A DNA stretch of 64,000 nt from a virus, in IMG/VR virus record IMGVR_UViG_3300005613_000008, positions 62,001 to 126,000 of that record, one strand, 5' to 3'. Under the pieces are notes generated by a model. That model searched no databases. It was not told the origin of the DNA and saw only the letters and a program-made list of their open reading frames with translations. Positions 1 to 64,000 of the stretch are shown in pieces (position 1 is the stretch's first letter; the number at the start of each line of letters is the position of its first letter). The position numbers and the translations under genes are program-made.

Positions 1-1
1 G

Positions 2-745
2 TTCTCTCAGGTTCTACTTGGTTACACTGGTTCTGCCAACACAGTTCGTCTTTTCGAGAGTGATCTAGAACTTGATGGGGCAAACCAGATGAAAGAGACA
101 TTCTTTGTCAATCTTTCACGACTTCTCACAAAAGACGAAATCAAGAAGGGCTCGGTCTCCATCACTCTCGGTACTGCATCTTATGGCTCTCCTTTTGGTG
201 GTACCGTTACCTACACTGATGCAAATGCAACAAACAACGCCGGAACTCTTAACACTGTTGGTGGAGATTACGGTGTTCTACTTGACACAAGTAACAATCT
301 AACTGGCGGTATTGTATTTTATCAGGCTGGCGTTATGGTCTTGACGGCTTCTGCATTCAGCGGAGCCTTCGGTCTCCCAACAGACTTCTATGATGGCTTG
401 ACCCTTGCAGATGTCATGACAGGTTCGGCAATTAGCGCGTCTGCTGATGCATTCCGCCACAGACTACAGAATCTTCAGTTCAACAATACGACTGAGATTA
501 ACTCAACTGTCTACTTCTGCCGCGCTTCTCACAACAAGTTCAACTACTCAAACAACCCAACTTATTTGAGTTCAAGTGCGATTCGTGTCAAGAACCAAAA
601 TAGAGACAATCCTCCTGTTTCTTACATTACAACAATCGGTCTCTACAACTCACAGAATGAGCTTCTTGCCGTAGCCAAGCTATCTGAGCCACTACGCAAG
701 GATCCCACAAACGAACTAACCCTCCGCGTCAGGCTCGATTACTAG
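2..745 (+). CDS. Virion structural protein, 5'-truncated by the window edge
   Basis: The reading frame is open from the first bases of the window, so the true start lies upstream. The ATG at 89 is probably internal. The C-terminal part carries an NYSNNPTYL motif followed by a segment reading ITTIGLYNSQNELLAVAKLS, and the same two blocks occur in the next gene (NYSNNPTFL and RVAIYDEDKKLIGIATLS). The two are therefore paralogues. Composition is rich in Ser/Thr/Asn with no signal peptide or membrane segment, as expected for a tail or baseplate-periphery protein. The function is not recognised beyond this. The gene ends 9 bases before its paralogue, which has a GGAGGG ribosome-binding site overlapping this stop region. 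Confidence 0.6.
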   Translation, partial: FSQVLLGYTGSANTVRLFESDLELDGANQMKETFFVNLSRLLTKDEIKKGSVSITLGTASYGSPFGGTVTYTDANATNNAGTLNTVGGDYGVLLDTSNNLTGGIVFYQAGVMVLTASAFSGAFGLPTDFYDGLTLADVMTGSAISASADAFRHRLQNLQFNNTTEINSTVYFCRASHNKFNYSNNPTYLSSSAIRVKNQNRDNPPVSYITTIGLYNSQNELLAVAKLSEPLRKDPTNELTLRVRLDY

Positions 746-754
746 GAGGGCACG

Positions 755-2056
755 ATGTCCCTCAAGAAGTTCGGACGAAGCGATGTGATAAGAAATGCTA
801 TGAGGGCTTACCCTCATAACACTTTCTTTATTTACGATTCTTCAGTCTATTACGATCATAGACCGATAGAACAAGGTGCTTTCAATAGCGACATTCTGTC
901 TGCTTCTGGAGGCATCAGCCTGTTTGAGTACAATATTGATAGAAGCGGAAGCACGGAATTTACATCTTCTCTATTAGTTGATGCAGAAAATTCTTTATTT
1001 CTAAGTGGCGATAACCCGCCCATAATCCCTTACGTGTTTCGTGGCTCTAACAGACAATTCTTAAAAGCGTCTTCTAGGACTCTATCGATTGACAGCACCA
1101 CTGGCGAGAAAACAGGTGGAATTGTTGATGTTTCTGATGCTTTTGTTGCCTCTCAAGGCACGACATCTATCTTTACTGGCTCGACTTATCCAGCCTCTGC
1201 ATCTATAACAAGAGAATTGATGCTCACAGCAGGAGGAAAATCAGAACCAACCCCCCATGTCTACAGCACAAATTATCCTCACTACTATTCTCTACGAAAC
1301 TCTCTCAACTTCTACGGCACACGCTCACCACATTACTTTGTTTCAAGTTCATTATGGAACAAAGACGAACAAGACATCAACCTTATCTCTATTCCAAAGA
1401 TCTTTTATGGAACACGAATCAAGCCCGGCTCGATGTCGCTAAAATTCTACATCACAGGCACATTGGTGGGAGAACTACAAGACACAAAATACAATGGCGA
1501 ATTAATTCAGGTCGGTCCTGAAGGTTCTACAGGTTCTGGCTCAGTTGCTGGAGTCGCAATGTACGAAGAAGGTTTTGTTCTTCTTACAGGTAGTTGGGAT
1601 CTCACCAACGATGCATATGATTTCGGCGCAGGATTAGCGACCGGCTCTTGGTTAAATTATGCAGCAGGAGCAAATGATGGAACAACTGTGTCAACTTCTG
1701 CTTCATTCGATCTTTCTTTCAAAGGTCACACAGAAACACAAGTCCTTACGATGTTTGCCCATGCTCGCAGAGGCGAAATAAATTATTCTAACAACCCGAC
1801 ATTCTTGGATTATGGACAAAGCAGGGTTGCCGTCACGTCTTCAAATGTCTATTTAGAGAATGATGCAGTGACAATAAAGAACACCGTATCGTCAAGTTAC
1901 GAAGGATTTGACGCTCCTTTCGAGAGGCAGGTTTACATTTCTAGAGTCGCTATCTACGATGAAGACAAAAAACTTATCGGAATTGCAACCTTATCTAACC
2001 CAATTCTCAAAAAAGAAGCACAAGATCTCTCATTTAAACTAAAATTGGATATCTAA
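755..2056 (+). CDS. Virion structural protein, paralogue of the upstream gene
   Basis: A 433-residue Ser/Thr/Asn-rich protein starting at ATG after a clear AGGAGGG site. The last ~130 residues share the NYSNNPTFL block and the ISRVAIYDEDKKLIGIATLS block with the truncated protein before it. The first 300 residues are unique and include short Gly/Ser stretches such as GPEGSTGSGSV. No enzymatic motif is visible. A role in the tail tip, fibre attachment or baseplate periphery is inferred from composition and from being one of two tandem copies. Its TAA shares one base with the next ATG. Confidence 0.6.
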   Translation: MSLKKFGRSDVIRNAMRAYPHNTFFIYDSSVYYDHRPIEQGAFNSDILSASGGISLFEYNIDRSGSTEFTSSLLVDAENSLFLSGDNPPIIPYVFRGSNRQFLKASSRTLSIDSTTGEKTGGIVDVSDAFVASQGTTSIFTGSTYPASASITRELMLTAGGKSEPTPHVYSTNYPHYYSLRNSLNFYGTRSPHYFVSSSLWNKDEQDINLISIPKIFYGTRIKPGSMSLKFYITGTLVGELQDTKYNGELIQVGPEGSTGSGSVAGVAMYEEGFVLLTGSWDLTNDAYDFGAGLATGSWLNYAAGANDGTTVSTSASFDLSFKGHTETQVLTMFAHARRGEINYSNNPTFLDYGQSRVAVTSSNVYLENDAVTIKNTVSSSYEGFDAPFERQVYISRVAIYDEDKKLIGIATLSNPILKKEAQDLSFKLKLDI

Positions 2057-2397
2057 TGAAACCTATTACCATAGTCTCTCCGTGGTTTACTAAGCTTATG
2101 TCGGTAGTGATCGATGTTTACGCAATCACAATCTTTCCATTTATTATTTCAAGAGAAAAAATGAATGAAAGAACCCTTAACCATGAAACAATTCACATTT
2201 ATCAACAGAAAGAGTTGTTAGTTATTCCGTTCTATCTTCTATACTTTTACTTTTATTTTATTGGAATTGTTAAGTATAGAGATAAACAAAAAGCTTATTA
2301 CATGATACCATTTGAGCAAGAAGCCTACGAAAATGACCATAATTTTGATTATCTAAAAACAAGAAAATGGTTTGCATGGCGAAGGTATAAAGTTTGA
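2056..2397 (+). CDS. Small membrane protein with a zincin-like HExxH motif
   Basis: A 113-residue protein. Residues ~45-55 read NHETIHIYQQK, an HExxH zinc-binding/catalytic motif, followed about 40 residues later by FEQEAYEND, which could supply the third (Glu) ligand as in gluzincins. Between them lies a very hydrophobic stretch (LLVIPFYLLYFYFYFIGIV) that looks like a membrane segment, and a shorter hydrophobic segment sits near the N-terminus. It may be a minimal membrane-associated metallopeptidase, but activity is inference. It overlaps the preceding structural gene by one base and the following RuvC-like gene by four, so it is probably translated from the same message. Confidence 0.55.
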   Translation: MKPITIVSPWFTKLMSVVIDVYAITIFPFIISREKMNERTLNHETIHIYQQKELLVIPFYLLYFYFYFIGIVKYRDKQKAYYMIPFEQEAYENDHNFDYLKTRKWFAWRRYKV

Positions 2398-2933
2398 TTC
2401 TCGGAATAGACGTTTCCACTAGTATTACAGGTTTTGCGATTGTGGATAATGAAGGCAAGATCCTTCTCTCCGAAGCCTGTGATTTGCGAAAGCATAAAGA
2501 CTTTTTCTCTAAGTGTCTCGCGATAAGAGAACATATTTTGGACATTTGCGATAAACACTGTGCTGCGATCAATGGAGAAGGAATAAGCCACATTTATATT
2601 GAACAACCTTTCACCTTCTTCAACTCTGGCGGCTCTTCTGGCAAGACTATGGCGGCTCTACAACGTTTTAACGGTGTTGTTTCTTGGATGGTCTACGAAT
2701 GCTTTGAGATAAAACCATGCTATCTGGGGGCGACACAGGCGCGTAAAATGGTAGGAATCAAGGTGCCTCGTGGCGAAAAAGCAAAGAAAGTTGTCATGGA
2801 ACACCTGCTCGCAACTGACCCAGAGTTCGCGATCGAACGCACACCCAAAGGCAATCCTAAACCGCAAGAATATGACAGAGCCGATGCCCTCGTCATTGCG
2901 AGAGCAGGACTAAAAGAACTTGCGAAAGAGTGA
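2394..2933 (+). CDS. RuvC-like Holliday junction resolvase
   Basis: A 179-residue RNase H-fold nuclease. It shows the expected acidic motifs: GIDVST near the start (D6), IYIEQPF (E70) and DRADALVIA around residues 160-168, matching the first, second and last catalytic positions of the RuvC/YqgF/phage resolvase group. Such enzymes cut branched DNA during recombination-dependent replication and before packaging, the job done in T4 by the unrelated endonuclease VII. Translation appears to start at TTG inside a TTGA overlap with the previous gene, because the first motif begins at codon 4. Confidence is high for the fold and lower for exact substrate. Confidence 0.82.
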   Translation: MILGIDVSTSITGFAIVDNEGKILLSEACDLRKHKDFFSKCLAIREHILDICDKHCAAINGEGISHIYIEQPFTFFNSGGSSGKTMAALQRFNGVVSWMVYECFEIKPCYLGATQARKMVGIKVPRGEKAKKVVMEHLLATDPEFAIERTPKGNPKPQEYDRADALVIARAGLKELAKE

Positions 2934-2937
2934 TTGT

Positions 2938-2982
2938 GGGTTTGTGATTTTTTTTAAAAAACGGCTTTAAGGGTTTGTGATT
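2938..2982 (+). repeat. 12-bp direct repeat in the gap before the homing endonuclease
   Basis: GGGTTTGTGATT occurs at 2938-2949 and again at 2971-2982, separated by an A/T palindrome (TTTTTTTTAAAAAA) and a short GC-containing stretch. The second copy runs directly into an ACTATTTA element. It may be a duplication accompanying insertion of the endonuclease gene. Confidence 0.5.
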
Positions 2983-2983
2983 A

Positions 2984-2990
2984 CTATTTA
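2984..2990 (+). promoter_or_regulatory. Candidate late promoter element CTATTTA
   Basis: The context is GTGATTACTATTTACTAATG, 21 bases upstream of the endonuclease ATG. The extended form GTGAT(T)ACTATTTAC is shared with the copy near 26007. Confidence 0.45.
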
Positions 2991-3011
2991 CTAATGTAAG
3001 AGGGTGGTCGC

Positions 3012-3638
3012 ATGAAAACATTTAGCGGTATTTACATCATTAAGAATAAAAAGACAAATAAAATTTATGTTGGTAGTAGCAATGATATACGGCGACGCTG
3101 GCGAGCACATAGAAGTCTTTTAAAAAACAACAAACATCACAGCATCTATCTACAAAACGCTTATAATCAATATGGTAAAAGTTGTTTTGAGTTCACAATA
3201 TTAAAAGAAGTCGCCATCGAGAAACTTCTAGATGAAGAACAAGCCATAATTAAAGCGCTTGACTGCTTAGCCCCAGCAGGTTACAATATGACTGATAGCA
3301 CACACGCACCGTTCGCCGGTTGTAGTCACTCTGTCGAGGCAAAGAAAGCTCAAAGCGAAAAGAATACAGGTAAAAATAATTACTGGTATGGAAAAACATT
3401 AACAGAAGAACATAATAGTAAGATAAGCAAGTCTACAAAAAGATATACCGATCAGGAAGAAAAGAGTTTCTATCTTCGTTTAGAGGGTGGAGAGAGATTA
3501 CAATCAATAGCAAATGAGCAGTGTGTTCATCCTACAACAATCCGCCGAGCGGTAGATCGATACATTCGATTTAAGGAAGAATATGATAGACGAGAGAAAA
3601 GCGCTGCCGATCCTACAAGTAGCGCTGGGTCGTTATAA
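3012..3638 (+). CDS. GIY-YIG homing endonuclease
   Basis: A 208-residue protein. Residues 6-17 read GIYIIKNKKTNK and are followed by IYVGSS, the GIY...YVG signature. R25-R29 and a conserved Glu-containing stretch (LLDEEQAIIKAL) complete the nuclease domain (~1-95). A NUMOD3-like segment with SVEAKKAQSEKNTG and YWYGKTLTEEH follows at ~105-140, then a helix-turn-helix (SIANEQCVHPTTIRRAV) near residue 170. This is the domain order of free-standing seg/mob-type homing endonucleases. The 3' end overlaps the primase start by 56 bases in another frame, suggesting insertion or drift at the primase locus. Confidence 0.88.
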   Translation: MKTFSGIYIIKNKKTNKIYVGSSNDIRRRWRAHRSLLKNNKHHSIYLQNAYNQYGKSCFEFTILKEVAIEKLLDEEQAIIKALDCLAPAGYNMTDSTHAPFAGCSHSVEAKKAQSEKNTGKNNYWYGKTLTEEHNSKISKSTKRYTDQEEKSFYLRLEGGERLQSIANEQCVHPTTIRRAVDRYIRFKEEYDRREKSAADPTSSAGSL

Positions 3639-4527
3639 GCAGGCTTCTAAAAATGAATTTTATTTTACGTGCCCTGCGTGCGGTCACCATAAGAGTAAAT
3701 TCGCTGTTAACATCAGCAAAAATGCTTTTCATTGCTGGATTTGTGATTATCGTGGTCGCAATATTAGGCGCATTATTAGACGTTTTGGTTCGTTTACACA
3801 ACTCCAGAAGTGGGACCAGATTACGGACAGAACAGATCTTAGTCACTTTTCTGAGCTATTCTCTGACGAAGGCAATGTTGATGTCGAAGATAAAATCGAA
3901 CTCCCAGCAGAGTTCATAAGCCTCGCCAATAAAAACCTCCCATTATCAGCCAATCGCGCTCTCCGCTATCTTAGCGAGAGAGGGATTACTAGGGAAGAAA
4001 TTCGGCGTTGGAAGATTGGCTTTTGCTATGACGGAGAATATGGCGGCAGAATCATCGTGCCGTCATTCGGCACCAGCGGCTATCCCAACTACTTTGTTGC
4101 CCGGTCTTATGTTGGGCACGGAATGAAATACAAGAATCCACAGGCGTCCAAGAATGTGGTATTTAATGATCTATTTACAAACTGGAACGACGACCTTACA
4201 ATTGTCGAAGGAGTATTTGATGCTATTCGGGCAGGAAACGCTGTGCCTATCTTGGGGTCTACACTACGGACAGACTCCGACCTACTACGAAAGATTGTAC
4301 GAAATGACACCCCGTGCTACATCGCCCTCGATCCTGACGCGGCTGACAAAGAACGTCGGATCATTCAGACGCTACTGCGCTACGATGTGGAACTCTATAA
4401 GATCGATGTGATAGGCTACGAAGACGTAGGCACTATGCCAAAAAAAATCTTCCAAGAACGAAAAGCAAAAGCTACATTTATCGACAGAGACAACTACTTA
4501 TTGCTAGATTTGCTAGCGGCGGTATAA
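3583..4527 (+). CDS. DnaG-type DNA primase
   Basis: A 314-residue primase. The N-terminal zinc domain has CPAC at 30-33 and CWIC at 51-54 with intervening histidines, for template recognition. A central Toprim-like region carries VEGVFDAIRAG near residue 208 and IALDPDAADKE near residue 247, the Glu and DxD metal-binding positions. It is shorter than bacterial DnaG and lacks the C-terminal helicase-binding domain, as in T4-type phages where primase (gp61) works with a separate DnaB-like helicase (here at 54841). The ATG lies inside the end of the homing endonuclease gene. Confidence 0.85.
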   Translation: MIDERKALPILQVALGRYKQASKNEFYFTCPACGHHKSKFAVNISKNAFHCWICDYRGRNIRRIIRRFGSFTQLQKWDQITDRTDLSHFSELFSDEGNVDVEDKIELPAEFISLANKNLPLSANRALRYLSERGITREEIRRWKIGFCYDGEYGGRIIVPSFGTSGYPNYFVARSYVGHGMKYKNPQASKNVVFNDLFTNWNDDLTIVEGVFDAIRAGNAVPILGSTLRTDSDLLRKIVRNDTPCYIALDPDAADKERRIIQTLLRYDVELYKIDVIGYEDVGTMPKKIFQERKAKATFIDRDNYLLLDLLAAV

Positions 4528-4530
4528 ATT

Positions 4531-5394
4531 GTGAAACACACTTTTACTAAAAAACAAATAAAAAGAATTATTATTGAAGAATTGCAGGCTGATTTGCTTA
4601 TTGAGAATACAACAAATCAGCTTATCGAAGAAGGTGTTGTAGAAACAGTCAAGAATTTAAAAAACAAATTCTTTCCAAATAAAAGTGATGAAGAGATCGA
4701 TACCGAATTGGAAGAAATTGGAAGAAATCCTTCACAATTAGAAAAAATGCCAAGATCCAAGAGAATAGGGATCCTATTCCTATCCGGATTGCTTGGCGGA
4801 TTCTTAACTCAAGCAAGTTTTGATTATAATAAGCTTAGCACTGCAACTGCTGCTGATGCTAAAAAAATATCATCTTCTCAACAAGTGACTGCTCAAAAAT
4901 CAAAAGATATTATCAATTTTAGACAAATGGCTTCTTCAGAGACTCTTGGAAAAACAGCCTCAACACAAAAAGAGGTAGATGCCAAAGTAAGAGAAATAAT
5001 TGATGATTATAAACCAGTTATGAAACCGGCACCAATATCTCCGGGTCGAGGACTTTTTATTGGAGGCGATCCGGCTAAAGGCAACTTTAGGGGCTTTGCT
5101 TATGTGCCATCGGAAAATATCCCAGATGATGAAATAATGCCATTTATTGCTATGTCTAAAGCAGATTATGAAATTTTGCTTAGAGCCACTTATCTAAGTG
5201 GGACTGAAGGTGACAAAAGATTGGAAGATCTCGTTATGGGACGAGGAAGAGCTGGCTCTTCTGTTTTTTGGGCTTATAGTGACAGATCCTCATATCAAGG
5301 ATACAATAGAAATTCCACCATTGCTTTGTTACCACTTGAATGGTCTGTTGCATATGGGTTATTACAAAAAAGACAAAATAGAGGCAAACGATAG
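4531..5394 (+). CDS. Motif-bearing protein with one transmembrane segment
   Basis: A 287-residue protein from a GTG start three bases after the primase stop. The first 20 residues (FTKKQIKRIIIEELQ) are a version of the basic-amphipathic leader repeated in many proteins of this window. Residues ~80-96 (GILFLSGLLGGFLTQA) could span a membrane. The C-terminal half has no motif I recognise. If the leader is a capsid-targeting peptide, this would be an internal virion protein; otherwise it is a membrane-anchored protein of unknown role. The nearest promoter-like elements are upstream of the homing endonuclease. Confidence 0.6.
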   Translation: MKHTFTKKQIKRIIIEELQADLLIENTTNQLIEEGVVETVKNLKNKFFPNKSDEEIDTELEEIGRNPSQLEKMPRSKRIGILFLSGLLGGFLTQASFDYNKLSTATAADAKKISSSQQVTAQKSKDIINFRQMASSETLGKTASTQKEVDAKVREIIDDYKPVMKPAPISPGRGLFIGGDPAKGNFRGFAYVPSENIPDDEIMPFIAMSKADYEILLRATYLSGTEGDKRLEDLVMGRGRAGSSVFWAYSDRSSYQGYNRNSTIALLPLEWSVAYGLLQKRQNRGKR

Positions 5395-5398
5395 TCTC

Positions 5399-5427
5399 TT
5401 GACAAGCCGTCTTGCTCGTGTTATCTT
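5399..5427 (+). promoter_or_regulatory. Sigma70-type promoter, TTGACA-17-TATCTT
   Basis: A perfect -35 (5399-5404) and a -10 of TATCTT (5422-5427) are separated by 17 bases ending in GT, the same arrangement as the promoters before the ssb, exonuclease, helicase and thyX genes. It lies just after the previous stop and would drive the small membrane gene and the SbcD-SbcC fusion. Confidence 0.7.
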
Positions 5428-5446
5428 ACTGTTACAGGAGATAACA

Positions 5447-5539
5447 ATGACAAGATTTCTTTTTGATTCTGCGATTAGCGGAGTGATTATGTATATCGGC
5501 TGGTTAGCTGGTATTGCTCTATATAGTATTTGTTTCTAA
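5447..5539 (+). CDS. 30-residue single-span membrane peptide
   Basis: A short gene with a strong CAGGAG site 7 bases before its ATG and a promoter immediately upstream. The peptide begins MTRFLFDSAISGV and continues through a hydrophobic helix ending in SICF. It has no recognised family. The leader-proximal position and good ribosome-binding site favour real expression, perhaps as a small early host-membrane effector, though that role is a guess. Confidence 0.5.
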   Translation: MTRFLFDSAISGVIMYIGWLAGIALYSICF

Positions 5540-5550
5540 TCGGAGGAGCC

Positions 5551-8500
5551 TTGATCAAAATTGCACACATTGCTGATACTCATATTAAGAATTTGAAGTA
5601 TCACGAAGATTACCGCGCCTGCTTTGAGCAGATGTACGAAATCCTTCGAGAGCAGGAAGTAGATTATATCGTTCACTGCGGCGACATCGCACACACAAAG
5701 ACCCAGATTTCCCCAGAGTTTGTGGAAATGGCGTCTGACTTTTTCACAAATCTCAGTAAGATTGCGACGACATTTATTATTCTTGGTAACCACGATGGTA
5801 ACCTAAAGAACAGTAGCCGCCAAGACGCAATAACGCCTATTGTTCAGGCGCTTGATTTTGGAACTCTCCGACTATTGAAGAACTCAGGCGAGACTCATCT
5901 TGCCTATGGCAACGTTGTTCTCAATGTTTTGTCTGTTTTTGATAGAGATAACTGGGTTCAGCCCACAGATCCAGATAAAATCAATATTGCTCTCTATCAC
6001 GGCGCAATCTCCAACTGCCAGACAGACGCAGGCTGGACGATGGAGCATGGTGAAGATAATCTCTCAATCTTTGAAGAGTTTGATTTTGCAATGCTTGGCG
6101 ACATTCACAAGCGCCAGTTCTTGGATAAGGAGCAGCGTGTCTACTACGCAGGATCTACCATCCAGCAGAACCATGGAGAAGAAGACAATAAGGGCTTCTC
6201 TGTTTGGACTATTAATTCTAAGGACGATTGGAACATTGAACACTTTGGGCTACAGAACCCTCGTCCATTTGTTACAGTCGAACTAACATGTACAGGCAAG
6301 ATCCCTCGCAAGACTACTGTACCTGCAAACGCCCGCCTACGTCTTGTAAGTGATAACAATCTGCCTCTTGACGTAATGCGTAAAGCAGTAGATATAGCAA
6401 AACACAAGTTTCGCCCAGAGTCTATCTCTTTCCTTAATCGCGCCGCAGGCAAACGTGGTGATGTTGAAGGGTTAACAGAAGGGCTTGGAGCACAGAATCT
6501 TCGAGATCCAGAAGTTCAGCAGGAGTTGATCTCAGAGTATCTCAAAGATTATCAGGTTAGTTCTGACACTCTATCTAAGGTTTATGAACTGAACTCAAAG
6601 TATAACGTTCGGGTCGAATCAAAAGAAGATATTTCTAGAAATGTAAATTGGGATCTCGTCAGATTTGAATGGTCTAATCTATTCAATTATGGAGAGAACA
6701 ACTGCGTTGACTTCAATAATGTAAATGGAATTGTCGGTATTTTTGGTAAGAACTTCTCAGGTAAGTCTTCCATTATTGATGCCATTCTCTTTACAATGTT
6801 CAATACAACTTCTAAAAACGAGCGCAAGAATGTCAATGTTGTAAATCAGAACCGCGATTGGGGCGAAGGCAAGTTGTCTATTGCTATTAACGATAAGACC
6901 TACACAATCTGTCGCAAGGTCACAAAATATGTAAAGAAAGGCAAAGACGGCGAAAGTACAGAAGCAAAAACCGAACTAGACTTTTTGGTCTATGACGCTG
7001 TTCTTGACGAGACTACTTCACTAAACGGCACAACTCGCAACGAAACCGACGCAGTAATCCGTCGTCACTTTGGGACTATTGACGATTTTCTTATTTCATC
7101 TCTATCCTCGCAGCATGGCGCTCTTGCGTTTATCAATGAGGGTTCAACCAAGCGTAAGGAAATCATTGCGAAGTTCCTCGATCTTCAGTTCTTTGATAAG
7201 AAATTCAAACTAGCCAAAGAGGACTCTATTACGTCCAAGGCACTCGTCAAAAAATTAGAAGGGCGAGATTACGAAAAAGAAATTCTGGAAGCAGAGGAAG
7301 CCTTTGAGAGCTACAAAAAGGCTATTTCTGTGGTAGAGGCAGAAGAGAAATTGATAGAAACCAAGTTGGCTACAGCCCATATCCTTCTAAACGATGTTTC
7401 TCGTAAGATTATCGATATTCCGACAGATGCGATCGATATCCACACAGTTCAGTCCGAGATCAAAACAATAAAAAATCAACTGATTTCTCTATCTCAATCG
7501 GTAGTTGAAGATTCTGAGAAACTAATTAAGGAAAGAGAACGCTTTGAGAAGATCTCGGCTTTAATGATGAGCCTTGATTACGACTCACTAAAAGACTCTC
7601 TTAGTACAATTCAGGAAACTGAAGAGAGGCTTAAGGGCTTCACAAGCAGATTGGAGATTGCGACCGAGAAAAAGAGGCTATTAGAAGATATTCCCTGTGG
7701 CTCATCTTACCCTGCTTGTAAGTTTATTCGTGATGCTCACGTCGCATCAGCGACAATTCCAGAAGTGGAATCAAAAGCGAATGAACTTCGCAACATTCTT
7801 GAGGGACTTAACCCCGAGATTGTACGAGACCACCTAAACAAGTACAGTGCGCTTGAAACAAAGCGAATCAACACCAAAACCTTTATTAAGGAACTGGAAC
7901 TATCGGTTGAAAAGATGAATAGCGCAATTCAGCGTCTGAATACAAAGATGCAGGAACTTGTCGCACAGCAGTCGGAATACAATGACAATAAGGAAGCAAT
8001 CGAGAATCTAGAAAAACTAATAAAGGAGAAGGATACATATGACAATCAAATCAAATCTCTTGAAAGAGAGAATCGATCAAATAACCAAAAGAAGATTGAT
8101 CTTTATAAATCACTTGGTTCAGAAGAACAACGAGTCGAAAGCCTCAAAGAAAGAAGAATAGAGTTCGAGACAATTCAATCGGAGTATGCAGCGTATGATT
8201 TATTCCTGCGCTGTATGCATCCGAACGGGATTGCTTACGATATCATCAAGCAGAAACTACCAGTAATCAACGAAGAGATTGCAAAGATCCTATCAAACGT
8301 CGTAGACTTTGAGATCTTTTTTGAGACATCAGGCAACAAGTTTGACATTTTTATCAAGCACCCTCGGTATGATGCCCGCCCTATTGAGATGGCGTCCGGT
8401 GCGGAGAAGTCTATGGCTGCTATGGCTATTCGTCTTGCTCTGCTCTCCGTATCTTCTTTGCCAAAGGGAAACACTTTCGTACTTGACGAGCCCGGTACTG

Positions 8501-8664
8501 CTTTGGACGAAGAGAATATGGCTGGATTTATTCGGATCTTGGAACTAATTAAGGTATATTTCAAGAACGTCTTGCTGATTTCTCACCTTGATTCTCTCAA
8601 GGATTGTGTAGATATGCAGATTGTGATTGAGAAAGAAGCAGGTTTTGCAAAGGTAAATCAATAA
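5551..8664 (+). CDS. Fused SbcD-SbcC (gp47-gp46) recombination nuclease/ATPase
   Basis: A 1037-residue protein starting at TTG after GGAGGAG. The N-terminal calcineurin-type nuclease has DTH (9-11), GDIAH (44-48) and GNHDGN (~80-85). From residue ~370 an SMC-type ATPase follows: Walker A GKNFSGKSS (~397), long coiled coils, a cysteine hook (C716 and C723), signature SGAEKSMAA (~950) and Walker B TFVLDEPGTALD. In T4, gp47 and gp46 are separate subunits that resect ends for recombination-dependent replication; here both are one polypeptide. The hook cysteines are separated by six residues rather than two. It pairs functionally with RecA/UvsX and SSB elsewhere in the window. Confidence 0.92.
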   Translation: MIKIAHIADTHIKNLKYHEDYRACFEQMYEILREQEVDYIVHCGDIAHTKTQISPEFVEMASDFFTNLSKIATTFIILGNHDGNLKNSSRQDAITPIVQALDFGTLRLLKNSGETHLAYGNVVLNVLSVFDRDNWVQPTDPDKINIALYHGAISNCQTDAGWTMEHGEDNLSIFEEFDFAMLGDIHKRQFLDKEQRVYYAGSTIQQNHGEEDNKGFSVWTINSKDDWNIEHFGLQNPRPFVTVELTCTGKIPRKTTVPANARLRLVSDNNLPLDVMRKAVDIAKHKFRPESISFLNRAAGKRGDVEGLTEGLGAQNLRDPEVQQELISEYLKDYQVSSDTLSKVYELNSKYNVRVESKEDISRNVNWDLVRFEWSNLFNYGENNCVDFNNVNGIVGIFGKNFSGKSSIIDAILFTMFNTTSKNERKNVNVVNQNRDWGEGKLSIAINDKTYTICRKVTKYVKKGKDGESTEAKTELDFLVYDAVLDETTSLNGTTRNETDAVIRRHFGTIDDFLISSLSSQHGALAFINEGSTKRKEIIAKFLDLQFFDKKFKLAKEDSITSKALVKKLEGRDYEKEILEAEEAFESYKKAISVVEAEEKLIETKLATAHILLNDVSRKIIDIPTDAIDIHTVQSEIKTIKNQLISLSQSVVEDSEKLIKERERFEKISALMMSLDYDSLKDSLSTIQETEERLKGFTSRLEIATEKKRLLEDIPCGSSYPACKFIRDAHVASATIPEVESKANELRNILEGLNPEIVRDHLNKYSALETKRINTKTFIKELELSVEKMNSAIQRLNTKMQELVAQQSEYNDNKEAIENLEKLIKEKDTYDNQIKSLERENRSNNQKKIDLYKSLGSEEQRVESLKERRIEFETIQSEYAAYDLFLRCMHPNGIAYDIIKQKLPVINEEIAKILSNVVDFEIFFETSGNKFDIFIKHPRYDARPIEMASGAEKSMAAMAIRLALLSVSSLPKGNTFVLDEPGTALDEENMAGFIRILELIKVYFKNVLLISHLDSLKDCVDMQIVIEKEAGFAKVNQ

Positions 8665-8879
8665 TGAAAATTACAAAGACTAGACTAAAGCAGATTATCA
8701 AGGAAGAGCTTAGGGAAACAATGATAGATGAAAAAGTAGATCTATTTCTTTCTGATTTTTGCAAAGACAATGATGGAGAAGATCCTGATTTTGCTGATGT
8801 AAAGGCGTTTTTTGGCGATTCTCACCTATCGAGTCTTGTGTGGGAAGAGATAAGGGGCATAAGGGCTCCTTGTAAATAA
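8664..8879 (+). CDS. Small protein with N-terminal MKITKTRLKQIIKEEL motif
   Basis: A 71-residue protein overlapping the previous stop by one base. Its first 16 residues are the clearest example of the repeated leader; the rest is acidic (FCKDNDGEDPDFADVKAFFG) with no known domain. The I-K-E and E-E positions inside the leader fit the (I/L)-x-E rule for T4-type prohead protease cleavage, so the mature product may be the ~55-residue acidic tail. Function unknown. Confidence 0.6.
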   Translation: MKITKTRLKQIIKEELRETMIDEKVDLFLSDFCKDNDGEDPDFADVKAFFGDSHLSSLVWEEIRGIRAPCK

Positions 8880-8890
8880 AAGGTAAATCA

Positions 8891-10027
8891 ATGAATAACG
8901 ACGACGAGTTTGGCTTCTTGCCTCCCGCAGAAGCACCCCCATCATTCAACCAAGAAAAGGACCACTTCCACGAAGAAGTAGAAGCGGAAGACTTTGGTAT
9001 GGTTGAGGACTTCGGATTACAGATGGAATACTCTGACGAAGACATGCTCCCCGAGAACACAGCCCCATCATCTTTGAATGTGGGATTTGTCGGTGTTGGC
9101 GGGGGCGGCAATAAGATGGCGAACGCTATGATTGAGTTGGGCTTTAACAAAACCCTGCTTGTCAACAGCACAGGCAAAGACATTCCAAAGAATGTAGATG
9201 AAGAACACGTCGTCCTTATTCCTGACTCTGACGGCATCGGCAAGAACATCTCCTACGGCAAGGAAGTTCTAACACAGAACGGCGCAGTAGTTGAAGACGC
9301 ACTCCGCATCAAGCTAGGCAAGGTTGATTGGTTATTTGTTATGGCTGGTGGTGGTGGGGGCACTGGTTCGTCCGTGGTTGCTCTACAACCCGTCTTTGAG
9401 CGCTACCTACAATCTGTTCAGGCAAGCGGCAAGGTTGTCTATATCGTTTCTTGGCCAACAGCACAAGAAAACCTAAACCCAACCATCGCCCGTAACGCCC
9501 TGTCTCTGCTCAATGATGTGACCCCTTACCCACACATCGTTCTAGATAACGAGCGTTCTACGCGCCTCCTACGCGGTCGTATCGGTATGCTTGGTATGTA
9601 TCCAGTAGCTAATACTCAGTTCTCTAAAATCCTAGCTCAGATCCTTAAACTATCTACCGAGGATTCCCCAATCCAATCATTTGATTCCAAGGATCTAGAA
9701 ACCTGCTTAAACAAAGACGGTCGTGCCTTTATTGGTTCCACAATGATTAAGGATCCCAACACTGGCAAACTTGGCACAACGATCATGCACAACTGTATGA
9801 ATCGTTCTGCTTGTCCGCCACCCAAGGGCAAAGCGGCAGCCGGGTCGCTTATCCTTGTGGTCAGCGAAGAAATGGTTGCCGACCCTCGCGTGTCCAAGCA
9901 CCTTGAATCTGCGATTGCTTATGTTGGTGGTCGCTGCGAGACGCTTTTCTCTGGGGTTTATGTCAGAAAGAATGTCCCCGGACTGATTGCGATACTATCT
10001 ATGAATGGGATCGAGAAAGGAAAATAA
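8891..10027 (+). CDS. FtsZ/tubulin-superfamily GTPase with acidic N-terminal tail
   Basis: A 378-residue protein. After a ~60-residue acidic extension comes GFVGVGGGGNKMANAM (65-80), the first nucleotide loop of FtsZ, and MAGGGGGTGSS (151-161), the tubulin signature loop. A later Asn-rich helix (ENLNPTIARNALSLLND) fits the guanine-binding helix region. The T7-loop equivalent appears to read NTQFSKIL (N241), where FtsZ has NxDFAD, so the catalytic acids seem to be missing. Phage tubulins (PhuZ, TubZ) centre phage DNA or partition plasmids; whether this one forms filaments is unknown. It sits between SbcD-SbcC and small motif proteins. Confidence 0.8.
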   Translation: MNNDDEFGFLPPAEAPPSFNQEKDHFHEEVEAEDFGMVEDFGLQMEYSDEDMLPENTAPSSLNVGFVGVGGGGNKMANAMIELGFNKTLLVNSTGKDIPKNVDEEHVVLIPDSDGIGKNISYGKEVLTQNGAVVEDALRIKLGKVDWLFVMAGGGGGTGSSVVALQPVFERYLQSVQASGKVVYIVSWPTAQENLNPTIARNALSLLNDVTPYPHIVLDNERSTRLLRGRIGMLGMYPVANTQFSKILAQILKLSTEDSPIQSFDSKDLETCLNKDGRAFIGSTMIKDPNTGKLGTTIMHNCMNRSACPPPKGKAAAGSLILVVSEEMVADPRVSKHLESAIAYVGGRCETLFSGVYVRKNVPGLIAILSMNGIEKGK

Positions 10028-10031
10028 ATAA

Positions 10032-10277
10032 ATGAAGATCACAAAGCCTCAACTGAAACAGATTATCTTAGAAGAGTTATCTTCTTTGGAGACTGGCGAG
10101 CAACGCCGTGATTTCCAAAAAATGACTAATGCGCCAGCACAACAACAAACGTCTTTTGAAGAATGGGTTTCTGCTGTTTCGGCGTTTGGCTACGAGTTTG
10201 ACGAAAACTCCCCCAACCCCTATGATGCTTGGTTTGGGGGTCAGAGCCCAGAAGAGTATTTTAGGAGTTCTAGATAA
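10032..10277 (+). CDS. Small protein with N-terminal MKITKPQLKQIILEEL motif
   Basis: An 81-residue protein. Leader residues 1-16 differ from the copy at 8664 at only a few positions. The remainder (TSFEEWVSAVSAFGYEFDENSP...) is acidic and aromatic-rich with no recognised family. It follows the GTPase gene after four bases and shares one base with the next start, so all are likely cotranslated. Confidence 0.6.
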   Translation: MKITKPQLKQIILEELSSLETGEQRRDFQKMTNAPAQQQTSFEEWVSAVSAFGYEFDENSPNPYDAWFGGQSPEEYFRSSR

Positions 10278-10690
10278 TGCCTTACATGAAGAAAGGAAAG
10301 TGCGTCTACAAAAAAAACAAAGACGGCTCACAAGGAAAAAAGGTTGGTTGTACCAAAGGTTCAGTTGATGACTATTTAAAAGCGTTGTATGCGAATGTAG
10401 ATGACGCACTAAAAAAGGAAAACAAAACTATGAAAATCAAGAAGTCAGAGCTAATCGCTCTAATTAAAGAAGAGATTATGTCCGAGATGGATGGTCTCAC
10501 TATGATGGACGATCCATACGACGACGATGATATGGATATGAAGCAGGAGGGTATGGAAAACATTACCCCCGAGAACATCGAAATTGTTGGACAGGCTATG
10601 GCTCAAATGGCTCCACTTATTGGTGCTATGTCTCTTCCAGTTCTTATTGGAATGATCTACGAGAAACTAAAAGAAATGGGTGCTAAATAA
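10277..10690 (+). CDS. Two-module small protein: basic Cys module plus internal leader motif
   Basis: 137 residues. Residues 1-45 form a basic module with KGKCVYKKNKDGSQGKKVGC, and a second module begins at an internal methionine (base 10430) with MKIKKSELIALIKEEIMSEM followed by an acidic stretch DDPYDDDDMDM and a hydrophobic C-terminal helix. The internal ATG has its own AAAGGA about 10 bases upstream, so the second module could also be made separately. Placement of the leader motif in the middle is like that in the chimeric proteins at 52128 and 52892. Function unknown. Confidence 0.6.
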   Translation: MPYMKKGKCVYKKNKDGSQGKKVGCTKGSVDDYLKALYANVDDALKKENKTMKIKKSELIALIKEEIMSEMDGLTMMDDPYDDDDMDMKQEGMENITPENIEIVGQAMAQMAPLIGAMSLPVLIGMIYEKLKEMGAK

Positions 10691-10890
10691 TGAGTGAAGA
10701 GACCAAACAAGCCCTGCTTGATAAAGGCGTAGAAAAGATTACTTCCCGCAAACTACTTGTGTGGATTGCTGCCACAGGTCTAATGCTGTGGGGCGGACTA
10801 GAATCAGGTGACTGGGTTATTATCTCTGGTCTCTACCTTGGTGGTCAATCTGTGATTGACGCTATTGTAAAACTAAAAGGAATGGAATAA
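10690..10890 (+). CDS. Putative holin (two-span small membrane protein)
   Basis: A 66-residue protein with a short charged N-terminus, KITSRKLLVWIAATGLMLWGG as a first membrane segment, a tight turn (LESGD), a second span WVIISGLYLGGQSVIDAIV and a charged tail KLKGME. The size, SRK-hydrophobic pattern and two helices are typical of class II-like phage holins, which permeabilise the inner membrane so endolysin can reach the wall. The two spanin-like genes just downstream support a lysis role; the amidase itself is far away at 58697. Confidence 0.55.
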   Translation: MSEETKQALLDKGVEKITSRKLLVWIAATGLMLWGGLESGDWVIISGLYLGGQSVIDAIVKLKGME

Positions 10891-10892
10891 AA

Positions 10893-11180
10893 ATGAAAAT
10901 TACCAAAACTTTTTTAAAAAAAATCATTAAAGAAGAATTATCTTTCATAAAAGAGAATGATCCAATGTATGATCCTTTCGATGATGCGATCGTACCAGAT
11001 GAAACCCAGCAAGCTGCTGTGCCTGATGAAGAATATGAATCAGTAATGGATAAAATTAGAGAACTAGAATCTGTTTCAAAAAGCCTAGGAACTGTGAAGA
11101 TATCTTTCTTGAATACAGAATTAGATAAACTTCTTGATGAGCTATCAGAAATGGCAGATGTAATGCCTCGTCGTAGATGA
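10893..11180 (+). CDS. Small protein with N-terminal MKITKTFLKKIIKEEL motif
   Basis: 95 residues. After the leader, the body is acidic with PMYDPFDDAIVPDE and two predicted helices (SVMDKIRELESVSKSL and LDKLLDELSEM). No known domain. It sits between the holin-like and spanin-like genes, so it is either part of a lysis cassette or, if the leader is a capsid-targeting signal, an unrelated late protein carried in the same operon. Confidence 0.6.
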   Translation: MKITKTFLKKIIKEELSFIKENDPMYDPFDDAIVPDETQQAAVPDEEYESVMDKIRELESVSKSLGTVKISFLNTELDKLLDELSEMADVMPRRR

Positions 11181-11557
11181 AAGAAAAAATACTAGTTTTT
11201 TGTTTAAAACACTGGAAGGAGATCGGGCTTGTCCTGCTCCTTCTTGTTGTTTTTGCAAAGGGACGATATGATATTCATAATATCGTTAAAGCAAATGAGA
11301 TTTCCAGACAATCACTTGAAAATCAAATTACAGAGCTTCAATCAATACATGAACAAGAAATACAACAAAGAGACGAAGCACTTGAGAGATTTAGAATAAG
11401 GAATGAGCAATTAGAAATGCGCTATCAGGATGCTCTAATAGATTTAGCAAATGAGATTGACAAGCGAAAAAAAAATGTTATTAAAAGATATAGAGAAGAC
11501 AAAGACTCTCTTCGCATTCAAATAGAAAATACTTACGGATTTACTTATGTTCCTTAA
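11177..11557 (+). CDS. Membrane-anchored coiled-coil protein, possible i-spanin
   Basis: 126 residues: a short basic N-terminus, one strong membrane helix (IGLVLLLLVVFA, ~16-28), then a long charged helical region with heptad character to the C-terminus. This N-in, C-out single-span coiled coil is the architecture of Rz-type inner-membrane spanins. It overlaps the preceding gene by four bases and the next one by eleven, and spanin pairs are typically overlapping. No sequence-level family match is recognised, so the assignment rests on topology and neighbourhood. Confidence 0.45.
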   Translation: MKEKILVFCLKHWKEIGLVLLLLVVFAKGRYDIHNIVKANEISRQSLENQITELQSIHEQEIQQRDEALERFRIRNEQLEMRYQDALIDLANEIDKRKKNVIKRYREDKDSLRIQIENTYGFTYVP

Positions 11558-11954
11558 TATATTATTATTTACAACAGTTTCTTATGCTGGTTCTGAATTC
11601 ACTTTTATAGATCAAGGAGAGCGTTCTCCAATTGAAGGAGTGGTGTTCAATCCAGAGGCTTTATCGGAGGTTCTTGTGACCCCAGAAAGACTTAAACAAG
11701 AGTGTGAAATTGAGTGGACGAGAACTATAGAAAGAAAAGAAAATGAGTTTACACTAGAAATAGAAAAAGAAAAGATTCGTTACAACGCTCTCAATAAAAA
11801 GCACACCATAATGCTTATTGAAAAAGATACCGAGATTAATGAACTGCAAGAAATTGTAAAAAAGCAATCGCCAGCCTACAAGTGGATGTGGTTTGCGATT
11901 GGAATTGCAGCCGGTGGTGCTACCTACTATGGAATAGAACAGGTCACACAATGA
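11547..11954 (+). CDS. Secreted coiled-coil protein with C-terminal membrane helix
   Basis: 135 residues. The first ~15 residues (MFLNILLFTTVSYAGS) look like a signal peptide with an Ala-Gly cleavage site; there is no lipobox cysteine as in classical Rz1. A charged coiled coil (~60-115) follows, then a C-terminal hydrophobic helix (MWFAIGIAAGGATYYG). With the preceding overlapping gene it could form a two-component envelope-spanning complex, possibly a non-canonical spanin partner. It may instead be a structural or superinfection-related envelope protein. Confidence 0.45.
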   Translation: MFLNILLFTTVSYAGSEFTFIDQGERSPIEGVVFNPEALSEVLVTPERLKQECEIEWTRTIERKENEFTLEIEKEKIRYNALNKKHTIMLIEKDTEINELQEIVKKQSPAYKWMWFAIGIAAGGATYYGIEQVTQ

Positions 11955-12499
11955 GGCATACAAATCTTCCTTTTCACATTTATGTTTGGGTAAATAATAA
12001 ATATCTTGGACCTAAAATGCCAGAGGGCTACACTTATGCTTTATGGCATGGTATACATTCTAGAGAGGGGCAGATTCCTATGGCTCATGTTCTACTAGAA
12101 AGTGGTGCTCATTGGTCTGGCTTGCCGCTTCATGCAATGTCAAACTTTCACGGACCAGATACTTGGAAAGAAAAACCACATAACGATTTGATCCCTTGGA
12201 CTGCTATGGGACCAAACATAGAAGCATGGCACGCAAAATATTTAGAAGGACTTGAAGTAGAACTATTCCGCCATGGATGGAGTGGGAGGCATACAGGCAT
12301 AATAATCGACTGGATTGGTGGTTTTGATCGCTATCCGCAAGAACACAAACCTCTCAATCTTGTCTCTCTCGATGATGGTCAGTTTGCTCTACAACCAAAC
12401 AACTATTGTAGATTTAGAGACGATCATTTAATAGATGAAACTAAGTTTGAGCAAACAAAATTCTATCGCAGAGGCGAAGAGGTTTGGTGGGGACAATGA
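11951..12499 (+). CDS. Conserved-looking protein of unknown function
   Basis: 182 residues from the ATG in an ATGA overlap. The sequence is rich in His and Trp (VWVNNKY, ALWHGIHSREGQIPMAHVLLESGAHWSG, NFHGPDTW, IEAWHAKY), which could form a metal site but does not match a motif I know. It has no signal peptide or membrane segment. It shares ATGA overlaps with both neighbours, indicating translational coupling in this block of small genes upstream of the terminase. Confidence 0.55.
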   Translation: MRHTNLPFHIYVWVNNKYLGPKMPEGYTYALWHGIHSREGQIPMAHVLLESGAHWSGLPLHAMSNFHGPDTWKEKPHNDLIPWTAMGPNIEAWHAKYLEGLEVELFRHGWSGRHTGIIIDWIGGFDRYPQEHKPLNLVSLDDGQFALQPNNYCRFRDDHLIDETKFEQTKFYRRGEEVWWGQ

Positions 12500-12876
12500 G
12501 TAAAGATCCAGATTACATTGTAAAAGTAGAACAAGCCATCGCACAGAAGTATGGCGAAGAAACAATCCAGAACCCCAAGGCAGAATGGGACGAGAACAAA
12601 GAGAAAGTTTATCTTGAACAGATGAGAGAACTCTACAAAAAACAAAAGAAAAATGATGAAGCAAACGACAAAGTAGAACTAAATGGAATAAAGGTATCAA
12701 GAAAACTACTTAATAGAGAATCCAAGACAGGATGTCCTGTTTGTGGTGCCTTCTCACATTCTACCCGTGATGATGTCTCACTCGTAAAGTTTAACTGCTG
12801 TTACAAGTGCTACATCAAATGGGTTGAGGGAAGAGAAAAACGTTGGAAAGAAGGATGGCGACCAAATGAAAGCTGA
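12496..12876 (+). CDS. Small zinc-ribbon-like protein
   Basis: 126 residues. The N-terminal 75 residues are charged and helical; the C-terminal part has GCPVCG (~82) and CCYKC (~104), giving paired CxxC motifs about 20 residues apart that likely bind zinc. It ends with a basic KRWKEGW helix. This could be a DNA- or RNA-binding accessory protein. The ATG is chosen because it overlaps the previous stop as ATGA; an in-frame upstream TTG is less likely. Confidence 0.55.
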   Translation: MSKDPDYIVKVEQAIAQKYGEETIQNPKAEWDENKEKVYLEQMRELYKKQKKNDEANDKVELNGIKVSRKLLNRESKTGCPVCGAFSHSTRDDVSLVKFNCCYKCYIKWVEGREKRWKEGWRPNES

Positions 12877-13399
12877 AGAATTGAGAGCATTAATCAGAGA
12901 AGTGCTTAAAGAGCAAGACGACAAGATGACCTTAAAGTCTGGTTCAAAGACGCCACAGGCACTTAAAGCTGAAATCTTAGAGACTATCAAGAACATTGAT
13001 GTGGAAAAAATTAAATCACAAGAGCTAATGTTCTTAAATCAGATGATTGGTAAAATGTTTGAAATGGCTGCAACCGGAGATCTCGTTAGAGGTCGTCAGG
13101 CAATCCAGCGTGCTTTTGGGGTAATGTCTAAAGGCGTACCAAAAGAGGAGCCACAACAAACAAGTGAGGGTTATGAGCCGCCCATGATGCATGGTGGCAT
13201 CGATGACGATGACCATGAAGTCCAAATGGCTATGTCTGATCTTCATAAACTAGAAAAGTACGCCCCAGAAGTGTCACAACTTGCTTCGCAATACTCTGAC
13301 CTACCCGGCTGGGTTCAATCAAAAATTACTCTTGCTGCCGACTATTTAGGTAAAGTTTACCACTATTTAGATGGCAAGCACAATAAAGGAATGGAATAA
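12866..13399 (+). CDS. Leader-motif protein with a C-terminal helical domain
   Basis: 177 residues starting at the ATG after AAGGA. The leader MKAEELRALIREVLKEQ is a divergent member of the repeated motif. The C-terminal third (LPGWVQSKITLAADYLGKV) resembles a short helical domain I associate with small proteins of marine phages, usually beside capsid genes; no biochemical function is known to me. A Met/Pro/His-rich linker (EPPMMHGGIDDDD) separates the parts. It lies just before the terminase region, consistent with a virion or core role. Confidence 0.55.
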   Translation: MKAEELRALIREVLKEQDDKMTLKSGSKTPQALKAEILETIKNIDVEKIKSQELMFLNQMIGKMFEMAATGDLVRGRQAIQRAFGVMSKGVPKEEPQQTSEGYEPPMMHGGIDDDDHEVQMAMSDLHKLEKYAPEVSQLASQYSDLPGWVQSKITLAADYLGKVYHYLDGKHNKGME

Positions 13400-13947
13400 T
13401 GGCAACAGTTTACGAAATCGTTCAGGCTCTATCACAAGCCGCAGCAAATGCTTACGACGGCGCACACGACGCAGACGGTGAAGCAATCAAAGCAGGTCTT
13501 CAGCGCGAAGAAGGCAATCCACTAATCGACAAACGTGTTATGGACGGATTCGGTGTTAAGTTCCACGGCAACATGATGCGCCTATCTTACCAGTCTGAGG
13601 TGCAACTCAAAGAAGTTTACGCCAATGGATTCGAGGCTGACGTAGAGCAGCGCATGGCGGACATTGTTACTTTCCTCAAGAAAGAAGCACGCAAGTTAGG
13701 TGCTGGCTCTGTTTCTCTAACCAAGGAAGGCGAGATCGACATTCGCGTTGAGAACTCTTCTCGCGTTCGCTCTTGGGTCACTGCTTGCATGGACTACAAG
13801 ATTGGCGGCATGGAAGAGGTTGCTGTCGTTGGCGAAGCCACAGAAGACAAACTTGCTGCTGGCTGGGAAGCATTTATGAAGCAGGGCGGTCTTGGTAAGC
13901 GTCCACCCAACGATAAGAGACCAGCAAACTCTGGCAAGAAAGAATAA
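13399..13947 (+). CDS. Unknown protein preceding the large terminase
   Basis: 182 residues, soluble, with a mixed alpha/beta-looking sequence and a basic, Pro-rich tail (GKRPPNDKRPANSGKKE). It includes MDGFGVKFHGNMMRLSYQSEVQLKEV and a long helix FLKKEARKLGAGS. Small terminase subunits often sit immediately upstream of the large subunit, but T4-like gp16 features are not evident here, so that role is only positional. It could equally be a head-assembly factor. One-base overlap with the previous gene. Confidence 0.5.
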   Translation: MATVYEIVQALSQAAANAYDGAHDADGEAIKAGLQREEGNPLIDKRVMDGFGVKFHGNMMRLSYQSEVQLKEVYANGFEADVEQRMADIVTFLKKEARKLGAGSVSLTKEGEIDIRVENSSRVRSWVTACMDYKIGGMEEVAVVGEATEDKLAAGWEAFMKQGGLGKRPPNDKRPANSGKKE

Positions 13948-13957
13948 AGAAAGATGA

Positions 13958-15538
13958 ATGCCAAGATTAACGAAAAAAGAAATTCTCAAAGAAGTCGTTA
14001 AGTGCGGTAAGGAACCTTCTTATTTCCTAAAAAACTATGCCCGTATATCTCACCCGATGCACGGGCTTATGTTATTTAAGACATTTGATTATCAGGATCG
14101 GCTGCTAGAAGATTTCAACAACTACCGCTTTAATATTATCAACAAAGGTCGTCAGCTAGGTATTTCAACGGTTACCGCTGGCTACATTGTTTGGATGATG
14201 CTGTTTCATCGTGATAAGACCATTCTTGTTATGGCAACTAAGTTTGAAACAGCAGGTAACTTGGTCCGAAAAGTTAAAAATATTATGAAGAACCTTCCTG
14301 ATTGGATCAGGATTGCAAATATTACAACAGACAACCGCACGTCTTTTGAGTTGTCTAATGGTTCTTCTATCAAGGCTGCCTCTACCTCTGGTGATGCTGG
14401 TCGTTCCGAGGCACTATCACTTCTTGTTCTTGACGAGGCTGCTCACATTGAGGGTCTCGACGATCTATGGACTGGTCTCTATCCGACACTATCTACTGGT
14501 GGTCGCTGCATCGCCATCTCCACACCAAATGGTGTTGGTAACTGGTTCCACAAAACCTGCGCAGGTGCTGAGAACGGAGAAAATAATTTCAATCTCACAA
14601 CGCTTATGTGGTGGGTCCACCCAGAAAGAGATGAAGAATGGTTTAAGAAAGAAACCAAGAACATGTCCAGAAGACAGATCGCACAGGAGTTGGAATGTAA
14701 CTTCAATACTTCAGGCGAAACTGTTATTGATCCAGAGAACATGGAATGGATCATGGCTAATGTCAAAGAACCAAAGCATAAAACAGGCTTTGATAGAAAC
14801 TTTTGGATCTGGGAAGAGTATGACCCAAGCTGCAATTATCTTATGGCGGCAGATGTAGCCAGAGGCGACGGCGCTGATAGTTCTACATTCCACATTCTAA
14901 AACTTGAAACAATGGAAATCATTGGCGAATACATGGGCAAGCCAACACCCGACCTTTATGCGAACATGTTAAATCAGGTCGGCAGAGAATTTGGTAACGC
15001 TATGCTCGTTGTAGAAAATAATTCTATTGGCTATACCGTTATAGATAAATTGATAGAATATGGATATCCTAATCTTTATTATTCAATCAAATCTACACAC
15101 GAATACATTGACCAGCACCTTGGGGAACACAAGTCCGGTGCTATTGCAGGTTTCTCAACCACAAGCAAGACTAGACCTCTCATCGTAGCCAAGCTAGAAG
15201 AGTTTATGAGAAACAAACTAGTTAAGACGTATTCTTCACGTTTAGCAAACGAGTTCCGCACTTTTATTTGGTATAACGGGAAGCCACAAGCCATGAGAGG
15301 CTACAACGATGACTTGGTGATGGCTCTTGCAATTTGTTGTTGGGTTAGGGACACTGCCCTCCAGTCAAACGCCCGAGACCTTAACTACCAAAAAGCATTT
15401 GTTGATGCCATTATGACTTCGAGGACAACCCTGAACACACAGATAAAAGGACAAATTGGCTACACAGGCGAAGACAATACAAGTAAAATGAACGAAGCAA
15501 AAAATCTATATTCCCAATATATGTGGATAATCAAGTGA
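13958..15538 (+). CDS. terL: Terminase large subunit (gp17-like)
   Basis: 526 residues. ATPase domain: a Walker A variant KGRQLGIST (63-71) as in T4-type terminases, Walker B LLVLDEAAH (155-163) and a coupling-motif-like AISTPNG. Nuclease domain: AADVARGDGADSST (~296), VVENNSIG (~350) and YNDDLVMAL (~448) supply the RNase H-like acidic residues. The protein pumps DNA into the prohead through the portal encoded next and cuts it, probably by a headful mechanism as in T4. Length is close to the usual for this family without extra domains. Confidence 0.93.
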   Translation: MPRLTKKEILKEVVKCGKEPSYFLKNYARISHPMHGLMLFKTFDYQDRLLEDFNNYRFNIINKGRQLGISTVTAGYIVWMMLFHRDKTILVMATKFETAGNLVRKVKNIMKNLPDWIRIANITTDNRTSFELSNGSSIKAASTSGDAGRSEALSLLVLDEAAHIEGLDDLWTGLYPTLSTGGRCIAISTPNGVGNWFHKTCAGAENGENNFNLTTLMWWVHPERDEEWFKKETKNMSRRQIAQELECNFNTSGETVIDPENMEWIMANVKEPKHKTGFDRNFWIWEEYDPSCNYLMAADVARGDGADSSTFHILKLETMEIIGEYMGKPTPDLYANMLNQVGREFGNAMLVVENNSIGYTVIDKLIEYGYPNLYYSIKSTHEYIDQHLGEHKSGAIAGFSTTSKTRPLIVAKLEEFMRNKLVKTYSSRLANEFRTFIWYNGKPQAMRGYNDDLVMALAICCWVRDTALQSNARDLNYQKAFVDAIMTSRTTLNTQIKGQIGYTGEDNTSKMNEAKNLYSQYMWIIK

Positions 15539-15546
15539 GAAATTAA

Positions 15547-17544
15547 ATGGCACCCCAGAACCCAAAACAAGGACAGAACCCGGCAAATAGAGATTCTCAA
15601 TTATTTAGATCTCTTACGCGCTTATTCTCTGGACCTATCATTAACTATCGTTCCGAATCTGGTCGCAAGATTCGCAGACAACATCTTGACAAATATTCTA
15701 CAAGATTCAAGTCAGCATCAGGGCAGCAGTTTAAGAAGCAGTCTTATAACCCATTAGACACAATCGCTGCCAATGCTATTGCAAATCAACGCCGCTCTGA
15801 ACGTTATATCGATTTCGATCAGATGGAATACATGCCAGAGTTGGCTTCTGCTCTTGACATTTACGCAGACGAAATGACCACATTCTCTGCTCTTTCTCCG
15901 ATGCTAAACATCAAGTGCCGCAACGATGAAATTAAAGCTGTTCTTAATATTCTTTACCACAACATTATGAATGTAGAGCACAATCTCTTTGGTTGGTGCC
16001 GCACAATGTGCAAGTATGGTGACTTCATTCTTTATCTCGACATCGATGACGAGATTGGGATTAAATCCACGATTGCCCTTCCCCTACAAGAAGTCGAGAG
16101 ACTAGAAGGTCTTGACGCTACAAACCCTAACTATGTTCAGTATCAGTGGAACTCGGCAGGAATGACCTTTGAAAATTGGCAGGTCGCCCATTTCCGCATT
16201 CTTGGTAATGACAAATACTCACCCTATGGAACCTCTGTTCTAGAACCAGCCCGCCGCATTTGGCGTCAATTGACCCTAATGGAAGACGCCATGATGGCTT
16301 ATCGCATCGTTCGCTCTTCTGAACGCAAAGTGTTCAAGATTGATGTTGGTGCCATTCCTCCACAAGAGGTAGAGCAATACATGCAAAAGATCGTTACTCA
16401 GCTAAAGAGGCATACTATTGTTGATAAAGATACAGGACGCATCGATCTTCGCTACAACCCTCTATCAATCGAAGAAGACTACTATATTCCGATTCGTGCT
16501 GGTTCTGTGACCGATATTCAATCACTCGCTGGTGGTCAGAACACAACGCAGATTGACGACATCAAATATCTCCGCGACAAAATGTTCTCTGCTATCAAGA
16601 TTCCACAAGCTTATCTTACAATGGGCGACGGAGCACAAGAAGATAAAACAACACTAGCAACCAAAGACATTCGTTTTGCTCGCACCATTCAGCGCCTACA
16701 GCGTTCTGTTATTCACGAACTAGAAAAGGTTGGCATTATCCACCTTTACACGCTTGGCTACAGAGGCGAAGATCTTATGAACTTCAAGCTTGCTCTCAAC
16801 AATCCAAGCAAGATTGCAGAACTACAAGAACTGGAGCACTGGAAGACAAAATTTGACATTGCTGCGGCAGCCACAGAGGGTTACTTCTCGCGTCGTTGGG
16901 TTGCCGACAATATCTTTGGTATGTCTCACGAAGAGTTCCTACGCAACCAGCGCGAGATGTTCTACGACCGCAAGCACGACACTGCCCTCGAAGGCGTTGC
17001 TGAGGCTGTCGCTGCTGGTGGCGGTGGTGAAGGTGGTGGAGGCGGTCTTGATCTTGGCGGCGACGGCGGCGGCTTAGATTTAGGTGGTGAAGAAGAAGGA
17101 GGACTCGATCTGGGTGGTGAAGAAGCCGGCGGCGAAGAAGCAGGCGGCGAAGAAGAGTCTGCACTCCTAGCGGCACCTCCCGGCTCTCGTCCCTCACCGC
17201 GTCTAGCACCTTCTCTTGGCAAGCGTGCGAGATCAGGTAAAAAATATCTAACTAAGGGCTCCAAAGGCAAAGTCTATCAAAAAGTAGCAACTGATAAACG
17301 ACCCGCTGGAGCTAGAACAAGAAACTATAACAGTGTTCCAACACCAGAAATGAATACTTATAGAACCAACAACCTCGGCGCTTCTGAACTAAGATCGTTA
17401 GCTAGAGGCATTTATGAGGAACAAGATCCTATTTACCTCAGAGAACAGGAAGAGGAAACCTCTCTTCTTGAAGTAAACAACTCAGTCAAGTTCCTGATTG
17501 AATCTTTAGAAAACAAGGTTATGGAGACCGACAATGAAGAATAA
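15547..17544 (+). CDS. Portal protein (gp20-like)
   Basis: 665 residues. The core (~40-480) has T4 portal features, including MEYMPELASALDIYADEMT, a long wing/stem region and a tunnel-proximal segment MGDGAQEDKTTLATKDIRFARTI-like near residue 360. The dodecameric portal is the DNA gate and nucleates prohead assembly. Residues ~490-540 form a striking low-complexity Gly/Asp/Glu linker with repeated GGLDLGGEE units, followed by a basic stretch and a C-terminal helical tail. The linker is absent from T4 gp20 as I know it. The stop overlaps the next gene by 11 bases. Confidence 0.9.
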   Translation: MAPQNPKQGQNPANRDSQLFRSLTRLFSGPIINYRSESGRKIRRQHLDKYSTRFKSASGQQFKKQSYNPLDTIAANAIANQRRSERYIDFDQMEYMPELASALDIYADEMTTFSALSPMLNIKCRNDEIKAVLNILYHNIMNVEHNLFGWCRTMCKYGDFILYLDIDDEIGIKSTIALPLQEVERLEGLDATNPNYVQYQWNSAGMTFENWQVAHFRILGNDKYSPYGTSVLEPARRIWRQLTLMEDAMMAYRIVRSSERKVFKIDVGAIPPQEVEQYMQKIVTQLKRHTIVDKDTGRIDLRYNPLSIEEDYYIPIRAGSVTDIQSLAGGQNTTQIDDIKYLRDKMFSAIKIPQAYLTMGDGAQEDKTTLATKDIRFARTIQRLQRSVIHELEKVGIIHLYTLGYRGEDLMNFKLALNNPSKIAELQELEHWKTKFDIAAAATEGYFSRRWVADNIFGMSHEEFLRNQREMFYDRKHDTALEGVAEAVAAGGGGEGGGGGLDLGGDGGGLDLGGEEEGGLDLGGEEAGGEEAGGEEESALLAAPPGSRPSPRLAPSLGKRARSGKKYLTKGSKGKVYQKVATDKRPAGARTRNYNSVPTPEMNTYRTNNLGASELRSLARGIYEEQDPIYLREQEEETSLLEVNNSVKFLIESLENKVMETDNEE

Positions 17545-18364
17545 GCATAATAAGAAGAGAAACACAGCTTTCGTTTTTGAAGCTCTCGCCCGCGAAGCAA
17601 CAACTGCGATCATCAAAGGAAATCAGGAGCGAAAAGTAAAAGTTGTCTCAATTATTCGTAAACACTTTACCGGTGATTCTCTTCTAAAGAAAGATCTTGA
17701 GTGCTATCGCTCACTTTATGAAAATCAGAATCTTGATGAGAACACAAGTCATAAGATTCTTGAAGCAGTAATGGCAGCAAAGCGTCTCATTGATCCTGAT
17801 GGTCTTTTCAAGCAACAGACTGAAGTTATCAACGATATCAACAAAGAACTATCCCCTGCTACTTTCAACAACTTTGTTCCAAACTACAAATCTCTTGCTA
17901 CCATTGCAAAGATGTTCAATACAAATTCACCAAAACAGAGGGTAATGCTTGAGTCAAAGATCGTTGAAGGAATGGTTGGAAAACTAGAAGAGCAGACCCT
18001 AGAGCCGATTGACTCACTTACTTTTGTAACCTTCACCAAGAAGTTCAACGAGAAATACAACGGTTCTTTACTCCGAGAACAAAAAGAACTACTAAACCAT
18101 TACATTTCTTCTTTTTCTCACGACGAACTTGAGACCAAGATTTATCTCAATAGAGAACTCGGCAGACTAAAGCTATCTCTATCAGAGGCAGTCAAGGTAG
18201 AAGAGATCGCTAATGATCCAGAAATGATCCGCAAGACAACAGCCGTCAAGGAACGTCTTGAAGATTTATCTAGCGAGACAACACTAAATGAATCAACCCT
18301 GCTGACTATTCTAAAGACACAGGAACTTGTAAAGGAAATCTACGACGATGGCAGTAACAGTTAG
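17534..18364 (+). CDS. Head-region protein of unknown function, downstream of portal
   Basis: 276 residues, strongly helical and charged, with no membrane segment or enzyme motif. It begins MKNKHNKKRNTAFVFEALAREA. In T4 the small core proteins gp67/gp68 occupy the portal-protease interval, so a prohead-core role is plausible by position, but it is much longer than those proteins. Overlaps its neighbours at both ends (11 and 17 bases). Confidence 0.55.
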   Translation: MKNKHNKKRNTAFVFEALAREATTAIIKGNQERKVKVVSIIRKHFTGDSLLKKDLECYRSLYENQNLDENTSHKILEAVMAAKRLIDPDGLFKQQTEVINDINKELSPATFNNFVPNYKSLATIAKMFNTNSPKQRVMLESKIVEGMVGKLEEQTLEPIDSLTFVTFTKKFNEKYNGSLLREQKELLNHYISSFSHDELETKIYLNRELGRLKLSLSEAVKVEEIANDPEMIRKTTAVKERLEDLSSETTLNESTLLTILKTQELVKEIYDDGSNS

Positions 18365-18920
18365 GATTGTTCCAATCCCAGAGCCGGTCAAGGTTACAAT
18401 CAAGCCAAAGACCCCGCCCCCTACCGTAACTTTAGAATTAAACATTCGTAAATCTCTAAGCGGAGATCTAATGATCTTTGACCACGGCGACATCGACATT
18501 GTTTTATCTGGAAAGGACAAGAAGATAACTGCGTTCCCTAAGCAGACTCAGACTGACTTTACCTACGGCGCACAAAATCGCCTATTCAACCATCTTGCTA
18601 GAAAAGGCATCATAATCCCTGAGTCTATTCAGGGCGGCTCTTTCTACGGCGCTATGGAGGCAACCCTACAAGAAGCAGCAGACGGTAAGTTAAATGCTGC
18701 CAAATTTGCGCTTGTGAGCATTGAAAAATTCATTAAAGAAGAGAAGCCCTACTACGAAAATGTAGAAGCAGTTGTTGCTGGTGTTAAGGACGAATATACT
18801 GATCCTGATAAGACCGACTCTACCGAACTAGGCGAAGTTCCTCACCACGATGAACAAGGCTCTATCCGTAAGGGTTACATTCGAGATCCTTACACTTTCT
18901 CATATATGTACACTATATAG
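18348..18920 (+). CDS. Unknown protein in the head gene cluster
   Basis: 190 residues. The N-terminus is Pro/Val-rich (VRIVPIPEPVKVTIKPKTPPP), then a beta-rich region (DLMIFDHGDIDIVLSGKDKKI) and a helical C-terminal half with YENVEAVVAGVKDEYTDPDKTD. No family recognised. It is conserved in gene order between portal and protease, consistent with a head-assembly or core function. Confidence 0.5.
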   Translation: MAVTVRIVPIPEPVKVTIKPKTPPPTVTLELNIRKSLSGDLMIFDHGDIDIVLSGKDKKITAFPKQTQTDFTYGAQNRLFNHLARKGIIIPESIQGGSFYGAMEATLQEAADGKLNAAKFALVSIEKFIKEEKPYYENVEAVVAGVKDEYTDPDKTDSTELGEVPHHDEQGSIRKGYIRDPYTFSYMYTI

Positions 18921-18929
18921 GAGCCTGCT

Positions 18930-19388
18930 ATGTCTAACAACATGAAAGTCATAATGGAGCGTTGGGATAGATACGTTCTCGAAGAAGCGCCCTTAGAGAC
19001 AGTTGGAGATCTTAGAAAATTAATCAAGACCCACCGAGCTATGGAAGCAGGACTAGAGCTAGGAAAGAAAGCAGCGGAAGCAGTAATAGAGCAGATACCA
19101 GTTGTTAGTAGCATTTTCTCTCTTTGGAAGGGTGTGAAAGATGCTAAAGAAATTATTGGAAAACTGTATGGTGCTGAAGATTCTTTTAAATCAGCAACTG
19201 GACTAGACAAGCTAAACGTTGATGACGAAGTTTCCAAGATTGTTGATGATCCCATCGAGGTTGCTTTTATTAATGATCTTTTAAAAGCAATAGAAAACAT
19301 GGATGATCTATCCCCAATCCCAGACATAAACGCTGAACTTCAGAAATACTTAGCAAATAAATTCAACTCATATCAGGTAAAGAAATGA
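18930..19388 (+). CDS. Protein with W-type leader (MERWDRYVLEE), possible capsid-targeted protein
   Basis: 152 residues. The N-terminal KVIMERWDRYVLEEA resembles the T4 capsid-targeting peptide more than the MKITK type does: an aromatic amphipathic helix ending in L-E-E-A, which fits (L/I)-x-E before a small residue. The body is alpha-helical with a hydrophobic stretch (VIEQIPVVSSIFSLWKGV). It lies just upstream of the prohead protease. A CTATATA element, one mismatch from the late motif, precedes its AGGAG site. Confidence 0.5.
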   Translation: MSNNMKVIMERWDRYVLEEAPLETVGDLRKLIKTHRAMEAGLELGKKAAEAVIEQIPVVSSIFSLWKGVKDAKEIIGKLYGAEDSFKSATGLDKLNVDDEVSKIVDDPIEVAFINDLLKAIENMDDLSPIPDINAELQKYLANKFNSYQVKK

Positions 19389-19729
19389 TGGAACTTCTAC
19401 TATTCGTCCTTATAGCCTACGGACTAACACAAATTTTAGTCTATAGCGATATGCCTATACTAAAAAAACTACGCCCTCAGAAGGACTCCTACAAGGGCTA
19501 CGGCAAAGTGTTTCACTGCCCTATGTGCATGGGATTTCACGTCGGATGGTTTTTGGTCCTGCTTTCTCCTTGGACCGAACTATTTACGTTTGACACAACA
19601 ATTGTCAATGCTTTTATGCTTGGTTGTCTCTCATCAGCAACATCCTATGTTCTCAACATGGCATTTTCGGATGAAGGAATCATGATAAAGCATAACTACA
19701 AACACGATAACTTTATGGGAGAAGAGTGA
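19385..19729 (+). CDS. Integral membrane protein with CPMCMGFHVG motif
   Basis: 114 residues with about three hydrophobic segments (MELLLFVLIAYGLTQILVY, GFHVGWFLVLLSPW, IVNAFMLGCLSSATSYVL) and a Cys motif HCPMCMGFHVG. The CxxCxGF pattern resembles DUF1360-like small membrane proteins seen in bacteria and phages; their role is not known. Translation starts within ATGATG at the previous stop. It could modify the host envelope or help prohead attachment to the membrane, but nothing in the sequence decides. Confidence 0.55.
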   Translation: MMELLLFVLIAYGLTQILVYSDMPILKKLRPQKDSYKGYGKVFHCPMCMGFHVGWFLVLLSPWTELFTFDTTIVNAFMLGCLSSATSYVLNMAFSDEGIMIKHNYKHDNFMGEE

Positions 19730-19794
19730 TGAACAACTACCTAATCAGTAAGTGGGGCTTACAGCCCGTTCGTCGTTGCTGTAAAGGCTCCTAG
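19729..19794 (+). CDS. Possible 21-residue peptide before a terminator
   Basis: A short frame starts in a TGATG overlap with the membrane protein stop and encodes a basic peptide containing VRRCCKGS. The coupling geometry is the same as for genuine genes nearby and AGAAGAG precedes it, but the length makes chance likely. The terminator hairpin begins six bases after its stop. Confidence 0.25.
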   Translation: MNNYLISKWGLQPVRRCCKGS

Positions 19795-19799
19795 CTCGC

Positions 19800-19819
19800 G
19801 CGGGTAACGCCCGCTTTTT
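19800..19819 (+). terminator. Short hairpin plus T5 before the protease gene
   Basis: GCGGG-TAACG-CCCGC followed by TTTTT. The stem is only five pairs, so termination may be partial; it lies 20 bases before the protease start. Confidence 0.5.
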
Positions 19820-19839
19820 ACTTTTGAGAGAACATTAAA

Positions 19840-20439
19840 ATGAAACTACTACGAGAATACTACGAACTATGTGAAGGCGGCGTTTGCCAAGACCTTCTTA
19901 CCGAGGACGAGAAGCGCTTTGTCTCCAATGGCGGCATGATGCTTACAGGTAAGCTACAAGAAGCAGATGTTCAGAACGGCAACGGTCGTGTTTATCCTTA
20001 CAAAGTTTTAGCCCGAGAAGTCCAAAACTACAAGAAACTAGTAAAAGAAAACAGGGCACTTGGCGAACTAGACCACCCTGACGATTCAGTTATCAATCTA
20101 AAAAACGCTTCACATATGGTTACAGACATTTGGATGGAAGATAAGGCTGTTATGGGTAAGGTCAAGGTTCTCAACACTCCATCAGGTCAGGTTCTCAAGT
20201 CTCTCGTAGAGTCAGGGGTTAAACTTGGCATCTCTTCTCGTGGTATGGGCTCCGTATCAGAAGGCGCAGGCAAGGTTATAGTCCAAGAAGACTTTCAGCT
20301 TATTTGCTTTGACTTTGTATCGGAGCCATCGACACCAAACGCATTTATGATGCGAGAAGCAAAAGAGTTTAATAATAGAGTATTCACAAAAGCCGACCGA
20401 ATCAACAGGTTATTAAACGAGGTATTAGAAAATGAATAA
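19840..20439 (+). CDS. Prohead core protease (gp21-like, peptidase U9)
   Basis: 199 residues. It shows the T4 gp21-type sequence: GGMMLTGKLQEADVQNGNGRVYP near residue 30, GELDHPDDSVINLKNASHMV around 77 (catalytic His), GVKLGISSRGMGSV near 129 (Ser nucleophile region) and FDFVSEPSTPNAFM. The enzyme matures the prohead by cutting scaffold, core and capsid proteins after (L/I)-x-E, then degrades itself. The capsid protein here has a matching site (LRE at 58-60), and the two genes after this one begin with the repeated leader motif. Confidence 0.9.
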   Translation: MKLLREYYELCEGGVCQDLLTEDEKRFVSNGGMMLTGKLQEADVQNGNGRVYPYKVLAREVQNYKKLVKENRALGELDHPDDSVINLKNASHMVTDIWMEDKAVMGKVKVLNTPSGQVLKSLVESGVKLGISSRGMGSVSEGAGKVIVQEDFQLICFDFVSEPSTPNAFMMREAKEFNNRVFTKADRINRLLNEVLENE

Positions 20440-21106
20440 GTCAGATTTAGAAAAAATTCTATTAGAAGAAATAGAAACAGTTATAAACGAAGAAGAACTT
20501 GATGAGCAGAGTTTTCTAAAAAGAGTTGCCTCTGCTTTTAGAGGAAAACGACGTGGAGATCAATTAAGAGCAAAGAGAGCCAAAGCGAGAAGCAGAGGCA
20601 CTTACAATGTGGATGATTCTGGTCAAGCTCCCGCAGACACAAAAACTCCAGAACCAGCAGCAAAAGAAGACTCAGGTAAAACGATATCTTTGACAAAGGA
20701 TATCTTTCCTGATCTGATACCAGATATTCCATCACAAGATCGACATAAGCTAACCAAGTTGGTAAAAAGATTAAAGAGAGATAGAATAATTGGAAAAAAA
20801 ATCTCCAACTCTGAAAGAGAGAGACTAAAAGATGAATATTCTAAGATAGACGTTTATTCAAGCAAGTTAAGAGATGCAATCAAAAATGCAGGTTCAAAAC
20901 GCTCACAACTTGCATCACAGATGTCAAAAACAGTATCAGTTGATGACGTAAAGAATAAAATTCAGAATGCTGCCAGTATTGTAGATATAGATCCACAGAT
21001 AGTGAAATACATACTCAACGATATTGAAGATAATACAACCTTGGTAGAAAATATAGTATTAGCAATAATAAAAGAAAATCTAAATGGAAATAAGGTGGTA
21101 TTGTGA
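20432..21106 (+). CDS. Leader-motif core protein (putative prohead core)
   Basis: 224 residues. The N-terminus reads MNKSDLEKILLEEIETV, with LLEE/IEE-type sites. A very basic region (RGKRRGDQLRAKRAKARSRG, ~36-56) follows, then a helical body. The basic, nucleic-acid-binding character and the position directly after the prohead protease suggest an internal head protein processed during maturation. No enzyme motif is visible. It overlaps the protease gene by eight bases and the next gene by four. Confidence 0.6.
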   Translation: MNKSDLEKILLEEIETVINEEELDEQSFLKRVASAFRGKRRGDQLRAKRAKARSRGTYNVDDSGQAPADTKTPEPAAKEDSGKTISLTKDIFPDLIPDIPSQDRHKLTKLVKRLKRDRIIGKKISNSERERLKDEYSKIDVYSSKLRDAIKNAGSKRSQLASQMSKTVSVDDVKNKIQNAASIVDIDPQIVKYILNDIEDNTTLVENIVLAIIKENLNGNKVVL

Positions 21107-21534
21107 ATAAAGCACAATTAAAGAAGCTAATCAAACCAGTCGTAAAAGAATGCATCCAAGAAGTCCTCATAGAAGAAGGTCTTCTCACGGAAGTTGTATC
21201 TCAAGTAACTGCTGGTTTATCGAAGAAACCAATTGTTGAGAATAAACCAAAGAAAACAAAAGATAACCTATTTAATGAAGACTTGCAGATGAAACGCAAG
21301 ACCCAAGAGGTGAACCAGAAACTACAGGAGCATCGTAAGAAACTCCTAGATTCAATTGGTAAAGAAGCTTATAATGGCGTAGATCTCTTTGAAGGCACAG
21401 AACCCATTAGAGAATCAGGAACACCCGGAGCCTCACATAGACCAAATGTTCTAGGCGACGATCCAAATGATGCTGGTGTAGATATCAGTTCACTAATGGG
21501 AAATGCAAGTAAAGTCTGGCAAGCACTTAAATAG
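21103..21534 (+). CDS. Leader-motif head protein with a DPNDAGVDI tail
   Basis: 143 residues from a GTG start after AAGGTGG. The N-terminus (MNKAQLKKLIKPVVKECIQEVL) is an extended version of the repeated leader. The last 30 residues, with LGDDPNDAGVDISSLMG and a final Trp-containing helix, look like a conserved interaction tail. The middle is Lys-rich. Placed between protease-linked core protein and bS21, it is likely a prohead core component; exact role unknown. Confidence 0.55.
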   Translation: MNKAQLKKLIKPVVKECIQEVLIEEGLLTEVVSQVTAGLSKKPIVENKPKKTKDNLFNEDLQMKRKTQEVNQKLQEHRKKLLDSIGKEAYNGVDLFEGTEPIRESGTPGASHRPNVLGDDPNDAGVDISSLMGNASKVWQALK

Positions 21535-21542
21535 GAATAACA

Positions 21543-21791
21543 ATGAGCAGAAGAAAGGGCGCTAACGTTAAAGTAACAGCAAAAGAGTGCCGTGGTAATC
21601 ACGAGAAGATGATCCGAAAGTTCATCAAAAAGTGTAAAAAAGAAAAAGTTATTGAACAGATTAGAGATAGAAGATATTTTAAGAAACCTTCAGATGTAAA
21701 GAGACATGCAAAACAGGCTGCTATTCGCAGACAAAAGCGTGACGTTGCAAAGCAAAAGGCAAAAGATGCTGCCCGCGAAAGAAATAGTTAA
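21543..21791 (+). CDS. rpsU: Phage-encoded ribosomal protein bS21-like
   Basis: 82 residues, strongly basic. The order of features matches bS21: a short N-terminal strand (NVKVTAKE), a helix with IRKFIKKCKKEKVIEQIRDRRY, then KKPSDVKRHAKQAAIRRQKR, corresponding to the RRxYxKPSxxRxRKxxAAxRR core of the family, and a basic helical tail. bS21 sits at the 30S platform near the anti-Shine-Dalgarno sequence, so a phage copy could bias initiation towards phage messages. It lies among head genes with late-type promoter motifs around it, suggesting late expression. Confidence 0.78.
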   Translation: MSRRKGANVKVTAKECRGNHEKMIRKFIKKCKKEKVIEQIRDRRYFKKPSDVKRHAKQAAIRRQKRDVAKQKAKDAARERNS

Positions 21792-21793
21792 GA

Positions 21794-21800
21794 CTATTTA
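21794..21800 (+). promoter_or_regulatory. Candidate late promoter element CTATTTA
   Basis: Sits in AAGACTATTTATTC, three bases after the bS21 stop and 30 before the next ATG, which has its own GGAGGT site. Confidence 0.45.
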
Positions 21801-21829
21801 TTCTGACTATGTAAAAACGGAGGTTTCTT

Positions 21830-22273
21830 ATGTCTAACTTTATCAAATCCTATCAAGCGAATGTAGGACTTAACCATGTGCCTGCCTATCAGGTTTCAGG
21901 ACAGCCATTCGCCACAGGGTCCATAACTGCTAATCCAGTCACAGGAGATGTAGTAAAGGTTGAGTTTCCATATGTTACTAGATGGGTTAAAATTGTAGCC
22001 ATTACTGGTAGTGCGAATACTCACTTGAGAGTAGGCTTTTCTGAAAATGGTGTTAAAGGCGACAACTACTTTAGATACCTTGCAGGAAACAACTTTAATC
22101 ACGAAGGTGGTCCATCTGCTCCGCTTGAATTAAAAGTGAGTGAACTTTACTTCTTGGGTGATAATGGAGCAACAGTTGAATTTGATGTTGTGGCTGGCTT
22201 AACTTCTATCCCTAGTTCTCGCACCACAACCGATAGTGGTCCAAGCTGGTCAGGCTCTGCTGGGGTGGGTTGA
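21830..22273 (+). CDS. Small virion structural protein
   Basis: 147 residues, beta-rich, no enzymatic motif. The central region (TRWVKIVAITGSANTHLRVGFSENGV) reads like a jelly-roll or Ig-like module, and a Ser/Thr-rich tail follows (IPSSRTTTDSGPSWSGS). It opens the fibre-like gene group and is preceded by a late-type element and a strong ribosome-binding site, consistent with an abundant virion component such as a decoration or fibre-base protein. Confidence 0.55.
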   Translation: MSNFIKSYQANVGLNHVPAYQVSGQPFATGSITANPVTGDVVKVEFPYVTRWVKIVAITGSANTHLRVGFSENGVKGDNYFRYLAGNNFNHEGGPSAPLELKVSELYFLGDNGATVEFDVVAGLTSIPSSRTTTDSGPSWSGSAGVG

Positions 22274-22276
22274 TAG

Positions 22277-22924
22277 ATGGCTCAGTTTGGATGGGCATAT
22301 GTAAATTGTTCTAGTTCTGGAGGTACCGCAAATCATGCAGGACCAATCCAGTCTATTCAGTTTTTAACATCTTCCACAGACACAAGCGGGTCATCTAACT
22401 TTCTGTATCTAACCTCCAGCAACACTGTTTATCTTTCTGGAACTTTGCAAGTTGTAGGAACAATTACAGCAAGTTCTTTTGTTGTTGATCAAACAGATAT
22501 TATTTCTGGTTCTACCATTTTTGGCAACTCTACTGATGATACTCACCAATTTACTGGTTCTGTTTATATTGGTGCTTCAGCAAGTGCTCCTACTTTTCAA
22601 GTAGATCCGGTAAACTCTCAAACAATCACACAGGGCTTGAGAGTAAATTATAGACAAATTACTTCAGCAGGAACCTCTTCTACTATCGACTACATTCTTG
22701 GCTTTGCCGGGGCAGGGGCTATAGAGTTTAGAATCCACTCTGCTTCTGTTGCAGGTGAAGGTGCTTTAGTATTGGTAAAGGATGAATTATCTTCTCGCGC
22801 TGGCGCAATTACCCTATCGGCATCTTCAGGTGAAACTATTGATGGTAATTCATTTTATGAAATCACAGGCTCATCTCCAGCAATCAGCCTTTATTCCAAT
22901 GGGACAAGCTGGTTCGTATTCTAG
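22277..22924 (+). CDS. Fibre-like structural protein (short member)
   Basis: 215 residues, Ser/Thr/Gly-rich beta repeats with the SGTLQVVGTITASSF type of element common in phage fibre shafts. Its C-terminus (LVKDELSSRAGAITLSASSGETIDG...YSNGTSWFVF) matches the end of the next gene and, more loosely, the end of the coiled-coil fibre at 24016. Residues ~24-100 also match the next protein (GPIQSIQFLTSS/GPINSIQIHTGS and the HTDII...FGNSTDD block). A tail-fibre or appendage role is inferred. Confidence 0.65.
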   Translation: MAQFGWAYVNCSSSGGTANHAGPIQSIQFLTSSTDTSGSSNFLYLTSSNTVYLSGTLQVVGTITASSFVVDQTDIISGSTIFGNSTDDTHQFTGSVYIGASASAPTFQVDPVNSQTITQGLRVNYRQITSAGTSSTIDYILGFAGAGAIEFRIHSASVAGEGALVLVKDELSSRAGAITLSASSGETIDGNSFYEITGSSPAISLYSNGTSWFVF

Positions 22925-22942
22925 TAATGGAGAAGGCTGTAG

Positions 22943-23926
22943 ATGGCGAAAAATCACTTAACAGGCAATGTCCAGGCACCAGCCTACTTTGGTCCATTAG
23001 GTAACCAACCAGTAGCAAATATTATCTCTGGTGCATTTCACGGAGATGGAACGAACGTAACTAACGTTGCAAGAGTTACGGCTAACGATATTAACGATTA
23101 TGTTGTTACGCTAGGAAATCAGCCACAGAGTTTGGTCGGAGAACCAAACTTAAGATTTAATGGCTCTCGCCTCTATGTTAATGCACCAGTAACAGCTTCT
23201 GCATTACATTTAACTGCACTTCCTGTTGGAATAGCGACAACAGCCTCTTATCTTGCCCTTGATGAAAATAACAATGTTATTCTTACATCTTCTGTTATAG
23301 ATACGGGAGCAGAAGGTCAAGGACCAATTAATTCAATCCAGATTCATACCGGTTCTAGTGGAATTTCTGGCTCTGCCAACTTTATCTATGATCCCTCAAC
23401 AAATGTAGTAGAGCTATCTGGCAATCTAATAATTTCCGGCAATATTACAGCACACACATTTGATATCATACACACAGATATAATCGAGATCGATTCTTCT
23501 GGATCTACAAGATTCGGTGATAGTAATGATGATGTTCACATTCGCACTGGCTCTTTGTCTATCATGTCTTCATCAGCAGAACAATTCAAAGTAGACATAA
23601 TAAATAAAGTTACCTCTATCAACACAGGTGTTTCTTTCAATAGAATCTCAACCTCTATAGATTACAATGTTAAGAAATCAAATTACATTATAGGAGTAGA
23701 TAGCACAAGCAATCCTGTAACAATCACCTTGCCTGATGCAAGTACTTTATCTAGCGGTCACACATTTGTCGTAAAAGACGAAGGTGGCGCTGTTTCCAGC
23801 AATGCCATTACGATTTCGGCGTCTGGATCTCAACAAATCGACAGTGTAAATTCGATTGTTTTGGAAGTGCCTTATTCATCTATTCAGCTTTATTGTAACG
23901 GCACATCAAAGTTCTTTGTTTTCTAA
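22943..23926 (+). CDS. Fibre-like structural protein (long paralogue)
   Basis: 327 residues. The N-terminal ~115 residues (AYFGPLGNQPVANIISGAFHGDG...) are unique in the window. From GPINSIQIHTGSSGIS onward it parallels the preceding gene, including STRFGDSNDDVHIRTGSLSI and the terminal FVVKDEGGAVSSNAITISA...YCNGTSKFFVF domain. The pair probably arose by duplication with exchange of N-terminal attachment segments, a pattern typical of fibre genes. Confidence 0.65.
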   Translation: MAKNHLTGNVQAPAYFGPLGNQPVANIISGAFHGDGTNVTNVARVTANDINDYVVTLGNQPQSLVGEPNLRFNGSRLYVNAPVTASALHLTALPVGIATTASYLALDENNNVILTSSVIDTGAEGQGPINSIQIHTGSSGISGSANFIYDPSTNVVELSGNLIISGNITAHTFDIIHTDIIEIDSSGSTRFGDSNDDVHIRTGSLSIMSSSAEQFKVDIINKVTSINTGVSFNRISTSIDYNVKKSNYIIGVDSTSNPVTITLPDASTLSSGHTFVVKDEGGAVSSNAITISASGSQQIDSVNSIVLEVPYSSIQLYCNGTSKFFVF

Positions 23927-23948
23927 ATCCTGTTTATGATCATTGTAT

Positions 23949-23955
23949 CTATTTA
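23949..23955 (+). promoter_or_regulatory. Candidate late promoter element CTATTTA
   Basis: In TGTATCTATTTATAATC, 60 bases upstream of the coiled-coil fibre start; farther from its gene than other copies, so support is weaker. No other clear signal occupies this 89-base gap apart from AGGAGG before the ATG. Confidence 0.35.
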
Positions 23956-24015
23956 TAATCAAATAAGCAAGCCTATGCGTTTGTTTATCTTAATGACATT
24001 ATAGGAGGATTTTAT

Positions 24016-25923
24016 ATGTCTAATGGTTTTGTTCCCGCAAAGGGTACTCAGGATCCACTCTGGAAGGGTGGTGGTCTTGAGATTTCAGGTTCCGGCGTAC
24101 TTCGTGTCACCGGTTCCGGTGCTGGTGGTGAAGATATTCACGCTGATTTCAAGGAACACCTTGGTATCTCTGCTGTTGAGTCTCGCGCTACTGTTCTAGA
24201 AGGCGATGTTGTCTCTATCGACACCCGCATCACTGACGAAGAGTCTGCTCGCCTCGCTGGTGACAACTCTCTAGAAGCTGCTCTATCTTCTGAGATTTCT
24301 GCAACAAACGACGATGTTGATTCACTCGACGTTCGCGTCTCAGCCCTTGATTCCGAGCAGGATGCAGATCAGGTTTCTATCGACGCTGCAATTTCTGGTG
24401 AGGTTTCTGCCCGCATTGCTGGTGATGACTCTCTCCAGACACGTCTATCTGCCGAAGAGTCCCGTGCTGGCTCTGTCGAAGTTAGCCTTCAGGGTTCACT
24501 AGACGCCCGTGTTTCTGCTCTCGATTCTGAACAGGATGCAGATCAGGTTTCTATCGACGCTGCAATTTCTGGTGAGGTTTCTGCTCGTGTCGCTGGCGAT
24601 GGTTCCCTAGAGACCCGTCTAAGCGATGAAGAGGTTGCTCGCGCTTCTGTCGATGCTGTCGCATCTGCTGCCCTATCTTCTGAGGCTTCAGAGCGTCTCG
24701 CTGGCGATGGCTCTCTTGAGACCAAGATGGATGCTGCCGATGGTTCACTCACAACTCGCATCTCTGGCGAAGAGTCTGTTCGTCTCGCTGATGATCTTTC
24801 TCTCCAGACCCGCCTAAGCACTGAAGAGTCTACTCGCACCGCCGAGATGGCTTCTAACGATACAGCACATACCTCTCTAGAGACTAAGATTTCTACTGAT
24901 GTTTCTGCTGCTAACGCTTCTGTCGATCTTCGCGTTAGTAATGAAGAAGATGCGCGCGCTGCTGCCGATGCTTCACTTACCACTCGCGTAAGCGATGAAG
25001 AGGTTGCTCGCGCTTCTGTCGATGCTATCGCATCTGCTGCTCTCTCTTCTGAAGAGTCTGCTCGCGTTGCTGGCGATGCTTCACTTACCACCCGTGTTGG
25101 CAATGAAGAGAGTGTCCGTGCTTCTGCTGACGCTTCTATCGTTGCTATGCACGAAGCTGACGAGGTTTCTCTCAACGCTCGTTTGAGCACTGCCGAGTCT
25201 CAGGAAGCTGCTGATGTCGCTTCTCTCGAAGTTGTTGATGGTTCTCTAGAGACCCGTCTAAGCGAAGAGGAATCTACTCGCACTTCCGAAATGGCTTCTA
25301 ATGATCTAGCACACAGCACAATGCAGTCTATAGTTCAGTCTGTTGATGGTTCTCTAGAGACCCGTCTAAGTGATGAAGAGGATGCACGCACTTCTGGTGA
25401 TAATTCTCTCACCACTCGCATCTCTGGTGAAGAGTCTGTTCGTCTCGCTGACGACCTCTCACTCCAGACACGTCTAAGCACAGAAGAGTCGCGTGCCTCT
25501 GCTGCTGAAGGTTCTCTTGAGACCCGTCTAAGTGAAGAAGAATCTCTTGCTGTTGCAGAGTTCGCTTCAGTCGATGCCGCAATCTCTTCTGAAGAGTCTG
25601 CTCGCATCTCTGGCGATGCTTCTGTCTTGGCTGCCATCGTTGCTGGTTTCAAGGACATTCAGGTTCTCGGCACCAACACAACCCTAGATAACACTTACAC
25701 CCACGTTGTTGCTGGTGCTGATGGTCTAACCTTCACACTTCCAGCCACTCCCGGTGCTGATGAAATCTACTTCATCAAGAACTTCGATGGTGTTGATGCT
25801 CAGGTTACAATCGCCGGTAACGGTAACAACATTGATGGTCAGTCCAGCATCTCTCTAGATGTTCCAAACGCTGCTGTCAAGGTTGTTTACGATAGCGCTA
25901 CTGACGAGTGGTACATCTTCTGA
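24016..25923 (+). CDS. Long coiled-coil fibre protein with 18-residue repeats
   Basis: 635 residues. A short N-terminal region (~1-50) is followed by about 500 residues of repeats of the form SLETRLSDEEVARASVD, with many neighbours 18 residues apart. That spacing (7+11) favours a right-handed or mixed heptad-hendecad trimeric coiled coil rather than a plain heptad. The last ~80 residues are a globular tip (GADEIYFIKNFDGVDAQVTI...DEWYIF) related to the fibre proteins just upstream. It has an AGGAGG site and a strong terminator after it, and is probably an abundant long fibre or whisker. Confidence 0.75.
   Translation: MSNGFVPAKGTQDPLWKGGGLEISGSGVLRVTGSGAGGEDIHADFKEHLGISAVESRATVLEGDVVSIDTRITDEESARLAGDNSLEAALSSEISATNDDVDSLDVRVSALDSEQDADQVSIDAAISGEVSARIAGDDSLQTRLSAEESRAGSVEVSLQGSLDARVSALDSEQDADQVSIDAAISGEVSARVAGDGSLETRLSDEEVARASVDAVASAALSSEASERLAGDGSLETKMDAADGSLTTRISGEESVRLADDLSLQTRLSTEESTRTAEMASNDTAHTSLETKISTDVSAANASVDLRVSNEEDARAAADASLTTRVSDEEVARASVDAIASAALSSEESARVAGDASLTTRVGNEESVRASADASIVAMHEADEVSLNARLSTAESQEAADVASLEVVDGSLETRLSEEESTRTSEMASNDLAHSTMQSIVQSVDGSLETRLSDEEDARTSGDNSLTTRISGEESVRLADDLSLQTRLSTEESRASAAEGSLETRLSEEESLAVAEFASVDAAISSEESARISGDASVLAAIVAGFKDIQVLGTNTTLDNTYTHVVAGADGLTFTLPATPGADEIYFIKNFDGVDAQVTIAGNGNNIDGQSSISLDVPNAAVKVVYDSATDEWYIF
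24358..24584 (+). repeat. 53-bp exact direct repeat inside the coiled-coil fibre gene
   Basis: Identical segments at 24358-24410 and 24532-24584, 174 bases (58 codons) apart, encode the same QDADQVSIDAAISGEVSA stretch. Flanking DNA is diverged at synonymous sites, which points to a recent local duplication or gene conversion. Confidence 0.8.
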
Positions 25924-25944
25924 TAACCCTGTAGTCTAAATCTT

Positions 25945-25980
25945 GGGGGCACCTCTTCGGGGGTGCCCCCATTTCGTTTT
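25945..25980 (+). terminator. Rho-independent terminator after the coiled-coil fibre
   Basis: A 9-bp GC-rich stem (GGGGGCACC / GGTGCCCCC) with a TCTTCGGG loop, followed by ATTTCGTTTTGTT. Confidence 0.85.
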
Positions 25981-26006
25981 GTTAGTTCTTAAATGGATTC
26001 GTGATA

Positions 26007-26013
26007 CTATTTA
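26007..26013 (+). promoter_or_regulatory. Candidate late promoter element CTATTTA
   Basis: Follows the fibre terminator by 26 bases and precedes the glycosyltransferase ATG by 27. The context GTGATACTATTTACGAGTG is nearly the same as at 2984. Confidence 0.5.
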
Positions 26014-26040
26014 CGAGTGCTTGTAGCGGAGAACAAAAGA

Positions 26041-27144
26041 ATGAAAATAAGCAAGAATGTAAAGATCGGAATTACCACCAAGTGTGACGAAAATCTATTT
26101 GGAAATGGGCTCAACCAAAACGTTTGGTTCCTATACAGACTTCTAAGTGGTGCCGGATACGATGTGCATCTAGTGTCGGAATCAAACAAGCATCACGGTA
26201 AGAAGCTGATTACCCAAGACATTCTTCCCTTAACAAAAGAAAATATAAAAGAATACGGCATGATTATGGAGTGCGCTTTTGCTCTTGAAAATGCTACTGC
26301 TGATGCTCTAATAGAATCTGGTGGAGTTCGCATTGGTATTCAGTATGGCAACAGACTCCTAATTGATTTAGAGAACATGCTCTTTAAACCAGATAACGGC
26401 GGTATAGGTAAGAAAGACATTCATGAAATCTGGTGCTCTCCACACTTTGAGTTCTCAATCCCAGCATTGGAGATCTTAGAGAAAACAGAAATGCATGTTT
26501 GCCCCTATGTTTGGAGCCCTGACGTTGTTACTCACACTTACATAAACTTTAAGATCAATCCGTTCTTTAAGCCATCTACAAACATCAATAACATTTCATT
26601 TTTTGAACCTAACCTAAACATTGTAAAGTCTTGTATGATTCCCATGATTGTTGTTGAAGATGTCTACAATAGAAGACCAGAACTTATCAATGACGTTTAT
26701 AACTTTGGTTCACTTAAGCTCGCAAAGCATAAAACCTTCTTATCGATGGTTAACAAACTAAATCTAAAGAAAGACAAAAAGATTTCTTTTGAAGGTCGCT
26801 ACAAGTTTGTTTGGGCTCTTCACAAAGAGTTTGCTGGCACCATTGTTAGCCATCACTGGATGAACGGGCTAAACTATCTTCAGCTTGAGGCAATGTACTT
26901 TGGAACCCCATTCGTCCACAACTCTGAGTTTTTCAAAGACCATGGTTATTATTTCCCTGAATGGGATGCTAAGGAAGGTTCACGTCAATTAGAGCGCGCT
27001 ATTGAAACCCATAAGGGCGTCTACCTAAAAGAGAGAGAAAGAGACAGAGAAAAACTTTGGGAGTTCCATCCAGACAACCCTAAGAACATTGAAGGCTATT
27101 CCGAGCTAATTGAAAATGCTCTTGCAAAGCATTTGAGAAAATAA
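26041..27144 (+). CDS. DUF2827-like putative glycosyltransferase
   Basis: 368 residues from the ATG after GCGGAGAAC; an upstream in-frame GTG is less likely. The N-terminus (KIGITTKCDENLFGNGLNQNVWFLYRLLSGAGYDVHLV) resembles the start of DUF2827 / GT-B-like proteins, with a Rossmann-type opening. The C-terminal half has HHWMNGLNYLQLEAMYFGTPFVHNS, the donor-site E-x-x-x-x-G-T-P pattern of GT-B enzymes. It sits inside the fibre cluster, so it may glycosylate fibres or modify host surface sugars; acceptor unknown. Confidence 0.65.
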   Translation: MKISKNVKIGITTKCDENLFGNGLNQNVWFLYRLLSGAGYDVHLVSESNKHHGKKLITQDILPLTKENIKEYGMIMECAFALENATADALIESGGVRIGIQYGNRLLIDLENMLFKPDNGGIGKKDIHEIWCSPHFEFSIPALEILEKTEMHVCPYVWSPDVVTHTYINFKINPFFKPSTNINNISFFEPNLNIVKSCMIPMIVVEDVYNRRPELINDVYNFGSLKLAKHKTFLSMVNKLNLKKDKKISFEGRYKFVWALHKEFAGTIVSHHWMNGLNYLQLEAMYFGTPFVHNSEFFKDHGYYFPEWDAKEGSRQLERAIETHKGVYLKERERDREKLWEFHPDNPKNIEGYSELIENALAKHLRK

Positions 27145-27155
27145 AGAAATAAAAA

Positions 27156-27162
27156 CTACTTA
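27156..27162 (+). promoter_or_regulatory. Variant late promoter element CTACTTA
   Basis: One mismatch to CTATTTA, in AAAACTACTTACTAC, 22 bases before the fibre ATG at 27185. Confidence 0.3.
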
Positions 27163-27184
27163 CTACAAAAAATAGAGGTTTTAT

Positions 27185-28309
27185 ATGGCTTATAATGTTA
27201 TTAAGGGAAATATTGAGTTCAGCGGACCAACTCAAGGCACAATTGAGGATATGGTTGATGTTCATAGTGATCAAGTAATCGGTGGAACTAAAACATTCTC
27301 TCAAATGGTCACAGCATCCTCTGGTCTGTCAGCTTCTATTTTTTATGGCGATGGATCAAACCTAGATGGTATCACCTCTGGACCTATTGATACTTACGAT
27401 AACTCTGGTAATAACAGAATTATAACTTCTGTTGATTCTACCACAATCCAAGGCGAAGCGAACCTTACCTTTGACGGCACTTCATTGTCGGTAACTGGAG
27501 ACGTAACTGCTTCTGCTAATGTTTCGGCATCAGCATTCCAAGGTGACGGCAACAGTCTAACAAACATTGGTCCTTCTAGTTTAAACTTAGGTGCAGGATT
27601 GCAAGATCTTGCTGGAAATTTAGAACTAAACTTAGATACAGCCTCTGGTCTTCAAATAGCAGCAGGTGGTTTAAAAGTATATCTAAGTACGTTATCTAAC
27701 GCTGATCCACTTGCTGATGGTGATTTGTTTATTGCAGACCAGAGTGGAAATAAAAAAGCAACAGCATTACAGCTATACAACTACGTTGATGGCAAATTAT
27801 CAATCCCGATCGTAGCTGGTGCAAATACTCAGATTCAATTTAATGATGCTGGGGATCTCGGCGCAAGCACCAATCTTGCTTTCAATTCTGCTACAAATAT
27901 TTTTTCTACTGTTACTGCAAGTTTTACTGGAGATGTAGAGATTGGTGGGAATCTAGAAATAAGTAAAGAATTAACAGTTACAGGTTCTACCAGAACAGCC
28001 GCAAGGTTTCATTCGGTTTCTGTTCAGACAGCTAGTTACTCAGCAACAAGTGGCGATGAAATAATTCTTATGAATAGTTCCTTGGCAACAACTGCAAGCC
28101 TGCCTCCAATTTCTAGCACTCTTGTTGGACTTACCTTGACAGTTAAAAGAACTGGAACCGGCGAGGTACAAGTTTCTGGAAGTAATGGTATAGATACTCA
28201 GCCAACAATAAATCTAACACCACAGGGTGCTTTTGTCAAGATTATAGCCGCAGATTTCGGAGGCTCTAGTTATGGTTGGGCTATTATAGCTAAAAGCGGC
28301 TCTTTCTAA
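27185..28309 (+). CDS. Fibre-like structural protein
   Basis: 374 residues of Ser/Thr/Gly/Asn-rich beta repeats (SLSVTGDVTASANVSASAFQGDG, GDVEIGGNLEISKELTVTGST), typical of phage fibre shafts and head domains. A TASGLQIAAGGLKVYLS block lies in the middle. The C-terminal 90 residues (GDEIILMNSS...LTVKRTGTGEVQVSGSNGID...) fit the same tip-domain pattern as the three fibre proteins upstream of the glycosyltransferase. Probably another appendage subunit. Confidence 0.65.
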   Translation: MAYNVIKGNIEFSGPTQGTIEDMVDVHSDQVIGGTKTFSQMVTASSGLSASIFYGDGSNLDGITSGPIDTYDNSGNNRIITSVDSTTIQGEANLTFDGTSLSVTGDVTASANVSASAFQGDGNSLTNIGPSSLNLGAGLQDLAGNLELNLDTASGLQIAAGGLKVYLSTLSNADPLADGDLFIADQSGNKKATALQLYNYVDGKLSIPIVAGANTQIQFNDAGDLGASTNLAFNSATNIFSTVTASFTGDVEIGGNLEISKELTVTGSTRTAARFHSVSVQTASYSATSGDEIILMNSSLATTASLPPISSTLVGLTLTVKRTGTGEVQVSGSNGIDTQPTINLTPQGAFVKIIAADFGGSSYGWAIIAKSGSF

Positions 28310-28317
28310 TGCTTTTA

Positions 28318-28324
28318 CTATTTA
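28318..28324 (+). promoter_or_regulatory. Candidate late promoter element CTATTTA
   Basis: In TTTACTATTTATTG, 8 bases after the fibre stop and 47 before the scaffold ATG; it would drive scaffold and capsid genes. Confidence 0.45.
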
Positions 28325-28371
28325 TTGTTACTAGTTAGAATGAAAAACTAATGTTATAGGAGTTTTTGTTA

Positions 28372-29610
28372 ATGTCTTCATTATTAGAGCAAGCAATCGT
28401 AGACGCCAAAGCGTTGAAGGAAGCCGCAATGAAAAATGCGGAAGCAACCATTATTGACAAGTATTCAGAAGAGGTCAAATCAACCTTGAACCAGCTTCTT
28501 GAGCAGGATGAGTTGGAAGCACTACTTGGTGGCACTGACGAGACCACCGCAGATGCAGAAGCAACTATGGATGAAGAAGTCGAGAAAGATGAGATTGTTG
28601 AAGGCGTTCCAGATGCTTTTACCGAAGACATTTCTGAACTTGGCGGTGTAAACGAAGGCGATGAGACAGAAGTTACTGTTGATTTTGCCGAACTTGCCGA
28701 GGCTCTAAAAGAACTTCGCGAAGGCGTCGAAGAAGAGACACTCAACGAAGAAGGCTACGATTGTATCAAGGATATGATGGCCGAAGGTATGTCCCGTAGA
28801 GAAGCAATTGCCGAGTGTAAGAGAATGGGCAGACTTGACGAGGCAGAAGAAGAAGATCCAATGGACGAAGAAGTCGAACTTGACGAAGAGTCTATTATGG
28901 AGATGGTTGCTGCTATGCTTTCCGGCGATTCTGCTGCCGCAGAAGAGGAAGCAGACGCCGACCAGATGCAGATGGCTGGTCTCGAAGAAGCCGAAGAGGA
29001 AGAAGAAGTTATGGAAGAAGGTGAAGATGAAGATCTTTACGAAGAACTTTCTGATTCTATGCTCGATGCAATCGTAGAAAAACTTACTGTAGATATGGGT
29101 GCTACGCTCTCTGGTTGGGCAGGTCGTTCTGACGACGATATGAAACACCAGATGGAGCTAGAGATGGCACATCGCCGCAGCACCGAAGTTGCAGAAGAAC
29201 TCGAAGCACTCAAGAAGGCTCAAGAAGAGCTAGTCTTCGAGAACAAGAAACTAAAAGAAACACTTTCTAACTACAAACAAGTAGTTAACTCACTTAAGGA
29301 GAATGTGCAGGATGTAAATCTTAGTAATGCACGTCTTCTTTACACCAACCGCACGCTAAGAAATACCTCCCTGAATGAGCGACAAAAAGAAAGAATTGTC
29401 GAAGCGATTTCTAAAGCTGGTTCGGTTGAGGAAGCAAAGACAATCCACGAGACACTTCAAAGCACAGTGGCGTCCACTCCCAAGAGAGGACCACAATCAC
29501 TAAGCGAAGCTATCACCCGTCCAACTTCCATTATCCGTGCATCCCGTAAGGAAGAACCCAAAGTGGATCCCTTCCAGGCGAGAATGCGTAAACTAGCAGG
29601 TTTAGAATAA
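28372..29610 (+). CDS. Prohead core scaffold (gp22-like)
   Basis: 412 residues from the ATG after ATAGGAG; a TTG six bases earlier is unlikely. The protein is extremely acidic in its middle (EEEEADADQMQ..., VEEETLNEE) and helical coiled coil at ~255-330, ending in a basic tail (RMRKLAGLE), as in T4 gp22. It is immediately upstream of the capsid gene, as in T4. An unusual Cys-containing insert YDCIKDMMAEGMSRREAIAECKRMG lies around residues 126-150. Several L-x-E sites would allow complete digestion by the prohead protease. Confidence 0.82.
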   Translation: MSSLLEQAIVDAKALKEAAMKNAEATIIDKYSEEVKSTLNQLLEQDELEALLGGTDETTADAEATMDEEVEKDEIVEGVPDAFTEDISELGGVNEGDETEVTVDFAELAEALKELREGVEEETLNEEGYDCIKDMMAEGMSRREAIAECKRMGRLDEAEEEDPMDEEVELDEESIMEMVAAMLSGDSAAAEEEADADQMQMAGLEEAEEEEEVMEEGEDEDLYEELSDSMLDAIVEKLTVDMGATLSGWAGRSDDDMKHQMELEMAHRRSTEVAEELEALKKAQEELVFENKKLKETLSNYKQVVNSLKENVQDVNLSNARLLYTNRTLRNTSLNERQKERIVEAISKAGSVEEAKTIHETLQSTVASTPKRGPQSLSEAITRPTSIIRASRKEEPKVDPFQARMRKLAGLE

Positions 29611-29636
29611 CAAAATAAAAAGGAGGTTTATTCATT

Positions 29637-31442
29637 ATGTCTAGTATTGTTGAAAGACTCACCGAGGGTGTAGTCAACCGTGATATGCGTGCCGAGTCCC
29701 ACGCTCTTCTATCCAAGTGGAAGAAAACAGGTCTTCTTGAGGGTCTAGAGGGTGAGCGTCAGGCTAACTCCATGGCTCGTCTACTTGAGAACCAAGCCAA
29801 GGAGCTACTCCGTGAGGCTAACTCTATGTCTTCTGGTGATGTCGAAGGCTTCGCTGCCGTCGCATTCCCCATTGTTCGTCGCGTTTTCGCTGGTCTTATC
29901 GCCAACGATCTCGTCAGCGTTCAGCCCATGAGCCTACCTTCTGGTCTCATCTTCTTCCTCGATTTCACTTTCTCTGGTGATCTCGGTGATGGTAATACTC
30001 AGGATCGTCGCTTCGGTAACGTTGCTGATAAGTCCATCTACGGTACCGATCAGGTTGGTTCACAGGTTACCGGTGGTGTTGATCTCGTTGATACTCGCGG
30101 TGGTGACCTTTCTGGTCCTCGTTCTTCTGCTCGCGGCTACGCCTACGCTAGCCCAAGTGGCTCCGCTATCCTTAGCTCCTCTGCTACAGCATTCACCTCT
30201 TCAGGTTGGCAGATTGGCGCTGAGACAGCAGCACAGCGTAAGGCTGTACAGTTCGACCCAGATGTCATGCAGTTCTCTGGTTCTAGCACTGCTCATTACA
30301 TCCTAGAATTGCAGCTTCCAAAGGCAGCCACACAATGGTCTTCTGGTGACTGGGCTTATCTAGACTACAACAACCTCTCAGCGGTTGATGTCATGGACCT
30401 AACCGATCTAGACGATATCACTGACGGTGCTAGCGGAGGTTACACCTCTTCTAACACTTCACGTCTACGTCGTCTAACTCAGGTGACCGATACTCTTGTT
30501 AAGCTTTACTTCTTGACAACTGTTGACACTACTGCTACTGCTGATGGTACTGGTGGCAGCGCGAACCTAAACGTAGAATTCCCAATTGTTGATCAGTTCC
30601 AAGCTGGTGCCAACACTTCACTTGGCGCGGTTCGTGGCGATACTCCTTGGGGTCTTGAAGGCAACGCTGACATCCCTGAGATCGACATCAAGGTCGATTC
30701 CATCGCTGTCACCGCTCAGACCAAGAAGCTCAAGGCTAAGTGGACCCCCGAACTCGGTCAGGATCTCAACGCCTACCACAACCTCGATGCCGAGGTTGAG
30801 CTTACCAGCCTTCTCTCCGAGCAGATTGCTCTTGAGATCGACCGCGAGATCCTTGCTGACCTCGTTAACGGTGCTACTGCTGGTACCCGCTACTGGTCAC
30901 GCGCTCCCGGTCTCTTCGTTGATTCCAACGGTAACGAGATTGGTGCCAGCGCTAAGGCTCCCGACTTCACTGGTACTGTCAGTGAGTGGTACGAGACCCT
31001 CGTTGAGACCATCAACGATGTCTCTGCTCAGATCCACCGTAAGACTCTTCGTGGTGGTGCTAACTTCGTCGTCTGCGGACCTGAAGTTGCCAACATCCTT
31101 GAGTTCACCGCTGGCTTCCGCGCAAGCGTCACTCACACCGACGAGAAGGGCTCCATCGGCGCTCTCAAGGTTGGTTCACTCAGCAAGAAGTTTGATGTCA
31201 TTGTTGACCCCTACTTCCTACGCAACGTCATCCTAGTTGGTCGTCGCGGTAGCTCCTTCCTCGAAAGCGGCTACGTCTACGCTCCCTACGTCCCGCTACA
31301 GACTACACCCACAATCTTCGGACCAGAAGACTTCGTACCGCGTAAGGGCGTTATGACCCGTTACGCCAAGAAGATGGTTCGTCCAGATATGTACGGTCTA
31401 GTCGTCGTTCGTGGTCTCCTAGGTGAGTCTGGCGGCTCCTGA
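29637..31442 (+). CDS. Major capsid protein (gp23-like)
   Basis: 601 residues with a perfect AAGGAGGT ribosome-binding site. The N-terminal 60 residues are a helical delta-like region; ELLREANSMSS places an L-R-E|A processing site after E60, close to the site in T4 gp23 (after residue 65). The body has gp23-type features: VAFPIVRRVFAGLIANDLVSVQPMS and near the end RHTDEKGSIGALKVG-like and KKMVRPDMYGLVVVRGL segments. It forms the hexamers of the head lattice. Codon use is biased to a few preferred codons, fitting very high expression, and a strong terminator follows. Confidence 0.93.
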   Translation: MSSIVERLTEGVVNRDMRAESHALLSKWKKTGLLEGLEGERQANSMARLLENQAKELLREANSMSSGDVEGFAAVAFPIVRRVFAGLIANDLVSVQPMSLPSGLIFFLDFTFSGDLGDGNTQDRRFGNVADKSIYGTDQVGSQVTGGVDLVDTRGGDLSGPRSSARGYAYASPSGSAILSSSATAFTSSGWQIGAETAAQRKAVQFDPDVMQFSGSSTAHYILELQLPKAATQWSSGDWAYLDYNNLSAVDVMDLTDLDDITDGASGGYTSSNTSRLRRLTQVTDTLVKLYFLTTVDTTATADGTGGSANLNVEFPIVDQFQAGANTSLGAVRGDTPWGLEGNADIPEIDIKVDSIAVTAQTKKLKAKWTPELGQDLNAYHNLDAEVELTSLLSEQIALEIDREILADLVNGATAGTRYWSRAPGLFVDSNGNEIGASAKAPDFTGTVSEWYETLVETINDVSAQIHRKTLRGGANFVVCGPEVANILEFTAGFRASVTHTDEKGSIGALKVGSLSKKFDVIVDPYFLRNVILVGRRGSSFLESGYVYAPYVPLQTTPTIFGPEDFVPRKGVMTRYAKKMVRPDMYGLVVVRGLLGESGGS

Positions 31443-31467
31443 TAGCTAGCCAACTCTAAAACCTAAG

Positions 31468-31497
31468 CCCCCTGCTTCGGCAGGGGGTTTTTGTTTG
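31468..31497 (+). terminator. Rho-independent terminator after the capsid gene
   Basis: CCCCCTGC-TTCG-GCAGGGGG, a perfect 8-bp stem with a stable tetraloop, followed by TTTTTGTTTG. Confidence 0.92.
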
Positions 31498-31505
31498 TGC
31501 GCCCA

Positions 31506-31512
31506 CTATTTA
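31506..31512 (+). promoter_or_regulatory. Candidate late promoter element CTATTTA
   Basis: CCCACTATTTACTACG directly follows the capsid terminator and precedes the neck gene start by 22 bases. Confidence 0.5.
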
Positions 31513-31534
31513 CTACGATTAGGAGGCTCTATGA

Positions 31535-32812
31535 ATGCCCACAAACTTACAACCACTTTCCGAGACTAGCGCAGTAATTCTTTCATCAACTGGCGATCCG
31601 TCAGCAGTAGCCGCAGCAGTTCCGTTTGGAATCTATAATGATTCAAACTATTTTCTCACAGGAGCAGCAAAGCAGGTAGATTTTGTCTACAAAAGACTTG
31701 GTGGCGATGTAGTAGACATTGAGCTTACAAACGCAAATGTTTATGCTGCTTATGAAGAAGCAGTCTTAGAATACTCCTACATCCTCAACATGCACCAAGG
31801 CAAGAATGTTCTTGGTGATGCTCTTGGGAAAACAACAGGAACCTTCGATCATAACGGTGATACCCTAACAGGACCAGAAGGAGCGAACCTACAATACACA
31901 AAGATTACCCTTTCTTATGCTAATAAAGTAGGTGACGCTGTTGCTACTATGGCTGGTGTTGGCGGTTCTACTCCAATCTACTCTGCTTCTTTCACAACAG
32001 TAAAAAACCAACAGGATTATGATCTTCAATCGATTATCTCCGCAGCTTCCGACACAGGTTTAGACGATGCTGGCAATGCTGTGCCTTATGCTGGAAAAGT
32101 TGGAGATTCCAGAGTAATCATCGATAAGGTTTTTTATCGCTCTCCAATCGCAATGTGGCGCTTCTATGGCTACTACGGAGGCATGGGTGTCGTCGGCAAC
32201 TACTCTACCTACGGGCAGTATGCTGATGATTCTACTTTTGAGATCGTACCAACTTGGCAAAATAAACTTCAAGCCATTATGTATGAAGACTCACTTTACA
32301 CAAGAACCTCTCATTATTCATTTGAGATCATTGATAACAAGCTAAGGCTTTATCCAACTCCACGCGGAGAAGATAACTTCGCTGGCTATCTTGATCGTAT
32401 TTGGGTTCGTTTCCGCATTGTTGATAACTCTTGGGGTGAGGACGGAGATACAAACACAGGTGTAAATGGTGTCAACAACATCAACACACTTCCATTTGAT
32501 AACATCCCTTATGAAAACATCAACTCTATGGGTAAGCAATGGATTCGCAACTATGCTCTTGCTCTATGTAAAGAGATGTTAGGGCAGATTCGCGGTAAGT
32601 TCCAAACTGTCCCAATCCCCGGTGAGTCTGTTACTCTCAACTATTCTTCCCTTCTATCCGAGGCTCAAAAAGAAAAAGAAGACCTACGACAGAAGCTAGC
32701 AGATATGTTGAAAGAAATGGAATACCCAGAACTCGCAAAGAAAGATCAAGAGAAGGTTACGGCAGCAGAAGAAGTTCTTCGTCGCTCTCCACTACCTATC
32801 TTTGTAGGATAA
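31535..32812 (+). CDS. Neck protein, gp13-like position
   Basis: 425 residues. The C-terminal segment (MGKQWIRNYALALCKEMLGQIRGKF...VTLNYSSLLSEAQKEKEDL) resembles the helical part of T4-type gp13-like neck proteins, and the gene occupies the T4 position after the capsid gene and before the sheath. It would connect portal to tail and seal the packaged head. The start is taken at the ATG in GAATGCCC; another ATG four bases upstream is out of frame. AGGAGG lies 8 bases before. Confidence 0.65.
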   Translation: MPTNLQPLSETSAVILSSTGDPSAVAAAVPFGIYNDSNYFLTGAAKQVDFVYKRLGGDVVDIELTNANVYAAYEEAVLEYSYILNMHQGKNVLGDALGKTTGTFDHNGDTLTGPEGANLQYTKITLSYANKVGDAVATMAGVGGSTPIYSASFTTVKNQQDYDLQSIISAASDTGLDDAGNAVPYAGKVGDSRVIIDKVFYRSPIAMWRFYGYYGGMGVVGNYSTYGQYADDSTFEIVPTWQNKLQAIMYEDSLYTRTSHYSFEIIDNKLRLYPTPRGEDNFAGYLDRIWVRFRIVDNSWGEDGDTNTGVNGVNNINTLPFDNIPYENINSMGKQWIRNYALALCKEMLGQIRGKFQTVPIPGESVTLNYSSLLSEAQKEKEDLRQKLADMLKEMEYPELAKKDQEKVTAAEEVLRRSPLPIFVG

Positions 32813-32816
32813 CTAA

Positions 32817-33308
32817 ATGTCAGATAACGAATGGTCTAGACCAGCATCACCTCCACCGCCACTCTTTCTTGGCAAGAAAGAACGTGATCTCGTTAAGCAA
32901 GTCAATGACGAACTTGTAGAAAAAGTAATCGGACAACAGATTCTCTATTACCCTATTGATCTCGAAACAACAAACTTTCATGAGCTTTATGGCGAGGCTA
33001 TAGAAAAAACTTATCTACCACCAATAAGAGTTTATGCTCTTGTTAAGTTCGATCAAGATGATACTTCTTATCTAGACTCAGTTGGTATTGATAATGTATC
33101 TGAGATTACGATTCATTTTCATAAACGCAGACTTACAGAAGACCAAAATGTTTTTGTAAGAGAAGGCGACTTTGTTCTCTATGGAGATCTCTATTATGAA
33201 ATTATGGCTCTTTCTTCGCAAAGAAAATTGTTTGGTCAAGTAAACCACGCATTTGAAATTTCTGCTAAATGTAAGAGAGCACGCAAGGGACTATTCGATG
33301 CTACCTGA
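32817..33308 (+). CDS. Neck / head-tail connector protein
   Basis: 163 residues. A Pro-rich start (SRPASPPPPLFLGKKERDL) is followed by a beta-rich region with TTNFHELYGEAIEKTYLPPIRVYALV and ITIHFHKRRL and a final FEGDFVLYGDLYYEIM-like segment, as in small head-tail connector proteins of contractile phages. It is placed between the gp13-like protein and another neck or tail-completion protein, corresponding to gp14/gp15 in T4 order. Confidence 0.55.
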   Translation: MSDNEWSRPASPPPPLFLGKKERDLVKQVNDELVEKVIGQQILYYPIDLETTNFHELYGEAIEKTYLPPIRVYALVKFDQDDTSYLDSVGIDNVSEITIHFHKRRLTEDQNVFVREGDFVLYGDLYYEIMALSSQRKLFGQVNHAFEISAKCKRARKGLFDAT

Positions 33309-34185
33309 TAATTTTGACTTCGCACAACTTCCTGAAGATAAAAAAGACTTTACCCTTAAAGAAGTAGGGATGCTTGCTTCTCGCATAGAGGACATTGACT
33401 ACGCAATTGTTTCTTGGATTAAAGAAGATTTAGATTTGTCAACTCTAACGAATGAAGGCTACAAGCGTGTACCTGTTTTGTGGCAAACACCAGAGAGAGC
33501 ATTCCAAATAAAGAATAACAAAGACCTTCGAGCGCCTGATGATCATAGTTCAGGTGCCATTACACTTCCTGTGATCACTATTGAAAGAACTGGTATCACC
33601 AAAGATCCGACAAGAAAGGGAGGTTATCAGGCACAGATCTTTTCAAATCAACGGAATGGCAGAGTAGGTCGTATGACTATCGCCAAGCGTATCAAGCAAG
33701 ATAAGACTCGCAACTTTGCGGTTGTTGGAAACACTCGCACAAACACTTCAGGAGATAGGCAAAAGTTCTTTCCGAGAGTAAACAAGAAGGTTGTTATTGA
33801 AACCCTTTCAATCCCTATTCCTATCTATGTCAATCTCGACTATAAGATTGTTGTCAAGACAGAATACCAACAGCAAATGAATGATCTTACCCAGCCATTC
33901 ATGACGAGAACAGGACAAATAAATTCATTTGTAATGCGTAGAAATGGTCATCTTTATGAAGCCTTTATTGACCAAGGTTTCAACCAGTCCAACAATGTCG
34001 CCAATCTAGGTGAAGATGAAAGACAGTTCACGAGTGAAGTAAATATCAAAGTATTGGGCTATCTCATAGGCGAAGGCAACAGCGATGATAGACCCATCGT
34101 TACCAAAGAAGAGAGCATAGTTGAGATAACCTATCCAAGAGAGACAGTAGTTCCAGCAGACAATGACAACTTTTTTATGGACTAA
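33298..34185 (+). CDS. Neck or tail-completion protein
   Basis: 295 residues. The ATG at 33298 is preferred over an upstream alternative because AAGGGA precedes it and it overlaps the previous stop by 11 bases. A recognisable block SIPIPIYVNLDYKIVVKTEYQQQMNDLTQPF lies near residue 175. Position immediately before the sheath corresponds to T4 gp14/gp15, which cap the tail and join it to the head. No enzymatic motif. Confidence 0.55.
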   Translation: MLPDNFDFAQLPEDKKDFTLKEVGMLASRIEDIDYAIVSWIKEDLDLSTLTNEGYKRVPVLWQTPERAFQIKNNKDLRAPDDHSSGAITLPVITIERTGITKDPTRKGGYQAQIFSNQRNGRVGRMTIAKRIKQDKTRNFAVVGNTRTNTSGDRQKFFPRVNKKVVIETLSIPIPIYVNLDYKIVVKTEYQQQMNDLTQPFMTRTGQINSFVMRRNGHLYEAFIDQGFNQSNNVANLGEDERQFTSEVNIKVLGYLIGEGNSDDRPIVTKEESIVEITYPRETVVPADNDNFFMD

Positions 34186-34218
34186 TGATATCCTGAAGTC
34201 TCTTTGAGGCAACTACTA

Positions 34219-34249
34219 CTATTTACATTATGATTAGCGATGCTATTTA
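34219..34249 (+). promoter_or_regulatory. Tandem late promoter elements before the sheath gene
   Basis: Two CTATTTA copies, 34219-34225 and 34243-34249, in the 95-base gap before the sheath ATG. A doubled element would suit the very high demand for sheath. Confidence 0.5.
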
Positions 34250-34280
34250 GTATCATTTACTATAAAGAGAGGTTCTTAGA

Positions 34281-37073
34281 ATGTCAGTAAAAAGTTTCAA
34301 GTTTGTGTCTCCCGGTGTATTTATCAACGAAATTGATAACTCTTTCCGCCCCCGCAGACCAGACACAATTGGTCCAGTAGTTATTGGGCGTGCTGCCCGT
34401 GGTCCTGCCATGCAGCCAGTAAAGGTAGAATCATACTCTCAGTTTGTTGAGGTATTTGGTGATACAGTACCCGGAAATGGTGGTGGCGATGTCTACCGCG
34501 ACGGAAACTACCAGTCCCCAATGTATGGCACTTACGCCGCGAAGGCATTCTTAAACGCCAATGTTGCTCCGCTTACCTACGTTCGCTTGCTCGGAGAGCA
34601 AAATGTTAATAAAGCCTCTGGTGGTGAGAACGGATGGCAAACCACAAAGACTCCCGATCCTGCTCTAGCAGATAACGGTGGTGCTTACGGTCTTTGGATG
34701 TTTAACTCATCATCTGCTGCCGATCTCGGTGATGGAACATTGGTCGCAATCTGGTATCTAGACTCTGGTTCTGCTGTTCTTCTTTCAGGAACACTAGCAC
34801 AGGGCAGTGTCTCAGATACAAGTGCTTCAGTTGGGGGTGTCTACACAGAAGATTCTTCTGGCGATTTCACTATTCTAATAGAATCCGCAGACTCTGGGAT
34901 TACAGATGAGAAAATTACATTTAACTTTGATGATAGTTCTGACAAGTTTATCCGCAAGGTATTTAATACTAACCCACAGGTTGGTAACGATGGTGCGGAT
35001 AGCTTCTATCCTGCCTCTTCTAAAAAGGCTTACTGGCTTGGTGAATCTTTTGAACAAGAAGTGAGAGACACCTTCACTGGAAATAAGTTTGCAATGATTA
35101 CTCCCCTAAAGGGAACATCTGACTCTCCAGCAAACATGACAGATGTTGCAGACCTCAAGGGCAGAACCGGTTGGTTCATTGGGCAAGATTTGGGACTTGC
35201 TTCATCTTACAATCCCGCCACTGCACAAAAGCTATTCTACTTTGAAGATCTAGGGCACAGTGAGTGGCTAAACAAAAATGTAAAGATTTCTATCGAGAAA
35301 ATCAAACCATCAAACACAAAAACTTCTGATTACGGAACATTCTCCGTAGTATTGAGAAATCTAAAAGATACAGACCCTAAAACAGTTATTTTGGAACGTT
35401 TCGACAACCTAACCCTAGATCCAACATCACCAAACTTTATTGCTAAGAAGATTGGTGATATGGAATATGTTTGGGACGAAACAGAGAGAACTCTAAAGCA
35501 ATACGGAGACTATGCAAATCTATCTAAGTTTATTCGTGTTGTAATGAACTCTGACGTAGAAGCCGGTGCAACAGACGCAACCCTATTACCTTTTGGCTAC
35601 TATGGTCCACCCCGCTACGGCGGCACTTCTGGCGCTACTTACTCTGGCGCTACTGGCGGTGATTTATCGAATGTTCTTGTTCTAACTTCTAGTGTTTATG
35701 GCTCTATGGCTAATTTTATGTCTGGAGCTTCTGCACAACTAAGTGGAACATTTAACTGGCCTGTTGTGAGACTACGCCACTCAGCTTCTGACGGCGGAAT
35801 CGCTGACAGACGTAATGCCTACTTCGGTATGATGTCCACAAGAACAGCAGGAAGCACAGTTGCTGATATGAGCATCGCAGACCCACATAGATATTGGCCA
35901 GGAACCTCAGAGGCAGATTATGCTTACATCTTCTCACTTGACGATATTGTTGTAGATGGTTCAAATGTCTATTATCTCTCTGGTTCTCGTGTAGCTGGAA
36001 CAAGTGAGACTGCCGTAAATAGCGCCTCAGATCTTCTAGATGCAGGTTATAACCGCTTTACAGCACCAATCTGGGGCGGCTTCGATGGCTTTGACATTAC
36101 CAAGCCTGACCCAATGTACAATGCTGGTCTATCAAGCGGAACCGAGTTAACAAACTATGCTTACAACTCTATGAAGCGAGCAATCGATACAGTTGCAGAC
36201 CCAGAGTTTGTTGATATGAATCTACTTGCTACACCCGGTCTTACTAACACTGGACTAACCACAAGAATGGTTGACTTATGCGAAGAGCGTGCCGATGCAA
36301 TGGCTCTAATCGACCTACCCAATGTTTACAAACCTGCTGCCGAAGGCTATGAATCCTCTAAGCAAGCACGAGTTGTTGGTAACCCACAGACTGCTGCAAA
36401 CGACTTAAGAACACGTCAGATTGACTCTTCTTATGGTGCGACATTCTATCCATGGGTACAAACTTTGGATGAGCCAACTGGGCAGCTTCTTTGGGTACCA
36501 CCTTCTGTTGCTATGATGGGTGTTCTAGCATCTTCAGAAAGATCTTCACAGGTGTGGTTTGCTCCAGCAGGCTTCAACCGAGGCGGACTATCAGACGGTG
36601 CAGCAGGTATTCCAGTTACAAATGTAACAGAGCGCCTATCTTCTCGCGACCGTGATACACTTTACGAGGCTCGCATTAACCCAATCGCTAGCTTCCCAAG
36701 CAGTGGTATTGTCGTGTTCGGTCAGAAGACCCTACAAGAGCGCCCATCTGCTCTAGACCGTATTAATGTACGCCGTCTAGTTATCTATCTCAAGAAGCAG
36801 ATCTCCATACTTTCTACTCAGATTCTATTTGAGCAGAATGTACAGGCAACTTGGAACCGCTTTAAGGGTCTAGTAGAGCCTTTCCTTGCTAACGTTAAAG
36901 TTCAGTTCGGTATCTCTGATTACCGCCTAATTCTAGACGAGAGCACAACAACGCCCGACCTAGTTGATCAGAACATCATGTATGCTAAGATCATGGTCAA
37001 GCCCGCCCGCGCTATCGAATACATCGCAATTGACTTTGTGGTTGCTTCATCTGGCGCATCATTTGACGACTGA
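34281..37073 (+). CDS. Contractile tail sheath protein (gp18-like)
   Basis: 930 residues, longer than T4 gp18. The N-terminus (FVSPGVFINEIDNS) and the C-terminal core (NPIASFPSSGIVVFGQKTLQERPSALDRINVRRLVIYLKK, then FGISDYRLILDESTT and MVKPARAIEYIAIDFVV) are classic sheath signatures. The middle (~120-560) carries large variable, beta-rich insertions exposed on the sheath exterior. It polymerises around the tube and contracts to drive it through the host envelope. The next two genes are tube and tail-assembly chaperone, as usual. Confidence 0.93.
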   Translation: MSVKSFKFVSPGVFINEIDNSFRPRRPDTIGPVVIGRAARGPAMQPVKVESYSQFVEVFGDTVPGNGGGDVYRDGNYQSPMYGTYAAKAFLNANVAPLTYVRLLGEQNVNKASGGENGWQTTKTPDPALADNGGAYGLWMFNSSSAADLGDGTLVAIWYLDSGSAVLLSGTLAQGSVSDTSASVGGVYTEDSSGDFTILIESADSGITDEKITFNFDDSSDKFIRKVFNTNPQVGNDGADSFYPASSKKAYWLGESFEQEVRDTFTGNKFAMITPLKGTSDSPANMTDVADLKGRTGWFIGQDLGLASSYNPATAQKLFYFEDLGHSEWLNKNVKISIEKIKPSNTKTSDYGTFSVVLRNLKDTDPKTVILERFDNLTLDPTSPNFIAKKIGDMEYVWDETERTLKQYGDYANLSKFIRVVMNSDVEAGATDATLLPFGYYGPPRYGGTSGATYSGATGGDLSNVLVLTSSVYGSMANFMSGASAQLSGTFNWPVVRLRHSASDGGIADRRNAYFGMMSTRTAGSTVADMSIADPHRYWPGTSEADYAYIFSLDDIVVDGSNVYYLSGSRVAGTSETAVNSASDLLDAGYNRFTAPIWGGFDGFDITKPDPMYNAGLSSGTELTNYAYNSMKRAIDTVADPEFVDMNLLATPGLTNTGLTTRMVDLCEERADAMALIDLPNVYKPAAEGYESSKQARVVGNPQTAANDLRTRQIDSSYGATFYPWVQTLDEPTGQLLWVPPSVAMMGVLASSERSSQVWFAPAGFNRGGLSDGAAGIPVTNVTERLSSRDRDTLYEARINPIASFPSSGIVVFGQKTLQERPSALDRINVRRLVIYLKKQISILSTQILFEQNVQATWNRFKGLVEPFLANVKVQFGISDYRLILDESTTTPDLVDQNIMYAKIMVKPARAIEYIAIDFVVASSGASFDD

Positions 37074-37078
37074 TAAAT

Positions 37079-37094
37079 GGGGGCTTTTGCCCCC
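37079..37094 (+). terminator. Hairpin after the sheath gene
   Basis: GGGGGC-TTTT-GCCCCC, six perfect pairs, but no T-run follows. It may attenuate transcription or stabilise the 3' end of sheath mRNA. A TTATTTA variant of the late element lies about ten bases further on. Confidence 0.5.
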
Positions 37095-37133
37095 ACCAAC
37101 TACTTATTTATGAATTACAGGAGAACCTAACAA

Positions 37134-37721
37134 ATGCCATTCTGGTCAACAAACTTCGGACAGGACGCAACCCTAAAAGATCCAAAGCGTAAACATCGAT
37201 TTACCGTAGAATTCCAAGGAATTAACGCTGCTCAGGGAGGTGCTCTCCTTTGGTACGCAAAGACTGCCACTAAGCCCGGCTTCACCGTTAATGCTGCCGA
37301 GCACAAGTATCTCGGTCACACCTTTTACTACCCTGGTAACGTTACTTGGGAACAGGTTACTGTAACACTTGTTGACCCAGTTGATCCAGATGTTACTGCT
37401 ACTTTCGCTGACATTGTTACTGCTGGTGGCTACACCCCCCCCACTGATGCCAACTCACTTGGCACCGTTTCCAAGGCAAAGGCTACTGGCGCTCTTGGTA
37501 ATGTCCTAATCACTCAACTCGACGGTGATGGTAATCCAGTTGAGACTTGGACCTTGTGGAACGCTTTTGTAACAAGCATGAAACAGGACGATCTTGACTA
37601 CACTTCTGACGAGTTGGCTACCACCACAATTGAGCTTCGCTTCGACTGGGCAAGAGTAGAAACACTCAACAATTCTTCTGCTGTCAATGGTTCCGGCGGA
37701 AACTCATTCTTCAACGTTTGA
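37134..37721 (+). CDS. Tail tube protein (gp19-like)
   Basis: 195 residues starting after ACAGGAGAACC. Features of the tube fold include KRKHRFTVEF, LLWYAKTATKPGF, HKYLGHTFYYPGNVTWEQVTVTLVDPVDPD and a C-terminal LDYTSDELATTTIELRFDWA, all typical of T4-type tubes that form the inner channel of the tail. It lies immediately after the sheath gene and before the assembly chaperone. Confidence 0.9.
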   Translation: MPFWSTNFGQDATLKDPKRKHRFTVEFQGINAAQGGALLWYAKTATKPGFTVNAAEHKYLGHTFYYPGNVTWEQVTVTLVDPVDPDVTATFADIVTAGGYTPPTDANSLGTVSKAKATGALGNVLITQLDGDGNPVETWTLWNAFVTSMKQDDLDYTSDELATTTIELRFDWARVETLNNSSAVNGSGGNSFFNV

Positions 37722-37750
37722 TAAGACAATAACTAAACGCGAGGTGTAAA

Positions 37751-38575
37751 TTGTCAAGAAATCAAGATCGCCTAGGTGGCGTTCAACAGCATGACACGAG
37801 CCCCCCACCCCAACAGGGTGGCGGGGGTTTCTCGTTTGTAGTTCCAACCGAATTTGTGGATCTACCTTCACAGGGTCGCTTTTATGCACAGGGTCACCCT
37901 CTTCACGGAAAAGACTCTATCGAAATCAAGCAGATGACTGCCAAGGAAGAAGACATTCTCACTTCGAGAACTCTTTTGAAGAAAGGTATTGCTCTAGATA
38001 GATTGATCGAAAGTTTAATCGTTGATAAATCTATCAACCCAACAAGCCTTCTTATTGGTGATCGTAACGCTATCATCGTTGCTGCAAGAGTTTCTGGCTA
38101 TGGCAATAGCTATGAGACAAGCGTTCAGTGCCCCGCCTGCGAGACAAAACAGACTTATGGATTTGATTTAAACTCTGCTCATATTCAGCATGGCGAAATG
38201 AAAGAAAATCTTGGAGTAACTGACAATGGTGATGGAACAATCACTTGCATTCTTCCAAAAACACAGATTACCGTTGTTGCAAGATTGCTAACAGGTCGTG
38301 AAGAGAAACTGCTATTAAGCCTAAACGAAAACACAGGACTTATTTCTACTCAGTTACAGTCCATTATTGTGAGTGCTAATGGAGATTCTTCTCAGCAAGC
38401 AATCAACTATGTTTCCAACAACCTACCTTCATTTGATTCTCGTCATCTAAGAATGATTCTCAAAATGGCTACCCCCAATGTTGATTTAACACAGCAGTTC
38501 TCTTGTACCAATTGCGGTCATACACAAGAGATGGAGGTGCCGCTTACGGCGGACTTTTTTTGGCCTGACCGATGA
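37751..38575 (+). CDS. T4 gp26-like protein, tail assembly chaperone, zero-frame product
   Basis: 274 residues from a TTG start after GAGGTG. The N-terminal part is Gly/Pro-rich; the core begins VVPTEFVDLPSQGRFYAQGHPL, followed by IKQMTAKEEDILTSR, as in the T4 baseplate/gp26 family. Two CxxC pairs, CPACETK (~134) and CTNCGH (~255), suggest a zinc-binding module. It sits between tube and tape measure, the standard place for tail assembly chaperones, which coat the tape measure while the tube grows. The frame ends in ADFFWPDR just after a run of seven T, and coding clearly continues in another frame. Confidence 0.75.
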   Translation: MSRNQDRLGGVQQHDTSPPPQQGGGGFSFVVPTEFVDLPSQGRFYAQGHPLHGKDSIEIKQMTAKEEDILTSRTLLKKGIALDRLIESLIVDKSINPTSLLIGDRNAIIVAARVSGYGNSYETSVQCPACETKQTYGFDLNSAHIQHGEMKENLGVTDNGDGTITCILPKTQITVVARLLTGREEKLLLSLNENTGLISTQLQSIIVSANGDSSQQAINYVSNNLPSFDSRHLRMILKMATPNVDLTQQFSCTNCGHTQEMEVPLTADFFWPDR

Positions 38576-38813
38576 ATACAATGAAGGGATTTATGAAGAA
38601 ATTTTCTTCCTCAAGTATTCAGGTGGCTGGAGTTTTTCAGAAGCTTACAGCCTGCCCATAGGGCTCAGAAAATGGTTTGTCCAACGAACCATCAAGCAGC
38701 TTGAGATGGAATCAGAAGCAATCAAGAAAGCCTCGAAAGGGCAATCTAATTCCAGTTATCAGGAACTGACCCCTTCTAATCAACCACCAATTCCAAAAGA
38801 ATATGCTAGATGA
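38562..38813 (+). CDS. Tail assembly chaperone extension (recoded +1/-2 frame)
   Basis: An ~84-residue coding stretch with no ATG, GTG or TTG upstream of its conserved part; this frame opens only at 38490. It encodes DEYNEGIYEEIFFLKYSGGW, then a SLPIGLRKWFVQRTI region and a helix LEMESEAIKKASKG, similar in character to gp51-like / second chaperone domains. It overlaps the end of the preceding gene at TTTTTTT (38555-38561). A +1 or -2 slip there would fuse it to the chaperone; a -1 slip hits a stop at once. I infer programmed frameshifting, as known for tail chaperones of many phages. Confidence 0.7.
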   Translation, partial: GLTDEYNEGIYEEIFFLKYSGGWSFSEAYSLPIGLRKWFVQRTIKQLEMESEAIKKASKGQSNSSYQELTPSNQPPIPKEYAR

Positions 38814-38818
38814 TCTTG

Positions 38819-38846
38819 GGCTCCTTCGGGAGCCTTTGCTTTTTGT
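38819..38846 (+). terminator. Rho-independent terminator before the tape measure
   Basis: GGCTCC-TTCG-GGAGCC followed by TTTGCTTTTTG. Confidence 0.8.
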
Positions 38847-38854
38847 ATAGATGG

Positions 38855-38861
38855 CTATTTA
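38855..38861 (+). promoter_or_regulatory. Candidate late promoter element CTATTTA
   Basis: In TGGCTATTTATAGG, directly after the terminator and 19 bases before the tape-measure ATG. Confidence 0.5.
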
Positions 38862-38880
38862 TAGGGAGAGGTGACTTTAG

Positions 38881-40977
38881 ATGGCAGATGATCCAAAACA
38901 GTTAAAAAATGCCTTTGAAGCTTTAGCGAAACAGATCGAGGCTTTAACTGAAATTAACAAAAAGTTGCTTCAAGACACTATTGTCGCTAATGAAAAAGTT
39001 GCTGACTCACAAGCAAAGACAAACAAAAATCTGCAAGAAGAGATAGCTAAAAGGCGACTAATTTTAGACTCACAAATAGCTCAAACCGCAGAAACCAAAA
39101 AGCAAGCAGAAGAAGCGGGAAGATATGCCGAAAAACAAAGACTTCTTGACGAGTATTATTCTCAAACAATTGAAAATTTACAAGAAGAAATCCGTCTAAG
39201 AAAAGAAAATGGTGAAGGCGTTGATGAACTTGTAAAAAAACTAGAAGAAGCCAAAAAGGGTCAAAAGAATCTAAACGATGAGACCAAAAAAGGCACCAAG
39301 AGTATAGAGAAGTATGGAGGCATTTTAAAAAATGTTTTAAAAGGAGATTTAAAAAGTGTCCTGACTGGAGTTGGAAAAGAATTTGCGGGTAAAAGCAAAT
39401 TTATTCAAAAACAAATGGGCAACCTTGAGAGCAAATTAGTTCAAGTCGGAAAATCAGGCGGCAAAGCACTGGCTGCCCTAGGTGCCTCTGCGGTGGCATT
39501 GGCTGCTGCGTTGTTTATTACAAAAGAAATTATTAAACTCGCTATCTCCGTTGAAAACTTAAGCAGAGAGATCCAAAAAGCCACCGGGTTGTCTAAAGAC
39601 TTTACAAATCAGATAATGGCAAATGCCGATGCTGTCCGTGCTTTCGATCCACAAATGAAGATGCTTGGAGCAACCACTCAAGAGCTTGCGAAATCATTCA
39701 CCGACTTCTCTATGCTAAATAAAGAAGTAGCAGCAGATGTCGCTGTTACACTAACGGCTCTAACTGCTCTTGGGATAGGAGCAGGGGACTTGGCGAAGGG
39801 AATGCAGCTATCAACCAAGGCTCTTGGGCAAAATGCCGACCAAGCAACACAAACACAACTTGAATTAAATGCCTTAGCAAGAGATATAGGTGTAGCCCCG
39901 GCAGAAATGGCTGCGAACTTTGCTGCTGCTGGTCCTCAACTCGCTAAACTAGGAAGAGATGGCGTAAAAGCTTTCAAGGACTTAGCTATTACTTCTAAGA
40001 TTACAGGTATTGAAGTCAGCAGGCTTCTCGCGATTACCGAAAAGTTTGATACATTTGAGGGCGCAGCAGAACAAGCAGGTAAGTTGAATGCTGCATTGGG
40101 CGGCAACTTCGTCAATGCTATGGAATTGATGACTGCAACAGATCCTGCCGAACGTTTTGAGATGATTAGAGACTCTGTTCTTGATGCTGGACTTGCTTTT
40201 GACGATATGTCTTACTATCAACGTAAGTTTTATGCTGATGCTATGGGGCTAAACGATGTTTCCGAACTTGCTCTTGTTCTTTCGGGCAACATGGAATCTC
40301 TAAACGGAGAGATAGGCAAAACTTCTGCTGATTATGAAAATGCAGCGAAAATGGCAAGAGACTTCCAGTCCGTACAAGATCAAATTAAAAATGCAATTCA
40401 CGCGCTAATTCCAGTTGTTCAGCCGCTGGCTGAATTAATTGGTGACCTTGCATCCGAAGTTTCAACTTTTATTACCGAAAATAAGGAGCTATTACGCTCA
40501 ATAGGTTATGGGCTATTAGTAGCACTTGCAGCAGTGGGGGTGGCTTTAGCCGTCGTTGCTGGTAAGTTCATTTTGATTGCTGGGGTTGTTATGGGTGTCG
40601 TTACAGCAATTGGGGCACTTATAAATATAATGTTGCATAAAAGAAATTCTCCAACATTTTTTGAAAGCTTATTAGAAACAGCAGATAGGTTTGACAAACT
40701 GTCTGGTTCTACAAAGAAGTTTGCTATAGAAACAGAAAACACTTCAACCTCTGTTGATGAAATGAGAAAATCTATGAGCCAAGTATCTACCAATAGAGCA
40801 GGTGCTCCAATTTATGCCACAAACAATGCAGTCAGCAATGCGGTCAGCAGTGCCATCAATAGTACAATAAACAACTACGGACAGCAAAATAGCCAGAACA
40901 TTGTAATCGAACTTGATGGTAAGAAGGTTGGTGAAGGTGTTATGGGTAAGTTCGCAAGAAATGCAGCTATGGTATGA
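38881..40977 (+). CDS. Tape measure protein
   Basis: 698 residues. An N-terminal coiled coil (~1-140) is followed by a first hydrophobic helix pair (ALGASAVALAAALFITKEI, ~197-215), a long amphipathic helical region, and a second hydrophobic block (LLVALAAVGVALAVVAG... ~545-585). This arrangement of coils plus membrane-active helices is typical of tape measures that set tail length and are ejected with the DNA. It follows the tail assembly chaperone as expected. Length suggests a moderately long tail. Confidence 0.82.
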   Translation: MADDPKQLKNAFEALAKQIEALTEINKKLLQDTIVANEKVADSQAKTNKNLQEEIAKRRLILDSQIAQTAETKKQAEEAGRYAEKQRLLDEYYSQTIENLQEEIRLRKENGEGVDELVKKLEEAKKGQKNLNDETKKGTKSIEKYGGILKNVLKGDLKSVLTGVGKEFAGKSKFIQKQMGNLESKLVQVGKSGGKALAALGASAVALAAALFITKEIIKLAISVENLSREIQKATGLSKDFTNQIMANADAVRAFDPQMKMLGATTQELAKSFTDFSMLNKEVAADVAVTLTALTALGIGAGDLAKGMQLSTKALGQNADQATQTQLELNALARDIGVAPAEMAANFAAAGPQLAKLGRDGVKAFKDLAITSKITGIEVSRLLAITEKFDTFEGAAEQAGKLNAALGGNFVNAMELMTATDPAERFEMIRDSVLDAGLAFDDMSYYQRKFYADAMGLNDVSELALVLSGNMESLNGEIGKTSADYENAAKMARDFQSVQDQIKNAIHALIPVVQPLAELIGDLASEVSTFITENKELLRSIGYGLLVALAAVGVALAVVAGKFILIAGVVMGVVTAIGALINIMLHKRNSPTFFESLLETADRFDKLSGSTKKFAIETENTSTSVDEMRKSMSQVSTNRAGAPIYATNNAVSNAVSSAINSTINNYGQQNSQNIVIELDGKKVGEGVMGKFARNAAMV

Positions 40978-40988
40978 GAGGATAAAAA

Positions 40989-41984
40989 ATGGCACAAAAA
41001 TTATTTGATGTAAGAAAGTATCAAGACGAAAGACCAACACTTGTGGATGGCTCAGATGCTCTTGCTAATCAAAGAGAACTAGTAATTTCTTTCTACCATG
41101 TACCTTCAGAAAGAAGTGTATTCTTTAAAGCTTTCATAACTGCTTTTTCCGAGACTTATAACTCCAACTTTACTCCAACTGAAGTCTTTGGTAGAACAGA
41201 TCCAATCTATCAGTATAAGAATACAACAAGAAAAATTTCTCTCACTTTTGAAGTTCCAGCAGCAAGTGAAGGCGAAGCATACGAAAATCTCGGCAGAGTC
41301 TCGGCACTTGAACAAATGTTGTATGCTTCATACACCGGAGATCCCAATAACGCTTTAAACATAACACAGGCTCCCCTTATTCGCTTAAAGGTAATGAACT
41401 TGTTACAGACTATTGGAAGAGAGCCCACCACAACAGGAGGGCAAGATTTATATTCTTTTTATGAATCGACTTCAAATTCTGATAGGGGGCTTCTTGGAAT
41501 CATAGATAACCTCTCGGTCAATCATAATATTGTTAGCGATGATGGTGTTTTTCATAAAGGAACAAATACGATTCTTCCAAAGAATATAGAACTAAGTATT
41601 GGATTTTCGCCTATTCATGAAACTACGATAGGGTGGGATGGCGATAAGAAACAAATCAACAATCTCTTTCCTTATAATGTTATCACGGAAGAAACAGAAT
41701 TAGGAAAAGACTCAGATGTATTACCAGCGTACAAAGAACAGGCTGAAAAAGAAAAAGCCGAAGAGCAAGCACGAAGAGTAAGACAACAACAAATTGATAG
41801 CGCAAAAGCACGCTATGGCGGCGTCTTAGGAAACATGAGAATGAACGCAGATGTTCGTAGAGCAGGGAGAGGTAATGATAAGGCTTTGAATAGATTGGGC
41901 GCAGGATCGGTGGCTGGTATTGAAGGTGCCGATGAGGCACTTAAAGAAGGCTTCGAAGGATACATTGAGGATTTCATCGAATGA
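40989..41984 (+). CDS. Baseplate tube-initiator protein (gp48/gp54-like)
   Basis: 331 residues. The N-terminal half has VFFKAFITAFSETYNSNFTPTEVFGRTDPIYQYKNTTRKISLTFEVPA, a block shared by T4-type baseplate tube-initiation proteins that cap the central hub and nucleate tube growth. The C-terminal third is a charged coiled coil (KEQAEKEKAEEQARRVRQQQ) followed by a Gly/Ala-rich tail. It lies directly after the tape measure and overlaps the LysM-like wedge gene by four bases. Confidence 0.75.
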   Translation: MAQKLFDVRKYQDERPTLVDGSDALANQRELVISFYHVPSERSVFFKAFITAFSETYNSNFTPTEVFGRTDPIYQYKNTTRKISLTFEVPAASEGEAYENLGRVSALEQMLYASYTGDPNNALNITQAPLIRLKVMNLLQTIGREPTTTGGQDLYSFYESTSNSDRGLLGIIDNLSVNHNIVSDDGVFHKGTNTILPKNIELSIGFSPIHETTIGWDGDKKQINNLFPYNVITEETELGKDSDVLPAYKEQAEKEKAEEQARRVRQQQIDSAKARYGGVLGNMRMNADVRRAGRGNDKALNRLGAGSVAGIEGADEALKEGFEGYIEDFIE

Positions 41985-42322
41985 GCGACATCAAAAACTT
42001 TACATCCACAACAATCATAAACGACACAGACTTTTACAGAGAGTTGCGTGAGCGTAGAGGCGTAAAACAAATAGAACAATTTACAACTCCACGCTTACGA
42101 CATCCAACTCTTGCAGACAGAGTGAGGATAAAGACTTCTACTCACATCTGGAAATACGGCGATAGATTCTACAATCTCGCACATCAATACTATGGTGATA
42201 CTCGTTATTGGTGGGTCATTGCTTGGTGGAATGGAGTTCCAACAGAAGCAGAGGCAAACACGGGCGATGTGCTTGAGATCCCAATAGATATTAGTGAAGC
42301 CTTATTGGCTTTAGGGGCGTGA
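41981..42322 (+). CDS. Baseplate wedge protein with LysM-like domain (gp53-like)
   Basis: 113 residues. The C-terminal ~60 residues (IWKYGDRFYNLAHQYYGDTRYWWVIAWWNGVPTEAEANTGDVLEIP) are a LysM-type fold with the GD...LA..YYGD...W.IA..N pattern and final IP, seen in gp53-like wedge proteins. The N-terminal 50 residues bind neighbouring baseplate proteins in T4; here they are basic and helical. ATGA overlap with the preceding gene. Confidence 0.75.
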   Translation: MSDIKNFTSTTIINDTDFYRELRERRGVKQIEQFTTPRLRHPTLADRVRIKTSTHIWKYGDRFYNLAHQYYGDTRYWWVIAWWNGVPTEAEANTGDVLEIPIDISEALLALGA

Positions 42323-42325
42323 TAG

Positions 42326-45300
42326 ATGGCTTGCTATGATCCAAGTAATCCTTTAAGTAAAGAAGAATTTGATGCTCTTTTTGAAAATGTTCATAAAGAT
42401 TCAAATAAATGGGATTCAGTTATTCAAAAGTATTCATCAGAGCAGCCAGATGGATTTCTTGAACAAGCTGCCGACTGGTTCTCTGACTCGTTCAGAGTAA
42501 GTGTAGAAGATATCCAAAAGCCAAACGAATTCATTCCGTGGATGAAAGATACAGGCAAACATTTAAAAATTAATACGTTTTATGCTGACTATTATAGAGA
42601 TGTCTTAAAGGATGGACGCTTTGGTTCTCCAAGTAGAATACCTTTTGAAAGAAGATATTCAAATATAGTATGTAATACAGGCAACGATTCACTTGAAAAC
42701 AAAATTTTAGAACTTTATGAAGAATCTGTATCAAGTTATTTAAACTCTGTTATCGAAAGTGATGAACAGGGTATCTTCGCTCAAAATACGGGATTAACAA
42801 GCGAACAGATTAGGGCTGCTTCCGAATCCAAAGAAGGTCGAGATGCCGCAGTGGCAGCATTAGATGACCAAAGAGATAGGTCTGATAAAAGAAAAGAAGA
42901 TATTAAAAAATCTTTATTTACTGACAGGGCAATTTACCAAGAGCAATGCTTTCTATTATCTCAGATAATAAAGCTAGTAGATTTAAAGCAAGACACCCAC
43001 ATTCCTAGACTGCCTTATACTGAATCTAAAATTTTTACCAAAGTATCACCTCCACTAAAATCAGAAATAGATGTCAATGCAAACTCGCCAATCTTGGTTG
43101 CAGATCAGCCTTTTGGCTTCATAAACAGAATGACCCAAGTTGCTCATTCAAAAAAACTCTTTAATTTAACAACAGATAAAATTTCCTCTCTTGTGCCATC
43201 AATCAAACTTTACAAAGTTGAAACAGATAGTAAAACAGGTAAAGATGTGGGATTTGTAGAAATCGAATTCGACTCTAATCCTGCTATAAAATCTTATGCT
43301 GGAGAGCGCAGCGCACTTGACTTGTTTAAAGATAAGAGAAAGAGAGGTTTGGGTGTAGGCTTAAAAGACTTTAGTTTTACTTTTCACGGTTCTGACCCAT
43401 TTGCAGCTAAAAAAGCAATTCTAGCTAAGCTATCTATTTTTGCAACAAGTTTTGGCGACTTGATTCAAAATAGAGTCGGTACTTATAAAGCTATCTCTAA
43501 GGATTCTGAACAAACAAACATAAATTCACAATACAAATTTGCCGATCTTGCTCTCAAAACCGGAAAGACACCTGAAGACTTAAGAACAAACTTATCAAAA
43601 ATACAAAAAGATAATTTGGACAAACTCAACTTTAGGCTAAAAGCAGTTCTTGGCTGGGCTATCCCACAAGATGCTCGTTTTACATCTGAGGAACGAGACG
43701 CAATAAACGATTCTTTTGTCAATATCAATCTTACACCAACAACCCATGATTTCAGCTTTGATGAAATGGGCGGTGTTACATTTACAATAAATTATCTTGC
43801 TTACATCGAAGACTATTTCAACAATCCGTCTTTTAATATTTTTTCATCCAGCGGTATAGAGCTAAACAGAGTTGGTAGAAAGTTATTTTATGAATTTTTG
43901 AGTAATCAGAAATGCGATGACAACACAATCCAGCAAGTTAAAGAGCAAGACGCTCCTCTTATCCAAGCAGAGAAGGGGCTCTCTTTATCGAAGATTGTAA
44001 GACAATTGAGCTATCAAAACAAGATTCTTTACTATAATTTGACTTACGATCAAATCAACCAATTTCTTAGAACTGGCAAATTTACTGGGTCGCCTCCTGA
44101 GCCAAAGATAGATAATGAGAGCGATACTACAGCAATAAGACAAGCTTTCAAGACACAACTAAATGATTCCGGCATCAACGATGAGAAATTGATACAAAAT
44201 CTACAAATTTCTTTAACTTCAACTTCTCGTGATAGAAACAAAATCTCATTCTTTTATGTCTCAGATTTAATTGATGTTATTATGCAAAATATCGATAAAA
44301 GCTTGAATGAGATCAGCGAGAAACTTAAGGACTCCACCAAAGAAGCACTCAATTATTATCAAAATGCAGGCTCATCTACAACCAACCTAGCTACAACGAT
44401 TCAAACTTCTTTAAATGAGTTTATAGAAAGTAGTGAAAAAAGTTCTTCTGTTGCAAAAGAGACAGAAAGGTTACTAAAAGCAAAAGAACAGTTTAAAAAA
44501 CTAAGAATTGTTCTTGGACCAATGGAGATTACAGATCCATTTGATAAATCAAAGATAAGATTTTGTTCTATTGGGGATATTCCCATATCTCTGAATTATT
44601 TCATAGAGTTTATGACTGAGAAGATGTTAAGCAAAGATTTAGCCTATTACCCAATAACTAACTTTATCAAAGATCTAACAAGTGACTTAATACGAAACTT
44701 TATCAATAGTGACGGCTGTTTCTCTTTCAATACAAAACAGAGAGTTAGATTAAACAGTTCTGTAATTTCTGCATTTGCTAGATCAGATAAAGCTAGAAAA
44801 GAAGGAGAAGACGACTTAACTTACTTTATTAGATCTAATCCAAAAACAATCGGAAAAAATGGAATCTTCAATGTTCCAACAGCAATGCAGAAAGGATTAA
44901 AACCAGTTTTGCAAGTCGCAGGTCCAAGCAGAAGCCCATTAAGCTTATTACAGCCTGAACGTGAATTTAACTATTACGTTTTTTATGCAGGAAGAGCATA
45001 CCCAACAGAGTTTATGACTGGCGATGAAGAAAAAGACGCAAAAAGTGGCATTTTTCACTACATTTTAGGCAAAGATAGAGGATTGGTTAAAAACATAACT
45101 CTAGATAAAACAGATCAGCCCGGTCTCAAAGAACTTCGCTTTGAACAAGAAGGCTATGATGGCTTAACTCAGCTAAGAGAAGTTTATAATGCTAATATCG
45201 ATTGTTTTCTCAACCCACACACATTTCCGGGTACATACATCTATATTGATCCAAAGGGGTTCTCGCCAGAAGCAGGAATAAATTATACTCAGTTTGGAAT

Positions 45301-45613
45301 TGGTGGCTATTACATGATTACAAGATCTGAACACTCTATTGGTTTAGGCAAAGCAGATACTAAAATCGTTGCTAAATGGGTTGCCGATTCGACGGGAATG
45401 AGACCCGAAGAGCAAAATAGACCTGATGTCTCTGAAGAAGAAGATAAGCCTAAGAAGTGTGCAGTTCAGAAAAGACAATCTTCTTTCGCCGAAAGATTAG
45501 AAAAAGAATTAGTTATAGATAGTGCTGGAGATGCTGCCCTACTTGTAGTCGCAACCCCTGTTGGGTTTGTTGCTAATGCAATTGTTAAAGCAGCAATTGG
45601 TGGAGATGAATAA
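42326..45613 (+). CDS. Large baseplate structural protein
   Basis: 1095 residues with no transmembrane segment or enzymatic motif. The C-terminal region (residues ~880-1040) has YVFYAGRAYPTEFM, LKELRFEQEGYDGLTQLREVYNANIDC and GTYIYIDPKGFSP, which reads like a hub or tail-tip protein surface found in large marine myophages. Helical, charged linkers separate several beta-rich parts. In T4 the region after the tape measure encodes hub and wedge proteins, so a large hub or wedge subunit is the best positional guess. Ends one base into the next gene. Confidence 0.6.
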   Translation: MACYDPSNPLSKEEFDALFENVHKDSNKWDSVIQKYSSEQPDGFLEQAADWFSDSFRVSVEDIQKPNEFIPWMKDTGKHLKINTFYADYYRDVLKDGRFGSPSRIPFERRYSNIVCNTGNDSLENKILELYEESVSSYLNSVIESDEQGIFAQNTGLTSEQIRAASESKEGRDAAVAALDDQRDRSDKRKEDIKKSLFTDRAIYQEQCFLLSQIIKLVDLKQDTHIPRLPYTESKIFTKVSPPLKSEIDVNANSPILVADQPFGFINRMTQVAHSKKLFNLTTDKISSLVPSIKLYKVETDSKTGKDVGFVEIEFDSNPAIKSYAGERSALDLFKDKRKRGLGVGLKDFSFTFHGSDPFAAKKAILAKLSIFATSFGDLIQNRVGTYKAISKDSEQTNINSQYKFADLALKTGKTPEDLRTNLSKIQKDNLDKLNFRLKAVLGWAIPQDARFTSEERDAINDSFVNINLTPTTHDFSFDEMGGVTFTINYLAYIEDYFNNPSFNIFSSSGIELNRVGRKLFYEFLSNQKCDDNTIQQVKEQDAPLIQAEKGLSLSKIVRQLSYQNKILYYNLTYDQINQFLRTGKFTGSPPEPKIDNESDTTAIRQAFKTQLNDSGINDEKLIQNLQISLTSTSRDRNKISFFYVSDLIDVIMQNIDKSLNEISEKLKDSTKEALNYYQNAGSSTTNLATTIQTSLNEFIESSEKSSSVAKETERLLKAKEQFKKLRIVLGPMEITDPFDKSKIRFCSIGDIPISLNYFIEFMTEKMLSKDLAYYPITNFIKDLTSDLIRNFINSDGCFSFNTKQRVRLNSSVISAFARSDKARKEGEDDLTYFIRSNPKTIGKNGIFNVPTAMQKGLKPVLQVAGPSRSPLSLLQPEREFNYYVFYAGRAYPTEFMTGDEEKDAKSGIFHYILGKDRGLVKNITLDKTDQPGLKELRFEQEGYDGLTQLREVYNANIDCFLNPHTFPGTYIYIDPKGFSPEAGINYTQFGIGGYYMITRSEHSIGLGKADTKIVAKWVADSTGMRPEEQNRPDVSEEEDKPKKCAVQKRQSSFAERLEKELVIDSAGDAALLVVATPVGFVANAIVKAAIGGDE

Positions 45614-46791
45614 TGTCAACATTCTACAAAGATAGTAATAACGAATCTTCACTTCTTTTGTTTAATAAGACAATAGTTTATAAATCTGAAGTTTTAAAAA
45701 CAGACTACCCAAACTTGATTGATTTTACATTTGCCGAAAAAGCTTTATATGGAAAAACAAGTAGAAATTTTATTCCTATTGTTTCAAATCCAAATCTTAT
45801 AACATTCAAAAACTTTAGATCTTCAGCAGATCCAAGACAAAGACTACAGGCAATAGGGTTTGTAGTAGATGCTTTTGAAGCATTAGCGCAGCAGTTTAAG
45901 AAAGCAGAACAGTCAGGCAAGATCTATTCCGATGATCCTTATCTTACTAATCTAAAGGTTTATAAAAGCTATAAAAATAATAGAACAAACTATCAATCTT
46001 ATCAAGTTAATTTTATCAATGCTCTCAAAACAAATATGAATGTTAATAACATTTATAACTTTCAAACTTTCATAAAAGAACTCCTTACCACAGTTTCTAT
46101 TGTAACAAGAAGCTACCCAATGTCAATGCCTGCTTATACAAAAAGTCGCTTAAATAGTCTTACAAATACAGGTCTTGCTCTTGAGATTGCCGATGAACCC
46201 TATGATAACGACGATCAAAAAATATCACAGTTCGTAAACAGCAAGAATTGGGAGTTCTATGTAAATGCTTGTAACTCTTACGGATTTATGATCGATATCA
46301 ATGCTCCTTGGCGTTTGATCGCAGATCTTGACTCGGAAGCGATGATAGGTTATGCTACTACTTATGGATTCAATTCAACGGATTTTGTTTTGGCATTAGG
46401 TTTTCAAACAACTCACAACTCATATTTCAATGACTTGCCGAGACAATTACTCAGTCTTTACAATGAGTTAGTGCCAACACATATACCAACTTACACAGAA
46501 TGTGGTTCCAAGATTATAACAACAGAGCGCTATACTATCGAGAGTCTGAAGGAAAAGTTCTCAAATGATTTCTTTTTGAAGTTTTATTTTGATCTCAGGT
46601 TCTCGGAAGAAGAGAATCAGTTCAATGTAACAGAGAAACAGAGGATCGTGAAGGATTGTCTTCAGATCTCCAAGGCACAAGACAATACCACAGCCATAGG
46701 TCGCTTTGAACGTTTTGTCAATCAACCATTTGACTACAGAGGATCCTTGAGTTATCTTAACAAGGCAAGAAAACTACGAGAGGACACATGA
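45613..46791 (+). CDS. Baseplate-associated structural protein
   Basis: 392 residues, soluble. The sequence is rich in Asn, Tyr and Phe (YKSYKNNRTNYQSYQVNFINALKTNMNVNNIYNFQTF) with no known motif. It is the last gene of the tail block and ends in an ATGA overlap with the DNA polymerase, so translation of the two is probably coupled. A structural role is inferred only from its neighbours. Confidence 0.5.
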   Translation: MSTFYKDSNNESSLLLFNKTIVYKSEVLKTDYPNLIDFTFAEKALYGKTSRNFIPIVSNPNLITFKNFRSSADPRQRLQAIGFVVDAFEALAQQFKKAEQSGKIYSDDPYLTNLKVYKSYKNNRTNYQSYQVNFINALKTNMNVNNIYNFQTFIKELLTTVSIVTRSYPMSMPAYTKSRLNSLTNTGLALEIADEPYDNDDQKISQFVNSKNWEFYVNACNSYGFMIDINAPWRLIADLDSEAMIGYATTYGFNSTDFVLALGFQTTHNSYFNDLPRQLLSLYNELVPTHIPTYTECGSKIITTERYTIESLKEKFSNDFFLKFYFDLRFSEEENQFNVTEKQRIVKDCLQISKAQDNTTAIGRFERFVNQPFDYRGSLSYLNKARKLREDT

Positions 46792-47978
46792 TTTTCCAAA
46801 CACTTGACGACAAGTCGGAATGTGTTGGTGTTTATGTTGACGGAAAGCTTCACTTTGACAGCATCCCCGATGGTTTGACCAAGACATGGAAGTACACTGG
46901 CTCTGTGCAGGACGATGCAATCGAGTATGCTTGGCTCTACACAGGAGGAAAGAACCTTCAAGAAGCTTGTTCTGATGACCTCAAACAAGAACTAACTGAG
47001 ATCCAGAAAACATTCAAAGCTTATATGAAATCATTTCAGATCGCCAAGATAAACCTCCGAGATAACTGTTTCTTTGATCTCGTTCCCTCGGACTTTCTAA
47101 TGGAATTCTGCGAGATTCGTAATAAGATCACGGAACATGTTTTCAGCACTTATGAGAAGCCAGAAAATTACGATCACCTTGACCGTGTTTATAAGCTTCT
47201 TCACAAGATTCATTATCAGAAATTGGAGATCAATGTGGATGGTTGCCGCAACCTTATGACGAACACAAGCGACCGAGAAGACATCAAGGTGCTTGTAAAA
47301 AATAAGTCACACTATGTTGACTATAATCTTTTTGGAACGGTTACGGGGCGTCTCACAACCAATAGAACAAGTAATCCTATCTTGACTATGAAATCCAAGT
47401 TCCGCTCCCTAATCAAACCAACGAACGACTGGTTTGTGTCTCTTGATTACAACGGAGCAGAGGTTAGAACTTTTTTGGCTCTCTCGGGGCACGAACAGCC
47501 GCAGGAAGATATTCATCTTTGGAATATGCGGCACCTTTACGCAAACACACCAATCGATCGTGACGAAGCTAAGGTGATGTTCTTCTCTGCATTCTACAAC
47601 AACAACGATATGAGTCTAAACGGCTCTATCTACGACAGAGAGAAGGTTCTGACCGAGAACTATAAAGACAATAAAATTAAAACTCCTTTTGGGAGGACGG
47701 TTGAGGTAGATGAGAGAAAAGCTTTCAGCTATCTTATTCAGAGCACAACTGCTGACACCACTCTCGAACGTGCAGTAGAGTTAGATAGGATTCTTAGAAG
47801 TACAAAATCTCATGTTGCGTTCATTGTTCATGACGAGATTGTTCTGGATATTCATGAAGACGATAAATATCTGATTCCAGAACTAAAAGAGGTATTCCAG
47901 AACAACAAACTTGGTAGTTTTATGGCTAATATAAAGGCAGGTAAGACTTATGGAGATATGAAGGAATTGAAGCTATGA
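46788..47978 (+). CDS. Family A DNA polymerase, compact form
   Basis: 396 residues. Motif A: SLDYNGAEVRTFLAL (~222); motif B region: RDEAKVMFFSAFYN (~260), keeping the R-x3-K-x3-F pattern but with Ser and Asn instead of the usual Gly residues; motif C: IVHDEIVLDI (~346). About 200 residues N-terminal to motif A contain no visible 3'-5' exonuclease motifs, so proofreading would have to come from another protein. It works with helicase, primase and SSB encoded nearby. ATGA overlaps at both ends tie it to a structural gene upstream and a tubulin-like gene downstream. Confidence 0.85.
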   Translation: MIFQTLDDKSECVGVYVDGKLHFDSIPDGLTKTWKYTGSVQDDAIEYAWLYTGGKNLQEACSDDLKQELTEIQKTFKAYMKSFQIAKINLRDNCFFDLVPSDFLMEFCEIRNKITEHVFSTYEKPENYDHLDRVYKLLHKIHYQKLEINVDGCRNLMTNTSDREDIKVLVKNKSHYVDYNLFGTVTGRLTTNRTSNPILTMKSKFRSLIKPTNDWFVSLDYNGAEVRTFLALSGHEQPQEDIHLWNMRHLYANTPIDRDEAKVMFFSAFYNNNDMSLNGSIYDREKVLTENYKDNKIKTPFGRTVEVDERKAFSYLIQSTTADTTLERAVELDRILRSTKSHVAFIVHDEIVLDIHEDDKYLIPELKEVFQNNKLGSFMANIKAGKTYGDMKELKL

Positions 47979-48838
47979 TTTCGCTGATAGGCATAGGCGA
48001 AGCAGGCTGCAATGTGGTATCTCTGTTCGAGAACCATAAAGAATATAATTGTTTTCTATTCTCGGAAGGACAGGAGAATACAAAATACACGAGAAAACTA
48101 TCAAAAGTGACTAAAGCAGAAGATTGTGAGGAACAGGCACCTGACTTATCTTCTTACAAGACACTTTCGGCAATCCAAGAGAGGGTGCAAGTTTTTCTTT
48201 GCGGGTCTTCATTTTCCGCAAACTATACACTTGCTATCTTACAGCAAATAAGAGACAGAAAAATAGACATTTTCTACATTAGACCCGATGTAGATCTCTT
48301 AATTGGAGAGTTACGGCTACAAGAGCGAGCAATTTTTGGTATTTTACAGGAATATGCTCGCTCCGGTTTATTCAATAGTATCACTATTTTCTCCAATCCA
48401 GAAATTGAAAAGACAATAGGCGAGATCCCAATAAAAAAATACTTTGAGGCTATCAACAAGAGTATTTATTATGCTGTTCATTACTTAAATGTATTCGATC
48501 ACACAACACCGATCGTAGGCAACTTGACAAAGCCCTCAGAAGTGCAGAGAATCCGCTCTGTAGGTGTGGTTTCAGTAGATAAATTAAGTGAACAATGGTA
48601 CTACAAAATGCAGGAAGATCGCGATGTAGCGTACTATTTATGTATAGCGACAAGCCGCTTGGAAACGGACGGAAAACTCCATTCCCGAGTGGTTGAGAGC
48701 CTAAAAAGTAAACCCCGAAACGCATTTAAAAATGTGACTTATGGAATCTATGAGTCACCCTATGAAAGCGACTTCGGATTCTGCGTTGCTCACACAAATT
48801 TCATCCAAGGACAAAAAATACTTGACAGCACAGACTGA
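47975..48838 (+). CDS. Divergent tubulin/FtsZ-like protein
   Basis: 287 residues. The N-terminus ISLIGIGEAGCNVVSLFENH matches the first nucleotide loop of FtsZ (IGVGxxGxNxV). At 73-85, VFLCGSSFSANYT stands where FtsZ has the GGGTGTG loop, so the glycines are largely lost and GTP binding may be weak or absent. The rest is alpha/beta with no further motif seen. It is clearly different from the GTPase at 8891, and the two could be partners, with this one regulatory. Coupled by ATGA to the DNA polymerase, so a replication-linked role is possible. Confidence 0.55.
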   Translation: MISLIGIGEAGCNVVSLFENHKEYNCFLFSEGQENTKYTRKLSKVTKAEDCEEQAPDLSSYKTLSAIQERVQVFLCGSSFSANYTLAILQQIRDRKIDIFYIRPDVDLLIGELRLQERAIFGILQEYARSGLFNSITIFSNPEIEKTIGEIPIKKYFEAINKSIYYAVHYLNVFDHTTPIVGNLTKPSEVQRIRSVGVVSVDKLSEQWYYKMQEDRDVAYYLCIATSRLETDGKLHSRVVESLKSKPRNAFKNVTYGIYESPYESDFGFCVAHTNFIQGQKILDSTD

Positions 48839-48850
48839 TCACGTTACCTT
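48822..48850 (+). promoter_or_regulatory. Promoter P1 of the SSB gene, TTGACA-17-TACCTT
   Basis: -35 at 48822-48827 overlaps the end of the previous gene; -10 at 48845-48850 is preceded by GT. First of two tandem promoters in this leader. Confidence 0.6.
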
Positions 48851-48898
48851 ATAACTTGAGCAAGGGGAAGCTCTCAGACATACCCCAGGAAAATACGC

Positions 48899-48927
48899 TT
48901 GACAGGACTTGGAGAGCGTGTTACATT
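48899..48927 (+). promoter_or_regulatory. Promoter P2 of the SSB gene, TTGACA-17-TACATT
   Basis: -35 at 48899-48904 and -10 at 48922-48927 with GT before the -10. It lies 77 bases after P1 and would give a leader of about 45 bases before the SSB start. Confidence 0.65.
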
Positions 48928-48978
48928 CAGATGGTGAGGAACGCTCATCATACTATAGCCCAACAAAAGGAGATTATT

Positions 48979-49746
48979 ATGGGAATCAATATGGAACTAA
49001 TGCGGAAGAAGCTAGCCACACTTCGTGGCGAGGGTGGAGGCGACCGCACCTCTGTCTGGTTCAAGCCGGATGAGGGCGACACGGACATTCGTATCGTCCC
49101 GACTGCTGACGGTGATCCACTAAAGGAGATTTTCTTCCACTATAACATTGAGGGACACAAGGCAGGTATTATGTGTCCAAAGCGAAACTTCGGTGAAGAG
49201 TGCGCTATCTGTGACTTTGCGTCCAAGCTTTGGCGTGATGGAACCGAAAACAACGATGAGGAAACAAAGAAACTTGCTAAGTCTCTCTTTGTTCGCACTC
49301 GTTACTTCTCGCCAGTAGTTGTTCGTGGTCTAGAATCCGAGGGTGTAAAGGTCTACGGCTACGGCAAGACCGCTTACGAACTCCTACTCGGTTACATTCT
49401 TGACCCGGAGTATGGCGATATTACTGATGTAAAGGAAGGTACTGACATCACGATTACCTACACCAAGCCTACCCGCCCTGGCGCTTACCCGCAAACCAAC
49501 ATGAAGATGCGCCGTAACACCAGCGGTCTTCTTGAAGACGCAGACGCAATCCCTGGTCTGCTACAGAATATGCCGGACATTGATGGTCTGTTCACCCGCC
49601 ATAGTTCAAGTGAGGTTTCTGCAATCCTTGATTCTATGCTATCAGGCGATAGCTCCGCAGAGTCTCGTTCTCGCGAGACTACTCAGTACAACAGCAATCA
49701 GACCTCAAATGTCGATAAGGCATTCAATGAACTAATGGCTGGCTAG
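48979..49746 (+). CDS. Single-stranded DNA-binding protein (gp32-like)
   Basis: 255 residues from the ATG after AAAAGGAG; an upstream in-frame TTG gives a longer version that would extend back past promoter P2 and is rejected. The N-terminus (MELMRKKLATLRGEGGG) resembles the gp32 cooperativity helix. The OB-fold region has VWFKPDEGDTDIRIVP and a zinc finger HKAGIMCPKRNFGEECAICDF as in gp32. The C-terminal tail is Ser/Asn-rich and ends in FNELMAG, giving a protein-interaction tail. It coats ssDNA for polymerase, helicase and RecA. Followed by a strong terminator. Confidence 0.85.
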   Translation: MGINMELMRKKLATLRGEGGGDRTSVWFKPDEGDTDIRIVPTADGDPLKEIFFHYNIEGHKAGIMCPKRNFGEECAICDFASKLWRDGTENNDEETKKLAKSLFVRTRYFSPVVVRGLESEGVKVYGYGKTAYELLLGYILDPEYGDITDVKEGTDITITYTKPTRPGAYPQTNMKMRRNTSGLLEDADAIPGLLQNMPDIDGLFTRHSSSEVSAILDSMLSGDSSAESRSRETTQYNSNQTSNVDKAFNELMAG

Positions 49747-49768
49747 TAAAAGCGTATTGCTCCAATCG

Positions 49769-49798
49769 CCCCCACCCCTAAAAAGGTGGGGGTTTTTG
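49769..49798 (+). terminator. Rho-independent terminator after the SSB gene
   Basis: CCCCCACC-CCTAAAAA-GGTGGGGG followed by TTTTTG. The recA -35 starts two bases later. Confidence 0.9.
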
Positions 49799-49799
49799 T

Positions 49800-49828
49800 T
49801 TGCACTTTTCCTTTTGCTGTGTTATAAT
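49800..49828 (+). promoter_or_regulatory. Sigma70 promoter of recA/uvsX, TTGCAC-17-TATAAT
   Basis: A consensus -10 with GT before it and a 17-base spacer. The -35 is weaker than in the other early promoters. A GAGC-TTCG-GCTC hairpin lies at the expected transcript 5' end (49836-49847). Confidence 0.78.
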
Positions 49829-49835
49829 TACTACT

Positions 49836-49847
49836 GAGCTTCGGCTC
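49836..49847 (+). promoter_or_regulatory. 5'-end UUCG tetraloop hairpin in the recA leader
   Basis: GAGC-TTCG-GCTC starts about 7 bases after the -10 hexamer, so the transcript would begin with, or right before, this hairpin. Such 5' stems protect mRNA from RNase E. The rest of the leader is A-rich and unstructured up to AAGGAG before the ATG. Confidence 0.5.
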
Positions 49848-49901
49848 GAAATTAAAGAAAAATAAAGTAAAGAAAAGTTAAATTAAATCAAGGAGAAATA
49901 T

Positions 49902-51014
49902 ATGGCTAAAACAAAAGCTGGTCGTGTTTCTATGGGCGACCTACGAGCAATGATAAACAAAAAAGCAGGTCGCAATGTCGCTCACGACCTAAGAGAAGAC
50001 AACCCAACAGAGGTCAAGGAGTGGATCCCAACAGGATCTCGCTGGCTTGATTCTATTATCTGTAAGGGCAAGTATGCAGGTATTCCAGTTGGTAAGGTAA
50101 CAGAACTTGCAGGACTTGAAGCAACAGGCAAATCCTTCCTCGCTGCCCAGTGTGCCGCAAATGCACAGAAGATGGGAATTGGAGTTGTTTACTTTGATTC
50201 AGAGTCTGCAATTGATCCATCTTTTTTGGAGAAGGCTGGTTGTGATCTTGAGGCTATAATGTATGTACAGGCACAATCCGTTGAGTTTGTGCTTGAAACC
50301 ATTGAAGAGATCTTGGGAGCCACTGACGATAAGATGCTCTTTATTTGGGATTCACTCGCATTCACACCTTCTGTTTCAGACGTTGAGGGTGATTTCAACC
50401 CGCAGTCTTCCGTTGCTTCTAAGGCTCGCATTCTTGCAAAAGGAATGTCTAAGTTGATTGTTCCGCTTGCTGATAAACAGGCAACATTCTTGGTCCTCAA
50501 TCAGTTGAAGACCAATATCCCACAAGGACCAATGGCTCGTCAGATTGCAATGACAACTCCTTACATCACCCCCGGTGGTAAGGCGATGCACTATTCTTAC
50601 TCTCTTCGCATCTGGCTTACAGGTCGCAAGAGCAAGGCTGCATACATCGAAGACGATAATGGTTTCCGCATTGGGTCTGAGGTAAAGGCAAAGCTAGAAA
50701 AGTCCCGCTTTGGAACACAGGGCAGAACCTGCACATTCCGTATTTTATGGGGAACCGAGAATATCGGCGTGCAATGTAATGAGAGTCTTTTTGAAGCCCT
50801 CAAGAATTTTATGAATGTCGCTGGCTCATGGTACACTTTTGAACACAATGGTTACACCAAGAAGTTTCAACCCAGTAAGTGGGCTGAAACAATGGAATCT
50901 GATCCAGAGTTTAAGCAGCATGTTTATGACTTTATGGACGAAGTAATTGTCCAGAAGTTTGACAAACGCGAAGGTGCAGCATCTGATTTCTACGAAGTGG
51001 ACAAAGCCTCTTGA
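49902..51014 (+). CDS. RecA/UvsX-like recombinase
   Basis: 370 residues. Walker A is GLEATGKS (71-78), followed by VVYFDSESAID, and Walker B is LFIWDSLAFT (~146-155). The loop region has LVLNQLKTNIPQGPM...YITPGGKAMHYSYSLRIWL, as in RecA family proteins including T4 UvsX. It catalyses strand exchange for recombination-dependent replication and works with SbcD-SbcC and SSB here. The C-terminal ~90 residues are phage-type. The stop codon overlaps the -35 of the next promoter. Confidence 0.9.
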   Translation: MAKTKAGRVSMGDLRAMINKKAGRNVAHDLREDNPTEVKEWIPTGSRWLDSIICKGKYAGIPVGKVTELAGLEATGKSFLAAQCAANAQKMGIGVVYFDSESAIDPSFLEKAGCDLEAIMYVQAQSVEFVLETIEEILGATDDKMLFIWDSLAFTPSVSDVEGDFNPQSSVASKARILAKGMSKLIVPLADKQATFLVLNQLKTNIPQGPMARQIAMTTPYITPGGKAMHYSYSLRIWLTGRKSKAAYIEDDNGFRIGSEVKAKLEKSRFGTQGRTCTFRILWGTENIGVQCNESLFEALKNFMNVAGSWYTFEHNGYTKKFQPSKWAETMESDPEFKQHVYDFMDEVIVQKFDKREGAASDFYEVDKAS

Positions 51015-51039
51015 CAGCGAGCCTCCACCCTGTTACATT
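51011..51039 (+). promoter_or_regulatory. Promoter of the 5' nuclease gene, TTGACA-17-TACATT
   Basis: -35 at 51011-51016 overlaps the recA stop; GT precedes the -10 at 51034-51039. Confidence 0.65.
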
Positions 51040-51052
51040 ATGGGGTGGAGGT

Positions 51053-51136
51053 AGTCAGCAAAAACTAGCAGACCAGTTTGGGTGCCCCAAGGGCTGCATT
51101 AAACACATTCTAAAAAACAGATCATGGAGAGAATAA
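51053..51136 (+). pseudogene. Helix-turn-helix fragment in the nuclease leader
   Basis: The frame reads SQQKLADQFGCPKGCIKHIL followed by KNRSW and a stop. This is an unmistakable HTH pattern of the type found at the end of phage HNH/GIY-YIG endonucleases (Q..LA..FG.....I..IL....W). There is no ATG; the only in-frame alternative start is a TTG at 51011 inside the -35 box. It is probably a remnant of a homing endonuclease C-terminus, or a leader peptide with a nonstandard start. It ends on the first base of the nuclease ATG. Confidence 0.35.
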
Positions 51137-52101
51137 TGAAAAGAGTTCTAGTGATAGACATGAACAACGCTTATTTACGGGCGTTTATTATCGATCCCAG
51201 TCTATCTAACCACGGACAGCCTATTGGCGGGATCAAGGGATCTATCAAGATCCTACAGAAACTGGTTAGAATGACAAATCCAAATGAGATTGTGATTTGC
51301 TGGGATGGACCAAATGGTTCTCAAAAGCGCAAGACTCTTGATTCAGGCTACAAAGAAGGACGCAAACCCTTACGCCTGAACCGCGCTGTCCACAATCTAA
51401 CTGAGAACGAAGAGCTACAGAACAAGTTGTGGCAGCAGATGCGAATCACAGAGTATCTAAACCAGATGCCGATTATTCAGCTTGTTCTTGAAAGAGTAGA
51501 AGCAGACGACATTATCTCTTATGTGTGCAGTTCTCCGCACTACAAGGGTTGGCAAAAGGTAATTGTCTCCAACGATAAAGACTTTCTTCAGTTGTGTAAT
51601 GAAGAAACGGTAGTGTATCGCCCTACAACAGATAAGATTGAGACCAAGAAGACCGTCATTGAGTCTCTCGGTATTCACCCTACAAACATGGCTCTTGCTC
51701 GCGCTATGGTTGGCGATGCAAGCGATAACCTTCCAGGCGTCAGCCGTGTAGGTTTCAAGACGATTGCAGGCAAGTTACCTTTTATGAGCGAAGAACGAAG
51801 CGTAACGATTGATGAGCTGCTTGATTATTGCGAGAACACAGACTCAAAACTCAAAGTCTATAAGAATATCCGAGAATCAAAGAAAATTATTGAACACAAC
51901 TACAAAATGATGCAGTTGTACTCTCCACTTATCTCCGTTCAGGGCAAGCAGACGATTGATTATGCCCTTGAGAACTTTGAATGCGACTTCAATAAGACCG
52001 AGTTGTTGAAGCTAATGATGGAAGACGGCTTTGGAGAGCTAAACTGGGAAGAATTGAAGACGTTTCTAAATAAGATTTCCAGAGAGTGTAACGATAAATA
52101 G
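51136..52101 (+). CDS. 5'-3' exonuclease / flap endonuclease (T4 RNase H-like)
   Basis: 321 residues from the ATG after GGAGAGAAT; an ATG 12 bases upstream is in frame but lacks spacing for that site. Motifs: VIDMNNAYLRAF (D8), WDGPNGSQKRK (~58), VLERVEADDIISY (~118-130) and VSNDKDFLQL (~145), then MVGDASDNLPG (~190), the acid cluster of the FEN family. It removes RNA primers and flaps during lagging-strand synthesis. It follows its own early promoter. Confidence 0.88.
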   Translation: MKRVLVIDMNNAYLRAFIIDPSLSNHGQPIGGIKGSIKILQKLVRMTNPNEIVICWDGPNGSQKRKTLDSGYKEGRKPLRLNRAVHNLTENEELQNKLWQQMRITEYLNQMPIIQLVLERVEADDIISYVCSSPHYKGWQKVIVSNDKDFLQLCNEETVVYRPTTDKIETKKTVIESLGIHPTNMALARAMVGDASDNLPGVSRVGFKTIAGKLPFMSEERSVTIDELLDYCENTDSKLKVYKNIRESKKIIEHNYKMMQLYSPLISVQGKQTIDYALENFECDFNKTELLKLMMEDGFGELNWEELKTFLNKISRECNDK

Positions 52102-52103
52102 GA

Positions 52104-52110
52104 CTATTTA
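52104..52110 (+). promoter_or_regulatory. Candidate late promoter element CTATTTA
   Basis: In AGGACTATTTATTACC, two bases after the nuclease stop and 17 before the next ATG. It separates the two motif-bearing genes from the surrounding early genes. Confidence 0.5.
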
Positions 52111-52127
52111 TTACCGAGGTGTAGTAA

Positions 52128-52892
52128 ATGGAAAATCAATTCTCAAAGTTTATGGATAAGAAGGACTTCTTCTTTCAGCTAGGTCAAAAAGACGGACAGG
52201 ACGGAAAGTATAGAACTCGTGAAGAGATTTCTGGGCTTCCTGATGTCGGTCAGATCTCGGAAGATGATTTCCAAGAGTATCTTTCAGGTCGTGAGGTTGG
52301 TGAAGAGGATTCCCACTACTACGGTGACTTGTACGAACTTGACGAAGAAAACCTTCTAAACTTTGTAAATGAAGAAGAGGTTGAACTAGATGAGAAAAAA
52401 AAGAAGAAGTCAAAAGGCAAGAAAGATGCTTGCTACCACAAGGTTCGCGCTCGCTATGACGTGTGGCCTTCTGCTTATGCCAGTGGGGCTCTCGTTAAAT
52501 GCCGCAAAGTTGGTGCTGCAAACTGGGGCAACAAGTCCAAGAAGAAAGAGGGGATAGAACTAGACGATCAACTTCTTCAGATCATTAAAGAAGAATACCA
52601 AGCAGTGCTTGCCGAAAAAAAAAAGAAGAAGGCGGGCACTGAGTCAAGCAAAGAATCAAGTTTAAGAGACTGGTTTGGTCGTAAAGGCGGCAAGGGCTCT
52701 TCATCTGGCTGGGTAGATTGTAACACTTGTCGTAAGGACAAAAAGACAGGCAGAAAGAAGTGCAGTTCTTGCGGTCGTAAGAGTGGCGAGAAGCGCTCTA
52801 AATATCCATCTTGTCGCCCAACTCCTGGCGCTTGCGAAGAAAGTGGTCGCGGAAAGTCTTGGGGCAAGAAGTCAGCTAAGGGAAAGGAATAA
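52128..52892 (+). CDS. Basic multi-module protein with internal leader motif
   Basis: 254 residues. An acidic N-terminal region is followed by KKKKKSKGKKDACYHKVRARY and VWPSAYASGALVKCRKVGA, a Cys-containing basic module I associate with phage and giant-virus proteins. Then comes the leader motif LDDQLLQIIKEEYQAVLAE with a Lys run, and a C-terminal Cys-rich basic domain resembling DUF5872 (SLRDWFGRKG..., WVDCNTCRK, KCSSCGRKSG, YPSCRPTPGAC). The very basic domains would suit DNA condensation inside the capsid or host takeover. One-base overlap with the next gene, which has the same module style. Confidence 0.6.
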   Translation: MENQFSKFMDKKDFFFQLGQKDGQDGKYRTREEISGLPDVGQISEDDFQEYLSGREVGEEDSHYYGDLYELDEENLLNFVNEEEVELDEKKKKKSKGKKDACYHKVRARYDVWPSAYASGALVKCRKVGAANWGNKSKKKEGIELDDQLLQIIKEEYQAVLAEKKKKKAGTESSKESSLRDWFGRKGGKGSSSGWVDCNTCRKDKKTGRKKCSSCGRKSGEKRSKYPSCRPTPGACEESGRGKSWGKKSAKGKE

Positions 52893-54748
52893 TGAACATT
52901 CAAAAAATAATAGCAGAAGAACTAAAGCTTTTCCTTGAGGGTAAAGCAGAAGACCTTGTTTCAAAATACCCCGATCTTCAACCCGCTTACGATGCGGGCA
53001 TCAAGAGCCCACAATATCTTCGGTGGATTCGGAAGCGCCGTGGCGGCGAACCAGTAGAAGACATTGTTGGTGTCGTCCAAGCCTTCGACGCTGCGAAGCA
53101 GCGTCTGAAAGCCAAAGGAATGTCACCTGACATTTATGCTTACAAGACGCCTGCTGTTCTTCGTCAAACTTTAGAAGACCTTGGCGGCTCCAAAGGAGCC
53201 GAAACTCGTCGTCTCAAAGATGAAGAAACAACCTACCTTGGAACCTTCGGTGATTGGATCGTGGCGATGCCACATACACGCGAAAGTTCGTGTCAGTTGG
53301 GCAAAGGCACCACATGGTGTACTGCCGCCACGCAATCACAAAACCTTTTCCTTTCATATGTTGCTAGAAAAGATGAAGACATTGTTCTTTATTACCTCAT
53401 CAGAAAAGGTGCGGATCCAAGAGAAGATTCAACTGCTAAGCTTTCTGTTGGTTTTGTGAATGGAGAGCCGATTCTTGATGGAGAGGATGGTCATGTATCA
53501 GTTGATGCTAACAACAGAGGACTTGACGAGAGAAGACTTTCAAACATTCTAGGCGATCAGTTTGAGCCCATCATGACTGCAATGAAAGAAAGCGCTAGTT
53601 CAATTGAAGGTAAACACCCTGCCAAAAAGCAGGTGGAAAAGATTGCAAAGTCTAAAGATCCATCTGTTATTGACAAGTATGTGAGAGGCATGAAAGGAGA
53701 CGAGAGAGAAGACTTCCTAGTGCAACTGTTGGAGTTTGAACCAAGCCCAGAAATTCTAGCAAAGCTTTCTGATGATGAGGGTTTTCGTGTCAGAAGAGAT
53801 GTAGCCGGAAACCCTTCCACACCTCCCCAGATCTTAGTAAAGCTTTCTGATGATAAAGACGTATATGTCAGAATAGCTGTAGCCAGAAACCCTTCCATAA
53901 CTCCCCAGATCTTAGCAAGGCTTTCTGATGATGAGGTTCCTAATGTCAGAGGAGCTATAGCCGGAAACCCTTCCATAACTCCCCAGATCTTAGCAAGGCT
54001 TTCTGATGATAAAGACGTATATGTCAGAATAGCTGTAGCCAGAAACCCTTCCATAACTCCCCAGATCTTAGCAAGGCTTTCTGATGATAAAGACGTATAT
54101 GTCAGAATAGCTGTAGCCGGAAACCCTTCCACACCTCCCCAGATCTTAGCAAAGCTTTCTGATGATAAGAATCCTTCTATCAGAGAAGCTGTAGCCAGAA
54201 ACCCTTCCACAACTCCCCAGATCTTAGCAAAGCTTTCTGATGATAAGAATCCTTCTATCAGAGAAGCTGTAGCCAAAAACCCTTCCACACCTCCCCAGAT
54301 CTTAGCAAAGCTTTCTGATGATGAGGATTTTTATGTCAAATGGGTTGCTGCAAACAACCCTAACTTTCCTAAACAACAGGACAACATAAATGAGTCCTTG
54401 TTTGATTTAAGAACTACTTACGATGAGGGCACTACCATGCAATTTACCGAAGAATACATCAGACAAGTAATCAAAGAAGAATATGAGGCACTTCTTGACG
54501 AAAAGAAAAAGAAGCCTTGTAAGCCAGCTAAGGGAAAGCGTTTTGCTAAGCGTGTAAATGGCAAGTGTCGCTCATACGGGCAGGCAGGACAAGCAAAGGG
54601 CGGCGGTGATCGTATTCGTCCCGGCACAAAGAAAGGAGATGCTTACTGCGCTCGCTCTGCTAAGATTAAGAAGTGCAAGAACCCACCTTGTGCCAACGAT
54701 CTTTCACGAAAGAAATGGAAGTGCCGTGGCTCTAAGTCAATGAAATAG
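52892..54748 (+). CDS. Chimeric protein: leader motif, WCTA domain, LRV-type repeats, basic tail
   Basis: 618 residues. N-terminus MNIQKIIAEELKLFLEGK is the repeated leader. Residues ~60-210 contain an SSCQLGKGTTWCTAATQSQNLF block found in other phage proteins. Residues ~288-495 are eight tandem 26-residue units (LAKLSDDKNPSIREAVARNP, then STTPQI), resembling leucine-rich repeat variant / HEAT-like modules. A second leader motif EEYIRQVIKEEYEALLDEKKKK begins near residue 518, followed by a basic Cys-containing tail (GDAYCARSAKIKKCKNPPC). The function is unknown. Module composition suggests a packaged, proteolytically processed protein. Confidence 0.65.
   Translation: MNIQKIIAEELKLFLEGKAEDLVSKYPDLQPAYDAGIKSPQYLRWIRKRRGGEPVEDIVGVVQAFDAAKQRLKAKGMSPDIYAYKTPAVLRQTLEDLGGSKGAETRRLKDEETTYLGTFGDWIVAMPHTRESSCQLGKGTTWCTAATQSQNLFLSYVARKDEDIVLYYLIRKGADPREDSTAKLSVGFVNGEPILDGEDGHVSVDANNRGLDERRLSNILGDQFEPIMTAMKESASSIEGKHPAKKQVEKIAKSKDPSVIDKYVRGMKGDEREDFLVQLLEFEPSPEILAKLSDDEGFRVRRDVAGNPSTPPQILVKLSDDKDVYVRIAVARNPSITPQILARLSDDEVPNVRGAIAGNPSITPQILARLSDDKDVYVRIAVARNPSITPQILARLSDDKDVYVRIAVAGNPSTPPQILAKLSDDKNPSIREAVARNPSTTPQILAKLSDDKNPSIREAVAKNPSTPPQILAKLSDDEDFYVKWVAANNPNFPKQQDNINESLFDLRTTYDEGTTMQFTEEYIRQVIKEEYEALLDEKKKKPCKPAKGKRFAKRVNGKCRSYGQAGQAKGGGDRIRPGTKKGDAYCARSAKIKKCKNPPCANDLSRKKWKCRGSKSMK
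53755..54350 (+). repeat. Tandem 78-bp coding repeats
   Basis: About eight in-frame copies of a 78-base unit centred on GCTTTCTGATGAT and CCCAGATCTTAGC. Copies 2, 4 and 5 are nearly identical at the DNA level (KDVYVRIAVA), and copies 6 and 7 nearly so (KNPSIREAVA), showing recent unit duplication. Copy number is likely to vary between relatives. Confidence 0.85.
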
Positions 54749-54787
54749 TTAGGCATCGTCAAGATTAAAAATAAAGCGTAACTCGCC

Positions 54788-54815
54788 TTGACTTTTTATC
54801 TGGATCGGTTATATT
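54788..54815 (+). promoter_or_regulatory. Promoter of the helicase gene, TTGACT-16-TATATT
   Basis: -35 at 54788-54793 and -10 at 54810-54815 with GT before the -10. It lies in the 92-base gap after the chimeric protein and supplies a separate early start for the helicase-RNR operon. Confidence 0.6.
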
Positions 54816-54840
54816 TAGTAGTGCGAGACCTAGGAGCATT

Positions 54841-56232
54841 ATGCTTGCACACAAAGCAGATTTTGGAAGGTACGGTAAGTCCTTCCAAGAGGGGCTTGTT
54901 CAACTCATTTTTGAGGATCGACCCTTCGCAGACCAAATCACTGAAGTTCTAGACGTTGAGTTTCTGGAACTTGAGTACCTTCGCACGTTTGTTGCGAAGA
55001 TTGTGGAATACAGAACAAAGTATGGAAAGCATCCTTCCACAAATGCTATGATTTCCATCCTTCGTACAGAACTTGATAGAGAGTCAGAAGTAACTCAGCA
55101 GCAGGTTCGTGACTATTTTGCGAGAGTCCATACAAATGAAATTGCTGATGACATAGATTACATTAAAGAGACTTCTCTTGATTTCTGCCGTAAGCAGAAG
55201 CTAAAAGAAGCAATGATGAAGTCTGTTGGACTTCTTCAGACTTGCTCATTTGATGAGATCTCGAAGGTTATCAACGATGCGCTCAAGTTAGGATCAGAGA
55301 ACAACTTTGGACACGATTTTATTGCAGACTTTGAAGAGCGCTACAAGCCAAAGTTTAGACTTCCAGTAACAACAGGATGGAACGAAATTGACACTATCAC
55401 TAGTGGCGGACTTGGTAGAAATGAGCTTGGCGTCGTTATTGCCCCTACTGGCGCAGGTAAGTCTATGGCTCTTGTTCACCTTGGATCTCAGGCTATCAAA
55501 GAGGGCAAGACTGTTGTTCATTACACCCTTGAGTTGCAGGATACGGTTGTTGCTTGTCGCTATGATTCTTGTATCACAAAATATCCTCTATCCGATCTCG
55601 CAAACTTCAAGGACGAGATTTTTGAAGAGATTAAGGATCTTGATGGAACTCTAATCGTCAAGGAATACCCAACCAAGTCTGCCTCAACGAACACCATCAA
55701 GGCACACCTTGCTCGTCTAGTCAAGAGGGGAATAGAGCCCGGCATGGTCATCGTAGATTACGCAGATTTGCTACGCCCTGTCGTAGTCCGAAAAGAAAAA
55801 CGGACGGAACTGGAGTCAATCTACGAGGAACTACGAGGACTTTCCAACGAGTTCAACTGTCCTGTTTGGACTGCTTCTCAAACCAACCGTTCTGGTCTTA
55901 ACGCTGAGGTTGTGACAATGGAGCAGATCTCTGAGGCATTTAACAAGTGTTTCGTTGCCGACTTTATTTGTACTCTTTCGCGAACGATCGAGGACAAACA
56001 AAACAATAAGGCGAAGATGTTTATCGCCAAGAATCGTAACGGACCAGATGGTCTTGTCTATGATCTCTTTATGGACACTTCCAATGTCTGTATCAAAATG
56101 TTAGGTAAGCCAGCAGCCCCTTCTGCTACAACACAAATTGCCACAAATCCAGTTGTTGTTAGCACGAAAGAGCAAAAAGAAATTTTGAAGAACAAATATG
56201 ATAAGTTTAGAAAACTAAGGAGTAATAACTAA
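54841..56232 (+). CDS. Replicative DNA helicase (DnaB/gp41-like)
   Basis: 463 residues. An N-terminal helical domain (~1-165) is followed by the RecA-like motor: GWNEIDTITSGGLGRNELGVVIAPTGAGKSM (Walker A ~201-209), HYTLELQDTVVACRYD, Walker B GMVIVDYADLLRP (~300-312) and ASQTNRSG with a sensor-type Gln. It unwinds DNA ahead of the fork as a hexamer and pairs with the primase at 3583. A TAGGAGC site precedes the start, and the stop shares a base with the RNR start. Confidence 0.9.
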   Translation: MLAHKADFGRYGKSFQEGLVQLIFEDRPFADQITEVLDVEFLELEYLRTFVAKIVEYRTKYGKHPSTNAMISILRTELDRESEVTQQQVRDYFARVHTNEIADDIDYIKETSLDFCRKQKLKEAMMKSVGLLQTCSFDEISKVINDALKLGSENNFGHDFIADFEERYKPKFRLPVTTGWNEIDTITSGGLGRNELGVVIAPTGAGKSMALVHLGSQAIKEGKTVVHYTLELQDTVVACRYDSCITKYPLSDLANFKDEIFEEIKDLDGTLIVKEYPTKSASTNTIKAHLARLVKRGIEPGMVIVDYADLLRPVVVRKEKRTELESIYEELRGLSNEFNCPVWTASQTNRSGLNAEVVTMEQISEAFNKCFVADFICTLSRTIEDKQNNKAKMFIAKNRNGPDGLVYDLFMDTSNVCIKMLGKPAAPSATTQIATNPVVVSTKEQKEILKNKYDKFRKLRSNN

Positions 56233-58193
56233 TGAGAACACATATTCGTAGATTTAAATTGTCAGACACTTTTATTGATCAATATAGAGAACAGCAAGTT
56301 CCTTGGGGACCGCTTGGTTATATTACATTCAAACGTACATATGCTCGCCGCTTGAACGAGTTTGACGATAATGCAAGCGGAACTGAGGAATGGTTTCAAA
56401 CTTGTCGTCGCGTTATTGAAGGCATGTTTGAAATGCAGAAGCAGCATGTTTATCGTCTTGGTCTTGAGTGGAATGACAATAAAGCACAGAAGACGGCAAA
56501 GGACGCATACGATCGCCTCTTCAATCTAAAATGGACACCTCCCGGTCGAGGTCTTTGGATGATGGGCACAAAATTCGTAAATGAGCGTACCGCCGCAGGT
56601 CTATTCAACTGCGCTTTCCGCTCAACCAGAGAGCTAAACACTAAAGGTGGATATCTATTTGCTTGGATGATGGATGCTCTTATGCTTGGTATCGGTGTTG
56701 GATTCGATACTCTCGGAGCAGGCACACTAACTGTTCAGCAGCCCGAGTTTGCTACTGAGAACTATGTTATTGGTGATTCTCGTGAAGGCTGGGTTGAGTC
56801 TGTAAAGATCCTTCTTAATGGCTTCCTATTTGGCGCTAAGATTCCTCAGTTTGATTACTCCGCTATTCGTCCATATGGTGCTCCAATTAGTGGCTTTGGC
56901 GGAACCTCCAGCGGTCACGGACCCCTAAAGGAGCTACACGAGAGCCTAATTGAACTTTACACTCCGCGTATTGGACAACCAATCACCTCTGTAGATATTG
57001 TTGATACAGAAAACCTTATTGGTCGTTGTGTTGTTGCAGGCAACGTTCGTCGTTCTGCCGCATTGGCTCTCGGCAACCACGAAGACTTTGAATACCTACA
57101 GATGAAGAATGACTCTGAGAAGTTGGCTCACCATCGCTGGGGTTCTAACAATTCTTTCCACGCTATCGTGGGTCAAGATTACGCTTGGCACGCAGAACAG
57201 TCACAGAAGAACGGCGAGCCCGGCTACATTTGGCTAGACAACGCACGCACCCGTGGTCGTTTTGCTGATCCTCCGAGAGACGATGATAAAAATGTTATGG
57301 GTTTCAACCCTTGTGTTGAGCAACAGCTAGAAGATGCCGAACTTTGCTGTCTTGTTGAGACTTTCCCAGCCAAGCATGAAACCTACGAGGATTACCTCGC
57401 AACACTCAAAATTGCCTACCTTTACGGCAAGACCGTTACTCTCGCAAACACCCATTGGGCTGAGACTAACGCAAAGATGCTTAAAAACCGACGCATTGGT
57501 CTTTCACAATCTGGCGTTGTTCAGGCATTTAACAAGTTTGGTCGCCGTCAAATGCTAGATTGGTGTAACAACGCCTATGAGCATGTGAGAGAACTAGATA
57601 AAATTTACTCAGATTGGCTCTGTATCCCGCAGTCAGTAAGAATGACTAGTATCAAGCCTTCTGGGACAGTCTCTCTTCTCAACGGTTCAACACCCGGTAT
57701 TCATTACCCCGAGGACGAGTTCTACATTCGCCGCATTCGCTTTGCTTCTAATAGCGAAATGCTACCAGCACTCAAGGAGGCAGGCTATAAGATTGAGCCA
57801 GATCACTACTCTCCAAACACAATGTGTGTTGAATTCCCCGTCCACGAAGAACATTTCAAAAAGGGTAAGCGCGAGATTACGATGTGGGAGCAGTTGGAGA
57901 TTGCTGCTCAGTATCAGTATTTTTGGGCTGATAACTCTGTATCTATTACAGTAACTTTCAAGCCAGAGGAAGCGGCAGATATCAAAACTGCCCTTGAAAT
58001 GTACGAAACTAGACTCAAGGCTGTCTCATTCCTACTCTACGAAGAAACCGGTTATGTTCAGGCACCCTATGAGCCTATCACCCGAGAACAGTATGAAGAA
58101 ATGAGCAAGAACATAACTCCTATTCAGCGCTTTAACACCGACGAGGGCGGTGAGGGAACTAGATTTTGTGATAGTGAATCATGTATAATTTAA
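56232..58193 (+). CDS. nrdJ: Adenosylcobalamin-dependent ribonucleotide reductase (class II, monomeric)
   Basis: 653 residues. Active-site features include NCAFRSTRELNTKGG, FNPCVEQQLEDAELCCLVETFP (~357-378), and MTSIKPSGTVSLLNGSTPGIHYPEDEFYIRRIRF; the C-terminal CDSESC gives the redox-active cysteine pair. It resembles the Lactobacillus-type monomeric ribonucleoside triphosphate reductase with its N-terminal insert. It makes deoxynucleotides without a small subunit, oxygen or iron, but needs vitamin B12 from the host. Co-located with ThyX and the replication genes, it feeds phage DNA synthesis. Confidence 0.92.
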   Translation: MRTHIRRFKLSDTFIDQYREQQVPWGPLGYITFKRTYARRLNEFDDNASGTEEWFQTCRRVIEGMFEMQKQHVYRLGLEWNDNKAQKTAKDAYDRLFNLKWTPPGRGLWMMGTKFVNERTAAGLFNCAFRSTRELNTKGGYLFAWMMDALMLGIGVGFDTLGAGTLTVQQPEFATENYVIGDSREGWVESVKILLNGFLFGAKIPQFDYSAIRPYGAPISGFGGTSSGHGPLKELHESLIELYTPRIGQPITSVDIVDTENLIGRCVVAGNVRRSAALALGNHEDFEYLQMKNDSEKLAHHRWGSNNSFHAIVGQDYAWHAEQSQKNGEPGYIWLDNARTRGRFADPPRDDDKNVMGFNPCVEQQLEDAELCCLVETFPAKHETYEDYLATLKIAYLYGKTVTLANTHWAETNAKMLKNRRIGLSQSGVVQAFNKFGRRQMLDWCNNAYEHVRELDKIYSDWLCIPQSVRMTSIKPSGTVSLLNGSTPGIHYPEDEFYIRRIRFASNSEMLPALKEAGYKIEPDHYSPNTMCVEFPVHEEHFKKGKREITMWEQLEIAAQYQYFWADNSVSITVTFKPEEAADIKTALEMYETRLKAVSFLLYEETGYVQAPYEPITREQYEEMSKNITPIQRFNTDEGGEGTRFCDSESCII

Positions 58194-58203
58194 TGGAGGA
58201 AAA

Positions 58204-58434
58204 ATGAAATTCAATCACTTACTAACTGAAAAAGAACAATTATATTTTTGCAAGAACAGAAATCTCATTATTTGCAAATGGAAGCCTGTCTCTGAAGGAT
58301 ATACTTCCGCAGGCAATAATGTTTGTGTAAGTATGTTATGTGACGAGTGTGGGTCAAGAATAGACAAGTTTCTTCATTCCGAAGACTACAAGATTCACGA
58401 AAAACTTATTCTAAGCGAGGTAAATGATGTTTAG
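58204..58434 (+). CDS. Small Cys-containing protein
   Basis: 76 residues after an ATGGAGGAAAA-type site. CDECGSR (~46-52) together with two or three upstream cysteines (FCKN, IICKW, VCVSMLC) could form a zinc ribbon. No family is recognised. It overlaps the co-chaperonin start by 11 bases. Confidence 0.45.
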   Translation: MKFNHLLTEKEQLYFCKNRNLIICKWKPVSEGYTSAGNNVCVSMLCDECGSRIDKFLHSEDYKIHEKLILSEVNDV

Positions 58435-58696
58435 ACCAGTAAACCGACATATTCTAGTAGACTACTCCCCGCCACAGGAAAAGTCAGATTCAGCAATTCT
58501 TCTTCCCGATGATTACAAAGCTCCAGAGCAAAATCATGTTGTTGTGGAGGTTGTAGGTGTTGCTGATGATGTATCTTTTGAATGTGAAATGGGCAACAAA
58601 ATTATCATAGATAAGAAGATGTTGGATGTTTTAGTTATCGACCACTCTACTTATTACACAATTTTAGAGAATTATGTAATAGGAGTAATGGATTGA
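58424..58696 (+). CDS. GroES-like co-chaperonin (gp31-type)
   Basis: 90 residues. It begins FRPVNRHILVDYSPPQEKSDSAILLPDDYK, matching the GroES start (lrPLxDRVLV...) with a mobile-loop-like segment, and continues with VVVEVVGVADDVSFECEMGNKIIIDKKMLDVLVID, the GroES beta-barrel pattern of a Val-rich strand and a G-x-x-V/I-I/V-x-K step. T4 gp31 replaces GroES when GroEL folds the capsid protein; this could do likewise for the capsid protein at 29637. The start may be either of two adjacent ATG codons. Confidence 0.75.
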   Translation: MMFRPVNRHILVDYSPPQEKSDSAILLPDDYKAPEQNHVVVEVVGVADDVSFECEMGNKIIIDKKMLDVLVIDHSTYYTILENYVIGVMD

Positions 58697-59590
58697 ATGG
58701 ATAAAGACTTTTACAACCAGTCGTCGGCTGCTAACCTAGGCTGGGATCCCACTTGGTTTGGGGAAAAACACTTTGACGACAAACTTGTAAGAGCAATCAA
58801 GAGGTTTCAGAAATCTTATGGTCTCAAAGCTGACGGATTGTGTGGTCCTTCAACCTTCCGCCGCCTTTGGGTTGAGAGACAAGAAAACATTGACAACCAT
58901 AAGCCTGAAGATCCTCATTATTCTAACTACATTGTTTACAATGGAGAGTTTACTCCTATCAAATGGGACAAACTTGTTCTATGGTCCGAGCGCGGCGGTC
59001 TTGCCGCCCGCTCTGGCACCTACTACGACTACACAGGCAGACCAAAGCGCGACGTAAAACTATTCGTCAACCATTGGGATGTCTGTTTGTCCTCAGCACA
59101 ATGTCAGAAGGTATTGGACAAGCGTGGCATCTCCGTACATTTCTTGATTGATAATGACGGCACAATTTATCAGACCCTTGACCTACAGCACGCAGCATTT
59201 CACGCTGGTAATGTAAATCGTAAGTCTGTTGGTGTCGAGATCTCAAACGCATACTACCCAAAATACCAGAGCACCTATGTTCGCAATGGCTTTGGAGAAA
59301 GACCGCTTATTAAGGGAGCGCGAGTTCATTACGATGAACTTGAGCCATTCCTTGGTTTTTATCCAGTTCAGATAGAAGCTCTCAAAGCGCTGTGGCAAGC
59401 TATTCATAACGCTTGTGATGTCCCATTTGTAACCCCAACAAACCAGTTCGATAAAACCTCCACAGTTTATGAACAGTCTTGGGCTTATGGTAAGGAGCGT
59501 GGATTCGTCAGCCACTACCACGTCAATAAGAAGAAGATCGACTGCGCAGGGCTGGACATAAAAACTTTGCTATCTGAACTTGACGACTGA
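58697..59590 (+). CDS. N-acetylmuramoyl-L-alanine amidase endolysin
   Basis: 297 residues. An N-terminal peptidoglycan-binding domain (~30-60; VRAIKRFQKSYGLKADGLCG then PSTFRRLW) is followed by an amidase_2/PGRP-type domain with zinc-ligand-like positions: NHWDVC (~126), LQHAAFHAGNVNRKSVGVEI (~163-182) and SHYHVNKKKIDCAG (~271). It cleaves between muramic acid and L-alanine of the cell wall at lysis. There is no signal peptide, so a holin (candidate at 10690) would release it. Encoded far from the holin and spanins. Confidence 0.87.
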   Translation: MDKDFYNQSSAANLGWDPTWFGEKHFDDKLVRAIKRFQKSYGLKADGLCGPSTFRRLWVERQENIDNHKPEDPHYSNYIVYNGEFTPIKWDKLVLWSERGGLAARSGTYYDYTGRPKRDVKLFVNHWDVCLSSAQCQKVLDKRGISVHFLIDNDGTIYQTLDLQHAAFHAGNVNRKSVGVEISNAYYPKYQSTYVRNGFGERPLIKGARVHYDELEPFLGFYPVQIEALKALWQAIHNACDVPFVTPTNQFDKTSTVYEQSWAYGKERGFVSHYHVNKKKIDCAGLDIKTLLSELDD

Positions 59591-59608
59591 CCTGCGACCT
59601 GTTATGTT
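59580..59608 (+). promoter_or_regulatory. Promoter of thyX, TTGACG-17-TATGTT
   Basis: -35 at 59580-59585 overlaps the endolysin stop; -10 at 59603-59608 is preceded by GT. ACGGAGAG follows before the ATG. Confidence 0.6.
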
Positions 59609-59628
59609 ATAGACATAACGGAGAGCAA

Positions 59629-60279
59629 ATGGATAACAAAGTAGAACTAATTGGGACTTATGGAGAAGATCTAACTCACGCACTCTCGGCTTGGACTAGC
59701 ACAAGCAGGCAGATCGGACCAAAGAAACTCGCAAGAGTTGGGAAATTGCTCAAGATGCTCGCAACTGAGGGTCATATGACGCCGTTCGAGAAGTCGTCTC
59801 TTCACTTTCTCGTGACGACCGACATCGCTACGCACATTCACCTACTCAAACACCGCATTGGCGTAAACATCAACGCAGAGTCGGCACGCTACAAAGAGTT
59901 TAAGATCGATAAGTATTATTTGCCTGTTGATTGGGACGAAGAAGAGCGCGGCGAACTAGAAACCTTTATCAAGGACGCCTACGACCGCTATCATAAGTGC
60001 ATTGCTCGCCTTGAGGAGAAGGGCTATGATCGTAAGCGCGCAAAGGAGAGCGCTCGACTCTATCTTCCATATGGCATTCAGATCACTTGCGACATTATGT
60101 TCAACTGGCGCTCTTTCGCTCATTTCCAGAAACTACGAAATGACGAGCACGCCCAGTTGGAGGTTCGTGAGGTCGCAGCAGAGATGCTACGACTTGTAGA
60201 AGAGCAGGGCGACTTCCCGATGACGATTGAGGCTATGACCGCAGCAGGAATGCTTCCAGCCAAGGAGAACGAAGAATGA
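59629..60279 (+). CDS. thyX: Flavin-dependent thymidylate synthase ThyX
   Basis: 216 residues. The ThyX signature appears as KHRIGVNINAESARYKEF (~74-91; family RHRxxS...SxRY), and the FAD/dUMP-binding NWRSFAHFQKLRNDEHAQLEVREVA (~158-182) is present. It methylates dUMP to dTMP using FADH2 and methylene-tetrahydrofolate. Together with the class II RNR it makes the phage independent of two host enzymes. It has its own early promoter and overlaps the next small gene by four bases. Confidence 0.92.
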   Translation: MDNKVELIGTYGEDLTHALSAWTSTSRQIGPKKLARVGKLLKMLATEGHMTPFEKSSLHFLVTTDIATHIHLLKHRIGVNINAESARYKEFKIDKYYLPVDWDEEERGELETFIKDAYDRYHKCIARLEEKGYDRKRAKESARLYLPYGIQITCDIMFNWRSFAHFQKLRNDEHAQLEVREVAAEMLRLVEEQGDFPMTIEAMTAAGMLPAKENEE

Positions 60280-60416
60280 AGATACCTCCAGCAATGCCTA
60301 AACTCAACAAAGAACAAAAAGCATATCAAGCCTCTAGAGATTGGTGGTATGTTTTTGCTGGATTTGTAATAGGCGCTATCCCAGCTTTTATCCTTGGATT
60401 TGAGTTAGCAAGATAA
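60276..60416 (+). CDS. 46-residue single-span membrane protein
   Basis: Starts in an ATGA overlap with thyX. A basic N-terminal half (MPKLNKEQKAYQASRDW) is followed by a hydrophobic helix WYVFAGFVIGAIPAFILGF and a short tail. Coupled translation and good hydrophobic pattern support it as a real small membrane gene; role unknown. Confidence 0.5.
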   Translation: MKIPPAMPKLNKEQKAYQASRDWWYVFAGFVIGAIPAFILGFELAR

Positions 60417-60438
60417 GGAGAACGAAGAATGATTGAAA

Positions 60439-60445
60439 CTATTTA
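60439..60445 (+). promoter_or_regulatory. Candidate late promoter element CTATTTA
   Basis: In GAAACTATTTATACTCGGAG, 15 bases before the ATG of the gene with a W-type leader. Confidence 0.45.
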
Positions 60446-60460
60446 TACTCGGAGAACCAA

Positions 60461-61093
60461 ATGGACAAATTTATAAATGAATGGAAAGAATTCTTAACAG
60501 AGAGTTCTATCAGCCGCACCTACGAACACATACTTAACCACGATACCGCATTTCTTACAGCGTTTCGTGACAATACAAAAGACAGAACCAAGTGTATGCC
60601 CGACCACAGCAAGACTATGGAGAACCTTGAACGCAATCGTCAATTAAAGGCTGTTCTACTCAACAAGGGCTACGGCGTTACAGCCGTTGCCGGCACTTAT
60701 GTCGAAGATTTTGGAACAAAAGCAGCCAAGGAAGTTAAGGAAGATTCATTCTTTGTTGTTAATCTCAAAGACGACCCAAACTTCAAGAATGTAATCACTG
60801 GCTTAGGCGAACATTTTTGTCAGGATTCTGTCCTATTTGTTCCCCGTGGTGGCGAGCAGTCATTTCTAATTGGTACAAATGACGCTGAGTTTCCCGGTTA
60901 CGGCAATGAAACTGAAACAGGCGGTTTCCTTGGCGGCAAGGAAGGCGAGTTTATGACTCGCGTTGGCAAATCCAAGCGACCCATTAAGTTTGCCGAAGGT
61001 CTTGAAACCAAAGCCAAGATGCAGAACAACACAAAGTTCCTTATCTCACGCCTTGCAAAGCAGGTAATCAAGGAGATGAAGGAGGAAAGTTGA
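60461..61093 (+). CDS. Protein with W-type leader and a C-terminal IKEMKEE helix
   Basis: 210 residues. The N-terminal MDKFINEWKEFLTESS is close in style to the T4 capsid-targeting peptide (aromatic amphipathic helix ending in L-T-E-S). The central part (GYGVTAVAGTYVEDFGTKAAKEVKEDSFFVV...LGEHFCQDSVLFVPRGG) is a compact alpha/beta region that I recognise as recurrent in phages but cannot name. The C-terminus LAKQVIKEMKEES echoes the other leader type. A late-type element lies directly upstream, although the surrounding genes are metabolic. Confidence 0.55.
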   Translation: MDKFINEWKEFLTESSISRTYEHILNHDTAFLTAFRDNTKDRTKCMPDHSKTMENLERNRQLKAVLLNKGYGVTAVAGTYVEDFGTKAAKEVKEDSFFVVNLKDDPNFKNVITGLGEHFCQDSVLFVPRGGEQSFLIGTNDAEFPGYGNETETGGFLGGKEGEFMTRVGKSKRPIKFAEGLETKAKMQNNTKFLISRLAKQVIKEMKEES

Positions 61094-61980
61094 ATCCCTA
61101 CTACGACGAAATCGTAGTTGGCTCTTCACTCCGCGCTGTTTTGTTTGCTGCTCTCAATGGCTTCCCTGTGTTTTTTACAAAACCAGAGAAGCCTTTTGAG
61201 TTTGATCATTTTGACCCGTCTATTGACTTGTCTAGTTGGGGGCTTCACAATGAACTTCAACTCTGGACAACGCCTGACGGCGACAAGGCGACAGGACAAA
61301 ATAAGATTGCTCTATGGGAACATGTTTTCTTTGTTCTCGGTTTGGAGGGACTAGCTCCGTTTTCCGATTTCTGCTCTTCACTGCGCATTGACGATAACAC
61401 CTTGACAGGATTCTCGGACTATGCTAAACTAAGGTCAGTTGATTTCGGCGTGTGTCACTACTTTGACGAACACGCCACTTACAACCTTCTACCTTGCGAG
61501 AACACACCAAAAACTTACAATGTCTACGATAGGTTCGCATTTATCAGAGGTGGCAAGCATCACTTTGATTTTATTGGAAGCGATGACCATTTCTGTAATG
61601 AGATCTGGTTCTATCCCAGTCCAAGGCAAGACGGCGAAACGCTCATTAAAGACGCCTGTGTGCTCTCAATTTTATCAGACGACCAGATAGACGACTTTGA
61701 TTTTTCAGAGACTATAGTGAAGCTCACAACCCTCAGAAAGATGAAAGATTTAGGACTAAGAGGACCAAAAAATGGGAAACAAGCAGACGGATCACAGAGA
61801 TACAGAAGTTTCAAGATTGAAGCGCTCAATCGCGATAAATTCCTATCATCTGCTCCAGTTTGGTTGGAGGCAGATTCGATCAAAGTTCCGCAGATTTCTG
61901 AAAAAGAACTTCTCCTACAACTCCCCGACATAGCTGAGAAGCACAAAAGGATTTTAAAGCACTTATGGCGAAGCATTTAG
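61090..61980 (+). CDS. Unknown protein with Rossmann-like N-terminus
   Basis: 296 residues from a TTG start after AAGGAGG, overlapping the previous gene by four bases. The N-terminus (YYDEIVVGSSLRAVLFAALNGFPVFF) resembles the beta-alpha-beta opening of a dinucleotide-binding fold, but the glycine motif GSSLRA is not canonical and no cofactor motif follows. The rest is unrecognised. It is paired with the next gene by a 16-base overlap. Confidence 0.5.
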   Translation: MNPYYDEIVVGSSLRAVLFAALNGFPVFFTKPEKPFEFDHFDPSIDLSSWGLHNELQLWTTPDGDKATGQNKIALWEHVFFVLGLEGLAPFSDFCSSLRIDDNTLTGFSDYAKLRSVDFGVCHYFDEHATYNLLPCENTPKTYNVYDRFAFIRGGKHHFDFIGSDDHFCNEIWFYPSPRQDGETLIKDACVLSILSDDQIDDFDFSETIVKLTTLRKMKDLGLRGPKNGKQADGSQRYRSFKIEALNRDKFLSSAPVWLEADSIKVPQISEKELLLQLPDIAEKHKRILKHLWRSI

Positions 61981-62849
61981 CAGGCATCATTCCATTAGCA
62001 AACTTTGAGGAAAATTTCAATCTTCCTTATGATTCGTTTATGCTTCCAATCCAAAACGACTTCACCCTTATCCAGAAGTCTGTGTTTGAGTGCGCTATGG
62101 CTGGCTGTTCTACGATTTGGATCGTAGCCAACGATGATCTTGCCCCTATGGTGAAAAGACATATAGGCGAGTGGGTCTATGATCCAGTTTACTTCTGGGA
62201 CGATTACATAAACAACCACATTGTCCAGCGTAGAACTCACATTCCAATCTACTATGTCCCGATCCTTCCAAAAGATAGAGACAAGCGCGATAGTTATGGT
62301 TGGTCTGCCTTATTTGGTATGCACTCTGCTTGGTATGTTTCTTACAGAATCTCAAAGTGGGTCGTCCCGAAGAAATACTTTGTTTCATTTCCGCACAACG
62401 CCTACGATTACTGGTCATTGCGAGAACACAGAAAGCAACTTTTTAACATCAAACGAAACTTCTTTTTTACTCACGAGGGCAAAACAATAAAAGACAATCT
62501 CCCGATCCCATTTACTATGCGCGGAGAAGATTTTATCCAGTGTCGAAGAGAGGTCAATAAACTTACAACCCGAGACCATTATCCACTGGGTTCTAACGAG
62601 ACTTGGCGTGACTTGAAGAAGATGCCGAAGGAAGAGCGCTGGTCTGCCCGGCACTTTGACCTCGCGACAATCTTTGACAAGGTGACCGAGGAAGACTGCT
62701 TCCGCGAAGAACTCGACTGGTTCTACGATCTCAGAGAGTGGGACGGCTACCGAGCCTACCTCGCGTCAGATAATGTCGTGGGATCGCCCAACTGGCGCTT
62801 GACAAAGCCGCACCAACTGAATAGATTATGTCAGGAGGAAGAGGAATGA
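61965..62849 (+). CDS. Putative nucleotidyltransferase-like protein
   Basis: 294 residues. The N-terminal LAGIIPLANFEENFNLPYDSFMLPI and ECAMAGCSTIWIVANDDL pattern is like the start of GT-A/nucleotidyltransferase folds, where the first loop binds NTP and the following strand positions a sugar or nucleoside. The canonical GxGTR-type loop and later metal-binding acids are not clearly preserved. Possibly it modifies nucleotides or sugars with its overlapping partner; this is speculative. TGA/ATGA overlap with the next gene. Confidence 0.4.
   Translation: MAKHLAGIIPLANFEENFNLPYDSFMLPIQNDFTLIQKSVFECAMAGCSTIWIVANDDLAPMVKRHIGEWVYDPVYFWDDYINNHIVQRRTHIPIYYVPILPKDRDKRDSYGWSALFGMHSAWYVSYRISKWVVPKKYFVSFPHNAYDYWSLREHRKQLFNIKRNFFFTHEGKTIKDNLPIPFTMRGEDFIQCRREVNKLTTRDHYPLGSNETWRDLKKMPKEERWSARHFDLATIFDKVTEEDCFREELDWFYDLREWDGYRAYLASDNVVGSPNWRLTKPHQLNRLCQEEEE
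62799..62827 (+). promoter_or_regulatory. Promoter-like TTGACA-17-TAGATT
   Basis: -35 at 62799-62804 and -10 at 62822-62827, inside the end of the preceding gene. The GT before the -10 seen elsewhere is missing. AGGAGG follows before the zinc-ribbon gene. Confidence 0.45.
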
Positions 62850-63127
62850 GATGTCACAAGTGTGACGAAGGCGTGCTGCAAATAACCGCTCTAACACCCC
62901 CAGACCAAGGGTGGGCTATTGGCTGTAATCGGTGTGATTATTCCAGTTGGATTCCAACAGCAGATCAGATGGTAACAGCACAGCCTATGACTGCGCCAAC
63001 AAAGATCAAGTGGAAAATTGAAGGGCACTACGCTCACCCTAGTTCGGAAGAACACCCACCAGATTGCCCTTGGCATAAAGATTGGCACGCCTGTAATTGT
63101 GGTTTCTTTGATGGAGAAGAAGAATGA
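62846..63127 (+). CDS. Zinc-ribbon protein
   Basis: 93 residues. MRCHKCDEG and GCNRCDYSSW form a classic pair of CxxC knuckles in the first 40 residues. A second His/Cys cluster CPWHKDWHACNCGF lies near the C-terminus. Likely a nucleic-acid- or protein-binding zinc module; no further assignment. ATGA overlaps link it to both neighbours. Confidence 0.55.
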   Translation: MRCHKCDEGVLQITALTPPDQGWAIGCNRCDYSSWIPTADQMVTAQPMTAPTKIKWKIEGHYAHPSSEEHPPDCPWHKDWHACNCGFFDGEEE

Positions 63128-63342
63128 AGTTTGAAAAAACTACTCATTGGCGCACCGAGATTGAAAACTGGGTCGCTACGATTACAAAATACAGCGACGC
63201 TGATGATTATTTCTGGAAAATCCAAACCAGAACTTTAGATTTTGGATTTGGTGATAGCTGGGAATGGAAGATTCTTGCTGAGGGAAAAGAAGAATCTCTT
63301 GCTAAGGCTAAAAGCGCGATTAAAGAATGGAGATCAAGGTAA
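63124..63342 (+). CDS. Small acidic protein of unknown function
   Basis: 72 residues. It has a mixed, Trp-rich sequence (HWRTEIENWVATI, YFWKIQTRTLDFGF, SWEWKILAEG) ending in a helix EESLAKAKSAIKEW, suggesting a small alpha/beta fold. No known family. Coupled upstream by ATGA. Confidence 0.5.
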   Translation: MKFEKTTHWRTEIENWVATITKYSDADDYFWKIQTRTLDFGFGDSWEWKILAEGKEESLAKAKSAIKEWRSR

Positions 63343-63344
63343 GA

Positions 63345-63761
63345 ATGGAAAACCACTACGAAGTCTGCTCTTATTGCGAAGGCAACGGCTACGACGAAGA
63401 AGGTGAGTGTCCTAACTGCCTTTCTCGCTGTGTTGTTCCTACTCTTGATGCTCTCGATCTGATCGATAGGCTGAGAGCAGAAAACAAAAGACTAATCCTT
63501 CTGAGAGAAAAACTCCGTGACGAGATTACTAAACTTGAAATGGAGAGAACAGACGACGAACTACGCGAAATGCTAGATCTTGCAGCAAAGCATGAAAACG
63601 AAGCAACAGCAGAGAACGAGATTATGAGAGAAAGGCTAAAAAAGATCAATAACCTTTCTCGCTATGCCGCAGAACAAGTAGCAAGAAAGCCAAAAGAAGC
63701 ACAACTAATTTTTGAAAAGATTCATGATCTTTCTGGAGGCATGTATGGGAAAATTTGCTAA
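63345..63761 (+). CDS. Protein with DnaJ-like Cys motif and coiled coil
   Basis: 138 residues from the ATG two bases after the previous stop, with AAGGTAAG as ribosome-binding site. CSYCEGNGYDEEGECPNC (~8-25) follows the CxxCxGxG...CxxC pattern of DnaJ zinc fingers. A long coiled coil occupies ~40-110. It may act as an adaptor; function unknown. The end overlaps the next gene by 17 bases. Confidence 0.5.
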   Translation: MENHYEVCSYCEGNGYDEEGECPNCLSRCVVPTLDALDLIDRLRAENKRLILLREKLRDEITKLEMERTDDELREMLDLAAKHENEATAENEIMRERLKKINNLSRYAAEQVARKPKEAQLIFEKIHDLSGGMYGKIC

Positions 63762-63942
63762 ATGGTATCTTCATTTTGATCTTTTTGGTCTTTGTTGGAA
63801 CATACATTTATTCACAAAGGACAAAAAGTATCAATTCTGGGGTTACCGTCTTGATTGGTACGATGGACCTATTCATTCTTTTGGTTTAGGACCGCTGCTA
63901 TACATTTGCACGCATGAAGAAGAATACATTCACAGAGGTTAA
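63745..63942 (+). CDS. Small aromatic-rich protein of unknown function
   Basis: 65 residues; the ATG after CTGGAGGC is preferred to an earlier in-frame ATG. The sequence is rich in Trp/Tyr/Phe (KWYLHFDLFGLCWNIHLF, YQFWGYRLDWYDGPIHSF), like a small beta-rich domain. No family recognised. Confidence 0.45.
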   Translation: MGKFAKWYLHFDLFGLCWNIHLFTKDKKYQFWGYRLDWYDGPIHSFGLGPLLYICTHEEEYIHRG

Positions 63943-64000
63943 TGATGAAACAAATGACCATAGAAGAAGGTCTTCACAGAAGCATCGATTATGATCCTAT
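63942..64000 (+). CDS. Start of a further gene, truncated by the window edge
   Basis: An ATGATG start overlaps the preceding TAA by one base, and the frame stays open to the edge (MKQMTIEEGLHRSIDYDP). Too short to assign. Confidence 0.4.
   Translation, partial: MMKQMTIEEGLHRSIDYDP

Follow-up and report, generated by a model that had tools for sequence, protein, structure and literature searches.

Tail assembly chaperones of the lambda G/GT type are encoded by a gene lying between those for the tail tube and the tape measure protein, in which two frames overlap and a frameshift late in the first one adds a C-terminal domain, the shift in lambda being -1 (PMC5009743). This G-T frameshifting is widely conserved, with T4 as the exception, and the chaperone of the haloarchaeal myovirus HSTV-2 likely uses a +1 shift (Atkins et al. 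2016, PMC5009743). The tail assembly chaperones of T4 were identified by Vladimirov, Gautam & Davidson 2022, as cited in reference 76 of PMC12846349, and a 2025 paper describes -1 frameshift chaperones at a poly-T motif and, in a passage citing Vladimirov et al., treats frameshift signals in T4-like chaperone genes as known (PMC12846349). Judged by these citing passages, the T4 assignment is prior knowledge, and -1 shifting in T4-like chaperones probably is too. Our literature search, in which Vladimirov et al. 2022 was known by citation only, found no report of +1 frameshifting in the family of T4 gp26 (Pfam PF12322). In bacteria, CUU_U forms the context of the prfB +1 slip, and UUU is likewise +1-prone (PMC10885494).

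The locus described here lies in a 64,000-nucleotide stretch of phage DNA (the window) and resembles lambda G/GT in its place between tube and tape measure, its overlapping frames and a C-terminal domain that a frameshift late in the first frame would add. It differs in shifting +1 on YUU_UGG and in a first-frame protein that belongs to the T4 gp26 family. HSTV-2 shares the +1 direction, but it is an archaeal virus and is likened here by description only. Comparative sequence evidence indicates that in the window phage and hundreds of its relatives one gene very probably makes two chaperone proteins, and we consider it highly likely that the short and the long form arise by a +1 slip at UUU_UGG.

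Gene order and frame geometry

The features of the locus are as follows.

37134..37721, plus strand: tail tube gene (PF06841, phrog_4542)
37751..38575, plus strand: gp26-like gene, the short form of the tail assembly chaperone, with a TTG start and TGA at 38573-38575
38532..38538, plus strand: UGGAGGU, a Shine-Dalgarno-like candidate stimulator, near-invariant in the window clade
38540..38552, plus strand: short stem CCGC (38540-43) / GCGG (38549-52) just before the T run, a candidate stimulator
38555..38561, plus strand: T7 slip site, with 0-frame TTT at 38555-57, TTT at 38558-60 (proposed P site) and TGG at 38561-63 (A site)
38562..38813, plus strand: +1-frame C-terminal domain, 83 codons, GLTDEY...EYAR, stop TGA at 38811-38813
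38881..40977, plus strand: tape measure gene (phrog_28, E 5.3e-07)

The gp26-like protein matches PF12322 (T4_baseplate; E 1.3e-18, 67.9 bits against a curated Pfam cut-off of 24.5) and phrog_150, and its gene is the only PF12322 match in the 127-kb record, a virus contig that may be incomplete. The order of tube, chaperone and tape measure genes recurs in the related loci L001, L002 (Flavobacterium phage immuto), L383 (Bacillus phage SP-15) and L387. This position, together with an overlapping second frame that lacks its own start and a slip site and frame conserved in 238/238 related loci, leads us to assign the gene, by position, homology and architecture, to the G/GT type by analogy. The chaperone reading had been proposed in a first-pass annotation of this DNA, and the place between tube and tape measure fits it; such a chaperone would be expected to bind the tape measure and tube proteins and to be absent from the virion. 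Just past the tape measure gene, at 40989-41984, a gene for a 331-aa protein matched nothing in PHROGs and nothing in Pfam above cut-off.

Positions 38549-38575 read GCG GAC TTT TTT TGG CCT GAC CGA TGA. The first-pass description of the frames was borne out: the gp26-like frame, read from the TTG at 37751 to 38575, ends ADFFWPDR right after the T run; frame analysis places the second frame, open from 38490 to 38813, in the +1 (equally -2) relation to it; that frame contains no ATG, GTG or TTG between the in-frame stop upstream and the end of the 22nd codon beyond the T run; and a -1 shift would give L-A-stop. Conservation in the second domain sets in with FGL, right where the shift is proposed. 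This domain, conserved in the 238 loci, is predicted to form three helices (mean pLDDT 79), and a structure search with the model gave no significant match in BFVD or PDB. Membership of Pfam DUF6760 (PF20546) was considered on the basis of a weak similarity (19.7 bits, E 9e-4) and rejected, the score lying below the curated cut-off of 27 and the other domains tested showing less similarity or none.

Conservation and selection at the proposed slip site

Relatives were gathered from IMG/VR, using two distant profiles in addition to three queries taken from the window, and two phage records were added. Removal of duplicates left 238 distinct loci (119 near and 119 distant), from which identical sequences are gone and which are nevertheless not independent of one another. 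In all 238 the second frame stands at +1 to the first, far beyond chance, so that the frame relation proposed for checking in relatives was kept without exception; 12/12 loci on MAG contigs are also +1. The T run, the other part of that check, is mostly kept and is interrupted as TTTCTTT in 31 loci and as TTCTTTT in four. The proposed P site holds TTT in 207 loci and CTT in 31, the A site holds TGG in 234 and, once each, TAT, TAC, TTC or TTT, and the slip-site sequence is TTTTTTTGGC in 199 loci and TTTCTTTGGC in 30. Replacement of the A-site TGG by TAT, TAC, TTC or TTT with the +1 relation kept was observed in L273, L351, L295, L324 and L409; these rare loci show that the +1 relation does not depend strictly on an A-site Trp.

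Phage tail modules with the same +1 site were also seen in L417 (CP070664.1, a WOR-3 MAG chromosome) and in L418 and L419 (NHDW01000006.1), the latter two at opposite ends of one contig with identical sequence at the slip site. One of these three modules sits on a 2.8-Mb chromosome record, and they may represent prophage or mis-assembled phage. A plasmid search and a first scan of genome contigs for related loci gave no match.

Both frames carry the mark of selection. Among 86 non-redundant near relatives, synonymous codon identity averages 0.45 and reaches 0.84-1.0 at the GCG GAC TTT TTT codons, with GAG at -8 and CCG at -6 showing almost no change. Mean pS falls from 0.79 upstream to 0.36 in the last ten codons of the first frame, a collapse of synonymous variation at the slip site, and the median dN/dS of 0.10 in the second frame indicates that it is under strong purifying selection.

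The nature of the proposed shift

In the mechanism that we favor, most ribosomes would read on to the TGA at 38573, so that the short form predominates, and in a minority the tRNA-Phe in the P site at UUU_UGG would slip one base forward onto UUU; in the CUU relatives tRNA-Leu would make the equivalent forward slip. Slipped ribosomes would continue in the +1 frame to 38813 and yield the long form with its helical C-terminal domain. Were the two forms to act as lambda G/GT do, the tape measure protein would receive a coat of the short part, and the extra domain would bring in tail tube subunits. The 31 CUU_UGG relatives resemble prfB (CUU_UGA_C), where a P-site CUU slips to UUU, but the prfB A site is a stop codon whereas that of the window family is a sense Trp codon, and the family lacks a Shine-Dalgarno-like sequence at the prfB spacing. 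The window family may work by the same P-site slip despite its sense A site. Points against the +1 reading are that UGG is a sense codon for which slow decoding is not evident and that stimulators are not common to all clades. No tRNA genes were found in the window.

The candidate stimulators belong to the window clade. UGGAGGU is invariant in 85 window-clade sequences, codon third positions included, except for one base in one sequence, and has no fixed place in distant clades. The four pairs of the upstream stem form in 77-83 of these 85 sequences, in which the stem showed no covariation; its folding z-score is weak (-1.3), and an Rfam search gave no match. The stem was thus rejected as a proven stimulator, conserved though it is, and any role of UGGAGGU and the stem is a guess, because neither is common to all clades and the stem lacks covariation.

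Backward slippage would also reach the second frame. A -2 shift, known for phage Mu, would yield the same final frame with one residue more, and its re-pairing is possible on UUUUUUU and, with G-U pairing, on UUU_CUU. Mu-type slippage calls for re-pairing in all variants, and this breaks down in the four relatives that read UUC_UUU_UGG (L135, L138, L186 and L212), where a -2 slip of tRNA-Phe lands on UCU, precluding good pairing, and a +1 slip lands on UUU. Since re-pairing in this clade works for +1 only, and since both CUU_U and UUU_U count as classic contexts for +1 slips, we regard -2 slippage as highly improbable. The first-pass annotation had proposed a programmed frameshift, +1 or -2, that fuses the C-terminal domain to the gp26-like chaperone; the comparative evidence supports the fusion and selects +1.

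The T run itself raises the possibility that RNA polymerase, aided by the upstream stem, drops one U in part of the transcripts. In the window clade the T7 run does carry a GC-rich stem two bases upstream, and stem-loop-mediated slippage is known for a Roseiflexus IS630 element (PMC5009743). The run is interrupted in the TTTCTTTGG and TTCTTTTGG relatives, 31 loci and four, with the frame relation unchanged, which argues against polymerase slippage, and the stem is not conserved outside the window clade; this route therefore seems a very poor candidate, and we take the slip to be ribosomal.

The second frame might instead be translated as a separate protein, through reinitiation near the gp26 stop or from a non-AUG codon such as the CTG two codons past the slip. 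That CTG is present in 218/238 loci, an in-frame ATG lies seven codons past the slip in 63/238, UGGAGGU resembles a ribosome-binding site, the very distant phage L382 has an ATG start, and in cyanophage records the second frame is entered as a gp51 gene of its own. The CTG was nonetheless rejected as a start codon because it is not conserved: the Leu after the first new-frame codon is written CTA, TTA or CTC in 20 loci, and this interchange among Leu codons makes a CTG start less credible and suggests that the Leu is translated in the new frame. The conserved FGL lies upstream of the ATG, and in 72/238 loci, the window included, the stretch between the preceding in-frame stop and the end of the 22nd codon past the site is free of ATG, GTG and TTG, which rules out ordinary initiation as a route common to all. 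Separate initiation also leaves the conserved U run and the exact frame unexplained, and we judge it unlikely, although the 63 ATG-bearing loci may make a truncated separate product. A normal start codon for the second frame in a relative had been named at first pass as grounds for abandoning the frameshift; one was found only in L382, with the ATG seven codons on in some nearer relatives.

The PF12322 family in other phages

The proposed +1 slip of the window family has counterparts of either direction in distant phages, where the PF12322 frame closes on FF-like codons and a small homologous domain lies in another frame. That frame is +1 in SP-15, LIS04, vB_SagM-GXN1, RM378 and LR756508. It is -1, at an in-phase U_UUU_UUY, in RAS14, XacN1, PA5oct and Atu_ph07, and seven further jumbo phages are -1 with U_UUU_UUC, bringing the jumbo total to 11/11. 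S-PM2 and HTVC008M are -1, as are 80/80 S-PM2-like loci in IMG/VR, all with an in-phase U_UUU_UUC; in 26 of them there is no start codon as far as ten codons beyond the site. The gp26-family genes of cyanophages and jumbo phages thus share with the window a homologous second domain in a shifted frame at FF codons, but shift -1 at the classic tandem heptamer U_UUU_UUY rather than +1.

In public records the second frame is mostly annotated as a separate small gene or left unannotated. In L433, L516 and 570 phage records, the -1 frame of cyanophages appears as a short gene of its own, named gp51 or 'baseplate hub assembly catalyst'. These separate-gene annotations are doubtful because the gp26 frame ends in the in-phase heptamer and the 26 IMG/VR relatives have no start, and they are probably halves of a fusion. 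L382 (LR756511.1, a 595-kb phage), alone among the relatives seen, encodes the C-terminal domain in a gene of its own with an ATG start, at about 2760-2930, directly after the gp26 stop (TAATG). Salmonella phage Vi01 (L435) has one PF12322 gene and a -1-frame domain-like ORF, but a canonical slippery heptamer was not seen, and this phage may rely on a different slip site or on an internal ATG.

In the records with a Pfam match, PF12322 genes number one in every phage of the frameshift type and two in 7/7 of the Straboviridae type. T4 gp26 and gp51 both belong to PF12322. The T4 contrast drawn at first pass, that gp26 and gp51 are separate genes there, stands and can be sharpened: on sequence grounds, T4-type phages carry paralogues, a short gp26 and a long gp51 that probably carries the extra domain in frame, where the window record has a single PF12322 gene and a frameshift. 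T4 gp51 is essential, has an unknown function and is absent from the particle (PMC3004832), and being essential yet absent from the particle fits a chaperone.

The link between the window domain and gp51 runs through intermediates. The gp51 C-terminus matches the frameshift-encoded domain of the intermediates at a profile score of 25-27 (column shuffles at most 16.3, best non-domain window 17.8), and the intermediates match the window family's domain at a score of 55 and a profile-comparison probability of 97%. The S-PM2 domain scores 38 bits against the gp51 profile and finds Aes508 gp51 by tblastn at 6e-5. Direct comparison of the window family's domain with gp51 gave no significant match, and these results suggest homology to the gp51 extension via intermediates only.

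Shifting by +1 on YUU_UGG, and a shift direction that changes from one orthologue to another, look new. We hold it somewhat better than an even chance that the locus represents a distinct +1 class, with a YUU_UGG slip, a sense Trp codon in the A site and help from UGGAGGU and a stem in the window clade, within an orthologous gene that has switched among +1, -1 and duplication while keeping both products. The comparisons bring jumbo phages, T4-like cyanophages, T4 and a large group of marine phages together in one orthologous family, in which the same two products would come from +1 shifting, -1 shifting or duplication. These three routes to two products would amount to a natural experiment on what must be conserved, and the +1 site offers hundreds of natural variants for testing sense-codon slippage.
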